From NCBI RefSeq assembly GCF_019711655.1, contig NZ_JAIGNU010000002.1, forward strand, positions 186,001-250,000: DNA of 64,000 nt, written 5' to 3'. This DNA is from Qipengyuania mesophila. Lineage in GTDB: Bacteria; Pseudomonadota; Alphaproteobacteria; Sphingomonadales; Sphingomonadaceae. The notes under the pieces were generated by a model that worked only from the letters and a program-made list of their open reading frames with translations, made no database searches and was not told where the DNA came from. Shown one piece after another: positions 1 through 64,000 of the stretch (the stretch's first letter is position 1; each line of letters starts with the position of its first letter). The translations under genes and the position numbers were made by a program.

Positions 1-477
1 AACGAACGCACGGGCGGAACGATCAGCATCGTCGGCTGGAGCCTCGGCGGTGTCTTCGCGCGCGAACTGGCCAAGCTCGCACCCGAAAAGGTGCGCGGGG
101 TGATCAGCCTCGGCTCGCCGATCAGCGAAGATCGCGGGCATACCAACGCTGCTCGCCTGTTCGAATATCTCAACGGCAAGGAACCCGAGCCGATGCAGGG
201 CGGCAATTTCCGCAAGCTGGCCGAAGCGCCCCCGGTGCCGACCACCTCGATCCTCACGCGGACCGACGGCGTCGTCCACTGGCGGGGATCGGTGCAATGC
301 GGCGATCATGCCGAGTGCGAGAACATCGAGGTCCACGCGAGCCATTGCGGGCTCGGGGTGAACCCGGCGGCCGTCTATGCCATCGCCGACCGGCTGGCGC
401 AGCCCGAAGGGGCTTGGAAGCCCTTCCGCGCGGCAGGCCTCGCGAGCCTGTTCTTCCCGCGCCGCGCGCTCGCCTGA
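1..477 (+). CDS. alpha/beta hydrolase, C-terminal part (5' truncated by window edge)
   Basis: The reading frame is open from base 1, so the true start lies outside the window. The visible part opens with a nucleophile elbow GWSLGG (GxSxG, Ser at about residue 14 of the fragment) and ends with a histidine in HASHCG that fits the catalytic His of an alpha/beta hydrolase. An acidic residue in between (LTRTDGVVHW) is the likely third member of the triad. The protein is probably an esterase- or lipase-type serine hydrolase of unknown substrate. It converges on the TonB-dependent receptor that ends 5 bases downstream. The fold call is firm; substrate and location cannot be judged from a fragment. 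Confidence 0.8.
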   Translation, partial: NERTGGTISIVGWSLGGVFARELAKLAPEKVRGVISLGSPISEDRGHTNAARLFEYLNGKEPEPMQGGNFRKLAEAPPVPTTSILTRTDGVVHWRGSVQCGDHAECENIEVHASHCGLGVNPAAVYAIADRLAQPEGAWKPFRAAGLASLFFPRRALA

Positions 478-481
478 CCGG

Positions 482-3229
482 TCAGAACATCTTCCGCAGG
501 TCGATGCCGAGATAGCGGCCCACCGGATCGATCCGGCGCGGGTCGTAGGCATCGGGCACGTCGCCATTGGCGTCGACCACGCGGCGCTGACCGTCGAAGA
601 TATTGTCGACCACGAAGGCGACGCGGAAGCCCTTCAGGAAGCCCTCCTCGCGCTGGAGTATCTCGCCGAGGTCGGCGAACAGCCGCAGGTCGAAGGTGAC
701 CAGATCGCCGAAGAAGAGGTCGCTCGATCCGGGCAGCCCGCTGCCGCGCAGCACCGCCTCGCCGAGGTAATTGCCCGAAAGGCGCGCGCCATAACCGTTC
801 ATGAACATGCCGCCTTCGAGCCGCGTGCTGTGCCTGGGGATCGCCCCGCTGCCGAGCACATAGCCGTCGAGCTGGTCGAACACCGGCCCGCCTTCGGCCA
901 GTGTGACCTCGTTCTGCAGGGCGATGGTGTGGTTGAGATTGACGAAATAGCGCCCGCCTCCGCCGCGCCGGGCGAAGGGATTCATCCCCGCCCCGCCGCC
1001 GCGCTGGCCGCCCTCGCCGCGCGGCGGGCCGCCGGCACCGTCTGCCGCGCACATGCGGGTGCGGAACTGGCCGAGCCGCTCCTGGTCGATCTCGCCATCC
1101 TCGCCGCGCAGCCGTTCGAGCATCTGCAGGGGTAATTCGTCGATCCGCGGCGGTTCGGCACACAGCGCCTCGCGCATGGCAGCGAAGCGGCCGACATCGG
1201 CCTCGCCATCGGCGCTGCACAGGCGCTGGCGCAGCATCTCGACCCGCACGGGATCGGGATTGCCGTCGGCATCGACCAGCCGCGCGCGCATGCCCTCGGG
1301 CAGCTGCGACAGGTCTGGCGTGTCCGAGGCCGGCGTGGCGCAAAACTGTTCGCGCAACTGGGCGAAGCGTTCGGGATCGAAGCGCGGCTGCTGGCTCTCT
1401 CCGCCACCGCCGCCACCGAACCCGCCCGGCGGGCCCCCGCGCGAACCGCCGGAGCGGCCGCCCCCGGATTCATCCGAACCGCCGATGCGCCCGCGCATCG
1501 AGAGGCCGAAGCTGAGCGTGCGGCTGCGTGTCTCGTAAAGCGTCACCGGACGCCGGTCGATGGCCAGCAGCTCGCCCCCCGCATCGCGCGTCACCCGCTC
1601 AGGAAAGGCCTGTTCGAAGGCGGCGGTAAAGGCGGGCGAGGACAGCGTCACGTCGCGCGAGCGGTTGATGCCGTAGTCGACCTGCAGCCGCATGCCGTCG
1701 ATCGGCAGTTCCCAATTGGCCCCCAGCTTCCAGTCCGACTGCGTCTCCGCGCCGAGATTGGGATTGCCGCCGGCGGTAACCGTGGCGAGCACGTCCTGCC
1801 CGGTCGCGAAATCGAACACGGGCACGTTGAATTCATCGATCCGTGGATTGCCCAGCGCCGAGATCCCCGGTGCCGCCTCGCGCCAGATGCGCGTGACCTG
1901 GAAGTTGAGCTTCTCGACGGGCGACCAGTTGAGGCCCGCGGTCCAGTTGGCGAGGCTACCGAAATCGGACAGGTCCTCGGCCCCGGCGGACAGGTTGAGG
2001 CTCGCGGTACCGATCGCGCCCCAGGCCTCGCCGCGGCGAGCGATGGGGATATTGAGGCTGATCCCGCCATCGAAGCGGCGGCGCGTGATCGAGGCATCGG
2101 TCGCCGAGCGCGTGTCGCTGCTTTCCAAGCGCTTCCAGTCGAAGCCGAGGTCGAGCGTGGCCGACACTTCGCCCGCTGGCAGTTCGACCGGATAGCCGGT
2201 GAAGGTCGCCTTGTTGACCACCGTCCGCGTGCGCGCTTCGGCGGTATCGAAACCGCTTCCCGTTCGGCGATCGATCTCGGTATCGCCATTGGCGAGCACC
2301 GCGTCGCTGGTGAAGGTGGCCTTCCACGACCCGATGCTGCGGTTGTAGGCCGCGCCCAGCGAAAGCGTGTCGGTCCGGCTGCGGCGCTCGATCGGCTCGA
2401 TCGCGCTGCCCGTGTCGCGCAGGCCCGAGAGGCCCGTTCTCTCCGCCCGCGAAGCAGTCGCGTTGAGGCTGAGCGAGGAGCCGCTGTCGATGAAGGCGCG
2501 CGCGTAGTTGGCGGTCCCTTCGACCTGCCAGGTGTCCGACACCAGGCTGCGGAAGGGCGCCTCGTCGGCGACGCCGGGGATCGACGAGGGCACTGTGAAG
2601 CCGCGTTCGGCCTCGGTCAGCAGGCTGGTATCCTCGACGTCGAGGTTGAAGTTGAGCCGCGCGCCGTCGGCGATCCTGAGATAGGTCGCCTCCTCCTCGT
2701 TGCGCCGGTAGCCGCCGCGTGCGGGCGCCTCGAGCTCACCTTCGAGCGTGAGCGCCGAATAGTCGTTCTTGAGCACGATGTTGACGACGCGCTGGTCGGG
2801 ATCGTAGCCGAAGCGCTGCGCGACCTCCTCGGCGAAGACCTCGATCTTGGCGATGCTTTCGGGCGGGTAGGAGCGGAATTCGCGCGGGCTCGACACGCGG
2901 ATGCCGTTGATGAGGAACACCGGCCCGCCGCCGCCACGGCTGCCGCGCGCACCGCCCGTCGAAGGCTCGATCGCGGCGATGATGTCGGCGATCGAACTGC
3001 CGCCGAAGGCGGAAATGTCCTCGCTGTCGTATTCGGCGACCGCCGGCTGGTCGACGATCAGCTGCCCGCGGATCCGCTCGCCGGAGACGATGATCGTACC
3101 CGGGGCGGCAAGGTCCTCCTCGCCGGTTTCGGAAGCGGCATCGGCGGCCTGCGCCACATCCTGTGCCTGGACGCTGGTGGCCCAACCGATGGCTACCAGC
3201 GAAACTGCTGCGATCCTTAGCGATTTCAA
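482..3229 (-). CDS. TonB-dependent outer-membrane receptor with duplicated Cys-bearing insert
   Basis: Length is 915 residues. It has a signal peptide with an AQA cleavage region near residue 22, a short TonB-box-like segment (GTIIVSGERI), a plug domain (about 50-155, with a poly-Gly stretch before VFLINGIRV) and then a long beta-barrel. Substrate is unknown; TonB receptors use inner-membrane energy to import chelated metals, vitamins or glycans. Oddity: about residues 585-755 carry two Gly-rich linkers flanking a tandem duplication of about 57 residues, each copy with two cysteines (C630/C671 and C690/C727) and a DG-containing loop. The gene starts with ATG at 3229, with no close upstream partner. 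The family call is firm; the role of the insert is unknown. Confidence 0.88.
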   Translation of the reverse strand: MKSLRIAAVSLVAIGWATSVQAQDVAQAADAASETGEEDLAAPGTIIVSGERIRGQLIVDQPAVAEYDSEDISAFGGSSIADIIAAIEPSTGGARGSRGGGGPVFLINGIRVSSPREFRSYPPESIAKIEVFAEEVAQRFGYDPDQRVVNIVLKNDYSALTLEGELEAPARGGYRRNEEEATYLRIADGARLNFNLDVEDTSLLTEAERGFTVPSSIPGVADEAPFRSLVSDTWQVEGTANYARAFIDSGSSLSLNATASRAERTGLSGLRDTGSAIEPIERRSRTDTLSLGAAYNRSIGSWKATFTSDAVLANGDTEIDRRTGSGFDTAEARTRTVVNKATFTGYPVELPAGEVSATLDLGFDWKRLESSDTRSATDASITRRRFDGGISLNIPIARRGEAWGAIGTASLNLSAGAEDLSDFGSLANWTAGLNWSPVEKLNFQVTRIWREAAPGISALGNPRIDEFNVPVFDFATGQDVLATVTAGGNPNLGAETQSDWKLGANWELPIDGMRLQVDYGINRSRDVTLSSPAFTAAFEQAFPERVTRDAGGELLAIDRRPVTLYETRSRTLSFGLSMRGRIGGSDESGGGRSGGSRGGPPGGFGGGGGGESQQPRFDPERFAQLREQFCATPASDTPDLSQLPEGMRARLVDADGNPDPVRVEMLRQRLCSADGEADVGRFAAMREALCAEPPRIDELPLQMLERLRGEDGEIDQERLGQFRTRMCAADGAGGPPRGEGGQRGGGAGMNPFARRGGGGRYFVNLNHTIALQNEVTLAEGGPVFDQLDGYVLGSGAIPRHSTRLEGGMFMNGYGARLSGNYLGEAVLRGSGLPGSSDLFFGDLVTFDLRLFADLGEILQREEGFLKGFRVAFVVDNIFDGQRRVVDANGDVPDAYDPRRIDPVGRYLGIDLRKMF

Positions 3230-3450
3230 GAACGGGCCTTCCTATGGACGATGTCGAGCCGCCCCCCGAAAGAAGGCTATGTGGCCAAGAATGCCCCACC
3301 GCAAGCCCGGTTTCCGTATCGCATTGTCGCTGGTCGGGCGGGATAGGTGGTCCGTAGATGGGCGCCGCGTGTCGCCAAGGCTTCCCTTTTCGCGCCTGCG
3401 CCGCTAAAGGCCGCCGCTCGTATTGCAATCGAACGGACACGACAGACTAG

Positions 3451-3696
3451 ATGGCCAAGGAAGAACTTCTCGAAATGCGCGGCAAGGTGGTGGAACTACT
3501 GCCCAATGCGATGTTCCGCGTCGAGCTCGAGAACGGCCATGAAGTGCTCGGCCACACCGCCGGCAAGATGCGCAAGAACCGCATCCGCGTGCTGGTGGGC
3601 GACGAAGTCCTGTGCGAGCTGACGCCCTACGACCTGACCAAGGCGCGCATCACTTACCGCTTCATGCCCGGTCGCGGCGGCCCCGGCCCGCAATAA
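3451..3696 (+). CDS. infA: translation initiation factor IF-1
   Basis: The 81-residue protein starts MAKEELLEM and carries the whole S1/OB fold of IF-1, including [14 protein letters not shown] and [15 protein letters not shown]-1 binds the 30S A site with IF-2 and IF-3 during initiation. It is slightly longer than the usual 72 residues because of a Gly/Pro-rich tail (GRGGPGPQ). The maf gene begins 6 bases after its stop, and the order infA-maf-RNase E/G-yacG is a common alphaproteobacterial arrangement. The 221 bases upstream, between this gene and the divergent receptor, must hold the promoter, but I see no convincing consensus. Confidence 0.97.
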
Positions 3697-3702
3697 GCGC
3701 CC

Positions 3703-4278
3703 GTGGGCCAGCCCACTCTCATTCTAGCATCGGCCAGTCCCCGCAGGCGCGAGCTGCTCGCCCGCCTCGGTGCGACGCCTTCCGCCATCGCGCCCGCCGA
3801 TATCGACGAGACCCCGCGCAGGGACGAACTGCCGCGCGACTACGCCCGCCGCATGGCGCGCGAGAAGGCCGAGGCGGCGGCATCGAACGACGGCTTCGTG
3901 CTCGCGGGCGACACCGTGGTCGCCGCCGGGCGCCGCATCCTGCCCAAGGCCGAGGACGAGGCCACCGCGCGCCAATGCCTCGAATTGCTCTCCGGCCGCC
4001 GTCACCGCGTGCTCTCGGCAATCGCGCTGCGCGCGCCCGACGGCAGCATGCGCGAGCGGCTGAGCGAGACCGTGGTCATCTTCAAGCGACTCTCGGCCGA
4101 CGAGATCGACGCCTATATTGCCAGCGGCGAATGGCATGGCAAGGCAGGCGGTTATGCCATCCAGGGCGTGGCCGAAGGACTAGTTCGCCGCATCCAGGGC
4201 AGCCATTCGGGCGTGGTCGGCCTGCCGCTCTACGAAACGCGCACGCTGCTCAAGGCGGCTGGGTTCGACCTTGCCTGA
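3703..4278 (+). CDS. Maf-family nucleoside triphosphate pyrophosphatase
   Basis: The protein is 191 residues with a GTG start 6 bases after infA. The N-terminal signature LILASASPRRRELLARLG is the Maf P-loop-like motif, followed by AGDTVV with the catalytic Asp, then GKAGGYAIQG and GSHSGVVGLPL, all typical of Maf/YhdE. Members hydrolyse non-canonical or modified dNTP/UTP to monophosphates and have been linked to septum inhibition. Its stop overlaps the TTG start of the downstream RNase gene by 8 bases, implying translational coupling. I am sure of the family but not of the exact nucleotide preference. Confidence 0.93.
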   Translation: MGQPTLILASASPRRRELLARLGATPSAIAPADIDETPRRDELPRDYARRMAREKAEAAASNDGFVLAGDTVVAAGRRILPKAEDEATARQCLELLSGRRHRVLSAIALRAPDGSMRERLSETVVIFKRLSADEIDAYIASGEWHGKAGGYAIQGVAEGLVRRIQGSHSGVVGLPLYETRTLLKAAGFDLA

Positions 4279-5224
4279 GTGGCTGATCGAGGAGGGCATC
4301 GGCGAGCGCCGCGCCCTGCTGATCGAAGGCGACGAAGTTCTGGCCGCGAAGCTGCGCTGGCCGGGCGAACTTGCCGCGGGCGACGAATTCGAAGGAAGGC
4401 TGCTGCGCAAGAACGGCGCGCGCGGCTTGGCCGAACACCCCTCCGGCCGCGAGGTGCTGGTCGACAGGCTGCCCCGCGATACAAGCGAGGGAGCGAGCTA
4501 TCGCTTCGCCGTGGCCCGCGCAGCCATGACCGAACGCGGGCGCTTCAAGCTCCCGGCCGCACGCCCGGCGAACGAGGCCAGCCCGATTGCCGAGGATGTC
4601 TTCGAGACCGGAATACCAGTCCGCCGCCTGCCCTCCGGCTCGTGGGAAGAGGTCTGGCATGCCGCATCCTCGGGCGAGATCGGTTTCGCCGGCGGGTCGC
4701 TGCTGTTCTCCGTGACACCCGCGATGACGCTGATCGACATCGACGGCGACCTTCCCCCGCGCGAACTGGCGCTGGCCGCCGTGCCCGAAATCGCGCGCTG
4801 GCTGCCGCTGTTCGATCTCGGCGGCTCGATCGGGATCGATTTCCCCACGCTCAAGGCCAAACTCGAGCGCAAGGCGGTCGACGCGGCGCTCGAAGAGGCG
4901 CTGGCCGACTGGCCGCACGAGCGCACCGCCATGAACGGCTTCGGCTTCGTCCAGATCGTCGCGCGGCTAGAAGGGCCCTCGCTGCTCCATCGCTTCGCCA
5001 TCTCGCGGGTCGGACTGGCCGCGCGCATGGCCTTGCGGCGCGCGGAAATGGTCGAGGGGCCGGGCGCAACGCTGTTGACCGTGCATCCGGCGCTCAAGGC
5101 CAAGCTCAAGCCCGAATGGCTTGCGGAACTCGAGCGGCGCTCCGCGCGCCCGGTGCGGATAGAGATCGATCCGGGCCTTGCGATCGAGGCCGCCGCGGCC
5201 CAGATCGTGGGCCATGACGACTAA
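4271..5224 (+). CDS. short RNase E/G-family ribonuclease
   Basis: At 317 residues this is much shorter than RNase G (about 490) or RNase E. The catalytic half aligns: LIDIDGD (D156) and FDLGGSIGIDF (D190) correspond to the two metal-binding aspartates of RNase E/G. The C-terminal small domain with its zinc-link cysteines is absent, and there is little sign of an S1 domain. It starts at TTG 4271, overlapping maf by 8 bases, and ends overlapping yacG by 11 bases. Such short Rne/Rng-like proteins sit beside maf and yacG in many alphaproteobacteria. Whether it cuts RNA on its own is uncertain. Confidence 0.82.
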   Translation: MPEWLIEEGIGERRALLIEGDEVLAAKLRWPGELAAGDEFEGRLLRKNGARGLAEHPSGREVLVDRLPRDTSEGASYRFAVARAAMTERGRFKLPAARPANEASPIAEDVFETGIPVRRLPSGSWEEVWHAASSGEIGFAGGSLLFSVTPAMTLIDIDGDLPPRELALAAVPEIARWLPLFDLGGSIGIDFPTLKAKLERKAVDAALEEALADWPHERTAMNGFGFVQIVARLEGPSLLHRFAISRVGLAARMALRRAEMVEGPGATLLTVHPALKAKLKPEWLAELERRSARPVRIEIDPGLAIEAAAAQIVGHDD

Positions 5225-5402
5225 GCCCCGCCCCTGCCCGATCTGCAAGAAGCCGCGCAGCGAGGAATACACCCCCTTCTGTTCGAGCCGCTGCCGCGAC
5301 CGCGACCTCTCGCAATGGTTCGGCGACGGCTATGCGGTGCCCGGGCGGCCCGCGCTGCCCGAAGAAATCGTCGCCGAGGTCATTCAGGGGAAAGAGGACT
5401 AA
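5214..5402 (+). CDS. yacG: YacG-type zinc-finger protein, DNA gyrase inhibitor family
   Basis: This 62-residue protein has a C-x2-C ... C-x3-C zinc knuckle (CPICKKP near the N-terminus and CSSRCRDRDL) followed by DLSQWFGDGYAVPG, the hallmark of YacG. The E. coli protein binds zinc and inhibits gyrase. I chose ATG at 5214, which overlaps the stop of the RNase gene, rather than an in-frame ATG 36 bases upstream that would add unrelated residues inside the previous gene. It is the last gene of the infA-maf-RNase-yacG run; tRNA-Phe follows 89 bases later. Confidence 0.93.
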   Translation: MTTKPRPCPICKKPRSEEYTPFCSSRCRDRDLSQWFGDGYAVPGRPALPEEIVAEVIQGKED

Positions 5403-5491
5403 TTACCCCCTTGCCAAGGCGGTCCCGCTTCGCCATAGGCGCGCTCTCATTGCTCGCGGGGCCGCACCGGCCCCCTTCGCCGAAGCAGTGT

Positions 5492-5566
5492 GCCCGGGTA
5501 GCTCAGTGGTAGAGCAGACGATTGAAAATCGTCGTGTCGGTGGTTCGACTCCGCCCCTGGGCACCA
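5492..5566 (+). tRNA. tRNA-Phe (GAA)
   Basis: A full cloverleaf can be drawn: acceptor GCCCGGG pairs with CCTGGGC (one G-T pair), the D arm is GCTC/GAGC, and the anticodon stem GACGA/TCGTC encloses loop TTGAAAA with anticodon GAA. The T arm is GGTGG/CCGCC with loop TTCGACT. The discriminator is A and the CCA end is encoded at 5564-5566. The gene stands alone, 89 bases after yacG, and a lower-GC methyltransferase lies beyond it. Confidence 0.97.
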
Positions 5567-5705
5567 CTTCGCTGCCCGGCCTTTTCAGAACTTCACCGCT
5601 TGTTCGCCGGACGGTTTGCCGGGGCCATCGCAGGTCGCGACGACCTGCCCTCCAACAGTACCGATAGGTAGCGCTTCGGCCGATCGCTTCGGCCGCTCCA
5701 ATGGC

Positions 5706-5734
5706 GCCATCCGGCGACACGCGCGCCGGATGGC
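5706..5734. other. intergenic 11-bp perfect hairpin
   Basis: GCCATCCGGCG (5706-5716) pairs perfectly with CGCCGGATGGC (5724-5734) around a 7-base loop. It lies between tRNA-Phe and the 3' end of the methyltransferase gene and could help end transcription from either side, but neither strand shows a clear T-run after the stem. Just upstream, CGCTTCGGCCG is present twice in direct orientation (about 5671-5696). Confidence 0.5.
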
Positions 5735-5750
5735 CAACTGTCGCCGCGCC

Positions 5751-6614
5751 TTACTTCGGCTTCCTGAAGAACAGGATATCCTGGCCGAAATTCGCCCCTT
5801 CGCTCAGCGGCGAGTTCTTGCGCCATGCCCCCCAGATCGGGCCATGCGACAACTCGACACCATGCTTGGCGAAATTTTCTTCGAAGAAGCCCTGCTCGTA
5901 GCCAACGGCCACTTCGGGCATCTTCGGGTCGATGAAGCTGTGCCGGTCCTCGGTGTGCGCGAAAGTGCCGATTTGCCCCTCGCGCCCATGATCCATCAGG
6001 AAGGTCGTGACCATGCAGTGGCCACCCGGCGCGAGCATGCGCGATATTTCAGAGATGTACTGCTCCACGTCCTTCGTCAGCATGTGCGTGAACACGGAAA
6101 CGAGGAAGATCACGTCGAAGGCGTTATCGTCATAGGGAAAGCGGTATTCGTGCGCGTCATACTTCCCGTTCGGATTGTATTCGTCGTTGCGAACGTCGAG
6201 CGAATCGAACTTGAATCCCTTGCGTTTGAAAACGCCGCGTTGCTGGCAGTCCTCAATGCTCACCCGCTCGATGTCCATACCGGTGAACCCGCCTTGCTCG
6301 AGCCGGTCGAGCAGGGCGTAGGCAGTCCTACCCACACCACAGCCGATCTCCAGCACGCGCGAACCGCTGGTGAGGCCGGCATGGGTTTCGAGATAATTGG
6401 CCAGTAGATTGCCGAGATGGGCGAACTTGCCGCCTCCGAATTGCCCGCCGACCCCGTTGGAGCGGATGCGGCGGGAATACCGCGGAAGATGCCCGAGACC
6501 CCGCGGGACACGCACCGCCCAATCGACGGGATCGAGCGCGAGAAAGCCCGCATTGAGAACCGGGTTGTCCCAGGACGCCCCCTTCAGGAATTTGCGCGCG
6601 ATCTGCCTGATCAA
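5751..6614 (-). CDS. class I SAM-dependent methyltransferase
   Basis: Length is 287 residues. Motif I is VLEIGCGVGR (about 87-96), the acidic end of strand 2 is FTGMDIE, then LDVRND, and the FDVIFLVSVFTHML segment with SRMLAPGG gives motifs II and III. This is the Methyltransf_11/25 pattern for small-molecule or lipid substrates; the substrate is unknown. Base composition is visibly lower in GC than its neighbours. Its ATG overlaps the stop of a 35-residue membrane ORF (ATGA), suggesting coupled translation. Its place beside tRNA-Phe hints at horizontal gain, but I see no integrase or attachment repeat. Confidence 0.85.
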   Translation of the reverse strand: MIRQIARKFLKGASWDNPVLNAGFLALDPVDWAVRVPRGLGHLPRYSRRIRSNGVGGQFGGGKFAHLGNLLANYLETHAGLTSGSRVLEIGCGVGRTAYALLDRLEQGGFTGMDIERVSIEDCQQRGVFKRKGFKFDSLDVRNDEYNPNGKYDAHEYRFPYDDNAFDVIFLVSVFTHMLTKDVEQYISEISRMLAPGGHCMVTTFLMDHGREGQIGTFAHTEDRHSFIDPKMPEVAVGYEQGFFEENFAKHGVELSHGPIWGAWRKNSPLSEGANFGQDILFFRKPK

Positions 6615-6718
6615 TGATCCCTCCGATGTATGGAAAAAATATGGAAAAATAGTCCCGTCGCTGCAACTATAACCGTGAACCCGACCAAGACAAGAAGTCG
6701 AATCGTCGCTCCGCGCAT
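6611..6718 (-). CDS. small single-span membrane protein coupled to methyltransferase
   Basis: A 35-residue ORF starts at ATG 6718 (MRGATIRLL) and ends in a basic tail (IHRRDH). Its core is one hydrophobic helix of about 20 residues (about 8-28). Its TGA overlaps the ATG of the methyltransferase in an ATGA arrangement, which is the main reason to call it. A longer form starting 108 bases upstream is possible but adds residues without a clear pattern. The ribosome site is weak. It may anchor the methyltransferase or simply serve as a coupled leader ORF; function unknown. Confidence 0.5.
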   Translation of the reverse strand: MRGATIRLLVLVGFTVIVAATGLFFHIFSIHRRDH

Positions 6719-6842
6719 CTTGCTTGGGAAAGGGACGATATCGCTCAGGACAACGGCATGACCGGCTCTGCCATGATCAGGAATGGTCGCAGGCGGAGGG
6801 CACAACCTTGGCCTTGCCGATGTCACGCGCTACGCAGCGGCC

Positions 6843-8150
6843 ATGCATGACACCGCCAGCAGTGCGCTTTCCGCTTTCGACCTCGCCGCGCTGCTCGTGG
6901 TCGCCGCGGCGCTGCTCGGCTGGTTCAACCACCATGTCGTCAAGCTGCCGCATGTCATCGGCCTGACCGTGATGGGCGCACTGACCGCGATCGGGCTGAT
7001 GATCGCCAACGCCTTCATCCCCGCCATCACGGTGGACGACTGGGTCGCCGAGACGCTGCAGCGCCTGAACTTCACCGAGACGCTGCTGCAGGGCATGCTC
7101 AGCTTCCTGCTCTTCGCAGGCGCGCTGCATGTCGACCTCGACCGGCTCAAGAGCGCCTGGCTGCCGGTGCTGCTGCTGTCGACGCTCGGCGTGATCGTTT
7201 CGACAGTGCTCGTCGGCCTGGCCATGTGGGGCGTCGGAATGGTGCTGGCGCTGCCCGTGGCGCCGATCTGGTATTTCGTCTTCGGCGCGCTGATCGCCCC
7301 GACCGACCCGGTCTCGGTGCTCGGCGTGCTCAAGGAAGAGAAGGTCCCGCAATCGCTGCAGAGCGCGGTGGCGGGCGAGAGCCTGTTCAACGACGGGGTC
7401 GGCATCGTCGTCTTCACCATCCTCTTCGGCGCGGCGCTGACCGGTGCGGACTTCTCGCTCGCCGAGGGCGCGCGGCTGTTCGCGGTCGAGGCGGGCGGCG
7501 GCGTGCTCGTCGGCCTCGTGTTCGGCTGGATCGGCTATCACGCGCTCGCCAGCATGGACGAATATACGCTCGAAGTGCTGATCACGCTGGCGATCGTCAT
7601 GGGCGGCTATGCGCTGTGCTCCTCGCTCCACATCTCCGGCCCGCTGGCGATGGCGGTCGCCGGGCTGCTGATCGGCAACCAGGGGGTTACCTATGCGATG
7701 AGCGACGTGACCCGCGACTATGTGATCAAGTTCTGGGAGTTGGTCGACGAGCTGCTCAATTCGGTGCTGTTCCTGCTGATCGGGCTCGAGATGATCGCGC
7801 TCGCCGCCGGGGCGGACGACCTGCTCTTCGGCCTCGCCGCAATCCCGCTGACGCTCGTAGCGCGCGCGATCGCGGTGACGCTTTCGACCAAGGCGATCCC
7901 GGCGGCGCGGCTGTCGGACAAGGGGGCCGGACGGGTGCTGTGGTGGGGCGGCCTGCGCGGCGGCATCTCGATCGCGCTGGCGCTGTCGCTACCGCCCGGC
8001 GAGACGCGCGAACTCATCCTCGCGGCGACCTTTGCCGCCGTGCTCTTCAGCGTGCTGGTGCAGCGCGCGACACTTGGCAGGCTGATCGAGAAGCTGAAGG
8101 ACGATCATGCCCCGGCGGTCGAGGATACGCCCTCGACGGCGGTGCACTAG
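6843..8150 (+). CDS. CPA1-type cation/proton antiporter (NhaP-like)
   Basis: The 435-residue membrane protein has about 12 hydrophobic helices. APTDPVSV and AGESLFNDG carry the paired acidic residues used for Na+(K+)/H+ exchange in CPA1 antiporters, and WWGGLRGGIS is another family mark. I chose ATG 6843 (MHDTASSAL), which places the first helix close to the N-terminus; an in-frame start 60 bases earlier is possible. Its last 4 bases overlap the convergent acetyltransferase. It probably handles pH or sodium stress at the inner membrane; the ion cannot be read from sequence. Confidence 0.92.
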   Translation: MHDTASSALSAFDLAALLVVAAALLGWFNHHVVKLPHVIGLTVMGALTAIGLMIANAFIPAITVDDWVAETLQRLNFTETLLQGMLSFLLFAGALHVDLDRLKSAWLPVLLLSTLGVIVSTVLVGLAMWGVGMVLALPVAPIWYFVFGALIAPTDPVSVLGVLKEEKVPQSLQSAVAGESLFNDGVGIVVFTILFGAALTGADFSLAEGARLFAVEAGGGVLVGLVFGWIGYHALASMDEYTLEVLITLAIVMGGYALCSSLHISGPLAMAVAGLLIGNQGVTYAMSDVTRDYVIKFWELVDELLNSVLFLLIGLEMIALAAGADDLLFGLAAIPLTLVARAIAVTLSTKAIPAARLSDKGAGRVLWWGGLRGGISIALALSLPPGETRELILAATFAAVLFSVLVQRATLGRLIEKLKDDHAPAVEDTPSTAVH

Positions 8151-8734
8151 AGCGCGCCGATCCAGAACTGCATGGCATGCGGGATTTCGTCCGCGCTGTC
8201 GTGCGTCTTCCAGTCGAACACGGTGGTCAGCCCACTGGCCTTCTCATAGCCGCGGCCGCGCCAGAAGTCGTCGAGCGGGTGATAGGCCGCAGGCCTGCGC
8301 GGATCGTCCTCCGCCCGGACCACGGCGCAGAAGCACGCATGGGTCGCCCCGGCCACGCGCGCCGCCTCTTCGCGCAAATCGAAGAAGGTGTGGCCGATTC
8401 CCTGCCCGCGATAGGCGGGCAGCAGCACGCTCTCCCCGAAATAGAACAGGCGGGCGATGTCGTGACCGCGCTCTTCGAAAGGGCGGCGGAACTCGGCCTT
8501 CTGCCCGGCCATCGGCGAGGCGGTCGCGGCGCCGACTATCCGCTCGCCGTCCGTGGCGGCGATCAGGACAGATCCCGGTTCCAGGGCGAATTCGCGGAGG
8601 TATTCGCGCTCGTATCCGGCATCGCCGTCATAGAGATAGGGAAAGTCCGCGAAGACCGTGATCCGCAGCGCCGCGAGCGCATCGAGTGCGTCGGTCAGCG
8701 CGCTTCCCTGCAACCGTTCGACCGATACCCCCAT
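8147..8734 (-). CDS. GNAT-family N-acetyltransferase
   Basis: The 195-residue protein has the GNAT core. The acetyl-CoA pyrophosphate loop reads [11 protein letters not shown] (about residues 107-117), preceded by FYFGESV as strand 4. C-terminal [15 protein letters not shown] fits the strand 6-7 region. The substrate is unknown; it could be a small molecule or a protein N-terminus. The gene starts at ATG 8734, faces purC across a 149-base divergent gap, and ends 4 bases inside the antiporter gene. Confidence 0.88.
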
Positions 8735-8883
8735 GGCCCCCGGCTACTGCGCGCAACCATGCCGCGCAATTGCTTTCGCGCACCCGCTTCTGTATGGGGC
8801 TTCGCACACGCCCCGGCAGTCGCAATCGCCCGTCGATTGAGCGCCGGGGCGACTGTCTTTTACGCGCGAAGGAATGCACGCCC

Positions 8884-9687
8884 ATGGCTCGTCGCCGCCA
8901 GATCTACGAAGGCAAGGCCAAGATCCTCTACGAAGGCCCCGAACCGGGCACGATCATCCAGTATTTCAAGGATGATGCGACCGCGTTCAACGCCCAGAAG
9001 AAGGGCACGATCAACGGCAAGGGCGTGATCAACAATCGCATCAGCGAATATGTCTTCACGCGCCTCAGCCACATCGGCATCCCGACGCACTTCATCCGCC
9101 GCCTCAACATGCGCGAGCAGCTCGTCCGCCAGGTCGAGATCATCCCGCTCGAAGTGGTCGTGCGCAACGTCGCGGCGGGAACGCTGTCCAAGCGCCTCGG
9201 CATCGAGGAAGGCGAGCTGCTGCCGCACACGCTGATCGAATATTGTCTCAAGGACGACAGCCTGGGCGATCCGAAGGTCTCCGAAGAGGAAATCGCCTGC
9301 TTCAACTGGTGCAGCCATGAAGAGCTGCAGGACATGTCGTCGATGGCGATCCGCATCAACGATTTCCTGTGCGGCATGTTCAGCGCGATCGACATCCGCC
9401 TGGTCGACTTCAAGCTCGAATTCGGCCGCATCTGGGACGGCGACTACAGCCGCGTGATCCTGGCCGACGAGATCAGCCCCGACGGCTGCCGGTTGTGGGA
9501 CATCAACACCGGCGAGAAGCTCGACAAGGACCGCTTCCGCCGCGATCTGGGCGGCGAGAGCGAGGCCTATCAGGAAGTCGCGCGCCGGCTAGGCCTGCTC
9601 CAGAACGACGACAGCGGCCCGGGCGAAGTGCTCGACATGAGCGCCCATCGCGGGCGGCTGCGCACGCCGAGCAAGCCGAAGAAGTGA
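8884..9687 (+). CDS. purC: SAICAR synthase (phosphoribosylaminoimidazole-succinocarboxamide synthase)
   Basis: The 267-residue protein starts [13 protein letters not shown], the conserved PurC N-terminus. It contains [21 protein letters not shown]/substrate-binding DFKLEFGR, and ILADEISPD(G)CRLWD. PurC joins CAIR and aspartate using ATP in de novo purine synthesis. ATG 8884 is chosen because homology begins exactly there; upstream in-frame sequence is not PurC-like. purS and purQ, usually adjacent in alphaproteobacteria, lie 5.6 kb further on, beyond a peptidase and a TonB-dependent receptor. Confidence 0.97.
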
Positions 9688-9804
9688 GGTTCACGCAGCT
9701 TGCGGTCCACGTGGCGGCAAGAATTGCGGGAAAGCTTGGCTTAAGCCTGCCGATTGCATAGCGTCGGACCATGTCCGGCCTCGGCCGCAATCGCACAGGT
9801 TTCC

Positions 9805-12681
9805 GTGTCCGTATTTTCCACCGGCCGCATACTCGCGGCGCTCCCGCTTCTCGCCCTCGCCCACCCGCTGATTGCGGGCGAGGCGCGCGTCGTCCCCCCT
9901 GGCCAGACCGTCGAGGCGACGACCGGCTGGGGACATCCCGTCTACGATATCGACCCCGATCCAGCGGTACGCTTCGGCAAGCTCGCCAACGGCATGCGCT
10001 ATGCCATCCTGAAGAACGGCACGCCCGAGGACACGGCGGTGATCCGCTTCGGCTTCGATGTCGGCTACATCGACGAAGGCGATAACGAGCTGGGCCTCGC
10101 GCACATGCTCGAGCACATGGCCTTCAACGGCTCGAAACAGGTGCCCGAAGGCGAGATGGTCAAGCTGCTCGAACGGCTCGGGCTCGCCTTCGGGGCGGAT
10201 ACCAATGCCTCGACCGGATTCGAGGACACGATCTACAAGCTCGACCTGCCGCGCACCGACGAGGCGCTGCTCGACACCGCGCTGATGCTGATGCGCCAGA
10301 CCGCGAGCGAGCTGACCATCGCCGACGACGCGGTCGATCGCGAACGCGGGGTGATCCAGTCCGAAACGCGCACGCGCAACAGCTATTCGCTGCGCCGTAT
10401 CAAGCACTGGTTCGGCTTCGTCGCACCCGACACGCTCTATTCGCAGCGCTTCCGGGCCGACGGGACCGAGGAGATCGTCGATACGGCGCCGGGTGCAGTG
10501 CTGCGCGATCTCTACCGCCGCTACTACCGGCCCGACAATTCCGCGATGGTCGTGGTCGGCGACGTCGATCCCGACACTGTCGAGGCGAAGATCCGCGCGA
10601 CGTTCGGCGACTGGACGGCGCCCGCCACGGCGCGGGTCGAGGTCGACAAGGGTGCGCTCGACCTCGAGCGCGGGCCAGCGGCGGCCAATTTCGTCGATCC
10701 CGATGTCCAGACGCTGGTCACGATCGATCGCTTCGCCCCTTATGTCGAACGGCGGCCCACCGTGGCGGAAAGCGACGAGAGCCGGCTGGTCGCGCTCGGC
10801 ACCGCGATTCTCGACCGTCGGCTGCAGAAGATCGCCAATGGGGCAGAATCGCCAATCATTACCGGCAATGCCTCGGCCTCGGACTTCTTCGACATCCAGC
10901 GCGAGGCGCAGGTCGCGATCCAGGCGCGCGAGGGCGAATGGCAGCGCGCGCTGGAAGTCGGCGAGCAGGAATGGCGCCGCGCGGTCGAACACGGCTTCAC
11001 CGAGGCAGAACTGGCCGAGCAGCTCGCCAATTTCGAGCAGCGTTATCGCGACGCGGCGCGCCAGCAGGACACGCGGCGGAACTCGCAGCTCGCCGACGGG
11101 ATCCTCTCGACGGCGCGCCGGGAGCGGCTCTTCGTCACCCCGCAGACAACCTACGAGCTGTTCCTCGCGCAGAAGCCCGGGATCACCGCCGAAGCGGTGT
11201 CGCAGGCCTTCGCACGGCACTTCGCACTGTCGGACCCGCTGATCCACGTTTCGACCAAGCAGCCGATCGCTGATGCGCAGGCGACAATCCTCGACGCCTG
11301 GCGCACCTCTGCTGCCGAACCTGTCGATCCACCGACCGATATGGGCCAGCAGGCCTTCGCCTATGACGATTTCGGCGTGCCCGGGACGGTGGCGGAAGAT
11401 GGCATGGTCGAAGACCTTGGCCTGCGCATAATTCGCTTCGCCAACAATGTCCGGCTCAATCTCAAGCCAACGCCCTTCGAGAAGGATCGGGTCCGCTTTG
11501 CGATCCGCGTCGGTTCGGGCCAGCTGGCGCTGCCGCGCGACCAGATGGCGCAGGCGGTCTTCCTCTCTTCGGTCAGCGCGCTCGGCGGGCTTGGGAAGCA
11601 GGGCTACGACGAATTGCGCGAGGTCCTCGCCGGACGGCGGGTGACCTACGGCTTCGATGCGGGTGAGGACAAGTTCACCGTGCGCGGTAGTACCACCATG
11701 GCCGACCTGCCGTTGCAGATGCGTCTCAGCGCCGCCTATTTCACCGATCCCGGGTTGCGCCCCGAAATGCTCACGCGCTGGCAGGCGGTGATCCCGCCCT
11801 ATGTCGCGCAGCTCGATGCGACCCCGCAGGCGGTGGCGCGCGCGCAGGTTCCGCGAATCCTCGCCGACGCCAATCCGCGCTTCGGACTCCCATCCGAAGA
11901 AGAACTGACATCGGTCACGCTGGAGCAGGCCCGCGCGCTGGTGACCGAACAATTCGCCCGGGCACCGATCGAAATCTCCGTCGTGGGCGATTTCGACAGC
12001 GACGCGGTGATTGCCGCGGTCGCCGCGAGCTTCGGTGCCCTGCCCCAACGCGCGGCGACGCTCGAAGGCTGGGACAGCGAGCGGGAGGCACAGTTCGCGA
12101 GCGACCGCAGCGAGCGTGTCCTCACGCATGCAGGGGCGAACGACCAGGCGCTGGCGCTCACCTATTGGCCGACCACCGACGACGCCGACGCGCAGGAAGA
12201 GGCGACCATGCAGATGCTCGCGCTCGCCATGCGGCTCGAACTGCTCGACCGCATCCGCGAGCAGCTCGGTGCCTCCTATTCGCCCGGCGCGGGATCGAGC
12301 ATGTCGAGCATCTATCGCGGATACGGCACCTTCTCGACCTCGGTCGTGGTCAAGCCGGAGCAGGCCGACGAGGTCTTTGCGGCGGTCGACGCGATCGTCG
12401 AAGATTTCCGCAAGGCGCCGATCGATGCCGACCTGATCGAGCGCGCGCGGACCCCGCTGCTCGAGCAGATCGCATTGAGCCGGCGCGAGAACGGCTGGTG
12501 GCTCGCGGTGATCGATGAGGCGCAACTTCACTCCGAGCGGCTCGACCGCGTGCGCAGCTACGAAGACCGTATCCGCGCGGTCACGCCCGAAATGCTGCAG
12601 GTTGCGGCGCAGCGCTATCTCGACCCGGCGCAGGAACTCCGCATCCGCGTGGTTCCCGCCGAACCTGCCGCGCAGCCATAA
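9805..12681 (+). CDS. M16-family zinc metallopeptidase, exported, two-repeat
   Basis: From GTG 9805 the product is 958 residues with a signal peptide (hydrophobic ILAALPLLALAHP, cleavage near AGEA). The inverted zinc motif HMLEH lies at residues 100-104, with the third ligand expected about 75 residues on (GVIQSE). A second M16 half (about 500-950) lacks the zinc motif and includes the RIREQLGASYSPG region typical of the inactive repeat. It probably acts in the periplasm as an oligopeptidase. A TTG 51 bases upstream would give a longer, less signal-like N-terminus. A strong terminator follows at 12686. Confidence 0.93.
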   Translation: MSVFSTGRILAALPLLALAHPLIAGEARVVPPGQTVEATTGWGHPVYDIDPDPAVRFGKLANGMRYAILKNGTPEDTAVIRFGFDVGYIDEGDNELGLAHMLEHMAFNGSKQVPEGEMVKLLERLGLAFGADTNASTGFEDTIYKLDLPRTDEALLDTALMLMRQTASELTIADDAVDRERGVIQSETRTRNSYSLRRIKHWFGFVAPDTLYSQRFRADGTEEIVDTAPGAVLRDLYRRYYRPDNSAMVVVGDVDPDTVEAKIRATFGDWTAPATARVEVDKGALDLERGPAAANFVDPDVQTLVTIDRFAPYVERRPTVAESDESRLVALGTAILDRRLQKIANGAESPIITGNASASDFFDIQREAQVAIQAREGEWQRALEVGEQEWRRAVEHGFTEAELAEQLANFEQRYRDAARQQDTRRNSQLADGILSTARRERLFVTPQTTYELFLAQKPGITAEAVSQAFARHFALSDPLIHVSTKQPIADAQATILDAWRTSAAEPVDPPTDMGQQAFAYDDFGVPGTVAEDGMVEDLGLRIIRFANNVRLNLKPTPFEKDRVRFAIRVGSGQLALPRDQMAQAVFLSSVSALGGLGKQGYDELREVLAGRRVTYGFDAGEDKFTVRGSTTMADLPLQMRLSAAYFTDPGLRPEMLTRWQAVIPPYVAQLDATPQAVARAQVPRILADANPRFGLPSEEELTSVTLEQARALVTEQFARAPIEISVVGDFDSDAVIAAVAASFGALPQRAATLEGWDSEREAQFASDRSERVLTHAGANDQALALTYWPTTDDADAQEEATMQMLALAMRLELLDRIREQLGASYSPGAGSSMSSIYRGYGTFSTSVVVKPEQADEVFAAVDAIVEDFRKAPIDADLIERARTPLLEQIALSRRENGWWLAVIDEAQLHSERLDRVRSYEDRIRAVTPEMLQVAAQRYLDPAQELRIRVVPAEPAAQP

Positions 12682-12685
12682 AAAT

Positions 12686-12720
12686 GGGCCGGAGGGATCG
12701 CTCCCCCCGGCCCCGATTTT
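12686..12720. terminator. bidirectional terminator between convergent genes
   Basis: GGGCCGGAGGGA (12686-12697) and TCCCCCCGGCCC (12702-12713) form a 12-bp stem with one mismatch around loop TCGC. ATTTT follows on the plus strand and AAAA precedes the stem, giving a U-run on the minus strand too. It serves both the M16 peptidase and the TonB-dependent receptor. Confidence 0.85.
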
Positions 12721-12736
12721 CTGACGCGGTCCCGCC

Positions 12737-14995
12737 TCAGTAGCTGACGCGCGCCGAGATGCCGAACACGCGCGGATCGTTGACGAAGGCGGTGTTGTTG
12801 TTGAAGTCGATGCCGCCCTTCACATTGTCGGCATCGGTGATGTTGCGCACGAAGGCCGCGACCTCGAACGTGCCGTCGGTGCGGGCATAGCCCACGCGCA
12901 GACCGCCTTCGATCTGGTTGTTCGCGTTGAACTCTTCACTTTCGTAGAGGAAGAAGTTGGTCTTCCCCTGATAGGCCCAGTCGGTGAAGAAGAAGACTTC
13001 ACCGGCATTGCCGACCGGGAAGGCGTAACGCGCGGTGACGTCGGCGATCCATTCGGGGGCATTGGGGAACGGGTTGCCGTCGACCAGAGCGCGGGTGGTG
13101 CCCGACAGAACGACGGTCGGATCGGTCACGGTGCACTGCGCACAGATGCCCACAGCCAGGTTCTCGTCCTGGATCTTGGTGTTGTTCCAGCTCAGACCGG
13201 CAGTGAGCAGGAAATCCGGCGTCACCTGGAACGCGCTGTCGAGTTCGAAGCCATATCCGCGTCCCTTGTTGGCATTGACCAGCTGGACGAGGTTGTCGGC
13301 ACCGCCAACGGCAGTGAACTGCGGGTCCTCGATCGTGTAGTAGTAGACTGCGCCGTTGAGGCGGACGCGGCGACCGGCCATTTCCGACTTGAAGCCGGCT
13401 TCGTAGCTCATGATCTTTTCCGACGTCGCGATCGACGGCGGCGAACCGAAGGCCACGTCGCGGCCCTGGATGGTCGGAGCGCGGAAGCCGTTGGCGAGAC
13501 GCGCATAGACACTGGCGTCGTCGCTCACGTCGAGGAAGGCCGACAGGTCCCAGCTCAGACGCTCGTCCTTGACGATGCGGTACTTCGAGCCGGGTCCGGA
13601 AATGAACGACGTCTGGGTGACGGCGAATTCCTTCTTGTCGTCGGTCCAACGCAGACCGCCGGTGAGCTTGAGCACGTCGCTCGCCCGCACCGAGACCTGG
13701 CCGAAGGTCGCCCAGCTGTCGTTGGTGTGGCGCACGGTGACCGCCGGCGGGAAGCCGAAGCCGACCGTGGTGACGTCGAAATCGCTCTGGAAGACGAACA
13801 TGCCGACCTGCCAGTCGATCATGCCACCCGGGTTCGAAGCGAGGCGAACCTCGTGCGTGAACTGCTCGAGATCGATCGAGTCCTGCGTATCCGACTCGAA
13901 GGGAATGAAGCCGGGGCCGGTCTCGATCACGATATCGGGGTCGGTTGCATCGCGAATGACGAAGCCGCCGTCGATGTCGCCGCGGCTCGAACCTTCGCTA
14001 TTGGCCCATGCAGTGATGCTGGTCAGCGTCGCAAAGTCGGCGTCGTAGTCGAGCTTGAAGCTGCCGACGAAGGCATTGTACTTCGCCACATTGCCGCCGC
14101 CGGCATCGTAGAACACCGTGTCGCGGTCGTAATTGGCGTTGAGGTCGTTGTTGCCCGGGCCGAGGATATTGGCGCGGAACAGCGTCGAAGTGCCGTCGAG
14201 ATCGCGGAAGGCGACCGAGCCGAGCAGCGACAGGCGACTGTCGGGCGTGATCAGCAGCTGCGCGCGGCCGGCGAGCTCGTCATAGCCGCCAAGCACGTCG
14301 TCCTGACCGGTGAAGCCGTTGTCGACCCAGTCGTCTCGGTGCTGGTAGAGGCCCGAAACGCGCAGCGAGGCGACCCCGGGGGCGATCGGAACGGTCACGC
14401 CGCCGTCGAGCGAGAGCGAGTTGAAGCTGCCGTAGCTCGCCGAAAGCTGCGCGGCGAACTGGTCGCCCGGCTTGGCGGTGTCGATCTTGACGATGCCGGC
14501 CGGCGTGTTGCGACCGAACAGCGAGCCCTGCGGACCGCGCAGCACTTCGATGCGCTCGACGTCGAAGATCGGGAAGCTCTTCAGCGTGACGTTTTCCATC
14601 ACGATGTCGTCCATGACGACCGAGACCGGCTGCGAGGCGGCGAGATCGAAATCGGTGTTGCCGAGGCCGCGAATGTAGAAGCGCGGCGCGGCGCGACCGT
14701 TCGAGCTTTCGACGAACAGGCCCGGGACGCGCGCGGCGAGCGCGGTCACTTCGGCGCCGGCGTCGAAGATGGTCCTCACCATGCTCGAATCGAGCGTGGC
14801 AGCCGAAACGGCGACGTCCTGGAGGTTTTCCTCGCGCCGGTTGGCAGTGACGATGATCGTGTTGAGCTGGCCCTGGGTGGCTTCAGCTTCCGCGGGAGCA
14901 TCGGCTTCCTGGGCGAAGGCGGGCTGCGCGGCGATGGCCGCGAGCGCGAGAGTGCTGGCCCCGAGGAGATGGGCAGCGGTCGAACGGATGGTCAT
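12737..14995 (-). CDS. TonB-dependent receptor (siderophore/iron type)
   Basis: The 752-residue protein has a signal peptide ending AFAQEAD. A TonB box follows in the usual sphingomonad form (IIVTANRREENLQDV). The plug contains GLFVESSNGR, FYIRGLGNTD, DIVM and VLRGPQGSLFGRNTPAG, and the barrel ends in aromatic GISARVSY, the outer-membrane insertion signal. I chose ATG 14995 because the signal peptide starts there; the frame stays open upstream for 99 codons without sense. The substrate is unknown; the plug motifs are those of the broad iron-complex/FecA-like group. It converges on the M16 peptidase. Confidence 0.92.
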   Translation of the reverse strand: MTIRSTAAHLLGASTLALAAIAAQPAFAQEADAPAEAEATQGQLNTIIVTANRREENLQDVAVSAATLDSSMVRTIFDAGAEVTALAARVPGLFVESSNGRAAPRFYIRGLGNTDFDLAASQPVSVVMDDIVMENVTLKSFPIFDVERIEVLRGPQGSLFGRNTPAGIVKIDTAKPGDQFAAQLSASYGSFNSLSLDGGVTVPIAPGVASLRVSGLYQHRDDWVDNGFTGQDDVLGGYDELAGRAQLLITPDSRLSLLGSVAFRDLDGTSTLFRANILGPGNNDLNANYDRDTVFYDAGGGNVAKYNAFVGSFKLDYDADFATLTSITAWANSEGSSRGDIDGGFVIRDATDPDIVIETGPGFIPFESDTQDSIDLEQFTHEVRLASNPGGMIDWQVGMFVFQSDFDVTTVGFGFPPAVTVRHTNDSWATFGQVSVRASDVLKLTGGLRWTDDKKEFAVTQTSFISGPGSKYRIVKDERLSWDLSAFLDVSDDASVYARLANGFRAPTIQGRDVAFGSPPSIATSEKIMSYEAGFKSEMAGRRVRLNGAVYYYTIEDPQFTAVGGADNLVQLVNANKGRGYGFELDSAFQVTPDFLLTAGLSWNNTKIQDENLAVGICAQCTVTDPTVVLSGTTRALVDGNPFPNAPEWIADVTARYAFPVGNAGEVFFFTDWAYQGKTNFFLYESEEFNANNQIEGGLRVGYARTDGTFEVAAFVRNITDADNVKGGIDFNNNTAFVNDPRVFGISARVSY

Positions 14996-15263
14996 GGTGG
15001 GGAGCGTTCCTGCTTGAGCTCGCATGGAATCATGCGGGCATTTGGAGGTATGCGGCAATATCGCCGTCCGCGCCCGATAGCATGTCGGCCGGATTTTTGG
15101 GGTGCGACACTCGGTTTCGCGGCAGTTTCGTTTCAATTGTTGCAATTGGGCTACAGGCGTTCCGAATATGTCACGCATGCGACCGAAGCGAGCGATCCGC
15201 GTCCGACGCTTGAATGCGCGCGGTGGCTGCGCCATAGGCGCGGCAAACGAAAGGCCTTGCCCG
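14996..15263. promoter_or_regulatory. divergent intergenic region, receptor / purS
   Basis: This 268-base gap sits between the divergently read receptor and purS, so promoters for both must lie here. It contains CAATTG-TTG-CAATTG (about 15136-15150), a palindromic hexamer repeated around three bases. I see no clear riboswitch, tRNA or small ORF. Confidence 0.35.
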
Positions 15264-15497
15264 ATGAAGATCCGCGTCCATGTCTCGCTCAAGCCCGGCG
15301 TCCTCGATCCGCAGGGTCGTGCCGTCCATCATGCGCTCGAAGGCCTCGGCTTCGCCGGGGTGGATGATGTCCGTGTCGGCCGGATGATCGAGCTCGACGT
15401 CGCCAACGATACTAGCGACGATGCCCTCACCGAGATGTGCGAGAAGCTGCTCGCGAACACGGTGATCGAAAACTACCGCATCGAGAAGGTCGGCTGA
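15264..15497 (+). CDS. purS: phosphoribosylformylglycinamidine synthase, PurS subunit
   Basis: The 77-residue protein starts [18 protein letters not shown], the conserved PurS N-terminus, and continues with [10 protein letters not shown] and [16 protein letters not shown]. PurS dimers bridge PurL and PurQ in the FGAM synthase complex of de novo purine synthesis. ATG 15264 is set by homology. Its stop overlaps the purQ ATG by one base (TGATG), so the two are translationally coupled. Confidence 0.96.
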
Positions 15498-16174
15498 TGT
15501 CGTTCCGCGCCGCCGTCATCACCTTCCCCGGATCGAATTGCGACCGCGACATGGCGGTGGCAATCGAGAAGGTCTCGGGGACTGCGCCGATCCGGGTCTG
15601 GCACGGCGATGCCCACCTGCCCGAGGATCTCGACTTCATCGCCCTCCCCGGCGGCTTTTCCTATGGCGACTATCTGCGCTCGGGCGCGATGGCGGCCAAC
15701 AGCCCGATCATGCGCAGCGTCAAGCGCCGCGCGGAACGTGGGGTGCCGGTGCTGGGGGTGTGCAACGGCTTCCAGGTCCTGACCGAAGCTGGCCTGCTGC
15801 CCGGCGCACTGATGCGCAATGCCGGCCAGACCTTCATCTGCCGCACCGTCGCACTGACGGTCGAGAACAGCCAGACGCTGTTCACCGGCGGCTACGACAA
15901 CGGCCAGACGATCCGCATTCCGGTGGCGCATCACGACGGCAACTACTTCGCCGACGAGGACACGCTCGACCGGCTCGAGGGCGAAGGCCGCGTGGCCTTC
16001 CGCTATGCCGAGAATTGCAACGGCTCGCGCCGCGATATCGCCGGCGTGCTCAATGCCGCAGGCAATGTTCTCGGCATGATGCCGCACCCCGAACGCGCGG
16101 TCGATGCGGCGCATGGCGGTACCGACGGCCTCGCCCTGTTCGAGAATGCGGTGAAGGCGCTGGCCGAGGCCTGA
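15497..16174 (+). CDS. purQ: phosphoribosylformylglycinamidine synthase, PurQ glutaminase subunit
   Basis: The 225-residue class I glutamine amidotransferase has nucleophile Cys in VLGVCNGFQ and the His/Glu dyad in [11 protein letters not shown]-terminal [15 protein letters not shown] is the PurQ signature. It releases ammonia from glutamine for PurL to convert FGAR to FGAM. It starts at ATG 15497 within the purS stop. Its stop abuts the stop of the convergent GGDEF/EAL gene with no spacer. purL is not in the window. Confidence 0.97.
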
Positions 16175-18541
16175 TCAGGCGCTCTTGAGGCGCCACTCCT
16201 CGGCCTGGCGGCTGAGGATGGCGCGGACGTCGCTCGCGGGCATCGGCCGCCCGAAGTGGAAGCCCTGGATCTTGGTGCAGTTGAGGCCGCGGATCATCGC
16301 CGCCTCTTCCTCGTTCTCCACCCCTTCGGCGGTGGTGGTCATCCCGAGGCTGTCGGCCATGGCGACTACGGCACGGATGATCGCGATCGATTCGGGGCTC
16401 TGCTGCGCGGCCCCCTGGACGAAGGTGCGGTCAACCTTGATGGTCGAGAACTTGAGCTTGCGCAGGTAGCCGAGCGAGGAATAGCCGGTCCCGAAATCGT
16501 CGAGCGCAATCGAGCAGCCGATCGCCATGCATTCCTCGAGCGCCTTGCGCGCCACGCTGGCGTCGCGCAGGAAGATGCTCTCGGTGACCTCGATCTCGAG
16601 CCGCTTGGGATCGAGCCTGCTTTCGCTCAGCGCGCGCACGACCGTGGCGACGAAATCGGGCTCGAGCAGCTGCTCGGGCGAGACGTTGACGTTGACGCGC
16701 ACATTGGCCGGCCAGTGCGCGGCGGCCTCGCGGCACGCCTGCTGCATGACCCAAGTGCCGATCGGAACGATGAGGCGGGTGTCTTCCGCCAGGGGCACAA
16801 ACTTTCCTGGGCTGACGAAGCCGTGCTCGGCGCTGTTCCAGCGGATCAGAGCCTCGAAGCTGACCACCCCCTCGGTCCGGGCGTCGACCACCGGCTGGTA
16901 GTGCAGCACCAGCTCGTCGCGCTCGAGCGCATGGCGCAGCGAGTGTTCGAGCTGGCGACGTTCTTCGGCATTGGCATGCAGCGAAGGCTCGTATTCGCGA
17001 TGCGTACCGCCACCCTCGTCCTTCGCGCGATAGAGCGCGAGGTCGGCATTGCGCAGCAGTTCCTCGACCGTGCGTCCGTCACGCGGGCCCAGCGCCGAGC
17101 CGACGCTGGCGCCGACGTAGAGGACGTGGTTTTCGATTTCATAGGGTTCGGACAGGCGCTCGATGATTTCGCGTGCGAGGTTCTCGATCCGGTCGCGTTT
17201 CGCCGCGTCGCGGATGACGACCGCGAACTCGTCGCCGCCCAGCCTTCCGCAGACCTCGTCATCGGTCATCAAGCTCTTCAATCGCGCAGCAACTTCGGCC
17301 AGCATCCGGTCGCCGACGAGATGGCCGAGCGAATCGTTGATCGCCTTGAAGCGGTCGAGGTCGATCATCATGAAGGCGCAGCGCGAGCGCCACTGGGCGG
17401 CATATTGCAGCGCCTCGCCCAGCGCCTCGTTGAGCATCCTCCGGTTGGGCAGGTGCGTCAGCGTGTCGTAGCGCGCCAGATATTCGATTTTTTCGGAGGA
17501 TTCCCGTTGCTCGGTGACGTCCGAACCGACACCGCGGAAGCCGTGGTAATTGCCGAATTCGTCGATGATCGGCGTACCCGACAGCTCCCACCAGCGATCC
17601 TGCCCGTCGATCGAAACCTTGACCAGGAGGTTGGAGAAATTCTCCTTGCGCTTCAGCCGTTCGGCCAGCTCGTGCAGGCTTTGCGGGAAGCGCCCGGTCT
17701 TCCAGCCATTGCCCGAGATGAGCTGGAGGAAGGACTGGCCTTCGACCTGGGTCGATTCCTGCCCCAACGCAAAGGCGAAGCGGGGCGAGACCGACTTGAG
17801 GCGCCGCCGCGTATCGATCTGCCACAGCCAGTCGGCCTTGCCCTCCTCGAACTCGCGCAGGAGCATGGAAACGACTTCGCTCTTTTCCTGCATCGCCGAT
17901 TCGGTCAGGCGCACGGCTACCGCCACGCGCGCGCTCTCGATGACGCCGAAAACCGACATGAGCGTCGAAAGAAGCACCACTGTGGCCAGGATGAACTGCC
18001 CGGCAATGAGCGCGGCGAGCAGCCCGCCGGCCCCCACGGCTAGCGTGAAGCTGATCGAGGAGAGCGATGCGCCGAAGCGGCTGGCGCTGCTCGCCAGCAC
18101 CATCATCGCCGCGATGCTCCACACCAGAACTGTCGCAGCAGGATCTGCGACCAAGGCGCTCAGGATCATGCCCACGCCCCACATCGCGCCCTTGGCGGCA
18201 GAGGTCGTGGCATGCGTCTTGATTTCGTCGAGTGAGATGCTGCGCGTGTCCGCGTCGCCCAAGCGGCGATCGGCGCGGGCCGAAAGGCCGACGGCGAACA
18301 GCAGCGCCATTCCCCAAACGCCTAGCAGGGGAAGCGGAACGGCACTGTAAAGCATTGCTGCAGCGAGAAGGAAGCCGAGCACGTGCAGCGCGGCACGCAC
18401 ACCCATGCGTTCCTTGAGCAGGGCATATTGATGGCCGTGGACCTGCGCCCAATCGCTACCCTCGGGAGCATCCATCCCGATGACCTGCCCGATCGACAGC
18501 GAGGCCGCTTTCGCCTTGAGGGTGGATGCCTGTTCGCTCAC
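16175..18541 (-). CDS. membrane-anchored PAS-GGDEF-EAL cyclic-di-GMP enzyme
   Basis: The 788-residue protein has about five hydrophobic segments (about residues 48-205), a PAS sensor domain (about 230-350, ending GVGSDVTEQR), GGDEF (about 360-525) and EAL (about 535-780). The GGDEF motif is intact (RLGGDEFAVV), as are the EAL signatures FEALIRW, DDFGTGYSSL and TTAEGVENEEE. It could therefore make and degrade c-di-GMP; which activity dominates cannot be told. The N-terminal helices suggest signal sensing at the membrane. It starts at ATG 18541 and is likely monocistronic, 73 bases downstream of glmS on the same strand. Confidence 0.93.
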   Translation of the reverse strand: MSEQASTLKAKAASLSIGQVIGMDAPEGSDWAQVHGHQYALLKERMGVRAALHVLGFLLAAAMLYSAVPLPLLGVWGMALLFAVGLSARADRRLGDADTRSISLDEIKTHATTSAAKGAMWGVGMILSALVADPAATVLVWSIAAMMVLASSASRFGASLSSISFTLAVGAGGLLAALIAGQFILATVVLLSTLMSVFGVIESARVAVAVRLTESAMQEKSEVVSMLLREFEEGKADWLWQIDTRRRLKSVSPRFAFALGQESTQVEGQSFLQLISGNGWKTGRFPQSLHELAERLKRKENFSNLLVKVSIDGQDRWWELSGTPIIDEFGNYHGFRGVGSDVTEQRESSEKIEYLARYDTLTHLPNRRMLNEALGEALQYAAQWRSRCAFMMIDLDRFKAINDSLGHLVGDRMLAEVAARLKSLMTDDEVCGRLGGDEFAVVIRDAAKRDRIENLAREIIERLSEPYEIENHVLYVGASVGSALGPRDGRTVEELLRNADLALYRAKDEGGGTHREYEPSLHANAEERRQLEHSLRHALERDELVLHYQPVVDARTEGVVSFEALIRWNSAEHGFVSPGKFVPLAEDTRLIVPIGTWVMQQACREAAAHWPANVRVNVNVSPEQLLEPDFVATVVRALSESRLDPKRLEIEVTESIFLRDASVARKALEECMAIGCSIALDDFGTGYSSLGYLRKLKFSTIKVDRTFVQGAAQQSPESIAIIRAVVAMADSLGMTTTAEGVENEEEAAMIRGLNCTKIQGFHFGRPMPASDVRAILSRQAEEWRLKSA

Positions 18542-18614
18542 GCTAATACTGTTAACCGGAAATCCTTATCTCCGGGTAAAGGCCTACCACACCGTGGAAC
18601 TCTGCCTGTGCCAC

Positions 18615-20438
18615 CTACTCGACGGTCACCGACTTGGCCAGATTGCGCGGCTGATCGACATCGGTGCCTTTGACGCAGGCGACGTGATAGGCGAGCAACT
18701 GCACCGGAATGGCATAGACCAGCGGCGCGATCAGTGGGTGGACGCGCGGCATCTCGATCGTGGCAAGGCATCCCTCGCCCGCCTGCTCGAGACCTTCAGC
18801 ATCGGAGATGAGCACGATCTGGCCGCCGCGCGCGCGCACCTCTTCCATGTTAGAGACGGTCTTCTCGAACAGCGGCCCCGACGGCGCCAGAACGATCACC
18901 GGAACCGCGTCGTCGATCAGCGCGATGGGCCCGTGCTTCATCTCGCCGCTGGCATAGCCTTCGGCATGGATATAGCTGATTTCCTTGAGCTTCAGCGCAC
19001 CTTCGAGCGCCAGCGGGAAGTCCGGTCCGCGGCCGAGATAGAGCACGTCGCGCGCCGGAGCGATGAGATGCGCCATGCTGGCGATGTCGTCGTCGTGATC
19101 GAGCGCGGCGTTGAGCGCGGCGGGGGCCTCGAGCAGGTGCGCGACCACCCGTTGCTCTTCCGCCCGGCTCATCAGCCCCTTCTTCACCGCCATATGCGCG
19201 GCCAGCGCGGCGAGCACCGCGAGCTGGCAGCTGAAGGCCTTGGTCGAGGCGACGCCGATCTCGGGGCCCGCATGCGTCGGCAGGAGCAGGTCGGCCTCGC
19301 GTGCCATCGAACTGGTCGGCACATTGACGATCACGCCGATCGTCTGGCCGTTTTCCTTGCAGTGACGCAGCGCCGCGAGCGTATCGGCGGTCTCACCGCT
19401 CTGCGAGATGAACAGCGCGAGCCCGCCCTCCTCGAGCACCGGCTCGCGATAGCGGAATTCGGAAGCAACATCGATGTCGACCGGCACGCGGGCGAACTGC
19501 TCGAACCAGTATTTCGCCACCATGCCGGCATAGAAGGAGGTCCCGCAGGCGACGATGGTGACACGCCGGACGCTGGAGAGGTCGAAATCGAATTGCGGCA
19601 GTGCGACCGAATTGTCTGCCTGCCGGAGGTAGGAACCGAGCGTCTGCGCGACCACGGTCGGCTGCTCGAAGATCTCCTTCTGCATGAAGTGGCGGTAATT
19701 GCCCTTCTCCACCGCCGCCGCGGAAGCGCCGGAGGTGCGCACCTCGCGCTCGACCCGGGTGTTCTCGGCATCGTAGATCGTCGCGCCCTCGCGCGTCACC
19801 ACCACCCAGTCGCCTTCCTCGAGGTAGCTGATCTGCTGCGTCAGCGGGGCGAGCGCGAGCGCATCGGAACCGATGTAGGTCTCCCCTTCGCCATAGCCGA
19901 CCACGAGCGGCGAACCGCGCCGCGCCCCGATCAGCAGTTCGGGATGGTCGCGAAAGGCGATCGCCAGCGCGAAAGCGCCGCGCAGCCGTGGCAGCACGTC
20001 GGCCACGGCCTCCTGCGGGCTCTTGCCCTGCTCGACCAGCCAGGAAATATGCTGCAGCACGACCTCGGTATCGGTGTCGCTTTCAAGCGTGCGGCCCGCC
20101 TCGCGCAATTCGGCGCGCAGTTCCTTGTAATTCTCGATGATGCCGTTGTGCACCAGCGCGACATGCTCGGTCGCATGGGGGTGCGCGTTTTTCGCCGTCG
20201 GCGCACCATGCGTGGCCCACCGGGTATGGGCAATACCGACTTCGCCGGGGGCAGGATTGGCGGCCAGCTCGGTCACCAGATTGGCGAGCTTGCCTTCCGC
20301 ACGGCGGCGGATCAGTCGCCCTTCGTGCAAGGTGCAGACGCCGGCACTGTCATAGCCGCGGTATTCCATCCGCCGCAGCCCGTCGACCAGGCGATCGGCC
20401 ACGGCCTCCGCACCGACAATACCGATAATTCCGCACAT
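18615..20438 (-). CDS. glmS: glutamine--fructose-6-phosphate aminotransferase (isomerizing)
   Basis: The 607-residue protein has the N-terminal nucleophile Cys2 (MCGIIGIVG), glutaminase motifs (RWATHG and HNGIIEN) and two SIS sugar-isomerase domains (CGTSFYAG, SQSGETADT). The C-terminus ends LAKSVTVE as in all GlmS. It makes glucosamine-6-phosphate for peptidoglycan and LPS. ATG 20438 is required because the nucleophile must be residue 2; in-frame codons upstream are spurious. glmU is not next to it. I see no glmS ribozyme upstream, as expected for a Gram-negative. Confidence 0.97.
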   Translation of the reverse strand: MCGIIGIVGAEAVADRLVDGLRRMEYRGYDSAGVCTLHEGRLIRRRAEGKLANLVTELAANPAPGEVGIAHTRWATHGAPTAKNAHPHATEHVALVHNGIIENYKELRAELREAGRTLESDTDTEVVLQHISWLVEQGKSPQEAVADVLPRLRGAFALAIAFRDHPELLIGARRGSPLVVGYGEGETYIGSDALALAPLTQQISYLEEGDWVVVTREGATIYDAENTRVEREVRTSGASAAAVEKGNYRHFMQKEIFEQPTVVAQTLGSYLRQADNSVALPQFDFDLSSVRRVTIVACGTSFYAGMVAKYWFEQFARVPVDIDVASEFRYREPVLEEGGLALFISQSGETADTLAALRHCKENGQTIGVIVNVPTSSMAREADLLLPTHAGPEIGVASTKAFSCQLAVLAALAAHMAVKKGLMSRAEEQRVVAHLLEAPAALNAALDHDDDIASMAHLIAPARDVLYLGRGPDFPLALEGALKLKEISYIHAEGYASGEMKHGPIALIDDAVPVIVLAPSGPLFEKTVSNMEEVRARGGQIVLISDAEGLEQAGEGCLATIEMPRVHPLIAPLVYAIPVQLLAYHVACVKGTDVDQPRNLAKSVTVE

Positions 20439-20669
20439 GAGGCCTGTTCTCCGATTTGCTGTGGGAGCCGACTTAGCCATTCCTCGCCGGCAATCAAACG
20501 ATGCTTGGAATTGTCGGCGCGTGGACGGTTCCGCACGGCCCGTCCCCGCCCGCACCATTAGGGATTAATCAAGGTTTCCTTTCTATTCACCACAACCCGT
20601 GAGACGGGCTTTGCCACTGTAAGGCACGGTCCGTCCGATGAATCAGGATTTTCCTCGGGGGTGACCGGA
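20439..20669. promoter_or_regulatory. divergent intergenic region, glmS / cpaF
   Basis: This 231-base gap separates the divergent glmS and cpaF genes. TTAATCAAGGTTTCC at 20565-20579 keeps only the left half of a CtrA-type TTAA-N7-TTAA site, too weak to call. The stretch from about 20560 is more AT-rich than its surroundings and may include the cpaF promoter. Confidence 0.3.
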
Positions 20670-22211
20670 ATGAGCGCATTCGGACGGAAGAACGGACCGG
20701 CAGGGATTAGTGCCGGTGCGCGTCCGCAATTCGGGGTGGCCAAGCCCATGCGTGGCGGCACTCCGCCCCCGGCGCAGACTCGCGTCGATCGCGACAACGA
20801 CAGCTCCCGCAGCGGCCAGCAATTCCCGCCCTTGCCCGAAACCGATTCCGCGGTGCCCGCTCCCGTAGCGCCCTCGAATGGCGACGCCATGTCGCGCCTC
20901 GAGGAACGGATGAACTCCACCCACTCGGGCCAGAGCGAAGTCGGCGGATTCGAAGCCAGCGTCCACAAGATCAAGGAGCAGGTGCTGCCGCGCCTGCTCG
21001 AACGCGTCGATCCGGAAGCTGCGGCGACGCTGACGAAGGACGAGCTGTCGGAAGAATTCCGCCCGATCATCATGGAAGTGCTGGCCGAGCTGAAGGTCAC
21101 GCTCAACCGGCGCGAACAGTTCGCGCTGGAAAAGGTGCTGGTCGACGAACTGCTCGGCTTCGGGCCGCTCGAGGAATTGCTCAACGATCCCGACGTGTCG
21201 GACATCATGGTCAACGGTCCCGACCAGACCTATATCGAAAAGAAGGGCAAGCTGGTCATCGCGCCGATCAAGTTCCGCGACGAGACCCATTTGTTTCAGA
21301 TCGCCCAGCGCATCGTCAACCAGGTCGGCCGCCGGGTCGACCAGACCACGCCACTGGCCGACGCGCGCCTCAAGGACGGCAGCCGTGTCAACGTGATCGT
21401 GCCACCGCTGAGCCTGCGCGGCACCGCACTGTCGATTCGTAAGTTCTCCGAGAAGCCGATCACGCTCGACATGCTCAAGGACTTCGGGTCGATGAGCGAC
21501 AAGATGTGCACCGCGCTGAAAATCGCAGGCGCCTGCCGGATGAACATCGTCATATCGGGCGGTACCGGTTCGGGTAAGACGACGATGCTCAACGCGATGT
21601 CGAAGATGATCGACCCCGGCGAACGCGTGCTGACGATCGAGGACGCGGCCGAACTCCGCCTGCAGCAGCCGCACTGGCTGCCGCTCGAAACGCGTCCGCC
21701 GAACCTCGAAGGCCAGGGCGCGATCACCATCGGCGACCTCGTCAAGAACGCGCTGCGTATGCGCCCCGACCGCATCATCCTGGGCGAAATTCGTGGCGCG
21801 GAGTGTTTCGACCTTCTCGCCGCGATGAACACCGGCCACGACGGGTCGATGTGTACGCTGCACGCCAACTCGCCGCGCGAGGCGCTCGGCCGTATGGAAA
21901 ACATGATCCTGATGGGCGACATCAAGATTCCCAAGGAAGCCATTTCGCGTCAGATCGCGGAATCGGTCGATTTGATCGTGCAGGTGAAGCGCCTGCGCGA
22001 CGGTTCGCGCCGCACCACGAACATCACCGAGGTGATCGGGATGGAGGGCGACGTGATCGTGACGCAGGAACTGTTCAAGTTCGAGTATCTCGACGAGAGC
22101 GAGGACGGCAAGATCCTCGGCGAGTTCCGCAGCTCGGGCCTGCGCCCCTACACGCTCGAAAAGGCGCGCATGTTCGGCTTCGACCAGGCCTATCTCGAAG
22201 CCTGCTTGTAA
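20670..22211 (+). CDS. cpaF: CpaF-type secretion/pilus ATPase
   Basis: The 513-residue P-loop ATPase of the TadA/CpaF (VirB11-like) family has Walker A GGTGSGKTT (about residue 297), Walker B IILGEIRG and a His box around DGSMCTLHANSPREA. N-terminal residues 1-75 are a disordered Pro/Ser-rich leader. ATG 20670 has GGGGTGA upstream as a ribosome site; GTG 20661 is an in-frame alternative. CpaF powers Flp/Tad pilus assembly. No other tad/cpa genes are in the window before it; only a 49-residue ORF follows. The rest of the locus must be elsewhere. Confidence 0.92.
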   Translation: MSAFGRKNGPAGISAGARPQFGVAKPMRGGTPPPAQTRVDRDNDSSRSGQQFPPLPETDSAVPAPVAPSNGDAMSRLEERMNSTHSGQSEVGGFEASVHKIKEQVLPRLLERVDPEAAATLTKDELSEEFRPIIMEVLAELKVTLNRREQFALEKVLVDELLGFGPLEELLNDPDVSDIMVNGPDQTYIEKKGKLVIAPIKFRDETHLFQIAQRIVNQVGRRVDQTTPLADARLKDGSRVNVIVPPLSLRGTALSIRKFSEKPITLDMLKDFGSMSDKMCTALKIAGACRMNIVISGGTGSGKTTMLNAMSKMIDPGERVLTIEDAAELRLQQPHWLPLETRPPNLEGQGAITIGDLVKNALRMRPDRIILGEIRGAECFDLLAAMNTGHDGSMCTLHANSPREALGRMENMILMGDIKIPKEAISRQIAESVDLIVQVKRLRDGSRRTTNITEVIGMEGDVIVTQELFKFEYLDESEDGKILGEFRSSGLRPYTLEKARMFGFDQAYLEACL

Positions 22212-22292
22212 GTACGCGCCGCATTACGTCGGCTTCGTACAATCAGTCCCGTGCATTTCGGCGTATACCTTGGTTCAAGGTAGGACGACGCG

Positions 22293-22442
22293 ATGCTCGA
22301 CAAATTGTTTTTTCTTGGTGACCGCAAGCCGACGCGCAAACAGACGTTGCGCGATCTCGACCGCGAGCGGCACTTCGAAGCGCTCTACATGCAGAGCTTC
22401 ACCGAGATGCGGGCGCGCAGCTCGAAGCCGCAGCTGGGCTAG
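22293..22442 (+). CDS. 49-residue hypothetical protein downstream of cpaF
   Basis: ATG 22293 opens a 49-residue basic, soluble ORF (MLDKLFFLGDRKP ... FTEMRARSSKPQLG), preceded by TAGGACGACG as a possible ribosome site. It begins 81 bases after cpaF on the same strand and its stop overlaps the stop of the convergent small membrane gene. It has no membrane segment, cysteines or known motif. Coding is supported by position, a Shine-Dalgarno-like site and clean start/stop placement only. Confidence 0.5.
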   Translation: MLDKLFFLGDRKPTRKQTLRDLDRERHFEALYMQSFTEMRARSSKPQLG

Positions 22443-22669
22443 CTTCCCAGGATCACGGGAACCGCCAGGGCGAGCAGCCCGCCGCCGATCACCGCAAAGG
22501 TCAAAAACAGGCCGGTCCACGGCATCCAGCCGACCCGGTTGATCTCGGCGCGCTTCATCCGCCGCCGCTCCATCATCAGGCAGGCCAGTGCCGCGAGGAC
22601 GCAGGCCGCACCCCAATAGGCGGCCAGTTCGGCATCGCTGGCGAAGAGCAGGAAATCGGGCTCGGTCAC
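22439..22669 (-). CDS. small two-helix membrane protein, unknown function
   Basis: From GTG 22669 this is a 76-residue protein with two hydrophobic helices: WGAACVLAALACLMM near the N-terminus and LFLTFAVIGGGLLALAVPVIL at the C-terminus, separated by a basic ERRRMKRAE loop. An in-frame ATG 51 bases upstream (22720) would add a Cys/Gly-rich stretch that looks non-coding. No function recognised. It converges on the 49-residue ORF with a 4-base overlap. Confidence 0.6.
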   Translation of the reverse strand: MTEPDFLLFASDAELAAYWGAACVLAALACLMMERRRMKRAEINRVGWMPWTGLFLTFAVIGGGLLALAVPVILGS

Positions 22670-22751
22670 GGGGCAGCCATATGGGCACGGCCCGCGGCCC
22701 GCGCAATCTCCGGCTTGCACTGCGATGTGGGTGGTCTAACCGCCAAGGTCG

Positions 22752-23672
22752 ATGCAGGCCGAGAGCGACCATCCCCACCACCGCCCGCTGCTCGCGCTGG
22801 GGCTGCGCCTCGCCGCCGCCTTCGTGCTCGCCGGGTTGCTCGCCTGCGTGAAGCTGGCGAGCAACAAAGGCATCCATCTCGCCGAGATCATGTTTTGGCG
22901 CCAGCTGCCGACGATCCCGATCCTGTTCGGCTGGTTCGCCCTGCGCGGCAGGCCCGACCTGCTGCGCACGCGGCGCACCGCATCGCACCTGCGCCGTTCG
23001 GGCTTCGGCCTGCTCGGCATGACGATGAACTTCGGCGCGGCGACGCTGCTGCCGCTCGCGGTCGCGACCACGCTCAACTACAGCTCGGCGATCTTCGCGG
23101 TGCTGCTCTCCGCGCTGGTTCTGCGCGAACCGACGGGGCCGTGGCGCTGGAGCGCGGTGGCGATGGGGTTTGCCGGCGTCGTGCTGATCGCCCAGCCCTG
23201 GGGCAACGACCTGCCGCTGCTGGGGGCGGCGATTGCGCTGGGTGCGGCGCTGATGATCGCGCTGATCTCGGTCCAGTTGCGTGATCTCGGGAGGACCGAG
23301 CACCCGCTCACCATCGTGTTCTACTTCTCGCTCTTCACCGTGCCCATCCTCGCGCTGGCGATGCCCTTCGTCGCGACGACGCATACGCCGGGCGAATGGC
23401 TGCTGCTGCTCGCCTGCGGGGTCATCGGTCTGCTCGGCCAGGCGCTGCTGACCGCAGCCCTACGCTACGGCGCCGTCGCCAACGTCATCGTGATGGACTA
23501 TTCGGGCCTCGTCTGGGCGACGCTGTTCGGCTGGCTGGTGTTCGACAATTTGCCGCCTTCCTCGACCTGGCTCGGCGCGCCGCTGGTGGTGGCCGCAGGC
23601 CTCCTCATCGCGTGGCGCGAACACAAGCTCGGGCTTGAGCGTCGGGCGCTGGCGGAACCGATCGAGGCGTGA
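22752..23672 (+). CDS. EamA/DMT-family transporter
   Basis: The 306-residue integral membrane protein has ten predicted helices in two EamA repeats (about 15-140 and 155-295). The pattern of short loops, and ATTLNYSSAIFAVLLSALVLREPTG at the end of repeat one, is typical of DMT exporters of amino acids or metabolites. Substrate unknown. ATG 22752 puts the first helix at about residue 15. It is probably monocistronic; the entericidin gene follows 53 bases later with its own ribosome site. Confidence 0.88.
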   Translation: MQAESDHPHHRPLLALGLRLAAAFVLAGLLACVKLASNKGIHLAEIMFWRQLPTIPILFGWFALRGRPDLLRTRRTASHLRRSGFGLLGMTMNFGAATLLPLAVATTLNYSSAIFAVLLSALVLREPTGPWRWSAVAMGFAGVVLIAQPWGNDLPLLGAAIALGAALMIALISVQLRDLGRTEHPLTIVFYFSLFTVPILALAMPFVATTHTPGEWLLLLACGVIGLLGQALLTAALRYGAVANVIVMDYSGLVWATLFGWLVFDNLPPSSTWLGAPLVVAAGLLIAWREHKLGLERRALAEPIEA

Positions 23673-23725
23673 CCCGTTCCATTGCGCGGAGCCAAGCTAT
23701 TGAGCCCTTCGGCAAGGAGATCACA

Positions 23726-23854
23726 ATGATCAAGAAGATCCTGCTCGCATTCGGCATCACCGCGATGTCCCTCTCGGCCGCAGCCTGCAACACGGTCCGC
23801 GGCGTTGGCAGCGACCTCCAGTCCGCCGCAAACGCCGTCGACGAGGAAACCTGA
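23726..23854 (+). CDS. entericidin A/B-family small lipoprotein
   Basis: The 42-residue precursor has basic start MIKK, a hydrophobic signal and lipobox SAAAC, giving a mature lipoprotein of about 22 residues starting CNTVRGVGSDLQ and ending in acidic VDEET. That is the entericidin pattern; in E. coli the EcnA/EcnB pair acts as a programmed-lysis antidote/toxin. Here there is one copy. ATG 23726 has a strong AAGGAGA site upstream. A rho-independent terminator follows 25 bases after the stop. Confidence 0.9.
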   Translation: MIKKILLAFGITAMSLSAAACNTVRGVGSDLQSAANAVDEET

Positions 23855-23878
23855 GCCCAGCGCACAGCAACAGGAAAC

Positions 23879-23910
23879 GCGCCCGCCTCAAATGGCGGGC
23901 GCTTTCTTTT
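23879..23910 (+). terminator. rho-independent terminator after entericidin gene
   Basis: GCGCCCGCC (23879-23887) pairs perfectly with GGCGGGCGC (23894-23902) around TCAAAT, followed by TTTCTTTT. It is a textbook terminator on the plus strand. Confidence 0.92.
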
Positions 23911-23944
23911 GGGAGCAGCGAATCGCCGCCGACCGTAGCCGGCG

Positions 23945-25495
23945 CTAATTGACCTGGCGGTCGCGCCCTTCCCAATAGGGCGCGCGCAGTTCGCGGCGCA
24001 GGATCTTGCCGCTGGCATTGCGCGGCATTTCGGGGATCACGTCGATCGTCTTGGGGACCTTGAACCCGGCCAACCGCTCGCGGGTAAAGGCGATGATGTC
24101 CTCGGGATCGACCTCGCTGCCGGGCTTGGCCACGACGCAGGCCTTGACCGCCTCGCCCCAGGTATCGTCGGGGACGCCGATCACCGCCACCTCGCCCACC
24201 GCCGGATGGCCGTAGATCGCGCTTTCGACCTGGGCGGGATAGACGTTCTCGCCGCCCGAGATGATCATGTCCTTGATGCGGTCCTGGATGTAGACGTAGC
24301 CGTCCTCGTCCATATAGGCGGCATCGCCGGTGTACATCCACCCGTCCTTCAGCGCGCCGCTGGTCGCATCGGGCAGATTCCAGTATCCCTGCATGTTCGA
24401 CGGGCTCTTGCAGATCAGCTCGCCGACTTCGCCGCGCGGCAGTTCCGCGCCATCGTCGCCCACAACCCTGAGTTCGGCCCCTGGCACTGCCTTGCCCGCG
24501 GACTTCATCCGCTGGTTGCCTTCGAGCGTATGGTCGTCGGGCGGCAGCATGGCGATGGTGCCGGTGGTCTCGGTCATGCCATAGCACTGGAGGAAGCCTG
24601 CCCCGGGGATCGTCTGGACCGCCTCGCGCAGCAGGTCGAGCGGGATCGGCGCGGCACCGTACATGACGTATTTCACGGCGGAAAAGTCGGTGTCCTTCGC
24701 GCGCGGATGCTGGATCACCATCTGCAGCGCGGCGGGGACAATGAACAGCCGAGTGATCCCCTGTTCGAAGCCGTCAAGAACGCCATCGGGGGTGAATTCG
24801 GACTGGACGATGGCGCGGATGCCCGCAGCGATCGCCATGATGCCGAGCCCGGTCCCGCCGATATGGGCGCAGGGCATGCAGACGAGGATCGCCTCGTTCT
24901 CGTCCCATTTCGACCATGGCTGGGCCGCTTCCTCGGCCGGCAGGCGCAGCGAGAAGAGGTTGGCGTTGGTGAGCACCGCGCCCTTGGGATTGCCCGTCGT
25001 TCCCGAGGTATAGAGCTGGAGCACGGCGTCGTCGGGCCCCGCCCCTTCGAAATCGTCGGCCGGGGCGGCAGCGATCTCGGCCTTGGCGGTGGACGTGTCG
25101 ACGATCTCGGGCGGATCGTCCATCTGGCCGCAGGCCTTGGCCGCGAGCTCGTCGAAACCCTCGTCGATGAACAGCAGCCGGGCGCCGGTATCGCCGAGGA
25201 TGAAGGCGATTTCGGGCGCTGCGAGACGCCAGCCGATCGGGACCATGACCACGCCCATCCGCGCCGCCGAGTAGAACAGCTCGAAATAGTGCCGCGCGTT
25301 CTTGCCCAGCCAGGCGATGCGATCTCCCTTCGACAATCCATGCGCGCGCAGCATTGCCACGATCCGCCGCGAGCGTTCCTCAAGCTGCGCGAAGGTCAGC
25401 GCATCGCCATCCTGCTCGATCGCCACCTGATCGGGTTTCTCGCTGGCCCAGTGCCTGATGAGCTCATCAAAGGTGAGCTTCTGCGTTCCGGTCAT
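23945..25495 (-). CDS. acyl-CoA synthetase (AMP-forming, class I adenylate-forming)
   Basis: The 516-residue ANL-superfamily enzyme has A3 P-loop YTSGTTGNPKG, A5 CYGMTETTG, A7 YTGDAAYMDEDGY, A8 DRIKDMIISGGENVYP and A10 NASGKILRRE with the catalytic lysine. It activates a carboxylate via an acyl-AMP and transfers it to CoA. The sequence is closest in feel to medium/long-chain fatty-acid ligases, but the acyl specificity is unknown. It starts at ATG 25495, with a 71-base gap to the upstream gene on the same strand. Confidence 0.92.
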   Translation of the reverse strand: MTGTQKLTFDELIRHWASEKPDQVAIEQDGDALTFAQLEERSRRIVAMLRAHGLSKGDRIAWLGKNARHYFELFYSAARMGVVMVPIGWRLAAPEIAFILGDTGARLLFIDEGFDELAAKACGQMDDPPEIVDTSTAKAEIAAAPADDFEGAGPDDAVLQLYTSGTTGNPKGAVLTNANLFSLRLPAEEAAQPWSKWDENEAILVCMPCAHIGGTGLGIMAIAAGIRAIVQSEFTPDGVLDGFEQGITRLFIVPAALQMVIQHPRAKDTDFSAVKYVMYGAAPIPLDLLREAVQTIPGAGFLQCYGMTETTGTIAMLPPDDHTLEGNQRMKSAGKAVPGAELRVVGDDGAELPRGEVGELICKSPSNMQGYWNLPDATSGALKDGWMYTGDAAYMDEDGYVYIQDRIKDMIISGGENVYPAQVESAIYGHPAVGEVAVIGVPDDTWGEAVKACVVAKPGSEVDPEDIIAFTRERLAGFKVPKTIDVIPEMPRNASGKILRRELRAPYWEGRDRQVN

Positions 25496-25566
25496 CTATC
25501 CTCTCCGCTGTTATCAGCTTTGAGAGCATCATGACATGTCGGTTGCGCCGTGCAACCCGATTCGCA

Positions 25567-26016
25567 CTAGCGCCAGCGCCCGCCTGCCCGGGCGCGCCTT
25601 TCGCGCAGACCGAGCCACAGCAGCGGGCCGAGCGGCCCCGCCACAAAGGTCGCCAAGAGGACCGGCGCCTGGACCAGCCGCGAAAACTTCTTGGCGTCGG
25701 CATCGCGTGCGATCCAGAGCCCGGTGAAGAGGTCAAAGGCGAGATAGTGGATCCAGCCGATGGTCGCCCCGCCATCGCTGGCGAAGATCGCGCGAATGCC
25801 CGCGATGGTCGAGAAGTCGATCGGTGCCCGTGCCCCGCCGGGATCGAAGCCGCCCGACACTATGCCGATGATCCCGGTTGCATACGCAAGGCACAGCAGC
25901 CCGACGCCGAGATAGAGTATGGCCGAGAGCAGGGCCGGCCAGCGCGGAAGCAGCACCAGCGCCGTCCACATGACCATTGCCAGCAGGTTCGCCGCGCCGA
26001 AGACCGTGTCCCACAT
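25567..26016 (-). CDS. ABA4-like (DUF4281) membrane protein
   Basis: The 149-residue membrane protein has about four helices. The family mark is the run WIHYLAFDLFTGLWIARDA (about residues 87-105), with the conserved His and Asp/Arg. In plants ABA4 is needed for neoxanthin synthesis; bacterial relatives are uncharacterised, though carotenoid-making sphingomonads often have one. It starts one base inside the stop of the NAD(P)-binding gene, and it is the last gene of the dgt operon. Function in this organism is unknown. Confidence 0.8.
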   Translation of the reverse strand: MWDTVFGAANLLAMVMWTALVLLPRWPALLSAILYLGVGLLCLAYATGIIGIVSGGFDPGGARAPIDFSTIAGIRAIFASDGGATIGWIHYLAFDLFTGLWIARDADAKKFSRLVQAPVLLATFVAGPLGPLLWLGLRERRARAGGRWR

Positions 26017-26717
26017 TACGCCGGTTCCGGCGCGATGAGCGGCAGAGTCCTGGCGGCGCGGTGGACCGCGTCATTGTCGTGGACGAAGCGCCCGCGCGCC
26101 GCGCGCTTGGCGAGCGCCAACGCCGCCTGTGCGACCACGTCCGCCGGGATTGCGCGGTACTGGCGATACTTGCCGTGCAGCAGCAGATTGCCGAGCGGCG
26201 CCGCGGCCAGGCCCAGCCTCTCGGCAGGACGATGGTCCTCCGCGCGCTTGCCGCGCAGCAGCCCAGGGCGCAGGATGTCGAGCCGGTCGAAGCGCAGCTT
26301 GGTCACCTCGCGCTCGGTCTCGCCCTTCACGCGCAGGTAGAAGGTCTTGGCGAGCGGGTCGGCCCCGACCGAGCTGACGAGGATGAAACGCTCGACTCCC
26401 TGCTCCTTCGCCGCCCTTGCCGTGGCGAGCACGAGATCGTGGTCGACAGCGCGGAAGGCGGCCTCGTCCTCGCCCGCCTTCTTCCACGTGGTGCCGAGAG
26501 CGCAGATCATCGCCCGCGGGCGGACCGCCTCGATCACTTCGCCCCACTTCGCCGGGTCGGCGACGAACAGTTCCATGCGGATGCCGCTCGGCAGCTTGGT
26601 CTCGCGTCGGGCGATGCCGGTCAGCCGCACATCCTCGCGCCCGACACATTGCGCCATGACCGCCGAACCGATCAGGCCGGTGGCGCCGACCAGTGCGATT
26701 CGCACCGAGTCAGACAT
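26016..26717 (-). CDS. NAD(P)-binding Rossmann-fold protein (atypical SDR, HTATIP2-like)
   Basis: The 233-residue protein has N-terminal ALVGATGLIGS, the GxxGxxG nucleotide-binding loop, then ICALGTTWKKAG, FILVSSVGAD and a YLRVKGETE segment with the Tyr-x3-Lys-like pair, close to the HTATIP2/NAD(P)H-binding group. Substrate unknown. Its start overlaps the dgt 3' end by 8 bases and its stop overlaps the ABA4-like start by 1 base, so all three are probably one message. The context does not reveal its role. Confidence 0.83.
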   Translation of the reverse strand: MSDSVRIALVGATGLIGSAVMAQCVGREDVRLTGIARRETKLPSGIRMELFVADPAKWGEVIEAVRPRAMICALGTTWKKAGEDEAAFRAVDHDLVLATARAAKEQGVERFILVSSVGADPLAKTFYLRVKGETEREVTKLRFDRLDILRPGLLRGKRAEDHRPAERLGLAAAPLGNLLLHGKYRQYRAIPADVVAQAALALAKRAARGRFVHDNDAVHRAARTLPLIAPEPA

Positions 26718-27870
26718 TGCTCAGCCCCTCGGGCATGCGACCGTAGATGCGGGCGCACTGGGTGATGGCATAGCGATCGGTCATGCCGGCGATGAAATCG
26801 GCGATGTGGCGGCTGCGCTGCGGCTCGGCCGCGGGCAGGCTGGCAAGCCAGTCGGCGGGCATGGCGGTGGGATCCCGATGATAGGCGGCGAACAGCTTCG
26901 CGATCACGTCGTGCGCGCGCTTGGCCGTGGCAAGCTGTTCCTCGTGATAGTAGAGCCGGTCGTACATGAAGCGCTTGAGCACGCGTTCCTGCTCGCGCAT
27001 CGTCGGCGAGAAACCGGCGAGCTGGCGTCCCGCGCCGCGCACTTCCTCGACGCTGCCGATGTCTTTGACCTGTTCGCGCGTGTGCGACAGCATGTCGTTG
27101 ACCATCAGTCCGATCTGGGTGCGGATCAGCTCGCGCAGCTGGCGGTCGCGCGGGGCATGCGGAAAGCGCCTTTCGACCGCGCGCCACTGGTCGGCGAGCC
27201 AGTCGAGCACCAGCAAATCGTCGAGATCGAGAAAGCCCGCGCGCAGGCCGTCGTCGATATCGTGATTGTCATAGGCGATGTCGTCGGCAAGCGCGGCGAC
27301 CTGCGCCTCGAGCGAGGGCCAGCTGTGAAGGTCGAGCGGGAACGCGTGGTCGATCTCGGCGAGCGCCCAGCTGGGCTCGGCGAGCGGACCGTTGTGCTTG
27401 GCCAGACCCTCGAGCGTTTCCCAGGTGAGGTTGAGCCCCTCGTGGTCGCAATAGGGGCTTTCGAGCCGCGCCAGCGTGCGCAGCCCCTGCGCATTGTGAT
27501 CGTAACCACCGGCCGCGGCCATGGCTTCTTCGAGCGCCTGCTCGCCGGCATGGCCGAAGGGCGGATGGCCGATGTCGTGTCCAAGGCACAGGGCCTCGGT
27601 CAGGTCCTCGTCGAGGCCCAGTTCGCGCGCGAGGACGCGGCCGATCTGGGCGACCTCGATGCTGTGCGTCAGCCGGGTGCGATAGTGGTCGCCGTCGGGC
27701 GAGACGAACACCTGCGTCTTCGAGCGCAGCCGGCGGAAGGAGATCGAATGGACGATGCGGTCGCGATCGCGCTGGAACTCGCTGCGCGGCCCGCGTGATC
27801 CTTCGCGTTCTTCGCCGAATTCGCGCCCGCGGCTCGCGGCAGGGTCGGAGGCGTAGGGAGCTCTGTTCAT
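26710..27870 (-). CDS. dgt: deoxyguanosinetriphosphate triphosphohydrolase-like protein
   Basis: The 386-residue HD-domain phosphohydrolase has metal ligands in RTRLTHSIEV, LGHDIGHPPFGHAGE and ADDIAYDNHDIDDGL. The N-terminal SEFQRDRDRIVHSISFRRL is the dNTPase signature. It removes triphosphate from dGTP or other dNTPs, controlling precursor pools. Length matches the type 2 subfamily, which differs from E. coli Dgt. It is the first gene of a three-gene minus-strand operon. The 133-base gap upstream holds the terminator of the subtilase gene. Confidence 0.93.
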   Translation of the reverse strand: MNRAPYASDPAASRGREFGEEREGSRGPRSEFQRDRDRIVHSISFRRLRSKTQVFVSPDGDHYRTRLTHSIEVAQIGRVLARELGLDEDLTEALCLGHDIGHPPFGHAGEQALEEAMAAAGGYDHNAQGLRTLARLESPYCDHEGLNLTWETLEGLAKHNGPLAEPSWALAEIDHAFPLDLHSWPSLEAQVAALADDIAYDNHDIDDGLRAGFLDLDDLLVLDWLADQWRAVERRFPHAPRDRQLRELIRTQIGLMVNDMLSHTREQVKDIGSVEEVRGAGRQLAGFSPTMREQERVLKRFMYDRLYYHEEQLATAKRAHDVIAKLFAAYHRDPTAMPADWLASLPAAEPQRSRHIADFIAGMTDRYAITQCARIYGRMPEGLSNV

Positions 27871-27942
27871 TGATGCGCGGGCTTAGAGTTCATGCCGCCC
27901 GCCGACAACGTGAACGAATAGCGAACCCAGCCGGTTTTCGGC

Positions 27943-27979
27943 CAAAAGAAAGGGCCGCACGCCCGATGACGTGCGGCCC
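27943..27979 (-). terminator. rho-independent terminator of the subtilase gene
   Basis: Read on the minus strand, GGGCCGCACG (27979-27970) pairs with CGTGCGGCCC (27961-27952) over an 8-base loop, followed by TTTCTTTTGG. It lies 24 bases after the subtilase stop and ends before dgt. Confidence 0.9.
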
Positions 27980-28003
27980 GATCGAGGTGCGACCCAACCG
28001 AGA

Positions 28004-29134
28004 TCAGTTGATGCCGATGGTGTCCGGATTTCCATCCGGATCCCCATTCACAGTGCCGCCGCTGCGGGGCGTGCCGAGCAGCAGCAGGCCGGCCATGTGC
28101 GGGCTGGCCATCGAGGTACCCGACAGCGTGGCGTAGCCGCCATTCTTGTAGGTCGAATAGATCGACGAGCCCGGCTCGGCGAAATCGACCGGCGGGTTGC
28201 CGTAGTTGGAGAAGCTCGACCAGTTGTCGCCCTGCGCGAACGAGCTGATCGTGTAGATATTGGCACCATTCGCCGAAGCGGGCGACTTGGTGTTGGCATC
28301 GGTCGACTCGTTGCCCGCGGCGAGCGCGAACTTCAGGCCTTTGCCTGCAGCGGCGATGACGGCATCGTTGAGCGCCTGGCTGAAACCGCCGCCGAGGCTC
28401 ATGTTGGCGACGTCGCCGGGCTGGAAGTTTGCACCGGCATAGTCGACCCCGGCGATCACGCCGCTGTTGGAGCCCGAACCGCGGCGGTCGAGGACCTTCA
28501 CCGGGATGATCTGCGCACCGGCGGCGACGCCGACTGTGCCGATGCCGTTGCCCTTGATGCCTGCGATCGTGCCCGCGACGTGACTGCCATGGCCGTTGTC
28601 GTCATCGGGCGTACTGGTGCGGGCGATGAAGGTCGCGCCTTCGGTCTGGTTCACGTTCAGGTCCGGGTGATCCATGTCGACACCGGTGTCGATGACCCAG
28701 GCGCGCCGCGTGACACCGGTCTGACCGCCGCCGACACGAGCAATGCCCCAAGGGGTCTGTTCGGGAGGCTGGGTCGTGCCGCCGCCGGGCTTGCCCTTCG
28801 CGCCGTCACCCGGCTTGGCAACGGTGGTCATCATCTGGTCCTGCTCGCAATAGGCGATGCGCGGGTTCTTCGCCTGCATGTTGGCGATGCCCTGTGCCGA
28901 CGCATTCACCGCAAAGCCGCGGATCGTGTTCTGGTATTCGAACTTGACCTGCCCGTTGGCTGTCTGAGCGGCGCGAGCCGCCTCGGCCTTGACGTTGCCC
29001 TTGGCGACGAGGCCGGGCTGGAAGATGCAAATATAGCTGTTTTCGATCTTCTGCGCCGAAGCAGGCGCAGCGATGCCTGCACCCGCGAGCGCAACAATGC
29101 TCGCGGCCGCAAGGCGACCCAGTTTCATGTTCAT
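28004..29134 (-). CDS. secreted subtilisin-like serine protease (S8)
   Basis: The 376-residue precursor has a signal peptide ending SAQ (about residue 28), then an inhibitor-I9-type propeptide (about 32-105), then the S8 domain with triad D149 (VIDTGVD), H182 (NGHGSHVAGT) and S341 (SGTSMASPH), and oxyanion N275 (AAGNES). A Gly/Pro-rich linker (about 108-125) joins pro- and catalytic domains. The domain stops soon after the catalytic Ser helix, ending DPDGNPDTIGIN. ATG 29134 fits an AGGGA site; ATG 29128 is possible. It probably acts outside the cell or in the periplasm. Confidence 0.92.
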   Translation of the reverse strand: MNMKLGRLAAASIVALAGAGIAAPASAQKIENSYICIFQPGLVAKGNVKAEAARAAQTANGQVKFEYQNTIRGFAVNASAQGIANMQAKNPRIAYCEQDQMMTTVAKPGDGAKGKPGGGTTQPPEQTPWGIARVGGGQTGVTRRAWVIDTGVDMDHPDLNVNQTEGATFIARTSTPDDDNGHGSHVAGTIAGIKGNGIGTVGVAAGAQIIPVKVLDRRGSGSNSGVIAGVDYAGANFQPGDVANMSLGGGFSQALNDAVIAAAGKGLKFALAAGNESTDANTKSPASANGANIYTISSFAQGDNWSSFSNYGNPPVDFAEPGSSIYSTYKNGGYATLSGTSMASPHMAGLLLLGTPRSGGTVNGDPDGNPDTIGIN

Positions 29135-29265
29135 AAGCCAGTCCCTTCCCTTGAGTGGGAAGGGCAGCATGCGGCGATCTACGCCAGCTTCAATCGGTGC
29201 ATGGTTAATTTGCACCGAATGCCCGGGACCTGTCGCCGAAATGTCGCATTCTTACAAGTTGGGTT

Positions 29266-29955
29266 TCAATCGAGTATCCATTCCGCCGCCGCGCGGCAGT
29301 GAATATCAGTCGAATCGAACACGGGCAGCACATTGGCATCGGTGTCGACCACCAGCTCGAGCTCGGTGCAGGCCAGCACGATCGCCTCGGCACCTTCCTT
29401 TTCCTTCATCGTGATGATGGTCTTGAGCGCGCGTTCGGCGCCGCGTGTGACGCGGCCGAGCATCAGCTCCTTGTAGATGATCCCGTCGACCATCTCGACG
29501 TCGTCGGGATTGGGCGGGAGCAGGTTCACGCCATGCGCGACCAGCCGCTGGCGATAGAAAGGCTCGGTCATCACGAACCGCGTGCCGAGCAGCGCGGCGC
29601 TCTTGCATTCGGCCTCTTCCATCGCCGTGCCGACGCTGTCCGCGATATGGAGCACGGGAATCGACACGGCCTCGGTCAGCCGCTCGTGAACCTTGTGCAT
29701 GGCGTTGGCGGCGATCACCAGACCTTCGGCCCCGGCGGTTTCGAGGCGGCGCGCGGAATCGACCAGCGTGGCGGCGATCGCGTCCCAGTCGTCGGCCTGC
29801 TTGGCCGCCGCGATGGGCGCATAGTCGAGGCTCTCGATGAGCAGCGGCGGGCTCGCCATCGGGGCTGCGCGCTTCTGCACGAATTTGTTGATCCGTTCGT
29901 AATAGGCGCGGGTCGAGATCCAGCTCATCCCCCCGATAATGCCGAGCTTGCGCAA
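29266..29955 (-). CDS. aspartate/glutamate racemase-family protein with altered first catalytic position
   Basis: The 229-residue Asp/Glu/hydantoin racemase fold has KLGIIGGMSW at the N-terminus and VLACTELEL (C196) as the second catalytic cysteine. The first site, usually C-N-T or T-N-T before M-H, reads AANAMH, with A83 at the Cys/Thr position and N84, M86, H87 kept. The two-base mechanism may thus be lost or changed. It starts at ATG 29955 and stands between the subtilase and the anchored hydrolase. Family sure; activity doubtful. Confidence 0.85.
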   Translation of the reverse strand: MRKLGIIGGMSWISTRAYYERINKFVQKRAAPMASPPLLIESLDYAPIAAAKQADDWDAIAATLVDSARRLETAGAEGLVIAANAMHKVHERLTEAVSIPVLHIADSVGTAMEEAECKSAALLGTRFVMTEPFYRQRLVAHGVNLLPPNPDDVEMVDGIIYKELMLGRVTRGAERALKTIITMKEKEGAEAIVLACTELELVVDTDANVLPVFDSTDIHCRAAAEWILD

Positions 29956-30033
29956 GCCTTGATCCCTCTTCTTCCGCCCTGTCGTCCAGTCGATCGCGGT
30001 TGGCCCGCGTATCAGTGGGTTGCAACGGCTGGG

Positions 30034-31014
30034 TTACGAGGCGGTTCCATCCACCGTGGTATCCTTCGAGGCAAGCACCTCGGAAAGCCAGACCTCGAGG
30101 TCGGTAACGCTGCGTTCGGGCGCCTCCTCCATCGGGATATGGCCGATGCCCGGATAGCTGGCGAGCGTCGCATTGGGCAGCTGGGCCATGTACCAGCGCG
30201 CCGCGTCGAACGGGATCAGCGCATCCTCCTCGCCCCACATGACCAGCGTCGGCACGTGGACCTTGGCAACGGCTTCGGCGGCGAAGCTCTTGCGCGGCGT
30301 CGAGAAACGCTTGCGCGTCGCCGCGCGATTGCCCGGGTAACGCGCCAGCTCCCAATAGCGATCGACCGCCTCGGGAGTGACCACCTGCTGGTTCGAAACG
30401 CTCTGCGAGAGGCTCTTGGCGACCAGCGAGCGCGGCAGGAGCTGGCTCATGGCATCGCCGATCACGGGCGAGCCGGCGAGCCGGAAGGCCAGGTTGCCGC
30501 TCCCTTCGCGCTCGATCGGTGCACCGCCCGCATCGACCAGCACCAGCCCGTCGAGCCTCTCGGGATGGGCGATGGCGTAGCCCATGGCGATCGCCCCGCC
30601 CATCGAGTTGCCGACCAGGGTGAAGCGGCCGACATTGAGCGCATCGGTCACCGCATCGATGTCCGAAATGAAGCCGTCGAGCTCATAATTCCCGTCGGGG
30701 GCCGGCCCGGTCAGTCCGTGCCCGCGCTGGTCGTAGCGGATCACGCGATAGTCGAGCTTCAGCTCGTCGACCCACTTTTGCCAGGTGTGCAGGTCGGAAT
30801 TCGAACCGTGGAGCAGGATGATGACCGGCGCATCGCGCGGTCCCTCGTCGCGGACATGGATGCGGCGGTCGCCGTCGATCGCGAGCATCCGCGAAGGCGG
30901 GGCGCCGTATTTGGCGTACATCGCATCGGGATCGGTATCGGGTACGCGCAGCACGAAGAACGCGACCACCAGCGCGAGCAGCAGCCCGCCGAGAATGCGC
31001 CAGAGCCATTTCAC
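30034..31014 (-). CDS. membrane-anchored alpha/beta hydrolase, last gene of beta-helix/cytochrome operon
   Basis: The 326-residue protein has an N-terminal hydrophobic anchor (about 3-24), oxyanion region LLHGSNSDLHTW, nucleophile elbow VGNSMGG (S137), acid in WGEEDALIPF and His in GIGHIPMEEAP. It thus belongs to the alpha/beta hydrolase group of esterases, lactonases and dehalogenases. GTG 31014 overlaps the stop of the diheme cytochrome gene as GTGA, so it is co-translated. The anchor or uncleaved signal places it on the periplasmic side, along with the two upstream products. Substrate unknown. Confidence 0.87.
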   Translation of the reverse strand: MKWLWRILGGLLLALVVAFFVLRVPDTDPDAMYAKYGAPPSRMLAIDGDRRIHVRDEGPRDAPVIILLHGSNSDLHTWQKWVDELKLDYRVIRYDQRGHGLTGPAPDGNYELDGFISDIDAVTDALNVGRFTLVGNSMGGAIAMGYAIAHPERLDGLVLVDAGGAPIEREGSGNLAFRLAGSPVIGDAMSQLLPRSLVAKSLSQSVSNQQVVTPEAVDRYWELARYPGNRAATRKRFSTPRKSFAAEAVAKVHVPTLVMWGEEDALIPFDAARWYMAQLPNATLASYPGIGHIPMEEAPERSVTDLEVWLSEVLASKDTTVDGTAS

Positions 31015-32012
31015 GGCGCCATCTCCTCGATCCAGCGGCGGACGATGTCGAGCCCTGCCTCGTCCACCGTGGCCTTGCCGAGTTCGGGCATGGCGACACC
31101 GGGTTCGGGGCTGCCCATGCGATAGGTCAGGATCGAGCTGTCGGGCGCGCCAGGGACGATATCGAACAGGTGCCCGCCGGCCCCGCGCCCGGCCGCGACG
31201 GGGCGCTTGCCGATGCCGACGGCGTCGGGCGATTGCTGCTCCCACCTGAGGTCCAGCCCGCTGTTCGAGGCGGTCGCGCCGGGGCGATGGCAATGCGCGC
31301 AATTGACATCGAGATAGCCGCGCGCGGCGGCGGTGAGATTGGCGCTGTCGCGATGCTCCCATACGGGCAGCTGGTCCGCATCGCGGGGCATCTCGTCGAT
31401 GTGGCCTGCCTCGACCATCGCGGCTAGCCATTCGTGCGACAGGTTGCGCGCCTTGGGGCCGATGGGGACCACCGCTCCGTCGAGCCCGTGGCATTCCTTG
31501 CACTGGTTCTTGTTCGGCACGCGGTAGCTGATCGCCTCGCCGCCGGGCGTGACGACAGGGACTCGTGCGCCCGCGATCGCCAGCTGCGCGTCGGTCTGTT
31601 CCTCGTTCCACAGATAGGGCAGCGCGAGCCAGCCGTCGGCACGGTGCAGCAGAACGCGCGTTTCGACCAGGCGGCGGTCCTCGCCCTCGCCGAAAGCGAA
31701 GGTCTTGATCAGCGCGCCACCGACTGGGATGTCGAGCAGGCCCTCGCCATCGGCCGCCATGGTTGTGCCATCGGGCAGGTAGACGAACCGCAGTTTCTCC
31801 GCCCCGTCCGAATAAAGTGGCGTGTTGAGCCTGTAGGGCGTCACTCGCGCATTGGGGATTTGCGCGGCAGGATCGGCGAAGAATCCGTAGGCCGACAGCG
31901 TTCGCGGCATTCCAGGATCCATGATCGCCGCATCGGTGTCGATACGCGGCGCGGTTGCCATCGCCGCCACCGCGCTCAGCAACGCGGCTCCGAAGATGGC
32001 CTTGCGGATCAT
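31011..32012 (-). CDS. exported diheme c-type cytochrome of the SO2930/HNE_0200 type (TIGR03806-like)
   Basis: The 333-residue protein has a signal peptide (MIRKAIFGAALL ... MATAP). Two haem-c motifs are visible: CKECH (171-175) and CAHCH (238-242), with the sequence RGYLDVNCAHCHRPG around the second. The N-terminal half (LSAYGFFADP, RVTPYRLNTPLYSDGAEK, LPDGTTM) matches my memory of the conserved family that regularly pairs with a parallel beta-helix protein (TIGR03805). Function of the pair is unknown. ATG 32012 overlaps the beta-helix stop as ATGA. It probably carries electrons in the periplasm. Confidence 0.85.
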   Translation of the reverse strand: MIRKAIFGAALLSAVAAMATAPRIDTDAAIMDPGMPRTLSAYGFFADPAAQIPNARVTPYRLNTPLYSDGAEKLRFVYLPDGTTMAADGEGLLDIPVGGALIKTFAFGEGEDRRLVETRVLLHRADGWLALPYLWNEEQTDAQLAIAGARVPVVTPGGEAISYRVPNKNQCKECHGLDGAVVPIGPKARNLSHEWLAAMVEAGHIDEMPRDADQLPVWEHRDSANLTAAARGYLDVNCAHCHRPGATASNSGLDLRWEQQSPDAVGIGKRPVAAGRGAGGHLFDIVPGAPDSSILTYRMGSPEPGVAMPELGKATVDEAGLDIVRRWIEEMAP

Positions 32013-33202
32013 CCGCCGAGCCTCTCGTCGAGCGCGGAAGGTGCACCGATGCCGCTGCGATCGAATTCGCCTGCAGGTGCGGAGACCGCCAGCGGGCCGG
32101 GTTGCGCCGCGTCGAGGCCCTTGCCCTGCTCGGTCAGGTTGAGGCTCCATCCAGAGGTCCCTTCGACCGCCGAAAGGCTGCCGAGCCCGTCCCACAGGAC
32201 CGGCGGGAGTTCGCCACCGAAGGCCGCGAGGAGCATCTCGGCCCCGTCGAGCTGCGGATCGTAGCCGCCCCCGTCATAGAGGTTGTCGCCCACCACCACA
32301 TCGCGAGGAAGCGGGTTGTAGCGTTCGTCGTCGAAGCCCTGCGTATAGGCGATCACCATCACCGGGGCAGTCGGGTTCTGCGCCAGGATATTGTTCTCGA
32401 TGAGCACCTTGTCGTTGGCCATCACGAGGATGCCCGTTCCGCGCCGCACGCCCGCGACGATATTGCCCGGGGGCGCGAAATTGGGCGTGTCGTTGGCCAC
32501 AACAAGGTTATTCGCGACGATGACGTTGCCGCCGCCCATCACCGGCAGCGCGGGCAGGTCGAACACCAAGATCCCGCCGGTGTTGCGCGTGGCGACATTG
32601 TGCTCGACGAGCGCGTTGCGGCTGTTCTCGATCTCGATCCCGGCGACATTCGCCTCTGCGATAGAATTGCGCACGGTGATGTGGTTCGACTGGCCGACAT
32701 AGATGCCCGCGTCGGAGGCGCCGGTGACCTTGGCCCCGTCGACGAGGACGCCGTCGCTCTCGACCGGATAAATGCCATAGGCGCCGTTTTCGGGGTGCGG
32801 CCCGCGCGTCCAGGTCACGCGGATACGGTGGTAGACGATATTGTCCGCGCCCTTGGACTTGATCCCGTCGCCCTTGGGGTTCTCGAGCGCGAAATCGCGC
32901 AGGGTGACATTGTCGCTCGTGACCAGCAGTCCCTCGCCCGATCCGGCCTGGGTGGTGAAATCGAGCACGGTGCCCTCCATCCCTGCCCCGCGCAGCGTCA
33001 CTCCGTCTACATCGAGACTGAGCCCGTCGGTGAGCTCGTAGCGCCCCGCCGCCAGCACGATCTCGTCGCCTGGCTCGGTAAGGATCAGCGCCTCTTGCAG
33101 GGCCTCCTGCGCATTCTCGCCCGGAGCGATATCATGCGTGGCGGCAATAGCGGGCGCGGCGGTGGCGAGCAGCGCGGCGGCAAGCGTCGGTCTGATGGTC
33201 AT
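32009..33202 (-). CDS. exported parallel beta-helix repeat protein (TIGR03805-like)
   Basis: The 397-residue protein has a signal peptide ending AIAATHD. From about residue 60 it shows successive right-handed beta-helix turns (DNVTLRDFALEN, NHITVRNSIAEANVAGIEIENS, RNALVEHNVATRNTGGILVF, KVLIENNIL) of the pectate-lyase/NosD kind. It is the first gene of a three-gene operon with the diheme cytochrome and anchored hydrolase; each junction overlaps by 4 bases. Catalytic residues of pectate lyases are not evident. It may bind a polysaccharide or act as a scaffold; function unknown. Confidence 0.85.
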   Translation of the reverse strand: MTIRPTLAAALLATAAPAIAATHDIAPGENAQEALQEALILTEPGDEIVLAAGRYELTDGLSLDVDGVTLRGAGMEGTVLDFTTQAGSGEGLLVTSDNVTLRDFALENPKGDGIKSKGADNIVYHRIRVTWTRGPHPENGAYGIYPVESDGVLVDGAKVTGASDAGIYVGQSNHITVRNSIAEANVAGIEIENSRNALVEHNVATRNTGGILVFDLPALPVMGGGNVIVANNLVVANDTPNFAPPGNIVAGVRRGTGILVMANDKVLIENNILAQNPTAPVMVIAYTQGFDDERYNPLPRDVVVGDNLYDGGGYDPQLDGAEMLLAAFGGELPPVLWDGLGSLSAVEGTSGWSLNLTEQGKGLDAAQPGPLAVSAPAGEFDRSGIGAPSALDERLGG

Positions 33203-33255
33203 GAGTCTCTCCCTTGCAACCTATTGTGCCGCAAGGGCGAATGATTGCAAGCGCG

Positions 33256-33600
33256 TCAGCGCTGCGAGAAGGCGCAGACAGCTGCCGAACCCGCCGCCAC
33301 TTCGAGCACTTCGGGATCGTCCACCCGGCGGACGCGCTCGAGGAACTCGGCGACGTTCAGCGGGATGTCCGCCTCGCCCTCTTCGGGTGCCAGCTTCATG
33401 AGCTTGCGGATCTGGTTCACCGACAGGCGTTCCGCCATCCGCCCGGCCATGCATTCGGCCATCGGCTGCGGCAGGCCGCGCGCGACCAATTCGGCCTGGA
33501 GCCGTTCTTCCACGCTCCCCTGCAGGCCGCCACCTACGGTCGCCCAGAGGAGCGCCCCGGCGACCGCCAGCAGGGCGAGCACGATCACAAGCCGTTTCAC
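33256..33600 (-). CDS. small anchored/exported protein of unknown function, last gene of pnt operon
   Basis: The 114-residue protein has an N-terminal hydrophobic segment (MKRLVIVLALLAVAGALLWA), anchor or signal, then a helical, acidic soluble part with two cysteines (C50 in AECMAG and C109 near the C-terminus) that could form a disulfide. GTG 33600 lies one base after the pntB stop, so it is likely co-transcribed with the transhydrogenase. I recognise no family; its position is the only clue. Confidence 0.7.
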   Translation of the reverse strand: MKRLVIVLALLAVAGALLWATVGGGLQGSVEERLQAELVARGLPQPMAECMAGRMAERLSVNQIRKLMKLAPEEGEADIPLNVAEFLERVRRVDDPEVLEVAAGSAAVCAFSQR

Positions 33601-33601
33601 G

Positions 33602-35173
33602 TCAGTCGAGCGCCTTCACGATTTCCTCGACCATCTTCTTCGCGTCGGACAGCAACATCATCGTCTGGTCCATGTAGAAAACATCGTTGTCGACCCCGGC
33701 ATAGCCCACGCCGCCCATGCTGCGCTTGATGAAGAAGACCTGCTTGGCCTTGTCGACGTCGAACACGGGCATGCCGTAGATCGGGCTGGACTTGTCGGTC
33801 TTGGCCGCCGGATTGACCACGTCGTTGGCGCCGATGATGAAGGCGACATCGGCTTGCGCGAATTCGGAATTGATGTCCTCGAGCTCGAAGACCTTGTCGT
33901 AATCGACGCTGGCCTCGGCGAGCAGCACGTTCATGTGCCCCGGCATGCGCCCCGCCACCGGGTGGATGGCGAATTTCACCTCGACGCCCTTGTCCTCGAG
34001 CACGTCGGCCATCTCGCGCAGCGCGTGCTGCGCCTGTGCCACCGCCATGCCGTAGCCGGGGATGATGATGACCTTCTCGGCCTGTTCGAGCATGAAAGCG
34101 GCATCCTCGGCGCTGCCCTGCTTGTAGGGGCGCTGCTCCTTCGCCTCGCCTCCGCCCGCGCTCTCGTCGGCGCCGAAGCCGCCCGCGATCACGCTGATGA
34201 AGCTGCGGTTCATCGCGCGGCACATGATGTAGCTGAGGATCGCGCCCGAAGAGCCGACCAGCGCTCCGGTGATGATCATCGCGGTATTGCCGAGCGTGAA
34301 GCCCATCGCCGCCGCGGCCCAGCCCGAATAGGAATTGAGCATCGAGACCACGACCGGCATGTCGGCCCCGCCGATGGGGATGATCAGCAGGAAGCCGATG
34401 AGGAAGGCGAGTACCGTCAGACCGATGATGAGCGGCATGGTCTCGGCAGGGCCGGCCATCGCGAAGAGAGCGGTCAGCACGACGATCGCGGCGAGCGTGC
34501 CGAGATTGATGACGTGGCGCGCGGGCAGCAGGATCGGCGAACCGCTCATCCGCCCCGACAGCTTGGCAAAGGCGATCACCGAACCCGAGAAGGTGATCGC
34601 CCCGATGGCGATACCGAGCCCCATCTCGACCTTGGAGACCGGTTCGATCCCGTCCGCACCGAGGATGCCGAAGGACCCGGGATTGAGATAGGCAGCCCAG
34701 CCGACCAGCACCGCGGCGAGGCCAACGAGGCTGTGGAAGGCCGCGACCAGCTCGGGCATCGAGGTCATCGCGATGCGGCGGGCGATCACGAAACCGACGA
34801 TGCCGCCAATGGCGATGGCCACGCCAATCTCGACGACGTTGGCAACCTCATGCGTAATCAGCGTCGTCACCACCGCGATCAGCATGCCGATCATGCCGAA
34901 GCGGTTGCCCGTCCGGCTCGTCGCGGGCGAGGACAGGCCGCGCAGCGCGAGGATGAAGAACACGCCGGCGGCGAGATAGGCGAGCGCGACCCAGGGGTTC
35001 ACGGGGGCGCCGGTCGAGGCCGAGGCCGGGGTTGCGAAGTAGGCAGCCACAAGAGCAAACGTCACCCCGAACTTGATCCGGGCCCGGTGCTTTTCTTCGG
35101 AAGCGGCGCTCGAAGGAAGCGCTGCCCCGGATCGATGTCCGGGGCGACGAAGGAGTGCAGTGAGCGCCCGCAT
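33602..35173 (-). CDS. pntB: NAD(P) transhydrogenase subunit beta, with repeat-encoded N-terminal segment
   Basis: The 523-residue protein has about nine membrane helices (domain II) followed by the NADP-binding domain III (IIIPGYGMAVAQAQ, KFAIHPVAGRMPGHMNVLLAEA, IGANDVVNPAAKTD, KRSMGGVGYAG). It couples proton entry to hydride transfer from NADH to NADP. ATG 35173 overlaps the preceding stop as TGATG, so the start is firm. Residues about 9-38 are encoded by a palindromic repeat (35060-35150). Removing it would leave a compact signal-like N-terminus (MRALTALL then ALVAAYFATPASA). An alternative GTG start just after the repeat cannot be excluded. Confidence 0.95.
   Translation of the reverse strand: MRALTALLRRPGHRSGAALPSSAASEEKHRARIKFGVTFALVAAYFATPASASTGAPVNPWVALAYLAAGVFFILALRGLSSPATSRTGNRFGMIGMLIAVVTTLITHEVANVVEIGVAIAIGGIVGFVIARRIAMTSMPELVAAFHSLVGLAAVLVGWAAYLNPGSFGILGADGIEPVSKVEMGLGIAIGAITFSGSVIAFAKLSGRMSGSPILLPARHVINLGTLAAIVVLTALFAMAGPAETMPLIIGLTVLAFLIGFLLIIPIGGADMPVVVSMLNSYSGWAAAAMGFTLGNTAMIITGALVGSSGAILSYIMCRAMNRSFISVIAGGFGADESAGGGEAKEQRPYKQGSAEDAAFMLEQAEKVIIIPGYGMAVAQAQHALREMADVLEDKGVEVKFAIHPVAGRMPGHMNVLLAEASVDYDKVFELEDINSEFAQADVAFIIGANDVVNPAAKTDKSSPIYGMPVFDVDKAKQVFFIKRSMGGVGYAGVDNDVFYMDQTMMLLSDAKKMVEEIVKALD
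35060..35150. repeat. palindromic repeat element inside pntB coding sequence
   Basis: Ends are imperfect inverted repeats: CGTCACCCCGAACTTGATCC at the left, and the reverse complement of the right end reads CGTCGCCCCGGACATCGATCC. A smaller inner stem, CTTCG/CGAAG, surrounds AAGCGGCGCT. This is the form of the common dispersed GATCCGGG palindromes in sphingomonad genomes (known to me from general experience, not searched). It lies within pntB codons 8-38 and remains open in frame on the minus strand. Confidence 0.8.
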
Positions 35174-35457
35174 CACTTCTTCTCCTTCTTCTTGTACATG
35201 GCGAGCATGCGCGCCGTCACCGCGAACCCGCCAAAGATATTCACGCTCGCAAGCACGATGCCGAGCAGCCCCAGCCATTTCGCGCCGGGCACGTCCGCCG
35301 CCGCCGCCGCGATCAGCGCGCCAACGATGATCACCGAGGAGATCGCATTGGTCACCGCCATCAGCGGCGTGTGCAGCGCGGGCGTGACCGACCAGACCAC
35401 GTAATAGCCGACGAAACACGCCAGCACGAAGATCGACAGGATCGAAATGAAGTCCAT
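35173..35457 (-). CDS. pntAB: NAD(P) transhydrogenase subunit alpha, membrane part (split alpha)
   Basis: The 94-residue protein starts MDFISILSIFVLACFVGYY and has three to four helices with TPLMAVTNAISSVIIVGAL, the membrane end of the alpha subunit. In alphaproteobacteria alpha is split into a soluble NAD-binding PntAA and this PntAB. It ends in a lysine tail (KKKEKK). Start ATG 35457 lies 2 bases after the stop of the 47-residue ORF; its stop overlaps pntB. Confidence 0.93.
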   Translation of the reverse strand: MDFISILSIFVLACFVGYYVVWSVTPALHTPLMAVTNAISSVIIVGALIAAAAADVPGAKWLGLLGIVLASVNIFGGFAVTARMLAMYKKKEKK

Positions 35458-35459
35458 GT

Positions 35460-35603
35460 CTATTCCCCTCCATCTCCGCCAGCCGGTACGCTTTGAATGC
35501 GAACGTGCGGATTTGTCTCGTAAGTACTGTACTTGACGATCCAGAACAGGATTGCGCCGACGAGTAGTACTGCGGCTCCAAGATCGACTGCGGAAAACTT
35601 CAA
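35460..35603 (-). CDS. 47-residue single-span membrane protein inside pnt operon
   Basis: TTG 35603 overlaps the pntAA stop as TTGA and the ORF runs to TAG at 35460, 2 bases before pntAB. The product is 47 residues: KFSAVDLG, then a hydrophobic helix (AAVLLVGAILFWIVKY), then a polar tail ending GGDGGE. The tight fit between two conserved genes, with 4-base overlap, argues that it is translated. I recognise no family. It could be an accessory subunit of the transhydrogenase, or a coupling device keeping ribosomes on the message. Confidence 0.65.
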   Translation of the reverse strand: MKFSAVDLGAAVLLVGAILFWIVKYSTYETNPHVRIQSVPAGGDGGE

Positions 35604-36721
35604 CCCGCCAGCCTATCGTTCACGACCTTGCCGCCCTGCGTCAGGCGCACGGCATCGCCGATCTCCTCGTCGAGCACGGGCTTGCCCACCTCTTTGTCCC
35701 AGAAGGCCGACAGGAAATTGTAGAGATTGCGCGCGAACAGCGCCGAGGCGTCGGCGGCGAGGTGGCCGGCGGTGTTCGAGAAACCGACGATGGTCACGCC
35801 GTGCTTCACCACCGCTTCGTCGGGCTTCGAGCCTTCGACATTGCCGCCCTGCGCCACCGCGAGGTCGAAGATCACGCTGCCCGGCTTCATGCTGGCGATC
35901 TGCGCGTCCGAGATCAGCCGCGGCGCGGGCTTGCCCGGGATCAGCGCAGTGGTGATGACGATATCCTGCTTGGCGATGTGCGAGGAGACGAGCTCCGCCT
36001 GCGCTGTCCGGTATTCCTCGGACATTTCGGTGGCATAGCCGCCCGAGCCCTCGCCCTCGATCCCCGCGACATTCTCGACGAAGACCGGCTTGGCGCCGAG
36101 CGACTGGATCTGTTCCTTGGTCGCGCTGCGCACGTCGGTCGCGCTGACCTGCGCGCCGAGCCGCTTGGCGGTGGCGATCGCTTGCAGGCCCGCCACGCCC
36201 ACACCCATCACGAAGACCTTGGCCGCCTGCACCGTGCCGGCGGCGGTCATCATCATCGGGAAGGCGCGGCCATAGGTGTTTGCGGCGACCAGCACCGCCT
36301 TGTAGCCGGCGAGGTTCGACTGGCTCGACAGCACGTCCATGCTCTGCGCACGCGTAATGCGCGGCATGAATTCCATGCTCAGCGCCTCGAAGCCGGCCTT
36401 GGCATAGGCCTCGACCAGCTCGCCATTGCGGAAGGGATCGAAGGTGGCCGCAACCCAGGCACCCGGCTTCGCGCCCGCCAGCGCGGACGGGTCCGGAGCC
36501 TGGACGCCGAGCACGATGTCGGCATCCTTCACGATTTGCGCAGCGGGGCCGACTTCGACCCCTGCCTCGCGGTACGCCTCGTCGGTGACAGAGGCACCGG
36601 AGCCGGCACCTTCCTCGACAGCGACAGTGGCCCCGAGCGCGGCGAACTTCTTCGCCGTTTCGGGTGTCAGTGCGACCCGGTTTTCACCGGATGCGCGCTC
36701 CTTCAGCACCGCAATGCGCAC
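35600..36721 (-). CDS. pntAA: NAD(P) transhydrogenase subunit alpha, NAD-binding part
   Basis: The 373-residue protein shows the AlaDH/PNT fold: MRIAVLKERASGENRVALTP at the N-terminus, SSQSNLAGYKAVL, and Rossmann loop VFVMGVGVAGLQAIATAKRLGA with KPGSVIFDLAVAQGGN. It binds NADH as domain I of the proton-pumping enzyme. It lies 9 bases after the COX IV-like gene and overlaps the 47-residue ORF. Length matches split alphaproteobacterial PntAA. Confidence 0.96.
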   Translation of the reverse strand: MRIAVLKERASGENRVALTPETAKKFAALGATVAVEEGAGSGASVTDEAYREAGVEVGPAAQIVKDADIVLGVQAPDPSALAGAKPGAWVAATFDPFRNGELVEAYAKAGFEALSMEFMPRITRAQSMDVLSSQSNLAGYKAVLVAANTYGRAFPMMMTAAGTVQAAKVFVMGVGVAGLQAIATAKRLGAQVSATDVRSATKEQIQSLGAKPVFVENVAGIEGEGSGGYATEMSEEYRTAQAELVSSHIAKQDIVITTALIPGKPAPRLISDAQIASMKPGSVIFDLAVAQGGNVEGSKPDEAVVKHGVTIVGFSNTAGHLAADASALFARNLYNFLSAFWDKEVGKPVLDEEIGDAVRLTQGGKVVNDRLAG

Positions 36722-36730
36722 TGGCGGCGC

Positions 36731-36856
36731 TTAGTCCGAAATCAGGATGACGACGAGCAGGGTGATCAGGGCGATCAGCGGGACCGCCCATTTGAGCATG
36801 CCGATGAAGGAGCCGTAGGTCTTGGAGTGCGCCTTCATGTCGTTGGCGGATTGCAT
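36731..36856 (-). CDS. aa3-type cytochrome c oxidase subunit IV-like protein
   Basis: The 41-residue single-span protein has polar N-terminus MQSANDMKAHSKTYGSFI, then a helix (LKWAVPLIALITLLVVILIS) ending in Asp. The H-x2-T-Y-x2-F motif before the helix is the bacterial aa3 oxidase subunit IV (COX4_pro_2) pattern. Genes of this family stand before pntAA in many alphaproteobacteria. It is the first gene of the pnt operon here; the 187 bases upstream, shared with the divergent regulator, hold the promoter. Confidence 0.85.
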   Translation of the reverse strand: MQSANDMKAHSKTYGSFIGMLKWAVPLIALITLLVVILISD

Positions 36857-37043
36857 GACGAAAAGTCCCTGTGTGATAGTTGTGTTGCGCCGGGTCTATC
36901 GCGGAGGGCGGCGGCGCTCAAGCCCCGCAATCGCGGCTTCCCCGGTGCCCCGCGCTTAATCCGCTCTTTACCCTATTGCGATAGGGACAGGACACGGGGC
37001 GTGGTCTGGCGTCCGCGGGGCACAAGGGAGCACGGGAAACCCA

Positions 37044-38462
37044 ATGGCGACACGGCAATCGCGCCTGTTGATGCTGATCGACGACGAACCGGCACAGAGC
37101 CGGCTCGTGGCCGCGCTGGCCGCGCGCGAAGGCTGGCGCACGCTTACCGTCGCCAGCGGCGAGGACGCCCTCGCCACGCTCGCCTCCCCCGAAGGTGCCG
37201 ATGTCCAGGCGATCCTGCTCGACCAGTGGGTCCCCGGCGATGCCGCCTGCGACCTCATTCGCGAATTGCGCACGGCGCGGCCGCAGGCCCCGCTGCTGAT
37301 GCTCACCGCCAGCACCTCGCCGCTGCTGGCGGTCGAGGCGATGCGCGCGGGTGCAACCGATTATCTCGTGAAGCCGGTCGGCCCCGATCGCTTGCTCCAG
37401 GCGCTCGCCAGCGCGAGGAACGCCGCGCGCCCCCGCGCCGAACTCCAGCCGCTGACAGAGAAGCTGCCGCATCCGGTCGATTTCGACGCCATGGTCGGCA
37501 CCGCCGCGCCGTTCCGCACCGCGCTGGCCAAGGCGGCGACAGCTGCGCGCAGCCATGCGCATGTGCTGGTCGAGGGTGAGAGCGGGACGGGCAAGGACAT
37601 GCTCACCCGCGCGATGCACGCGGCCAGCACTCGCGCCAAGGCGCCGATGCAGGTAGTCCATTGCGGCGGCATGGCACCCGCCTCGCTCGAATCGCTGCTC
37701 TTCGGCCACGAGAAGGGCGCCATCGCGGGCGCCTTCGACCGCCAGACCGGGCTGATCGAGCAATGCGACGGCGGCACGCTGATCCTCGACGAGGTCGACC
37801 GCATCCCCTTCGACCAGCAGGAACGCCTCGCCGAGTGCCTCGCCAGCGGCATCGTCCGCCCGACCGGTGCCTCGCACGGCTTCCGCATCGACCTGCGCGT
37901 CTTCGCCGCGAGCGATTGCGCGCTCGACGATCTCGTCGCGGCAGGCGGCTTCTCGCAGGCGCTGCTCGAGCAATTGTCCGCCACGCGCATCCGCCTCCCG
38001 GCGCTGCGCGAGCGGCTCGGCGACGTCCCTGCGCTGACGCGCTATTTCCTCAGCCGGATCGGCGAACAGCCGGGGCTCAAGCACCATTCGATCGCCGACA
38101 GCGCGCTGTCGCTGCTCGAGGCCTACGACTGGCCGGGCAACGTCCGCCAGCTGCAGGCAGTGCTGTTCCGCGCCTGCGTGTTCGAACAGCGCGAGGCATT
38201 GACCGCGCACAGCTTCCCCCAGCTCGCCGAACTGCTCGGCGACAATCCCGATCGCGGCGAGAGCCGCTCGCGCGGGCTCGGCGTGCTGCTCTACACCGAC
38301 GACGGCAACGTTCGCCCGCTCGAGGAGATCGAGGCCGACATCATCCGCCTCGCCATCGGCCACTATCGCGGCCGCATGACCGAGGTCGCCCGCCGGCTCG
38401 GCATCGGCCGGTCGACGCTGTACCGCAAGCTCTCCGAACTCGGGATCGACAACGCCGCCTGA
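37044..38462 (+). CDS. NtrC-like response regulator with degenerate GAFTGA loop
   Basis: The 472-residue protein has a receiver domain (about 6-125; acidic D13/D14, phospho-acceptor D60, T88, K110), an AAA+ domain with Walker A GESGTGKD (178-185) and Walker [11 protein letters not shown], and a C-terminal Fis-type helix-turn-helix ([18 protein letters not shown]). The sigma-54 contact loop, normally GAFTGA, reads GAIAGA (225-230), so activation of sigma-54 polymerase is doubtful. It may act on sigma-70 promoters or as a repressor. No sensor kinase is adjacent. A CCCTAT-TGCG-ATAGGG palindrome lies 58 bases upstream. Confidence 0.9.
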
Positions 38463-38484
38463 CCTGCGGTACCCCGCCGGGGTC

Positions 38485-39264
38485 ATGATGAAGCTCGACA
38501 ATCTGCTCTGCGTCGTCACCGGCGGCGCGCGCGGCATCGGCCGCGCCGTATGCCAAGCCTTCCTGGCCGAGGGCGCGCGTGTCGTGCTCACCGATATCGA
38601 CGAGGAGGCGGGCAGGCAGGCCGCCGCGGAGCTCGGCTGCGAATGGCACCGGCTCGACGTCGCCAGCGAGGCCGGTTGGGACGCGCTCGCCGAGGCCTTT
38701 CCCGCCATCGACGTGCTGGTCAACAATGCCGGCATCACCGGCTTCGAGGACGGCCCCGCCGCGCACGACCCGGAGAACGCCAGCCTCGCCGAATGGCACC
38801 GGGTCCACGCGGTCAACACCGACGGCTGCTTCCTCGGCTGCCGCTATGCCCTGCGCGCGATGAAGGCCAAGGGCACCGGCTCGATCATCAACATGTCCTC
38901 ACGCTCGGGCCTCGTCGGCATTCCCGGCGCGGCGGCCTATGCCGCGAGCAAGGCGGCGATGCGCAACCACAGCAAGTCGGTCGCGCTCTATGCCGCGCAG
39001 CAGGGCTGGCAGATCCGCTGCAACTCGATCCATCCCGCCGCGATCCTGACCGAGATCTGGGAGCCGATGCTGGGCGACGGCCCCGACCGCGAGGCCAAGA
39101 TGGCCAGGCTCGTCGCCGACACGCCATTGAAGCGCTTCGGCACGGTCAAGGAGGTCGCCGCGCTGTGCGTCTTCCTCGCGAGCCCCGAGAGCGCCTATAT
39201 GACCGGCGCCGAGCTCACGCTCGACGGCGGGCTGCTCGCGGGCAGCGCCGCCTCCCCGGGCTAG
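38485..39264 (+). CDS. short-chain dehydrogenase/reductase (SDR)
   Basis: The 259-residue classical SDR has coenzyme loop [10 protein letters not shown], acidic DIDEEA at the end of strand 2 (NAD preference), [10 protein letters not shown], catalytic Ser in INMSSRSG and YAASK as the Tyr-x3-Lys pair. C-terminal [15 protein letters not shown] is typical. Substrate unknown; similar proteins act on steroids, cyclic alcohols or 3-oxoacyl groups. ATG at 38485 or 38488. It is 22 bases after the regulator on the same strand and overlaps the convergent folP by 4 bases. Confidence 0.92.
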
Positions 39265-40373
39265 CCCGGAAGATCCCCGAAATCGGTCAGTGCGGCGTCG
39301 CGCAGGCCGCGCCAGACATTGCGCGCCTGGACGGTTTCCGGGACGTCGTGGACGCGGTGGAGCTGGACGCCCGCGCGCATGCCCTCGAGCGCCAGCGCGA
39401 GGCTGCCGCCGAGCCGGTCGCCCGCCTCCGCCTCGTTCGACAGCGCGCCGACCATGCGCTTGCGGCTCGCGCCGAGCAGCAGCGGGTGGCCGAGCGCGTG
39501 GAACAGCGGCAGCGCGTTGATCAGCGCGAGATTGTCGGCGAGGCTCTTGCCGAAACCGATGCCCGGATCGAGCAGGATCTTGCCCGCCGCAATCCCGGCC
39601 TCGAGCGCGGCATCGCGGCGCGCACGCAGCGCGTCGAACACGTCGAGCACGACGTTGTCGTAGCTCCCGCCTTCGTGGAGGTCCTCGCCCGCGGCACCGG
39701 GCGCATGCATCAGCACCACGGGGCAACCGGCGCGCGCAACCACCTCGGCGCTGCGCGGATCATGCGCGAGGCCCGAGACGTCGTTGACCAGATGCGCGCC
39801 CGCCTCGAGCGCGGCCTCCATCACCGCGGCCTTGCGCGTGTCGACGCTGATCGCCGCGCCCATGCCGGCGCAGGCTTCGATCGCGGGCACGACGCGCGCG
39901 ATCTCGTCGCCTTCCCACAAGGGCTTGGCTCCGGGCCGCGTGCTCTCGCCGCCCACGTCGATGATCGCCGCCCCCGCCTCGAGCATCGCCGCGGCATGCG
40001 CGCGCGCGCCGTCGGGCCCGTCATGCGCGCCGCCGTCGCTGAAGCTGTCGGGGGTGACGTTGAGAATTCCCATCACCTGTGGCTGGTCGAGCCGCACGGT
40101 CCGCGCGCCGAGTTCGAGCGGCGGATGCGCGAGCGTGAGATTGCTCCATTGCGCCTCCGCATCGGCGCCGCAGCCATCGGGCAATTGCCCGAGCACCCCG
40201 GCCATGGTGTCGGGCGCGGCGAGCCAGCGTTCGGCGACCACGCCGTCCCTGCGCAGGATCACCGCGAAGCGGCTGGCATAGGCCATCCCGCCGGCGAGGC
40301 GGACGGCATTGCCGTGCTCGCTCTGCGGGCCGGGCACGAAGCCGATCGGGCGGATATAGGCCTGCTGGATCAT
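39261..40373 (-). CDS. folP: dihydropteroate synthase with N-terminal extension
   Basis: The 370-residue protein has the pterin-binding TIM barrel with [52 protein letters not shown] and GASRKRM. It condenses DHPP with p-aminobenzoate in folate synthesis and is the sulfonamide target. About 100 residues precede the barrel, longer than E. coli FolP (282 total); this extension is frequent in sphingomonads. ATG 40373 chosen (MIQQAYIRP); ATG 40406 is an in-frame alternative. Its stop overlaps the convergent SDR gene. Confidence 0.94.
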
Positions 40374-40542
40374 TGTTGGAGCGCCCCGGGGCAAGTCCCG
40401 TGACATGGACCGGGTGTTACACGGTCCGGGCGGACAAAAGCCGGGGGCCGAATTCCGGCCGTCCGGAGGTGCGGGCTGGTGGCAGGCGAGCGCGAGGTCA
40501 TGCGCACAGGTGTAGCGCCGCAAACCCGTGTAGGACAGCGGC

Positions 40543-41865
40543 TCAGGCCGGCTTTTCCTCGCCCTTCTCGGGCGGCAGGAAACCGCGCGAGAGCACGAGA
40601 TAGAGCTTGTCGCGGCAGACCATGCTGCCCGCCCAGTCGCCGATCAGAGCGGTGGCGAAGAGCGGCAGGATCACATGGCTCGATCCGGTCGCCTCGCTGA
40701 GGATGATGACGGCAGTCAGCGGCGCGCGCACCACGCCGGTGAAATAGCCCGCCATGCCGAGCAGCACGATCACGCCCGCCTGGTCGGCCGGGAACAGCGG
40801 GGTGAGCAATTGCCCGAAGCCCGCCCCCGCCGCCAGCGAGGGTGCGAAGATGCCGCCGGGAATGCCGCTGGCGCTGGTCGCCAGCGCGGCGACGAACTTG
40901 GCCGGGCCGAACCAGTAATCGCCCTTCTCGCCTTCGAGCAGCGCGGTGGTCGCCTCGTAGCCGGTGCCCGCGGCATTGCCGTCGGTGAGATAGATCAGCA
41001 GTCCGACGAGCGTGCCGCAGGCCAGTGCGGTGACCATCGGCCAGCGGTCGAGCAGCGGCGCCCAGCGCCCGTCGGGCCCGCGCAGCATCAGGAACAGGCG
41101 CGAGAACAGTCCGCCCAGCACCCCGCCGATGAGCCCGGCAAGCGGCGCAGCCACCAGCACGCTGGTAATCGGCAGGCTGCCGTCGAGCAGGCCGAAATAG
41201 ACATAGTCGCCCGCCAGCCCCTGCGCGGTCAGGCCGGCGATCATCACCGCGCCCATCACCAGCACCGCGAGCCGCTGTTCATAGGCGACCGCGAGTTCCT
41301 CGATGGCGAAGGCGATCCCCGCGAGCGGGGTGTTGAAGGCCGCCGCAACGCCCGCCGCGCCGCCCGCGATAACCACGCCCGGCGTCACGCGCAGGCGGAA
41401 GAGCCGGTGGACCTGGACCATGATCGCGCCCGCGAGCTGCACCGTCGGCCCCTCGCGCCCGACCGAGGCCCCGCCCAGCAGCGCGACCACGGTGAGGACG
41501 ATCTTGGCGATCGCCGCGCGCAGCGACAGCAGCGCCCGCGCGGTGCGCCCCATCGGCTTGCGGCTCGCCGCCATGACCTGCGGAATGCCCGATCCGCGCG
41601 CCTCGCGGGCGAAGCGCCGGGTCAGCACGGAGACCACCAGGAAGGTCAGCGGGGTGAGCACCAGCGGCAGGTACACATAGTCCTGCCGGACCGAGAGGAA
41701 GAGCGCCTGCGCCGCGTCACCGAGCCGGGCGAAGAGCAGCGCGGCGAGCCCGATCAGCACCGCCGAAACGAGCATGGCGATGCGGCGATGCCAGTCGTCC
41801 GCCCTGACCAGTTCCTGCGGCATCTTGCCGGAGAGGAATTCGGGTCTGCGGGGAAGGAGCGCCAT
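40543..41865 (-). CDS. ClC-family chloride channel/antiporter
   Basis: The 440-residue protein has ClC selectivity motifs GSGIPQ (91-96), GREGP (136-140, gating E138) and GIPGGIFAPSLAAGA. E190 in FAIEEL matches the internal proton-transfer glutamate of the E. coli H+/Cl- exchanger, so it is more likely an antiporter than a channel. No CBS domains follow. It starts at ATG 41865; a 51-base gap separates it from the toxin gene on the same strand. A role in acid or osmotic response is inferred from the family. Confidence 0.92.
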   Translation of the reverse strand: MALLPRRPEFLSGKMPQELVRADDWHRRIAMLVSAVLIGLAALLFARLGDAAQALFLSVRQDYVYLPLVLTPLTFLVVSVLTRRFAREARGSGIPQVMAASRKPMGRTARALLSLRAAIAKIVLTVVALLGGASVGREGPTVQLAGAIMVQVHRLFRLRVTPGVVIAGGAAGVAAAFNTPLAGIAFAIEELAVAYEQRLAVLVMGAVMIAGLTAQGLAGDYVYFGLLDGSLPITSVLVAAPLAGLIGGVLGGLFSRLFLMLRGPDGRWAPLLDRWPMVTALACGTLVGLLIYLTDGNAAGTGYEATTALLEGEKGDYWFGPAKFVAALATSASGIPGGIFAPSLAAGAGFGQLLTPLFPADQAGVIVLLGMAGYFTGVVRAPLTAVIILSEATGSSHVILPLFATALIGDWAGSMVCRDKLYLVLSRGFLPPEKGEEKPA

Positions 41866-41916
41866 CGCGGCGCTCTCTATGGCGATGGCGATGGGGAGTC
41901 GAGGGGAGAGTGACGG

Positions 41917-42210
41917 TTAGAGGTGGCGATCGAAATCCATGCGATGATGCAGCACGCGAACGATCAGCACCGCGTCCGCATCCGCCCGATAGAACACCAC
42001 ATGCGCCTGCTGCCGGATGCAGCGCAGGCCCAGTGCGAGCTCGTCGGCACTGCGGCCGAGCATGGGATTGTCGACCAAGGAATCGAAGCAGCGTTGGAAC
42101 TGGTCGCGGTATTTTCTCGCCTGTTCGACACCGAAGGCAGCAATGGTGAAGTCGGCTATCCCGGAAAGATCGTCTGCTGCCTTTCCACTGAGACGAAGCC
42201 TACGCGCCAA
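41917..42210 (-). CDS. ParE/RelE-family toxin
   Basis: From TTG 42210 the toxin is 97 residues starting MARRLRLSGKAADDL, with GVEQARKYRDQFQRCFDSLVDNP and VFYRADADAVLIVRVLHHRMD, the ParE core and C-terminal strand. ParE toxins poison gyrase; RelE relatives cut mRNA. It overlaps the antitoxin gene by 11 bases, the usual antitoxin-first order. An in-frame ATG at 42291 would extend it inside the antitoxin and is unlikely. Confidence 0.87.
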   Translation of the reverse strand: MARRLRLSGKAADDLSGIADFTIAAFGVEQARKYRDQFQRCFDSLVDNPMLGRSADELALGLRCIRQQAHVVFYRADADAVLIVRVLHHRMDFDRHL

Positions 42211-42454
42211 CTGCGCCGGCCCGATCCTCCGCCTCTGCCCAGATCGCATCGAGCGACCGATCCGAAAGGTCGCTTTCCAGCCCCTCGGCAATCGCCTGCT
42301 TCAGCCCAGCAAGCTTCGCCTGCGCTTCCTGATCGCGGCGCACGAGATCGCGAATGTATTCGCTGTCATTGGTGAACGCCCCTCGCGCGATTTGCCGCTT
42401 GATCCAGGCATCCTGCGTATCGCTGAGCGTGATGGTCTTGCGGATGGTGGGCAT
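42200..42454 (-). CDS. ParD/CopG-family antitoxin
   Basis: The 84-residue protein has an N-terminal ribbon-helix-helix DNA-binding part (MPTIRKTITLSDTQDAWIKR, GAFTNDSEYIRDLVRRD) and a C-terminal helix that should wrap the toxin. ATG 42454 chosen over an upstream ATG 60 bases earlier because RHH homology starts here, with GAGCAACCC upstream. It is the first gene of the pair and probably represses its own promoter in the 132-base gap upstream. Confidence 0.9.
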   Translation of the reverse strand: MPTIRKTITLSDTQDAWIKRQIARGAFTNDSEYIRDLVRRDQEAQAKLAGLKQAIAEGLESDLSDRSLDAIWAEAEDRAGAVGA

Positions 42455-42586
42455 GGGTTGCTCCTTTGCGGAGCAAGGTATCATACTATTGGTGCACAAG
42501 GCAACGGACAGCACGTAAGTGCGGGTGTCCCAACATTCTTAAGGTTCAGATACTTGTGCCGATATCGTGGGTGCGGCTGCCCTAGC

Positions 42587-42835
42587 TTAGGCGATGTGAC
42601 CGTCGCGCAGTAGCGGAGCCAATCGCGAAAAGTATTCAGAAATCGCCCATGCTTTCGATTCCAGCTCCGTCTGTCGAGATAGATTTGGAATGCTGAAGCC
42701 AGCTTTCTGATAGGCGATCAAGAGTGAGAAAGCCTCACTGACTATGTTCGCCATAGGGTCTAATCTTTCTGCAAGAACGAGCGAGTTCTTGTGCTCATTG
42801 AGGCGCCGGACGATGAACATCCCTCTTGTTGCCAA
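42587..42835 (-). CDS. 82-residue hypothetical protein, second gene of lower-GC cassette
   Basis: An 82-residue, mostly helical soluble protein from TTG 42835; ATG 42820 (MFIVRRLNEHKN) is an alternative start. No motif, cysteine or membrane segment is seen. It lies 9 bases after the stop of the membrane ORF on the same strand. Base composition is about 50% GC by eye, well below the surroundings, suggesting recent gain. Function not recognised. Confidence 0.5.
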   Translation of the reverse strand: MATRGMFIVRRLNEHKNSLVLAERLDPMANIVSEAFSLLIAYQKAGFSIPNLSRQTELESKAWAISEYFSRLAPLLRDGHIA

Positions 42836-42844
42836 ATTCGCAGC

Positions 42845-43138
42845 TTACTCTTCGATGGTGGGCCTAGAAACTGCTCTTGATGACCAGCCGCTCGCGGCGA
42901 TGGCACGGCCCACTTGCGGAGCGAATGAAATCAGCAATATGATTGCGATGGTCCACACTAGTGCCGGATGAAATACGAGATTCTCGGTGGCAGCCGCTGC
43001 TTTCTGCCATCCGATAACTGAGAGCCAATGGCTGATGTTCGACGTGGCTTCGTCCGGGCCAACGCCCGCTGCAAAGAGCAATACGGCAAGTATTACTCTG
43101 ACGCTCCAGATAGCGAACTTGCGCACTTCGGTTTGCAC
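42845..43138 (-). CDS. two-span membrane protein, first gene of lower-GC cassette
   Basis: From GTG 43138 this is 97 residues with two hydrophobic helices (IWSVRVILAVLLFAAGVG and FHPALVWTIAIILLISFAP) and a periplasmic or cytoplasmic loop of about 35 residues. A longer form (118 residues, from 43201) reaches to 3 bases from the ccrM stop but adds nothing recognisable. Like its partner it is AT-richer than its neighbours. No family is recognised; with the downstream ORF it forms a two-gene unit between ccrM and the toxin-antitoxin pair. Confidence 0.5.
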   Translation of the reverse strand: MQTEVRKFAIWSVRVILAVLLFAAGVGPDEATSNISHWLSVIGWQKAAAATENLVFHPALVWTIAIILLISFAPQVGRAIAASGWSSRAVSRPTIEE

Positions 43139-43197
43139 CTTAAGCAAGCGGCAAGACCTCGTCGACCCAGTGGTGTGCCAATGGGCCCAAACGCCCC

Positions 43198-44358
<1,161 letters not shown>

Positions 44359-44371
44359 TTATCCACAGGGT

Positions 44372-44523
44372 GAGTCGAAACCGAGGCGGGGTCAAGCACG
44401 AAAATTTCGACGCCTTTCCAATATCTGGACCAGCGCAGAGAGAACAGAAGGTGTCCGCCACAAGATATTGAGTCTGCATCGAATCCGGGGACTCAAGATC
44501 GTGCGGTGTGGCGCGGAGGACTC
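44372..44523. promoter_or_regulatory. GANTC cluster upstream of ccrM
   Basis: Five GANTC sites fall in 152 bases: GAGTC 44372, GAGTC 44470, GAATC 44481, GACTC 44490, GACTC 44519. Random expectation is under one. In Caulobacter the ccrM promoter contains GANTC sites and is active only when hemimethylated; the same feedback is likely here. The whole gap 44341-44709 (369 bases) has no convincing gene. Confidence 0.7.
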
Positions 44524-44709
44524 TATCGGATCGCGATTGCGGCCAGGATTAGGTGCCTGTGGCGATCTGTGCTATCCGCTCCGTCGCTATCTGTCGCAAT
44601 CGATGGCTCTGGGTGTCCGATAGCACCGGCACCCGCTCCCTCCTTTCCGCCTCCTAGCCGCAACCGCGCCACGTGGGCCCGATTGCTTTGCTAACCGAAA
44701 GGAATTGTC

Positions 44710-44919
44710 ATGAAACTGAGCCAGCGTCTCGCCACCTTCTTTCGAGCTTCGCGGCTCGATCAGGATCGAGTCAGCGCAAATGATTCGCGACCCTGGGTCG
44801 CAAGCGGAGACGACTTCGACCGCCAGATCGCCGAATGGACCGAATTGATCGAGGGCGGCGTTCCGCCCGCCTCGCTCGACGCACCAGCGAGTCCGCGAAA
44901 CGACAATCATTGCGAATGA
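44710..44919 (+). CDS. 69-residue hypothetical protein
   Basis: ATG 44710 is preceded by AAAGGAATTGTC, a good ribosome site. The product is 69 residues, acidic, with a basic start (MKLSQRLATFFRASRLDQDR), a central DDFDRQIAEWTELIEGG segment and a Pro/Ser-rich tail. No membrane segment or known motif. Divergent from ccrM; its promoter may share the GANTC-rich gap. The call rests on the ribosome site and coding-like composition. Confidence 0.5.
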   Translation: MKLSQRLATFFRASRLDQDRVSANDSRPWVASGDDFDRQIAEWTELIEGGVPPASLDAPASPRNDNHCE

Positions 44920-45124
44920 TCATTAGGTATTGTGCCCGCTGCATGCTAATGCCGCTGCGCTGACGTCGAAATTTGCGACGGACTTCGGATTTTGCCAACC
45001 GCCGCTTGCCTTCATTGGCCCCGGCGCAAACCAGACGACGACTTCCTTTCATCGGACGATTTGACGCACGACCACGCCGCATGTCGCGGCGCGGCAACCC
45101 CATGCGTTCTTGAAAGGAACCATC
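44920..45124 (+). promoter_or_regulatory. leader region of cold-shock gene
   Basis: The 205 bases before the cold-shock gene contain no ORF I trust. Long, structured 5' leaders are usual for CspA-type genes and control translation by temperature, so part of this stretch may be such a leader. CCATGCG-TTCTTGAAAGGAACC precedes the start. No direct thermosensor structure was computed. Confidence 0.35.
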
Positions 45125-45337
45125 ATGAGCAAGACCGGAACCGTAAAGTTCTTCAACACCGACAAGGGCTATGGCTTCATCCAGCCCGACGACGGTTCGG
45201 ACGACAGCTTCGTCCACATCAGCGCCGTGCAGGCCGCCGGCATGCACTCGCTCGATAAGGACCAGCGCCTGAACTACGAGGTCGAGACCGGCCGCAATGG
45301 CAAGGCCAGCGCGGTGAACCTCTCGGCCGCCGACTGA
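45125..45337 (+). CDS. cold-shock protein, CspA family
   Basis: The 70-residue OB-fold protein has RNP1 KGYGFIQP and RNP2-like DSFVHIS. It starts MSKTGTVKFFNTDKG at ATG 45125 with AAAGGAACC upstream; an in-frame ATG 15 bases earlier is not needed. It binds single-stranded nucleic acid and melts RNA structure during cold or growth transitions. It stands alone, followed by a strong hairpin at 45344. Confidence 0.95.
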   Translation: MSKTGTVKFFNTDKGYGFIQPDDGSDDSFVHISAVQAAGMHSLDKDQRLNYEVETGRNGKASAVNLSAAD

Positions 45338-45343
45338 TTTTCG

Positions 45344-45379
45344 CCGCGCGCCGCTTCCTCCTCGGATGGCGGCGCGCGG
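45344..45379 (+). terminator. 11-bp hairpin after cold-shock gene
   Basis: CCGCGCGCCGC (45344-45354) pairs perfectly with GCGGCGCGCGG (45369-45379). The stem lies 7 bases after the cold-shock stop. The following bases (TATCCTC) are not a T-run, so this may be a weak terminator or an RNA 3'-end stabiliser. Confidence 0.55.
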
Positions 45380-45408
45380 TATCCTCAATATCTTGGCGGA
45401 GCACGCAA

Positions 45409-45618
45409 ATGGTAAGCCAGACTTACGAATTCTATGCAGCCCGCGCGCAAGAATCCGCGGCCGAGGCCGAAGCGGCGACGCTCGACAACGTGCGTGAGCG
45501 CGCGCTGCGATCGGAAGCCACCTGGCAGACGCTGGCGAAGCAGGCGCGCGATGTCGCCAACCAGCGGCGCAAGCTCGAAGAGCAGAAGGCTGCCGAGCGC
45601 GAGAGCGCCGCTTCCTAG
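45409..45618 (+). CDS. 69-residue helical protein, conserved-type hypothetical
   Basis: ATG 45409 opens 69 residues of almost pure amphipathic helix, rich in Ala, Glu and Arg ([38 protein letters not shown]), a likely coiled coil. No cysteines or membrane segment. Preceded by TTGGCGGAGCAC. It overlaps the 3' end of the convergent rnhB by 4 bases. Small proteins of this sort are common in alphaproteobacteria; function unknown. Confidence 0.65.
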
Positions 45619-46256
45619 GCCGCTTCTCCAGCGAACAAGTCGACCTGCGCGACCGGTGCGAAGCTGCGCCGGTGGAGTGGCGTCGGGCCGTGCGTACGAA
45701 GCGCGGCCATATGTTCCGCCGTGCCGTAGCCCATGTTGCGATCCCATCCGTAATGCGGGTGCGCCTCCGCCGCCGCGCGCATCAGCCGGTCGCGGTGCTC
45801 CTTGGCGAGGATGCTCGCCGCGCCGATGCATTTCTCCTTGCCATCGCCCCCCACGATCGGGCGCGCCTGCGCCCAGCGCCAGTCGGGATGGCGGCCATGC
45901 GGGGTCATATTGCCGTCGATGAGGACTTGCGAGGGCTCGCAACCGAGCGCCTCGACCAGCCGCGCGACGGCCAGCGTCATCGCCAGCATGGTCGCCTGGA
46001 AGATGTTGATCCGGTCGATCTCCGCGGGCTCGACAACCGCCAGCCCCCAGCCGCAACGCGCACGGATCTGCGGCTCGAGCTCGGCGCGTCTTTTCGACGA
46101 AAGCCGTTTCGAATCGTCCAACCCGGCAGGGCATGGCTTGCACAGCACCACCGCGGCTGCAACTACCGGTCCGGCCAAGGGCCCGCGCCCCGCCTCGTCC
46201 ACGCCGATGATCAGCGGCGCGGCACCCAGACCTGTCTCGGGAGTTGCACTCAACAT
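45615..46256 (-). CDS. rnhB: ribonuclease HII
   Basis: The 213-residue protein has [21 protein letters not shown] with the first catalytic Asp-Glu, [17 protein letters not shown], and [12 protein letters not shown], the RNase HII signature. It removes ribonucleotides and RNA from RNA/DNA hybrids. ATG 46256 (MLSATPETG) overlaps the ATG of the divergent sugar dehydrogenase gene in CATG, so each promoter must sit in the other gene. A TTG at codon 2 is an alternative. Confidence 0.93.
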
Positions 46257-47433
46257 GACCCATTTTCCGCAGTTCGCCGCCACCCTAGCGCTCGCCATCG
46301 GCCTCGCAAGCTGCGGCAATGCCGCGAGTGTGGATACGCAGCCCGTCTCTTCCCCGACCGTGACCGATCCGGCCCCCTTCGACGGCGACTTCGCGATCGA
46401 GGAGATCGGCAGCTACGCCGAACCCTGGGCGGTGGCGGTGATCCCGGGCACCGAGATCGTCGTGGTCACCGAAAAGGCGGGCGGGCTCAAGGGCTATGAC
46501 GCCGCCAGCGGCAAGGCGTTGTTCTTCACCGGCGCCCCGCGGGTCGATTACGGCGGCCAGGGCGGCATGGGCGACGTCGCCTTCCTGCCGTCCGAAGCCG
46601 GCGCTCCGCTGTCGGGCCGCGCGATCTATCTGAGCTGGGTCGAGGCCGGGGAGAACAATACGCGCGGCGCGGTGGTCGGGCGCGGCACGCTGTCGTGCGA
46701 GGATCACCAGACCTGCGCAATCGAAGGGCTCGAGGTCATCTGGCGGCAGGACAAGGTGACGGGGCGCGGGCATTATTCGCATCGCATCGCCTTCAGCCCC
46801 GACGGCCAGCACATCTTCGTCGCCAGCGGCGAGCGGCAGAAGATGGAGCCGGCGCAGGACACGACCAACAATCTCGGCAGCATCGTCCGCCTCGATCTCG
46901 ACGGCACGCCCGCGAGCGACAATCCGCTGGCCGGGCAGGACGGTGCTTCAGTCGACATCTGGAGCTGGGGCCACCGCAACATCCTCGGCCTCGCCTTCGA
47001 TGCACAGGGGCGGCTGTGGGACATGGAACACGGCCCGCGCGGCGGCGACGAGCTCAACCTCGTGCGGCAGGGCGAAAACTACGGCTGGCCGCGCGTCTCG
47101 GACGGGATGCATTACGACGGCACCCCGATCCCCAACCACGACACCAGCGATGCCTATGCGCGTCCCGCGATCACCTGGACGCCGGTCATCGCGCCGGGAT
47201 CGATGATCTTCTATCGCGGCGCGCTGTTCCCGGGGATGCAGGGTGACGCGCTGATCGCAGGCCTGTCGTCCAACGCGATCATCCGGGTCGAGATCGACGG
47301 CGAACGCGCGCGGGAAGTCGCGCGCTATCCGATGGGCGCGCGCATTCGCGGCGTCACCGAAGGCCCCGACGGGGCGCTGTGGGTGATCGAGGATGGCGAA
47401 GGCGGGCGCTTGCTGAGGCTCACCCCGGGCTAG
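46255..47433 (+). CDS. PQQ-dependent aldose sugar dehydrogenase-like lipoprotein
   Basis: The 392-residue protein is a lipoprotein (lipobox GLASC, C20) with a six-bladed propeller: [71 protein letters not shown] and [13 protein letters not shown], the soluble glucose/sorbosone dehydrogenase pattern with the catalytic His region. It would oxidise sugars in the periplasm using PQQ. PQQ synthesis genes are not seen here. ATG 46255 is fixed by the signal peptide. Confidence 0.9.
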
Positions 47434-47482
47434 ATAATTTTGATCGACTTGAACCGGTCGCGCCCCTAATCGGCGCGCGCCC

Positions 47483-48037
47483 ATGGCCACGCTCGTCCCC
47501 CTTGCCGCGATCGACCCGCACTTGGTCGAAGACCTGCTCGACACCGCTTTCGGTGAAGGCCGTCACGCACGCACCGCCTATCGCATCCGCGAAGGCATGG
47601 ACTGGCTCGAGGCGCTGAGCTTCGCCGCACTCGACGACGAAGACTATCTCGCGGGCACGATCCAGTGCTGGCCGGTGGCGCTGACCGATCCGAAGGGCCG
47701 TGCGCATCCGATGATCATGGTCGGCCCGGTCGCGGTGATGCCCGGGCGGCAGGGCGAAGGCTTCGGCAAGGCATTGATGGCCGCCAGCCTCGGCGCGATC
47801 GATGCCGGCTTCGACGGTGGTGCCGCACCGCTGCCGCAGGTGATGATCGGCGACCCCGACTATTACGACCGCTGGGACTTCACCGCCGCCCACACCGGCG
47901 GCTGGCACTGCCCCGGCCCCTTCGAGCAGCACCGCCTGCTGGCAAGGTCCGGCAATCCGGCGATCCTGTCTGCCGAGGGCATGCTGGGGCCGTGGGCAAC
48001 CTCCCCCACCGGGGGAGGGGGACCGCGAGACGCGTAG
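47483..48037 (+). CDS. GNAT-family N-acetyltransferase, C-terminus supplied by repeat
   Basis: The 184-residue protein has GNAT core elements: AGTIQCWPV, strand 4 GPVAVMP, acetyl-CoA loop GRQGEGFGKALM (about residues 88-99), then MIGDPDYYDRWDF. The last 12 residues (TSPTGGGGPRDA) are encoded by an inverted-repeat element starting at base 48000, so the original stop was probably overwritten. Substrate unknown. ATG 47483 follows the sugar dehydrogenase by 49 bases. Confidence 0.85.
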   Translation: MATLVPLAAIDPHLVEDLLDTAFGEGRHARTAYRIREGMDWLEALSFAALDDEDYLAGTIQCWPVALTDPKGRAHPMIMVGPVAVMPGRQGEGFGKALMAASLGAIDAGFDGGAAPLPQVMIGDPDYYDRWDFTAAHTGGWHCPGPFEQHRLLARSGNPAILSAEGMLGPWATSPTGGGGPRDA

Positions 48038-48145
48038 CGGCTCGGGGTGGAGGGGCACGTGCCCCGATCCGGACCTCCGAGCTCTTGAACTATCGACAAT
48101 GCCCCTCCACCAGCTGCGCCGGTCCCCCTCCCCGGTCCGGGGAGG
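48000..48145. repeat. 146-base nested inverted-repeat element
   Basis: Outer arms: CCGGGGGAGGGGGACCG (48009-48025) against CGGTCCCCCTCCCCGG (48120-48135). Inner arms: GTGGAGGGGC (48047-48056) against GCCCCTCCAC (48101-48110), a perfect 10-bp match. The centre (about 48057-48100) is unpaired. It has the look of a dispersed non-autonomous element. It supplies the stop and last codons of the upstream acetyltransferase. Confidence 0.75.
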
Positions 48146-48182
48146 ATTGAGTCCGCCTCTCCCATATGCCATCGCGCTCGCC

Positions 48183-48731
48183 GTGCCCTACACTCCGCCC
48201 CCCGAACTCGCCGGCATGTCGCTCGCCCAGATCGCAGAGGCGGTCGCCGCGCGCAAGCTACCCCCGGTGGAGCAGTGGTCGCCCGACAATGTCGACGAGA
48301 GCCACATGCGCATCGCGGCGGACGGGACCTGGTACCATGAAGGCTCGCCGATCAAGCGCCCCGGCATGGTGCGCGCCTTCGCCGGGCTGCTGAACCACGA
48401 GGAGGACGGCAGCTACTGGCTGGTCGTTCCCTACCAGAAGCTCAGCATCGAGGTCGAAGACGCCTGCTTCATCGCCACCGATGTCAGCGAGACCGAAGGC
48501 GACCTCGCCTTTCGCCTCAATACCGACGAACTGGTGGTCGCCGGACCCGACAATCGCATTCGCGCCGCGGGCGATCCCGACCAGCCCGCCATCTACCTCC
48601 ATGTCCGCCGGGGGTGCGAGGCGCGGCTCAACCGTTCGACCTACGAACAGCTCGCCCGCATCGCCCTCGCGCGGGGCGACGACTGGACCGTAACCAGCGG
48701 CGGCGAGACCTTCTCGCTGCTGCCCGCATGA
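48183..48731 (+). CDS. DUF1285 domain protein
   Basis: From GTG 48183 (182 residues) the protein has PPVEQWSPDNVDESHMRIAADGTWYHEGSPIKRP, the DUF1285 signature, then WLVVPYQKLSIEVEDACFIA. The family is a two-domain PH-like fold of unknown role. A later ATG at 48216 is possible. The gene begins 38 bases after the repeat element. Its stop overlaps the Nudix ATG (ATGA), starting a three-gene operon whose other members act on nucleotides and tRNA. Confidence 0.88.
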   Translation: MPYTPPPELAGMSLAQIAEAVAARKLPPVEQWSPDNVDESHMRIAADGTWYHEGSPIKRPGMVRAFAGLLNHEEDGSYWLVVPYQKLSIEVEDACFIATDVSETEGDLAFRLNTDELVVAGPDNRIRAAGDPDQPAIYLHVRRGCEARLNRSTYEQLARIALARGDDWTVTSGGETFSLLPA

Positions 48732-49330
48732 GTGCCGTCTTCGACCGGCTGACGCAGCTCTTCGAGCACGGCCACGCACGCGATGTCGCCGATCTCATGT
48801 CAGATCGCCGCTTTGCGGACGCCGAACGCACCGCCGATGCCGCCGTGCTGATCGCGGTCACCGAACAGCCCGATCCGACCGTGATCCTGACCCAGCGCCC
48901 GCGCACGATGCGCGACCATCCCGGCCAGGTCGCCTTCCCCGGCGGCAAGCTCGACCATGGCGAGGACGCGGTGCAGGCGGCGCTGCGCGAGGCGTGGGAG
49001 GAACTGCACATCGCGCCCGAACAGGTGCGCGTGATCGGCACGACCGACCGTTACCAGACGGGCACCGGCTTCGACATCACCCCGGTCCTCGCCACCGTGC
49101 CGCCCGACCTGCCGATCCGCCCCGATCCGCGCGAGGTCGAAAGCTGGTTCACCTGCCCGCTCGACAAGCTGATGGATGCATCGCAATGGGGCCGCAACGA
49201 AGTCTTCTGGAAAGGGGCCATGCGCGAATATCTCGAGATGGATCACGAGGGGTACAGGATCTGGGGCGTGACCGCGGCGATCTGCTGGAACCTGTCGCGC
49301 CGTATCGCCTGGCTGGAGCCGCGCGGATGA
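48728..49330 (+). CDS. Nudix hydrolase, CoA pyrophosphatase type
   Basis: The 200-residue protein has Nudix box GGKLDHGEDAVQAALREAWEEL with the G-x5-E-x7-REUxEE core, preceded by LTQRPRTMRDHPGQVAFPG, the NuCoA motif of coenzyme A diphosphatases. It hydrolyses CoA or nucleotide sugars. ATG 48728 overlaps DUF1285 and its stop overlaps the CCA transferase gene, both ATGA. Confidence 0.92.
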   Translation: MSAVFDRLTQLFEHGHARDVADLMSDRRFADAERTADAAVLIAVTEQPDPTVILTQRPRTMRDHPGQVAFPGGKLDHGEDAVQAALREAWEELHIAPEQVRVIGTTDRYQTGTGFDITPVLATVPPDLPIRPDPREVESWFTCPLDKLMDASQWGRNEVFWKGAMREYLEMDHEGYRIWGVTAAICWNLSRRIAWLEPRG

Positions 49331-50505
49331 GCGAACGCCTGCCCGAGACCGAGTGGACCCGGCGCAAGAGCCTGGCGAGGCTGGTCGCGGCCCTTGGGGT
49401 CGAGGACATCCGCTGGGTCGGCGGCTGCGTCCGCGACACGCTGCTCGGCTACCCGGTGAACGATATCGACGCGGCGACGCGGCACCTGCCCGCCGCGGTG
49501 ATCGACCGCTGCAAGGACGCCGGCATCCGTACCATACCTACCGGTATCGATCACGGCACCGTCACCGCGATCCTCGAGGACGGCAATGTCGAGATCACCA
49601 CGCTGCGGCGCGACGTCGCGACCGACGGGCGGCGCGCGACCATCGCCTTTTCGGAAGAATGGAAGGACGATGCCGCACGGCGCGATTTCACCATCAACGC
49701 GCTCTATGCGCATCCGGAAACGCTGGAGATTTCCGATTATTTCGGCGGTCTCGACGACCTCGCCAAACGGCGCGTGCGCTTCATCGGCGATGCCGCGACC
49801 AGGATCAGGGAGGACCACCTGCGGATCCTGCGCTACTTCCGCTTCGCCACCCGCTTCGGCGACAGCTGGGACGACGAGGCGAGCGACGCCTGCAGCTCGC
49901 TCGCCCCGACGCTGAAGGGTCTCAGTCGCGAACGCGTGGGGTGGGAAATGCAGAACCTGCTTGTCCTGCCCGATCCGGCCGCAACGCTCGCCAGGATGCG
50001 CGAACTCGGCGTGCTGAAGGAGGTGCTGCCCGAGAGCGGCGCGCGCGAGGTCGAACAGCTCGCCACGCTGATCGAGGCGGAAAAGGCAGCAAAGATCGAT
50101 CCCGATGCGATGCGCCGCATGGCTGCGTTGCTCCCCGCGATCCCGCCGGTGGCGGAGGCGGTTTCGGCCCGGCTGCGGCTGTCGCGCAGCCAGCGCGACC
50201 GGCTGGTGTGCGTCGCCAGGCGCGACATGCGCGATGGCGAACATCCGCAGGCGCTCGCCTATGAGGTCGGCCGCGACTGCGCGATCGACCGGCTGCTGCT
50301 CACCCATGCCGATCCGGCACCGATCCGCGAGTGGGAAGCGCCCGTCTTTCCCTTGAAGGGCGGCGAGATCGTCGCTCGCGGGGTCGGCAAGGGGCCCGAG
50401 GTCGCGCGCATGCTGCAGCGCATCGAGAAACGCTGGGTGGCCGAGCAATTCCCCCCGCGCGAGCGCGTCGAGCAAATGCTCGATGAAGAGCTCGCAGCCC
50501 GCTGA
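49327..50505 (+). CDS. cca: CCA tRNA nucleotidyltransferase
   Basis: The 392-residue class II nucleotidyltransferase has WVGGCVRDTLLGYPVNDIDAAT with the catalytic Asp pair, TTLRRDVATDGRRATI, RRDFTINALY and IREDHLRILRYFRFATRF. It adds or repairs the 3' CCA of tRNA. No C-terminal HD domain is evident. It is the third gene of the DUF1285-Nudix-CCA operon, overlapping by 4 bases. The only tRNA gene in the window already encodes CCA. Confidence 0.94.
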   Translation: MSERLPETEWTRRKSLARLVAALGVEDIRWVGGCVRDTLLGYPVNDIDAATRHLPAAVIDRCKDAGIRTIPTGIDHGTVTAILEDGNVEITTLRRDVATDGRRATIAFSEEWKDDAARRDFTINALYAHPETLEISDYFGGLDDLAKRRVRFIGDAATRIREDHLRILRYFRFATRFGDSWDDEASDACSSLAPTLKGLSRERVGWEMQNLLVLPDPAATLARMRELGVLKEVLPESGAREVEQLATLIEAEKAAKIDPDAMRRMAALLPAIPPVAEAVSARLRLSRSQRDRLVCVARRDMRDGEHPQALAYEVGRDCAIDRLLLTHADPAPIREWEAPVFPLKGGEIVARGVGKGPEVARMLQRIEKRWVAEQFPPRERVEQMLDEELAAR

Positions 50506-50560
50506 ACGGGTGTCACGGAGCATCTTCAGCCTGGCTTAAGGTGCAATGCAGCATAAGGGG

Positions 50561-50591
50561 CTCGCGGTTGCAAAAAACCGCAACCCGTGAG
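50561..50591. other. hairpin after cca gene
   Basis: CTCGCGGTTGC (50561-50571) pairs, with one bulge/mismatch, with GCAACCCGTGAG (50580-50591) over AAAAAACC. It lies 55 bases after the cca stop and 145 before the next gene. It could end transcription or be a leader structure; there is no T-run after it. Confidence 0.4.
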
Positions 50592-50736
50592 ATAGAGCAC
50601 CCCGTTCTCTCAGGGGGACTTGCGGGTGGCGCTGATTTCCACTCTCGCCCGCTCTTTCCAGTCCAGTCGGTTCGATCGCGCGTTTCGCGTGTGGGAGAGC
50701 CGCGTGTTTCGAATAATCAAGTCTTGGAGTTGCCAC

Positions 50737-51297
50737 ATGAAAACCGCGAAGCTGGCGCTTGCCGCCATCGCTCTCACCACCGCCGCCGCCATGCCGACCA
50801 TGGCCGCCGCACAGGAAGCCTCGGCTTCCGTGACTGCCGGCGCGACCGTTTACGGCAATGACGGTGCGGAAATCGGCACGCTCGAACGCATCGAAGGCGA
50901 AACCGCCATTCTCGTCGTCGACGGCATGAAGGCGCCGGTTCCGGCCAATGCCTTCGGTACCGGTGAAAAGGGTGCGACGCTCAACGCCACCAAGGCGCAG
51001 ATCGTCGGCATGCTCCAGGCTGCCAAGCAGCAGGCCATCGCCGCGCGCGACGCCGCGCTGGTCGTCGGCGCCGAAGCCATGACCGCCCAGCATGCGCCGC
51101 TCGGCACCGTGCTCGAAATCAACGGCAACAACGTCATCATCGCTCGCGGTGGCGACGAAGCCAACAAGATCACCCTGCTGCGCGAACACTTCGCGGCGGA
51201 CGCCGACGGCATGCTGATGGCGCTGCTGACCAACGCCCAGATCGACGCTGCCATGGCCGCCCAGGCCGGCGCACCGGCGGGCGGCACCGGCGAGTAA
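50737..51297 (+). CDS. exported protein of unknown function
   Basis: The 186-residue precursor has a signal peptide (MKTAKLALAAIALTTAAAM ... AAAQEAS). The mature part begins with a PRC-barrel-like strand run (GATVYGNDGAEIGTLERIEG, AILVVDGMKAPVPANAFG), then an Ala-rich helical region and a second similar strand run (APLGTVLEINGNNVIIARGG). No cysteines. ATG 50737 chosen from the signal peptide; in-frame codons upstream are unlikely. The 231-base gap before it holds its promoter. A perfect terminator follows. Confidence 0.8.
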   Translation: MKTAKLALAAIALTTAAAMPTMAAAQEASASVTAGATVYGNDGAEIGTLERIEGETAILVVDGMKAPVPANAFGTGEKGATLNATKAQIVGMLQAAKQQAIAARDAALVVGAEAMTAQHAPLGTVLEINGNNVIIARGGDEANKITLLREHFAADADGMLMALLTNAQIDAAMAAQAGAPAGGTGE

Positions 51298-51325
51298 TAC
51301 GCCTTACCCTTGGACGGGTCGCACG

Positions 51326-51359
51326 AAGGCCGGGGACGAGCGATCGTCCCCGGCCTTTT
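51326..51359 (+). terminator. 14-bp rho-independent terminator
   Basis: AAGGCCGGGGACGA (51326-51339) pairs perfectly with TCGTCCCCGGCCTT (51344-51357) over a GCGA tetraloop, ending TTTT (with the last stem bases). It can act both ways, between the exported protein gene and convergent parC. Confidence 0.92.
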
Positions 51360-51393
51360 GCGTTAAGGCGGCAGTTGCGCCAGAGCGCTCCTA

Positions 51394-53694
51394 TCAGCCG
51401 AAGCTGTTGTCGCGCGGGAAGCCCTGCGGCGGCATGCGGCCGGCGCCGCCCCGCGCGACCTTCCACTGCCACATCTCGCCTTCGGTCCGCGTGCGCCCTT
51501 CCTTGCCGCCCATGGTCCAGCTGAGCCCCTCGGCCAGCGTGAAGGTGGTGGCATCGGACAACCCGCCGTCGCGGTAGCGCTGCAGCGTCACGCCCTGCCC
51601 GCGCGCGAGCTGCGGCAGTTCCTCGAGATTGAACACCACCAGCTTGCGGTTGTCGCCGACGCAGGCGACGTGGTCGTGCCCTTCGGCGATCGGGCGCGCG
51701 ACCACCAGCTTGGAATCTCCCTTGAGATTGACCACCTGGCGCCCCTTGCGGGTTTCGGCGAGCAGCTCGTCGGTGGTCGCGCCGAAGCCCTTGCCGGTAT
51801 CGGCGGCGAGCAGCAGGCGCTGGCCGGGCCTGTGCACGATCACCGCGATGATCTGCGCGCTGGCATCGATGTCGAGCGTGTTGCGCACCGGCTCGCCGAA
51901 GCCGCGCGCGCCGGGCAGCTTGTCGGCGCCGAGCGTGAAGAAACGGCCCTTGTCGGTCGCCAGCAGCAGCTTGTCGGTGGTCTGCGCATGGAGCACGAAG
52001 GCGGGTCCGTCGCCTTCCTTGTACTTGAAGTCCTGGTCGAGCGGGAGGTGCCCCTTGGCGCCGCGCACCCAGCCCTTCTGCGAGAGGATCACCGTCACCG
52101 GCTCCTTCTCGATCATCGCATCCATGCTGAATTCGACCGCCGGAGCGGCTTCCTCGATGGTCGTGCGGCGCGCTCCGAGCGCGGTATCCTCGCCATACTC
52201 CTTGCGCAATTGGTTCAAATCGCGCTTCAGCCGCGTGCGCTGGCGCGCCGGGCTGGCGAGCAGCTTCTCGAGCTCGTCCTGTTCCTTGAGCAGCTCGTCG
52301 CGTTCGTTCCGCAGCTGCATTTCCTCGAGCTTGCGCAAGCTGCGCAGGCGCATGTTGAGGATCGCCTCGGCCTGGCGGTCGGTGAGCTCGAACTCCGCCA
52401 TCATCACCGCCTTGGGATCGTCCTCGTAGCGGATGATCTCGATCACCCGGTCGAGGTTGAGGAAGGCGATGATGTAGCCCTCGACCAGTTCGAGCCGCCG
52501 CGCGATCTGGTCGAGCCTATGCTGGCTGCGGCGCTGGAGGATGTCGATCTGGCTGGCGATCCAGTGGGTGAGGACTTCCTTGATCCCCATCACCATCGGC
52601 GTGCGTCCGGCATCGAGGACGTTGAGGTTGAGCCCGAAGCGCGTTTCGAGATCGGTCAGCTTGTAGAGGCTTTCCTTGAGCAGTTCGGGATCGACGTTGC
52701 GGCTGCGCGGGACGAGCACGATGCGGATCGCCTCGTCGCTCTCGTCGCGCACGTCCTCGAGGATCGGCAGCTTCTTGTCGGCGATTGCCTGCGCGATCTG
52801 CTCGATCAGCTTGCCCTTGGCGACCTGGTAGGGGATCTCGCTGATCACCAGCTGCCACTGCCCGCCGCCGAGACGCTCGATGCCCGCGTCGCGATCCTCG
52901 GGTTTCTCGGCCTCGGCCGCGTGGAAGCGGCCGCGCACGCGGAACGACCCGCGTCCGGTCTCGTAGGCGGCGGCGATGGTCTCGGCGCTCTCGGCGAGGA
53001 TCCCGCCGGTGGCGAAATCGGGGCCCTTGAACAGCTCCATCAACCGCGCATGCTCGACATGCGGATTGTCGATCACCTCGAGCGTCGCATCGACGATCTC
53101 GGCGACATTGTGGCTCGGGATATTGGTCGCCATGCCCACCGCGATGCCGCTGGCACCGTTGGCGAGCAGATTGGGGAACAGGCCGGGGAAGATTTCCGGC
53201 TCCTGCTCCTCGCCATTGTAAGTGGGGACGAAATCGACCGTGCCCTCGTCGAGCCCCTCCATCAGCCGCAGCGCGGTCTTGGTCAGGCGGGCTTCGGTGT
53301 AGCGGTAGGCGGCGGCGTTATCGCCGTCGATATTGCCGAAATTCCCCTGCCCCTCGACCAGCGGGTAGCGCAGCGCGAAATCCTGCGCGAGGCGGACCAT
53401 GGCGTCGTAGACCGAAGCATCGCCATGCGGGTGGTACTTGCCGATCACGTCGCCGACGACGCGGGCCGACTTCTTGAAGGCTGAACTTGGATCGAGCTTG
53501 AGCTGTCGCATGGCCCACAGCAGGCGGCGGTGGACCGGCTTCAGCCCGTCGCGCAGATCGGGCAGCGAGCGCGCGGTGATCGTCGACAGCGCATAGACGA
53601 GATAGCGCTCGGACAAAGCGCTGTCGAAAGGGGCATCGACGATCGCGTCGAACGGGTCTTTTTCGTTGTCGAGTGTGGTGTCGTTTGCGGCCAT
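51394..53694 (-). CDS. parC: DNA topoisomerase IV subunit A
   Basis: The 766-residue type IIA topoisomerase A subunit has DNA-cleaving Tyr132 (AYRYTEARL), the recognition helix around [19 protein letters not shown], and a C-terminal beta-pinwheel (about 510-740). It decatenates daughter chromosomes with ParE. At the quinolone site, Ala93 and Asp97 occupy the positions of E. coli ParC Ser80 and Glu84. Starts at ATG 53694. The topoisomerase parE is not in the window (the ParE-like toxin is unrelated). Confidence 0.95.
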
Positions 53695-53793
53695 ACGCCC
53701 TGCCCTATCACCGCCACGGCTCGCCTAGAAGAACGGAACGGAGCGCTTTCCCCACGCATTGCAAGAGCAACACCAACTCCAAGGAGGCAAAGC

Positions 53794-54351
53794 ATGACCA
53801 AGCGCGTAATGATCCTCGCCACCGACGGCTTCGAACAGTCGGAACTCGAAAAGCCCAAGGCCAATCTCGAGAAGGCCGGAATCGCCACCGAGGTGGTCAG
53901 CCTCGAGAAAGGCATGATCCGCGGCTGGAAGGACAAGGACTGGGGCGACGCGATCAAGGTCGACAAAACCGTCGACGATGTGGCGAACTGCGAAGGCTAC
54001 GACGCCCTGCTGCTACCCGGGGGCCAGATGAACCCCGACATCCTGCGCATGAACGAGCGCGCCATCGCCATCGTCCGCGAATTCGGCATGGCGGGCAAAC
54101 CGGTCGCCGCGATCTGCCACGCTCCGTGGCTGCTCGCCGAGGCAGGCCTGATCGACGGCAAGACCGTCACCGGCTGGCCCTCGATCCGCACCGATCTGAA
54201 GAACGCCGGCGCGAACGTCGTCGACCAGGAGGTCGCGACCGACGGAAATCTTATCACCAGCCGCAATCCCGACGACATCCCCGCCTTCAGCAAGGCGCTG
54301 ATCGACATGCTCGGCGAAAGCGTCGCGCAGGACCAGCTCGAAGCCGCCTGA
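53794..54351 (+). CDS. DJ-1/PfpI-family protein
   Basis: The 185-residue protein has nucleophile elbow AAICHAPWLL (Cys about 105 with His next), DGFEQSELEKPKANLEKAG at the N-terminus and GYDALLLPGGQMNPDILR. These match PfpI/YhbO-type deglycases and proteases protecting against glyoxals and stress. ATG 53794 has AAGGAGGCAAAGC, a strong ribosome site. Divergent from parC. A hairpin terminator follows at 54378. Confidence 0.92.
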   Translation: MTKRVMILATDGFEQSELEKPKANLEKAGIATEVVSLEKGMIRGWKDKDWGDAIKVDKTVDDVANCEGYDALLLPGGQMNPDILRMNERAIAIVREFGMAGKPVAAICHAPWLLAEAGLIDGKTVTGWPSIRTDLKNAGANVVDQEVATDGNLITSRNPDDIPAFSKALIDMLGESVAQDQLEAA

Positions 54352-54377
54352 TCGGCTAGACGGACACTACGAACCGG

Positions 54378-54408
54378 AGCCCCGTCGCAGCGATGCGGCG
54401 GGGCTTTC
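54378..54408 (+). terminator. rho-independent terminator with GCGA loop
   Basis: AGCCCCGTCGCA (54378-54389) pairs with TGCGGCGGGGCT (54394-54405) with one mismatch over GCGA, followed by TTC. It ends the PfpI transcript. The sequence is nearly identical to the terminator at 55511. Confidence 0.85.
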
Positions 54409-54535
54409 GCATGCGGGCACGAGAGACCTTGCCCAAATTACGATATGTTGTAACATCTTTATTATGTTTTGATTGTGTTCATATTGTGGCGAAAATAAGG
54501 CGCAATTGGGACGGGTGATTTGAGAGGAGTCGGAA

Positions 54536-55486
54536 ATGCGGAAATTTCTCCTGGCTGGTGTCGCCTCGACGCTGGTCCTCGCCGGATGCAGCGGATCCAA
54601 GAACGAAGCGACCGAGCGTATGTCCACGGTCGACGGCGAAGCCGAATCGATGGCCAGCTACGACATCGCGGAACCGCCTCCCGCTCCGGCGGCCGTGGTC
54701 GAAGAGGCGCGATACGGCGACTCCGGGAGCATGGCCGGGGCAGGCACGATCCCCGTCGGCGTGCCGCAGGTGGCCTATCGCTACGCCTATGGCTTCCGCC
54801 TTCCCTCCGACGCGATCCGCCCCCTGCAGGAACGCCATGCCGACATGTGCGAGGCCAAGGGCCCCGACGTCTGCCGGATCATCTCGATGGACCAGGCGGA
54901 AAACGAGGGCGACTATGCCCAGGGCAGCCTGACACTCGCTGTCCGCGCCCGCGACGCGCGCACCTTCGGCAAGGAGCTCGCCAATGCGAGCGGCAGGGTG
55001 GACGGCGAACTCGTCTCCTCCTCGATCGAGGGCGAGGACCTGTCGAAGAACATCGTCGACACCGAGGCGCGGCTGCGCGCCCGCACCGTCCTGCGCGACC
55101 GGCTGATGGAGGTGCTGCGCAATCGCAAGGGCACCGTCTCCGAACTCGTCGCCGCCGAACGCGGCGTGGCGCAGGTCAACGAGGAGATCGACCAGGCGAC
55201 CAGCTGGCTCACCGAAATGCGCGGCCGCGTCGCCTATTCGAACATGACCGTCACCTATGAAAGCGGCAAGCCCGCCACCGGCAGCTTCGCCGAGCCGATC
55301 CGCAGCGCGTGGAATTCGCTGGGCGGCATCTTCGGCACGATGATCAGCCTGCTGATCGTGCTGCTCGCCGTGGTCGTGCCGCTCGGGCTGCTGGTGTGGC
55401 TCGGCGCCAAGGCGTCGCGGAAGCTCGGCCTGACGACCGGCATCGGCGCGGGATGGACCCGGCCCGAAGAAGCCGAAAGCGCCTGA
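54536..55486 (+). CDS. DUF4349 lipoprotein, copy 1
   Basis: The 316-residue protein has lipobox LVLAGC (C18), an acidic linker (about 20-75), then VAYRYAYGFRLPSDAIRPLQERHADMCE and the DUF4349 core with a coiled coil (DTEARLRARTVLRDRLMEVL, VNEEIDQATSWL), and a C-terminal membrane helix (TMISLLIVLLAVVVPLGLLVWL). It is thus anchored at both ends. Two cysteines near C103/C112 may pair. The role is unknown; relatives are envelope proteins. Promoter lies in the AT-rich bases 54440-54500. Confidence 0.88.
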   Translation: MRKFLLAGVASTLVLAGCSGSKNEATERMSTVDGEAESMASYDIAEPPPAPAAVVEEARYGDSGSMAGAGTIPVGVPQVAYRYAYGFRLPSDAIRPLQERHADMCEAKGPDVCRIISMDQAENEGDYAQGSLTLAVRARDARTFGKELANASGRVDGELVSSSIEGEDLSKNIVDTEARLRARTVLRDRLMEVLRNRKGTVSELVAAERGVAQVNEEIDQATSWLTEMRGRVAYSNMTVTYESGKPATGSFAEPIRSAWNSLGGIFGTMISLLIVLLAVVVPLGLLVWLGAKASRKLGLTTGIGAGWTRPEEAESA

Positions 55487-55510
55487 TCGGAGATTCAACC
55501 TGACACAAGG

Positions 55511-55542
55511 AGCCTCGCCGCAGCGATGCGGCGGGGCTTTTT
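55511..55542 (+). terminator. rho-independent terminator with GCGA loop
   Basis: AGCCTCGCCGCA (55511-55522) pairs with TGCGGCGGGGCT (55527-55538) over GCGA and runs into TTTTT. It lies between the two DUF4349 genes, so each probably has its own message. Confidence 0.9.
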
Positions 55543-55598
55543 GAATAGTTGTATCCAGACCGTTCTGTGGCAAAAACATTGCGTAAGCGGAGGGAAAT

Positions 55599-56597
55599 GT
55601 GAAGAAATCGATCTGTGTGGCCACACTCGCCCTCGCTCTAATCACAGGATGCAACGACACTTCGGAAGACGAGGCCTCGCCGCGCGCGATGATCGCTCAG
55701 GTCGATCCTGATTCAGGGAGAGAGGGTGCTCCGCGGAATTCGTTCGGCTTCATGGAAGCGATGGAACAAGGCGGGGTGGACGTTACAGGCAGGGAAAGCC
55801 AGGCGCTCCGCAAGGCTACGCTGCGCAATGCCGTCGACATAATTGAAGAGGACACGCCCACCCTTCCCCAGGCAGAGCGGCCCGAGAAGGGCCAAATCGC
55901 CTATTCTTATGGCTTCGGTTTCCGGATCGACGGAGACAAGATCGGCCGGTTGCAGGCGGCCCATGTCGCTATGTGCGAAGCGATGGGGCCAAATTGCCGG
56001 ATCCTGCGCATGTCAGCGGCGAGCATGGACAGCTGGGACGGCTATGGTGAACTGCAGCTCCAGATCGCAAGCGACAAAGTCAGGACTTTCGGGGACGGTA
56101 TTGCCGAGCCGGCGGAAGATATTGGCGGGGAACTCGTCTCCTCGGTTCGCGATGGCGAGGATTTGTCCGAACAGATCATCGACACCGAGGCGCGGCTCGC
56201 TTCGAGGCTGTTGCTACGCGACAAGCTGACCGCCATTCTCGCCGGCAACCGCGGCTCGGTCGACGAACTGGTCAAGGCCGAGAAAGCGGTCGCCGAAGTC
56301 AACGAGGAAATCGACGCCACTCGCACCAAGCTGGAGAAATTCCGCAACCGCATCCGCTTCAGCGACGTGAAGATCGAATACGAGCCATATTTTGGCCAGT
56401 CGCAGGTGGGATTCGGGATGCCGGTGATGCAGGCGCTGCGATCGATTGGCTCGACGCTCGGGGGAGCCACCGCAGCGCTGATCTACGCGCTGACCGCGCT
56501 TGTTCCGTTTATCCTGTTCGTCCTGTTGCTGCGCTGGGTGCTACACCGGTTCGGAATGCGGCTTCGCTTCTGGAAGGACCGCAGAAACGAGGCCTAG
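55599..56597 (+). CDS. DUF4349 lipoprotein, copy 2 (tandem paralogue)
   Basis: The 332-residue protein starts at GTG 55599 with AGGGAAAT upstream. Lipobox LITGC (C18), a longer acidic N-terminal region, then YSYGFGFRIDGDKIGRLQ, GELVSSVRDGEDLSEQIIDTEARL, VNEEIDATRTKLEKF and a C-terminal helix (ALTALVPFILFVLLLRWVL). The order and many residues match copy 1 in the preceding gene; the N-terminal quarter has diverged and is AT-richer. Its stop overlaps the stop of the convergent ferredoxin gene. Confidence 0.88.
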   Translation: MKKSICVATLALALITGCNDTSEDEASPRAMIAQVDPDSGREGAPRNSFGFMEAMEQGGVDVTGRESQALRKATLRNAVDIIEEDTPTLPQAERPEKGQIAYSYGFGFRIDGDKIGRLQAAHVAMCEAMGPNCRILRMSAASMDSWDGYGELQLQIASDKVRTFGDGIAEPAEDIGGELVSSVRDGEDLSEQIIDTEARLASRLLLRDKLTAILAGNRGSVDELVKAEKAVAEVNEEIDATRTKLEKFRNRIRFSDVKIEYEPYFGQSQVGFGMPVMQALRSIGSTLGGATAALIYALTALVPFILFVLLLRWVLHRFGMRLRFWKDRRNEA

Positions 56598-56923
56598 AAC
56601 CGGCGCATATCGTGGCTTTCCGCGGGGATGCGCACGGTGAGGCCGTCCATCTCCGCAGTGAGGTCGATCTGGCAGGAGAGACGGCTGGTGCGCGCGACGC
56701 CGGCGGCGAGGTCGAGCATGTCCTCTTCCTCCTCGCTCGCCTCCTCGAGCCGGTCGAACCATTCCGGGGCGACCACCACGTGGCAGGTCGAGCAGGCCAT
56801 CTGGCCCTCGCAGGTACCCTCGAGCGGGAGGCCCGCCGCCTGCGCGACGCGCAGGAGGTTGTCGCCGGGTTCGGCCTCGGCTGTGACGGTCTCACCCTTC
56901 GAGGTGACGAATTCGATCTTCAC
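56594..56923 (-). CDS. [2Fe-2S] ferredoxin, ISC/adrenodoxin type
   Basis: The 109-residue protein has Fe-S ligands C-x5-C-x2-C (CEGQMACSTC, residues about 38-47) and a fourth Cys in RLSCQIDL (about 84), the vertebrate/ISC-type pattern. It shuttles electrons in iron-sulfur assembly or to a P450. It is the last gene of an operon with two cysteine desulfurases; its start overlaps the upstream stop by 4 bases, supporting a role in sulfur or cluster assembly. Confidence 0.93.
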   Translation of the reverse strand: MKIEFVTSKGETVTAEAEPGDNLLRVAQAAGLPLEGTCEGQMACSTCHVVVAPEWFDRLEEASEEEEDMLDLAAGVARTSRLSCQIDLTAEMDGLTVRIPAESHDMRRF

Positions 56924-57996
56924 AGTCCCTGCGCCTCCGCTGCGGCGTTGATCTTGCCCGCTGCCTGTTCGATGTCCTCGAGCGTGGTGTAGCGGCCGAA
57001 GCCGAGCCGGATCGAGCTCTTCGCCTGCTTGTCGCTCAGCCCGATGGCCTTGAGCACATGGCTCGGGCGGCCCGAGCCGCTAGCGCAGGCCGATCCGGCG
57101 GAGAACATCACATCGCGCACCTCGCTCATCAGCCGCCCGACGTCGAGCCCCTTGCGGCGGATGTTGAGATTGCCGTGCCAGCGCGCCTCGTCGCTGCCAT
57201 TCAATGTCCAGTCGCCGAAGAGATCGCGCGCGCGGTGCCAGAGCTTTTCGACATGGTCGCGGTCCTGCTCCATCCGGTCCTTCGCCTCGGCCGCCGCGGC
57301 GCCCATCCCCGCGATCAGCGCAGGGCTGAGCGTGCCCGAGCGCAGGCCGAATTCCTGCCCGCCGCCGGTCTGGACCTCGTGCAGGTCGAGCCCGTTCCGC
57401 AGCCACAGCGCGCCGATGCCCTTGGGGCCGTGGAACTTGTGCGCCGATATGGCGATCATGTCGGCCCCGGTCAGCTCGATCTTGCCATAGGCCTGCACCG
57501 CATCGCACAGGAACAGCGCGTTGTTTTCCTTGGCCTTGCGATGCCACTCGACGGTGGGCTGGATGGTGCCGATCTCGTTGTTGACCTGCATCACGCAGAC
57601 CAGCCGCGTATCGGCGGGCAGGTCTTGCCTGGTGTTGCACTGGCCGTTCTTCGCGACATTGAGCATGTGGCTCGCCCCCGCATCCTGCGCGGTATCGCCG
57701 ACCGCCGAATGCTCGATGGCCGAGTAGGAGACTGTACCACCCCGACCCGATCCGCGGATCGCCAGATTGAGCGCTTCGGTCGCGCCGGAGGTGAAGATCA
57801 CGCGGCCATTGGGCGGGAACAGCGCGGCGACCTGGTCACGCGCCAGTTCGATCGCGGCCTTCGCCTGGCGGCCCATGCGATGCGCGCTATGCGGATTGCC
57901 GAAGCCGGTGCCGCCCGGCCCGTCGAGCCAGCGCAGCATGGCATCGCGCGCCTCGGGAGCGAGCGGGGTGGTGGCCTGGTAGTCGAGGTAGATCAT
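56920..57996 (-). CDS. cysteine desulfurase (class V aminotransferase), canonical copy
   Basis: The 358-residue PLP enzyme has YLDYQATTP at the N-terminus, PLP lysine K187 (SAHKFHGPKG) and active-site Cys C304 in GSACASGSG with SHVLKAIG after it, the NifS/IscS group I pattern. It forms persulfide sulfur from cysteine for Fe-S clusters or tRNA thiolation. ATG 57996 overlaps the stop of the upstream paralogue by 4 bases. The Suf/Isc scaffold genes are not in the window. Confidence 0.94.
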   Translation of the reverse strand: MIYLDYQATTPLAPEARDAMLRWLDGPGGTGFGNPHSAHRMGRQAKAAIELARDQVAALFPPNGRVIFTSGATEALNLAIRGSGRGGTVSYSAIEHSAVGDTAQDAGASHMLNVAKNGQCNTRQDLPADTRLVCVMQVNNEIGTIQPTVEWHRKAKENNALFLCDAVQAYGKIELTGADMIAISAHKFHGPKGIGALWLRNGLDLHEVQTGGGQEFGLRSGTLSPALIAGMGAAAAEAKDRMEQDRDHVEKLWHRARDLFGDWTLNGSDEARWHGNLNIRRKGLDVGRLMSEVRDVMFSAGSACASGSGRPSHVLKAIGLSDKQAKSSIRLGFGRYTTLEDIEQAAGKINAAAEAQGL

Positions 57997-59093
57997 GCCT
58001 TCGCCAACTCAAGCCATACCTCGCAGAAGCGTTCCACCTCTTCGCGGGTCGTGTTCCAGCCGAGCGAGACGCGGATCGTGTTGGCAGCAACCTCGGGCTC
58101 GACCTGCATCGCTTCGAGCACGCGGCTGGTCTTCATCGTCCCGCTCGAGCAGGCGCTACCCTGCGAAACCGCGATCCCCGCCATGTCGAAGCGCATCACC
58201 TGCGCTGTGGCGCTCATCTTGGGCATGGCGATGGCGCGGATGAACATGGATGTCATGCCGTTACCATCGACGATTGCCCCCCCTGAGTTCCAGACCGCGT
58301 CGGCAAGATCGATGAGAGCGTCGCCAACGCCTTCACTGTCTTCCAAATAGGCCGGAGAACACGCTTCCAAGGCGGCCGCAAAACCAAGTGCCCCCGGCAA
58401 ATTCTCGGTTCCCTGTCGGTACCCACGCTCGTGGCCACCACTCGGCTCGAGCATGGCAAAATCCTTGACGAGCAACGCCCCGATTCCAATCGGCCCGCCC
58501 AACTTGTGCGCTGAAACCACCGCCATGTCGCAATCCGGCATTTCATGCTTGCCCGCATTCTGAGAGCAGTCGCACAGCAGGAGCGAACCGTGCATTTGGG
58601 TAATCGGATAATAGTCGAACATCGGCTGGATAACGCCGGTCTCCGAATTGACTGCTTGTATCGCAACCACCGCTTCGCTGCCCTTGGATAGCAAGCCACC
58701 AAGGTAGTCAGGGTCGATAAGGGGGATGGCGCCAAATTTCAGGATCTCCGCGCTTGGCGCTGCGCGACCAACGGCATCGTGTTCGATCGGACTGATAATC
58801 TGTCGGGAGGGTTTTGCACGCTGCAAGCCGATAGCCAACGCCTCGCTCGCACCCGAGGTGAAGATCACCTCGCCCTGCCAGCCGAGCGTCGCCTTTACCC
58901 GCTCGCGCGCGTCCTCGAGCAGGCTGCGCGCCTTGCGGCCCTCGGCATGCGGGCTGCTCGGATTGGCCCACAGCGCGAAGCCCTCCTCCATCGCCTTGCG
59001 CGCCTCGGGGCGCAGCGGGCTGGTGGCGGCGTGGTCGAGATAGATGCGGTTCGCGATGGGACATGCTCGAAATGATTGCGATTTGGGCAACAA
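57993..59093 (-). CDS. cysteine desulfurase-like protein, divergent copy
   Basis: The 366-residue paralogue of the next gene downstream has IYLDHAATSPLRPEA, K197 (SAHKLGGP) and C315 (GSACSSG). TTG 59093 is the only usable start I see before homology begins. The central part, about residues 85-278 (58260-58840), is distinctly AT-richer than both ends, as if replaced by recombination. Catalytic residues are kept. It may pair with the downstream copy as a heterodimer or serve another acceptor. Confidence 0.88.
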   Translation of the reverse strand: MLPKSQSFRACPIANRIYLDHAATSPLRPEARKAMEEGFALWANPSSPHAEGRKARSLLEDARERVKATLGWQGEVIFTSGASEALAIGLQRAKPSRQIISPIEHDAVGRAAPSAEILKFGAIPLIDPDYLGGLLSKGSEAVVAIQAVNSETGVIQPMFDYYPITQMHGSLLLCDCSQNAGKHEMPDCDMAVVSAHKLGGPIGIGALLVKDFAMLEPSGGHERGYRQGTENLPGALGFAAALEACSPAYLEDSEGVGDALIDLADAVWNSGGAIVDGNGMTSMFIRAIAMPKMSATAQVMRFDMAGIAVSQGSACSSGTMKTSRVLEAMQVEPEVAANTIRVSLGWNTTREEVERFCEVWLELAKA

Positions 59094-59171
59094 ACCCTAT
59101 ATAGCGCGCAACCTCGCGCAAGCCCTCTCGGGGGCCGAGCCCATGAAAATTTCGACCAGGGTACACCTCCC

Positions 59172-59828
59172 ATGCCGACCGTGATCTTTCCCGGCCCCGA
59201 AGGCCGTCTCGAAGGCCGTTTCTCCCCCGCGCCGCGCCCGCGCGCGCCGGTGGCAATGATCCTCCACCCGCACCCGCAGGGCGGCGGCACGATGAACGAG
59301 CAGATCACGCAGCGGCTCTACAAGACCTTCGTCAACCGCGGCTTCGCGACGCTGCGCTTCAACTTCCGCGGCGTCGGCCGCAGCCAAGGCAGCTTCGACA
59401 ACGGCATCGGCGAACTGTCCGATGCCGCCAGTGCGCTCGACTGGGTGCAGCAGGTCCATCCCGAAGCGCAGGTGACCTGGGTCGCGGGCGTGAGCTTCGG
59501 CGCGCTGATCGGCATGCAGCTGCTCATGCGCCGCCCCGAGATCCGCGGCTGGATTTCGGTCGGCGCACCGGCGAGCATGTACGATTTCTCCTTCCTCGCC
59601 CCCTGCCCGGCGAGCGGCATCTTCATCCACGGCGCGCAGGACACGGTGGTCCAGCCGCAGGCGGTGACCAAGCTGGTCGAGAAGCTGCGCACGCAGAAGC
59701 ACATCACCGTGCATCACGAGGAAATCCCGCGCGCCAACCACTTCTTCGAGAACGAACAGGCCGAGCTGATGAAGTCGGTCGACAACTATCTCGATTTCCG
59801 CCTCGACCCGAGCTGCCCGATCAAGTGA
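59172..59828 (+). CDS. alpha/beta hydrolase (dienelactone hydrolase/peptidase-like)
   Basis: The 218-residue protein has HPHPQGGGTMNEQI, FNFRGVGRSQG, nucleophile elbow AGVSFGA (Ser about 116), acid in HGAQDTVV and His in RANHFF. This small hydrolase family often sits next to cysteine desulfurase/Suf genes in alphaproteobacteria. ATG 59172 is set by the MPTVIFPGPEGRLEG start. It is divergent from the desulfurase pair across 78 bases. Substrate unknown. Confidence 0.87.
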   Translation: MPTVIFPGPEGRLEGRFSPAPRPRAPVAMILHPHPQGGGTMNEQITQRLYKTFVNRGFATLRFNFRGVGRSQGSFDNGIGELSDAASALDWVQQVHPEAQVTWVAGVSFGALIGMQLLMRRPEIRGWISVGAPASMYDFSFLAPCPASGIFIHGAQDTVVQPQAVTKLVEKLRTQKHITVHHEEIPRANHFFENEQAELMKSVDNYLDFRLDPSCPIK

Positions 59829-59977
59829 TCGGGCGGGCCGCGCGCCCTCCTGACAGTCCGGCAACCCCAAGGTTGCGGAATGCAACGCGAAAACGCTTGC
59901 CTCTTGTATGTTACGTTGTAACATTGCTCACATGGAGTCGCACGAACGGCTCCGGCGTTGGAAGAGGAGCACTACCC

Positions 59978-60643
59978 ATGTCCTATATCGACCAGACCCG
60001 CAGGCCCTCGCCCGCCAGCATGGCGGCGGTCGTCGGGGTGCATGCGGCGATCGCGGCGGCGCTGATCGCCGGGCTGACGGTGAGCGGGGTAATCGCCACC
60101 GAAGACGGACCGCTCGTGTCGACCGAGTACGATCTGCCCAAGCCCCCGCCGCCCGAACGCATCGACCCTATCGAACCGAGCGCGACGCGGCCCGCCAACC
60201 CTGTGGTCCACGTACCCAAGCCCAAGTTCGACATCGCCCCGGTCGAACCGACCATCCCCACCACGCCCTTCGTGTTGCCGCCGGTCCCCACCCCGCAGCC
60301 GGGCCTCAACCGCGAATTGCCCAAGCCGTTGCCGCAGCCGGGCTTCGATCCGGTCGGTGCCAAGCCGCGCAACGACCCGGCAAGCTGGCTGAGCGACAAC
60401 GACTACCGGCCCAGCTGGGCGCGGCGCGAACTGACCGGGCTGGCGCGCTTCCGGCTCGAGATCGCCGCCAGTGGCAAGGTCACCCGCTGCACCGTGACCG
60501 GCTCGACCGGCCACGACGAACTCGACCAGGCGACCTGCGCGCTGGTCACGCGGCGGGCGCGCTTCGAACCCGCGCGCGGCACCAGCGGCGAACCCGTCGC
60601 CGGCAGCTATGCCGGCGCGGTGCAATGGGAGTTGCCGCGCTAG
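59978..60643 (+). CDS. tonB: energy transducer TonB
   Basis: The 221-residue protein has an N-terminal helix (about 15-38), a long Pro-rich spacer (KPPPPERIDPIEP ... PTPQPGLNRELPKPLPQPG) to cross the periplasm, and a C-terminal TonB domain (YRPSWARRELTGLARFRLEIAASGKVTRCTVTGSTG). It would energise receptors such as the two in this window, though exbB/exbD are not here. ATG 59978 has AAGAGGAGC upstream. It converges on a small membrane gene. Confidence 0.92.
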   Translation: MSYIDQTRRPSPASMAAVVGVHAAIAAALIAGLTVSGVIATEDGPLVSTEYDLPKPPPPERIDPIEPSATRPANPVVHVPKPKFDIAPVEPTIPTTPFVLPPVPTPQPGLNRELPKPLPQPGFDPVGAKPRNDPASWLSDNDYRPSWARRELTGLARFRLEIAASGKVTRCTVTGSTGHDELDQATCALVTRRARFEPARGTSGEPVAGSYAGAVQWELPR

Positions 60644-60650
60644 GCGCGGG

Positions 60651-60860
60651 TCAGCGGGCGCCCTGCTCGAGCTTGTCGAGCGGGGCCTCGCCGCCCGCAT
60701 CGGGCAGCGTCCAGATCGCGACATTGACCAGCGCGATCGCCGCCAGGAGCACCATCAGCAGGGCGTTCTTCGCATTGCCCGTACGGCGCCAGAGGAAGAA
60801 GGCGCCGACGAGCAGGGCCAGCGCAGCGAGAACGGTGATCGAGAGCACGGCATCGAGCAT
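60651..60860 (-). CDS. small two-helix membrane protein, unknown function
   Basis: The 69-residue protein has two helices (LSITVLAALALLVGAFFLW and ALLMVLLAAIALVNVAIW) separated by RRTGNAKN, with a short acidic/basic tail. ATG 60860. No ribosome site is clear. It stands between tonB and the DUF3597 gene, divergent from the latter. Function not recognised. Confidence 0.6.
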   Translation of the reverse strand: MLDAVLSITVLAALALLVGAFFLWRRTGNAKNALLMVLLAAIALVNVAIWTLPDAGGEAPLDKLEQGAR

Positions 60861-60955
60861 GTGATCGCATTAACCGGTTGCGCTCCTGCGGCAAGTCTCC
60901 TCACCGGAACACGGCCATCCTTCACCCGTTCGATTGGGGCAAAGGAGACAATCCC

Positions 60956-61333
60956 ATGAGCATTTTCAGCAAGATCAAGGACGCGATTTTCGGCAAGAAG
61001 GCCGAAGCGCGCGAAGCCCCCCGAACTCAGCCTTCCGGCCATGGCACGACCGACGCGCCTGTCATAGAGGCCCAGCCAAGGCCGGTCATCGACGTTGAAA
61101 ACCACCTCGATTCGATGCCCGGCGCGGACAGCCTCAACTGGCGGACCTCGATCGTCGACCTGATGAAGCTGCTCGGCATCGATTCCGATTACGAAGCACG
61201 CAAGGCGCTTGCGATCGAGATGGGCCGCGAGGACTACGCGGGCACCGCGGAAGACAACATATGGCTCCACCGGCGCGTGATGAACGGCCTCGCGGCCAAT
61301 GGCGGCAAGGTCCCCGCAGAATTCCTCGATTGA
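60956..61333 (+). CDS. DUF3597 family protein
   Basis: The 125-residue protein starts MSIFSKIKDAIFGKKAEA and contains SLNWRTSIVDLMKLLGIDSDYEARKALAIEMG and NIWLHRRVMNGLAANGGKVPAE, the DUF3597 signature. The family is small, cytoplasmic and of unknown function. ATG 60956 has AAAGGAGACAATCCC upstream. Monocistronic by spacing; the DUF885 gene follows 36 bases later. Confidence 0.92.
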   Translation: MSIFSKIKDAIFGKKAEAREAPRTQPSGHGTTDAPVIEAQPRPVIDVENHLDSMPGADSLNWRTSIVDLMKLLGIDSDYEARKALAIEMGREDYAGTAEDNIWLHRRVMNGLAANGGKVPAEFLD

Positions 61334-61369
61334 TTTGACAGGCATGCGCGCGGCCCGCACACCGCGCGC

Positions 61370-63235
61370 ATGACCCAGACCAGCTTCGACATCACCCGTC
61401 GCCAGGCCCTTGCCGGGCTCGGCGCCACCTCCGCCCTCGCGCTCACCGGTTGCGCGGCGACCGCGCGCCCCGAGGCCATCGTCCGTGCGCAGGCGATCGG
61501 GGCCGAGCGGCTGCTCGAAGTGGTCGGTTACAACCTGCTCGAGCACGAGCCCGGACGGGCCACCGAGCTGGGTGTCGATACTGGCGCGCACTACCATTTG
61601 CGCGGCAAGCTCGAGGACCAGTCGCCCGAGGGCCAGCAGGCCTATGCCGCCACGCTGCGACAGGACCTCGCCCGCGTCCGCGCCTTCCCGCGCGAGGGGC
61701 TCGACGATGCGACGCTGACCAGCCTCGAGGTGGTCGAGAGCGCCTATGCGCTCGCGCTCGACGGTTTCGCCCTTCCCTATGGCGACACGCCGGTCGGCAA
61801 CTGGCGGACCGCCCCCTATGTCGTGATCCAGAACGTCGGCGAGTATCTTGCGCTGCCGCGTTTCATGCAGTCGAACCACAAGGTCGAGAACGGCGACGAT
61901 GCCGACGCCTATATCGAGCGCATGGAGCAAATGCCCGCGACCTTCGCAGGCGAACTCGAGCGCATTCGCGCCGCGCGCGGCATGGGAGTCGTCCCACCCG
62001 GCTTCCTGCTCGACAAGGCCATGCGCCAGATGGAACAGACCATCGCCAGCGCGGGGAAGGGCGAACTCTTCGCCGACGACCTGCGCACCAAGCTCAAGGC
62101 CAAGGGCATGCCCGAAAGCCATGCCAACCGCGCGCTCACTCTCGAAAGCGGGCCAATCGCCGAAGCGCTGAATAGCCAGCTTGAAGAACTACGCGCGGAG
62201 CGCGCGGTGGCGAGCGACGATCCGGGAATTTCGGCGCGGCCGCATGGCGAGCAGTTCTACGACTGGGCGCTGCGGTCGAGCACCACCACGCAGCTCTCGC
62301 CCGACGAGGTCCACCGGCAGGGGCTCGAGGAACTCGAGGCGCTGCACGCACGGATGGATCCGATCCTGCGCGATATCGGCTACACCACCGGCTCGGTAGG
62401 CGAACGCATGCAAGCGCTCGCAGCGGACCCGCGCTACCAGTTTCCCGAAGGCGATGTAGGCCGGGCCGAGATCATGGATTTCATCCACGAGCGGATCGAC
62501 TGGATCAGGGCGCAGATGCCGCGCGCCTTCCACACGCTGGTCGACCCCAATCTAGAAGTGGTCCGCATCCCGCCGGCCGAGGAAGTCGGTGCCCCGGGCG
62601 CCTATGGCGGCGCGGGCAGCAAGGACGGGACGATCCCCGGCCGCTTCTGGATCAACCTCCGCACGACCGACCTGCATCGGAAGTACGACCTTGCCGACCT
62701 GACCTTCCACGAGACCATCCCCGGCCATGTATGGGAGGGCGAATTCTCCAACCGCCTTCCGCTGATCCGCTCGATCCTTGCCTTCAACCCCTTCAGCGAA
62801 GGCTGGGCGCTGTACGGCGAACAGCTTGGCGACGAACTCGGCGCCTATGACGATTTCGCGGTCGGACGCCTCGGCTATCTCCAGAGCCTCGCCTTCCGCG
62901 CCTGCCGCATGGTCGTCGACACGGGCCTCCACGCCAAGGGCTGGAGCCGCGCGCAGGCGGTCGATTTCTTCGTCACCCGCAACGGCAACAAGCCGACCGA
63001 GGTCGACAGCGAGGTCGATCGCTATTGCAGCTGGCCGGGCCAGGCGACCGGCTACAAGCTCGGCCACAGCCGCATCGTCGGCCAGCGCGAGCGTGCGCAG
63101 CGAGAACTGGGCCCGGCCTATGATTTCAAGGGCTTCAACGACGCGGTCGTGCTCGGCGGCAATGTCCCGATGGACGTGCTGGAAAAGACCATCACGCGCC
63201 ATATCGAGCATGCGAAGATGACGCATTCGTCATAG
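61370..63235 (+). CDS. DUF885 family protein, Tat-exported lipoprotein
   Basis: The 621-residue protein has a twin-arginine start (TRRQALAG, R10-R11) and lipobox LTGC (C28), so it is folded before export and then lipidated. The metal-like motif FHETIPGH (H447/E448/H452) is the DUF885 HExxxGH site, expected to bind zinc as in carboxypeptidase-like M32/M49 relatives. RACRMVVDTGLHAKGW and SWPGQATGYKLG follow. Probably an envelope peptidase. ATG 61370 set by the Tat signal. Confidence 0.9.
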   Translation: MTQTSFDITRRQALAGLGATSALALTGCAATARPEAIVRAQAIGAERLLEVVGYNLLEHEPGRATELGVDTGAHYHLRGKLEDQSPEGQQAYAATLRQDLARVRAFPREGLDDATLTSLEVVESAYALALDGFALPYGDTPVGNWRTAPYVVIQNVGEYLALPRFMQSNHKVENGDDADAYIERMEQMPATFAGELERIRAARGMGVVPPGFLLDKAMRQMEQTIASAGKGELFADDLRTKLKAKGMPESHANRALTLESGPIAEALNSQLEELRAERAVASDDPGISARPHGEQFYDWALRSSTTTQLSPDEVHRQGLEELEALHARMDPILRDIGYTTGSVGERMQALAADPRYQFPEGDVGRAEIMDFIHERIDWIRAQMPRAFHTLVDPNLEVVRIPPAEEVGAPGAYGGAGSKDGTIPGRFWINLRTTDLHRKYDLADLTFHETIPGHVWEGEFSNRLPLIRSILAFNPFSEGWALYGEQLGDELGAYDDFAVGRLGYLQSLAFRACRMVVDTGLHAKGWSRAQAVDFFVTRNGNKPTEVDSEVDRYCSWPGQATGYKLGHSRIVGQRERAQRELGPAYDFKGFNDAVVLGGNVPMDVLEKTITRHIEHAKMTHSS

Positions 63236-63290
63236 ATTTTTCGCGTTCCCCGGCTAGTCTCTACGTCGATACACAGACGGGGGTCGCACC

Positions 63291-64000
63291 ATGCTGAGGA
63301 TTTTCGCTGCGGTTGCAGCACTTTCGCTCGCTGTACCGGCGCAGGCGGAATGGCACCGCGCCGACAGCCAACACTTCGTCATCTATGCCGACGATAGCGC
63401 AAAGGATGTCGCGCGCTTCTCCGAAATGCTCGAACGCTATCACGCAGCCATGGCCTTCGTGACCCAGCGCGAGGTCGAAACGCCCAGCCCTTCGAACCGG
63501 TTGACGATCTATGCGGTCGGAAGCGCGCGCAAGATGCTGAAGCTCGCCGGGTCGCGAAACGTCGCCGGGTTCTACTTCGCGCGCGCCGGCGGTTCGGTGG
63601 CCTTCGTGCCCGATGTCAGGGCCTCCAGCGGCCAACTCGACTTCTCGATGATCACGCTGCTGCACGAATATGCCCATCACTTCCTGATCGGCAGTTCGCG
63701 CTTCGCCATGCCCCGCTGGATGGATGAAGGCGGGGCCGAATTCTTCGCCCCCGCGCGCTTTCCCAGCGATGGCGAGGTGCAGATCGGTCGCCCGGCGCTC
63801 CACCGCACCTACGAGTTGAAAAACGCTCCCGACGTCTCCATCGCCCAATTGTTCGAGCGCGGCGGATTTCGGCTCGGCGACGGCATTCCAGAAGACAATT
63901 TCTACGGGCGCAGCTGGGCGCTCTACCACTATCTGACCTTCGAGCCGGCACGCAAAGGCCAGCTGCTCGACTACGCGCGCCGGATCGCGGCTGGCGAAGC
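63291..64000 (+). CDS. exported gluzincin-like metalloprotease, 3' truncated by window edge
   Basis: ATG 63291 begins a signal peptide (MLRIFAAVAALSLAVPAQA). The mature part has WHRADSQHFVIYADD and a zinc motif HEYAHH (H125-E126-x2-H129), with WMDEGGAEFF about 20 residues on giving the third glutamate ligand, as in gluzincin proteases of the DUF1570/collagenase-like type. The frame is open to base 64000, so the C-terminus is missing. It is 55 bases after the DUF885 gene, another likely envelope peptidase. Confidence 0.82.
   Translation, partial: MLRIFAAVAALSLAVPAQAEWHRADSQHFVIYADDSAKDVARFSEMLERYHAAMAFVTQREVETPSPSNRLTIYAVGSARKMLKLAGSRNVAGFYFARAGGSVAFVPDVRASSGQLDFSMITLLHEYAHHFLIGSSRFAMPRWMDEGGAEFFAPARFPSDGEVQIGRPALHRTYELKNAPDVSIAQLFERGGFRLGDGIPEDNFYGRSWALYHYLTFEPARKGQLLDYARRIAAGE

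Follow-up and report, generated by a model that had tools for sequence, protein, structure and literature searches.

The beta-helix and two-haem cytochrome genes of Qipengyuania mesophila form an obligate pair, possibly a periplasmic redox enzyme with a P460-like haem domain

Two-gene pairs encoding proteins of the families TIGR03805 and TIGR03806 are defined by models whose descriptions, as shown, state no function, and among open-licence PMC papers no functional study of such pairs was found, nor any substrate, activity, spectrum or mutant phenotype. The solved structures closest to the first member are those of the AlgE mannuronan C-5 epimerases, for which we take Tyr149, D152, H154 and D178 of AlgE4 to be the catalytic residues. 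In the source excerpts available, Shewanella SO_2931 figures among the outer-membrane cytochromes and not as an enzyme, and an exopolysaccharide cluster of Burkholderia (PMC3584217) includes a protein predicted to belong to TIGR03805. As for the cytochrome P460/c'-beta superfamily (PF16694), the excerpted Table 2 of PMC11928373 names Lys106 of NsP460 as the lysine cross-linked to haem and has Met or Phe at this position in c'-beta proteins.

The window analysed here is a stretch of 64,000 nucleotides from Qipengyuania mesophila, in which three minus-strand genes span positions 30034-33202 in the order beta-helix, cytochrome, hydrolase. The first (32009..33202, ATG start) encodes a beta-helix protein of 397 aa and the second (31011..32012, ATG start) a two-haem c-type cytochrome of 333 aa belonging to the SO2930 family, both predicted to be exported; the third (30034..31014, GTG start) encodes a lineage-specific alpha/beta hydrolase of 326 aa with an apparent N-terminal anchor. 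Signal peptides and the anchor were judged by eye, and the junctions were read directly from the sequence as an ATGA overlap at 32009-32012 and a GTGA overlap at 31011-31014. An earlier note on this DNA had described the same three overlapping genes, and its assignments hold. The beta-helix protein scored 419.7 bits against TIGR03805 (curated cut-off 141.5; profile positions 1-314 of 314), the cytochrome scored 359.1 bits against TIGR03806 (cut-off 313.3) and contains two CxxCH sites (residues 171-175 and 238-242), and the hydrolase matched Abhydrolase_1 with E = 1.5e-30, with no NCBIfam family over its cut-off among the matches listed (25 of 39). Other window neighbours kept among relatives (pntAB and dgt by eye, a racemase by profile match) look like stable synteny.

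Pairing of the beta-helix with the cytochrome is obligate. In a draw of 398 genomes from the phylum, 39 contained a pair locus, with the two genes adjacent in 33 and fused in six, and the beta-helix always came first, either directly before the cytochrome or in the same protein. Since this is true of all 39 loci, the arrangement is not due to chance, and the TIGR03805/TIGR03806 pairing named in the earlier note is real. Both models matched the four fused proteins that were rescanned, three of them with a TIGR03806 score under the cut-off.

The predicted model of the beta-helix protein (pLDDT 92.8) had AlgE4 and AlgE6 as its closest solved folds (Z 33.5; 2.3-2.4 A over 293-294 residues), while the remaining beta-helices in the comparison reached Z 27-30. 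Against a profile built from 20 AlgE-type modules of six genomes, hhalign gave a score of 44.0 over 256 columns, as compared to a maximum of 26.1 among 150 shuffles, none of which scored as high. By both measures the protein belongs with the right-handed parallel beta-helices typified by AlgE. In this alignment, Y142-G-I-Y145-P-V147-E (32759..32779, minus strand) falls on AlgE YGFDPHE, with Tyr149 retained as Y142, D152 replaced by Y145 and H154 by V147; within D164-A-G-I-Y168-V-G-Q171 (32690..32713, minus strand), Q171 lies opposite AlgE4 D178. Three of the four catalytic positions are thus substituted, and Y142 as well as the substitutions Y145, V147 and Q171 are invariant across all 119 rows, mostly close relatives (117 distinct). 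Row conservation further revealed an acidic cluster, E190-I-E192-N193 (32624..32635, minus strand). D164, Y168, E190, E192 and N193 are invariant also in all seven rows of a second helix subfamily. According to the earlier note, beta-helix residues matching the active site of a known pectate lyase or mannuronan epimerase would have counted against its reading; the site does align with that of AlgE, but most of its catalytic residues have been replaced. With Tyr, Val and Gln at the D152, H154 and D178 positions, the reading as a working mannuronan epimerase is rejected.

As for the cytochrome (predicted model pLDDT 86.4), its N-terminal haem 1 domain resembles cytochrome P460/c'-beta at the level of sequence profiles, and the relationship would be remote. 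The hhalign score was 32.8, whereas 150 shuffles averaged 12.4 (SD 2.1, maximum 19.3, none reaching 32.8) and the reversed sequence gave 14.1. The probability assigned by hhalign was 20% with a poorer first alignment, 47-54% in later local runs, and 3.5% and 13% in forced global alignments. The confident core comprises about 35 columns (residues 70-106), the remainder aligning at low threshold only; it is in this extended, low-threshold alignment that the haem 1 site C171-K-E-C-H175 (31488..31502, minus strand), at the end of the domain, coincides with the CxxCH of P460. The PF16694 family model gave no match for the cytochrome in Pfam at E = 0.01, nor in G000 at E = 0.001, and Foldseek returned no significant match for the predicted model (best E 0.07). 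In a second structural comparison, the top ten rows were all P460 or c'-beta proteins, which are mutually related and scored Z 5.4-6.2, values that the tool itself describes as noise.

The lysine at the cross-link position is present. Lys103 (codon at 31704..31706, minus strand) maps to NsP460 Lys106 and is Lys in 122 of 122 rows, mostly close relatives (120 distinct). Arg75, in the column of NeP460 Arg44, is conserved in the same 122 rows and replaced by His in three of five domains fused to dehydrogenases. E117 is invariant as well; as regards the distal carboxylate of P460 (Glu96/Asp102), the alignment is gapped at Glu96 and does not place this residue on E117. The haem 2 site, C238-A-H-C-H242 (31287..31301, minus strand), and M308 of M308-P309 (31086..31091, minus strand) are also found in 122 of 122 rows, and M308 would be the sixth ligand of haem 2.

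In five large multi-domain proteins that were scanned, a PQQ glucose/sorbosone dehydrogenase (GSDH) domain precedes a cytochrome domain of the TIGR03806 type, and the latter, by its place after the dehydrogenase, acts like a module that accepts electrons. No such dehydrogenase domain is present in two stand-alone copies of the cytochrome (Sandaracinus, L032_06). All seven helices of the second subfamily carry a C-terminal CxxCH and adjoin a CCP/MauG gene. A TPR gene beside the Ruegeria helix had no blastp match at 1e-6 among the genes called in L031-L150 and L209-L215. The earlier note missed both the P460-like first haem domain and the occurrence of the cytochrome domain after PQQ sugar-dehydrogenase domains; these, the remodelled AlgE-type site and the second helix subfamily, joined to a different cytochrome next to CCP/MauG, are new here.

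Neighbouring genes hint at an organic cargo taken up across the outer membrane, and do not single out one substrate. Among 40 fetched loci, a gene cluster represented by a TonB receptor occurred in eight, mostly beside the pair, and one represented by an AraC regulator in seven, only the representatives of such clusters having been scanned. FadL/TodX is located upstream of one fused protein, and on a Novosphingobium plasmid the pair is surrounded by alcohol and aldehyde dehydrogenases, TonB receptors and a PQQ alcohol dehydrogenase. Many further immediate neighbours that were scanned looked unrelated. Genes in unannotated loci were called with a small purpose-written gene caller, and their starts are approximate.

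The best reading of the pair, which we hold tentatively and at somewhat less than even confidence, is a periplasmic redox enzyme. The beta-helix and the cytochrome would make up one exported enzyme, of two subunits here and of one chain in some genomes. The beta-helix would use the same groove as its AlgE-type relatives to bind a substrate, which is most likely carbohydrate-like, with the invariant Y142/D164/Y168/E190/E192/N193 site at the centre. The first domain of the cytochrome would be a beta-sheet haem domain of the P460/c'-beta kind, its haem possibly cross-linked to Lys103; haem 1 might take electrons from the bound substrate or perform the oxidation itself, and haem 2 (C238xxCH242, Met308) would hand electrons to the respiratory chain. 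The hydrolase would be a lineage accessory, perhaps freeing the substrate from an ester. A beta-helix that handles substrate together with a cytochrome that carries electrons had been supposed already in the earlier note, and fits the fusions found.

An unlikely alternative is that the beta-helix itself is the catalyst, i.e. a new lyase, epimerase or oxidoreductase acting through Y142, D164, Y168 and E190/E192/N193, perhaps with calcium, and that the haems only carry electrons off, the role that they would also have beside the dehydrogenase domain of the fused relatives. The helix occupies the same place in the chain as that domain, the six residues are fixed in both helix subfamilies, and the second subfamily retains them without a TIGR03806 neighbour. 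Moreover, the annotated genes within 6 kb of a Hymenobacter helix include no cytochrome (in an incomplete gene table), and the listing of a TIGR03805-predicted protein in the exopolysaccharide cluster points the same way. Together with the helix L215_02, which is without haem, the Hymenobacter case also counts against the redox enzyme, as the helix can then have a use without a cytochrome. On the other hand, an electron acceptor would be superfluous for an epimerase or lyase, the His and two Asp positions of AlgE are substituted, no cofactor site was recognised, and the fixed Lys103 and Arg75 of the cytochrome are not obviously needed by a mere carrier.

Less can be said for an envelope electron conduit or a gas-binding, c'-beta-like cytochrome with the beta-helix as scaffold or anchor only, which we consider quite improbable. 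It agrees with the excerpted listing of Shewanella SO_2931 among outer-membrane cytochromes. In the phylum set, moreover, a crude pattern flagged a lipobox-like start in 16 of the 39 helices and in 17 of the 41 cytochromes, both counts including the fused proteins. However, Lys103 is invariant where the c'-beta proteins of the excerpted table have Met or Phe, and six polar residues that stay fixed across two subfamilies would be unnecessary in a scaffold.

The earlier note had gone further and proposed a periplasmic system of three parts, with the hydrolase as an integral member that acts on an ester or a carbohydrate. The protein has a nucleophile elbow, G135-N-S137-M-G (GNSMG, 30598..30612, minus strand), and a putative Ser-Asp-His triad assigned from residue order, with S137, D264 and H292 conserved at 99% of 67 rows. 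Its gene overlaps that of the cytochrome in the window and comes immediately after it in 66 of the 80 nearest named loci (the best 80 of 548 confirmed relatives), and its carriers form one clade with support of 100/99 in the cytochrome tree, which has long branches among the dehydrogenase-type rows. Other ester-cleaving genes also occur near the pair, namely a cluster represented by a scanned beta-lactamase-family protein in three loci, and VolA/Pla-1 and GDSL lipases near the fused form in L032. Yet in a draw from the family, where the cytochrome search lists 150 of 151 genomes, the hydrolase (searched at E 1e-60, and counted as adjacent if on the cytochrome strand at a distance of -60 to 600 bases) adjoined the cytochrome in only 52 of the 150 cytochrome-bearing genomes and was not found adjacent in 98; in the phylum it is next to the cytochrome in four of the 39 pair loci and was not found there in 35, where the pair persists without it. 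The hydrolase is therefore an accessory, a lineage add-on of close relatives, and is rejected as a defining third part; a general system of three parts has little probability left. Finally, the idea that the beta-helix serves the cytochrome or some other enzyme as a metal chaperone like NosD is rejected as barely credible: there are secondary matches of the beta-helix to PF05048 (E = 1.4e-11) and TIGR04247 (47.5 bits) and NosDFY chains among its structural matches (Z 28), but the TIGR04247 score is far under the cut-off of 300, none of the His, Cys and Met residues of the window's helix reaches 80% conservation among 40 subfamily-1 rows, and haem cytochromes are not known to need a copper chaperone.

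Returning to the redox enzyme as the preferred reading, it can be extended to a joint claim, which as a whole we regard as doubtful. Cytochromes of the SO2930 family might be P460-type haem enzymes of a branch that has gone unrecognised and lies outside the nitrogen cycle. Their Lys-cross-linked haem would be wired to a second haem, and their substrate modules would be interchangeable, a beta-helix of epimerase fold in one case and a PQQ sugar dehydrogenase in the other. P460-like and CCP/MauG proteins are kinds of haem protein known to react with peroxide. Because haem proteins of this type accompany both helix subfamilies and the helix tyrosines are fixed, a protein-derived tyrosyl cofactor, which the haem protein makes or uses, may reside in the helix. 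The predicted lysine-haem cross-link, the predicted two-subunit complex and the remodelled epimerase site offer testable handles on pairs present in 39 of the 398 sampled genomes. If the genus with the fused protein is indeed Shewanella, as it appears to be, this would provide a molecular hypothesis for SO_2931.

Compared with the described TIGR03805/TIGR03806 pairs, the window proteins both exceed the curated cut-offs and keep the gene order of the 39 pair loci, whereas the overlapping hydrolase gene is an addition found only in relatives. The AlgE epimerases, together with AlgE-type epimerase/lyases, provide the best solved fold, the 256-column alignment and the retained Tyr149 position, but have D152, H154 and D178 where the window helix has Tyr, Val and Gln. 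With the P460/c'-beta superfamily, the cytochrome shares profile similarity above controls and the Arg44 and Lys70 columns, and the top ten rows of the structural comparison, at Z 5.4-6.2, come from there; it differs in escaping recognition by Pfam and in adding a second haem domain, and the similarity is remote. The GSDH fusions contain the same kind of cytochrome domain, with Lys103 in five of five, joined to a PQQ dehydrogenase instead of a beta-helix. Finally, helix subfamily 2, for example on the megaplasmid of Ruegeria pomeroyi DSS-3, has the same core residues and haem-protein neighbours, but its helix possesses a one-haem domain of its own and CCP/MauG takes the place of TIGR03806.

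The operon consists of three overlapping genes, as the earlier note had described, all on the minus strand. From the sequence, 32009-33202 encodes a beta-helix protein, 31011-32012 a cytochrome in which CxxCH occurs twice, and 30034-31014, which starts at GTG, an alpha/beta hydrolase; the first two genes share an ATGA overlap (32009-32012) and the last two a GTGA overlap (31011-31014). In profile searches, the beta-helix protein and the cytochrome well exceeded the cut-offs of TIGR03805 and TIGR03806, respectively. The NCBIfam descriptions shown for these families give no function, and no functional study of their proteins was found in open-licence PMC literature by family name, locus tag or product name. 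Shewanella SO_2931 has been counted among outer-membrane cytochromes, and a Burkholderia exopolysaccharide cluster is described as including a TIGR03805-predicted protein (PMC3584217). One TIGR03806 copy is present in the window's genome, and its nearest named relatives (among the best 80 of 548 confirmed relatives) belong to Qipengyuania and Erythrobacter. A small protein without a match in a Pfam search is encoded at 33256-33600, where it separates the beta-helix gene from one resembling pntB; 49 of the 80 named loci have this protein no more than four genes upstream of the cytochrome. In eight loci of relatives, the gene directly upstream of the beta-helix gene, on the same strand, encodes a TPR protein (about 500 aa) that looks exported (L055:6972-8495, L082:7196-8698, L097:7184-8710, L113, L121, L145, L146 and L094); seven of these belong to the 80 named ones, and in L094 the TPR gene is interrupted by the contig end.

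The functional unit is the beta-helix/cytochrome pair. At a threshold of E 0.001, TIGR03806 was detected in 46 of 398 sampled genomes of the phylum, of which 39 had TIGR03805 adjoining or fused, three had large dehydrogenase-type proteins and four had weak matches only. The two-gene pairing given in the earlier note was upheld, with both family cut-offs passed and 39 pair loci in the phylum, their genes predicted with a purpose-written gene caller. The beta-helix gene lay immediately 5' of the cytochrome gene on the same strand in 33 pair loci, while six encoded a single protein; the four fused proteins re-scanned all matched both models, TIGR03806 falling under its cut-off in three. As the fused rows group with one unfused paralogue in the cytochrome tree (97/92), one fusion and one later change suffice, and it is likely from the fusion that both proteins are in contact. 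In L032, a second TIGR03806-type cytochrome without a helix (L032:7464-8465) adjoins the fused protein and is placed within the fused clade.

The hydrolase, in turn, is an addition local to the lineage. Of the 80 nearest named loci, 66 have it directly downstream of the cytochrome, but it is missing from this position in 35 of the 39 phylum pair loci, so that the third place given to it by the earlier note holds among near relatives and a three-part system is not supported in general. The four phylum loci with the hydrolase all come from the window's own family and form one clade in the cytochrome tree (100/99). Even within this family, it adjoins the cytochrome in 52 of 150 listed cytochrome-bearing genomes (151 carry the cytochrome); 55 more hydrolase rows (54 genomes, 39-55% identity) are encoded at other places in genomes that carry the cytochrome, and for another 13 rows the genome has no cytochrome in the list, although G561 among these has an unlisted one. 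Residues S137 (of GNSMG), D264 and H292 are present in 99% of 67 hydrolase rows.

The predicted beta-helix model (pLDDT 92.8, confident) found its best solved matches in the mannuronan C-5 epimerases AlgE4 and AlgE6 (Z 33.5, 2.3-2.4 A, 293-294 residues, 20-22% identity). Since other beta-helices reach Z 27-30, the fold by itself is not enough to assign a family. When the helix profile was compared with 20 AlgE-type modules, drawn from 6 genomes, 256 columns aligned (probability 68%); neither the reversed profile (18.2) nor any of 150 column-shuffled controls (maximum 26.1) reached the score of 44.0. In this alignment, helix YGIYPVE (142-148) falls on the AlgE4 YGFDPHE site, and D178 is matched by Q171. 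HMMER, in a weaker match to AlgE4, set this region in a different register, at -1.8 bits. The catalytic residues of AlgE4 are Tyr149, Asp152, His154 and Asp178. Of these, the tyrosine alone is kept in the profile alignment, so the helix does not carry the known epimerase active site that the earlier note had considered. Y142, Y145, V147, D164, Y168, Q171, E190, E192 and N193 are each present in 119/119 rows, which comprise 117 distinct sequences and include many close relatives; judged from these sequences, the epimerase-type site is remodelled, not decayed. One TIGR03805-like helix without haem (L215 gene 02) has Y142 changed to N, Y168 to W and E192 to T, and is perhaps a third type.

A second TIGR03805 subfamily (163-187 bits) also fixes Y142, D164, Y168, E190, E192 and N193 (7/7 rows), with Phe, Gln and Met as the equivalents of Y145, V147 and Q171. 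All seven proteins have a single C-terminal CxxCH, in a part that contains a Pfam cytochrome domain in the Ruegeria protein and to which the other six align. A CCP/MauG relative adjoins the helix gene in 7/7 cases, and a two-haem cytochrome gene is also near in 5/7. From the fusions and neighbours in both subfamilies, both helix kinds are therefore tied to haems, by different routes. On the Ruegeria pomeroyi DSS-3 megaplasmid (L152:3918-9281), an AraC regulator, a c-type cytochrome, CCP/MauG, a TPR protein and the beta-helix/cytochrome c fusion are encoded consecutively.

A PQQ glucose/sorbosone dehydrogenase domain was present in 5/5 scanned large TIGR03806-like proteins without a beta-helix, four of which have sugar-binding-type modules (CBM26 in L153, L187 and L188; F5/8 type C in L186); scanning detected no such dehydrogenase domain in the stand-alone TIGR03806 copies, the Sandaracinus protein and L032_06. 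L153:3613-10086, L187 and L188 are single very large chains combining CBM26, PQQ dehydrogenase, TIGR03806-like and DUF1587/1592/1588/1595 parts, and on a Pseudoalteromonas plasmid a DUF1552 gene follows such a very large CBM26/PQQ dehydrogenase/TIGR03806-like protein.

For the cytochrome model (pLDDT 86.4, fair), the best Foldseek match reached only E 0.07. In a second look with VIA-align, cytochromes P460 and c'-beta took all of the top ten rows (Z 5.4-6.2, model residues 25-207; following row 3.8). Because these rows are mutually related and a Z of 6 is inside the stated noise range, the P460 idea was checked by sequence, against 30 PF16694 proteins from the same genome sample. Probability was 20% with fused proteins in the alignment, 47-54% locally with a cleaner profile (residues 30-200), and 3.5% and 13% in forced global alignments. 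None of 150 shuffles (mean 12.4, SD 2.1, maximum 19.3) reached the local score of 32.8, nor did the reversed profile (14.1) or the two wrong-partner controls (16.7, 10.4). The confident core spans about 35 columns (residues 70-106), and the alignment continues to Trp and CxxCH at low threshold only. Lys103 falls on NsP460 Lys106, and Arg75 on NsP460 His80, a column occupied by NeP460 Arg44 (Arg44Ala chain 8gar). According to PMC11928373, Lys106/Lys70 is the haem cross-link lysine of cytochromes P460, c'-beta has Met or Phe at this position, and the cross-link did not form in Arg44Ala upon aerobic expression. Arg75, Lys103, Glu117 and Trp128 are each found in 122/122 TIGR03806 rows (120 distinct sequences), and the matching PF16694 columns hold Lys in 20/30, Arg in 20/30 and Trp in 30/30. 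As P460 Glu96 falls in an alignment gap, E117 is a candidate distal carboxylate. The five dehydrogenase-type proteins and Sandaracinus keep Lys103 in 6/6, Glu117 in 5/6 and Arg75 in 3/6, with His in the remaining three.

What is new is the putative P460-like domain of the first haem, together with the remodelling of the epimerase-type site; profile comparisons run against controls support both. The beta-helix would hold a substrate, probably carbohydrate-like given the AlgE-type groove and the sugar dehydrogenases taking the helix's place, although in some genomes genes for lipase, FadL, alcohol dehydrogenase and aldehyde dehydrogenase lie nearby, as hints not favouring sugars. The P460-like haem would accept electrons from this substrate or oxidise it, and the chemistry might take place at either the helix or haem 1; helices without a cytochrome neighbour or without haem occur. 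Haem 2 would then export the electrons, and with the invariant Met308 behind it, it appears to resemble His/Met electron-transfer haems.
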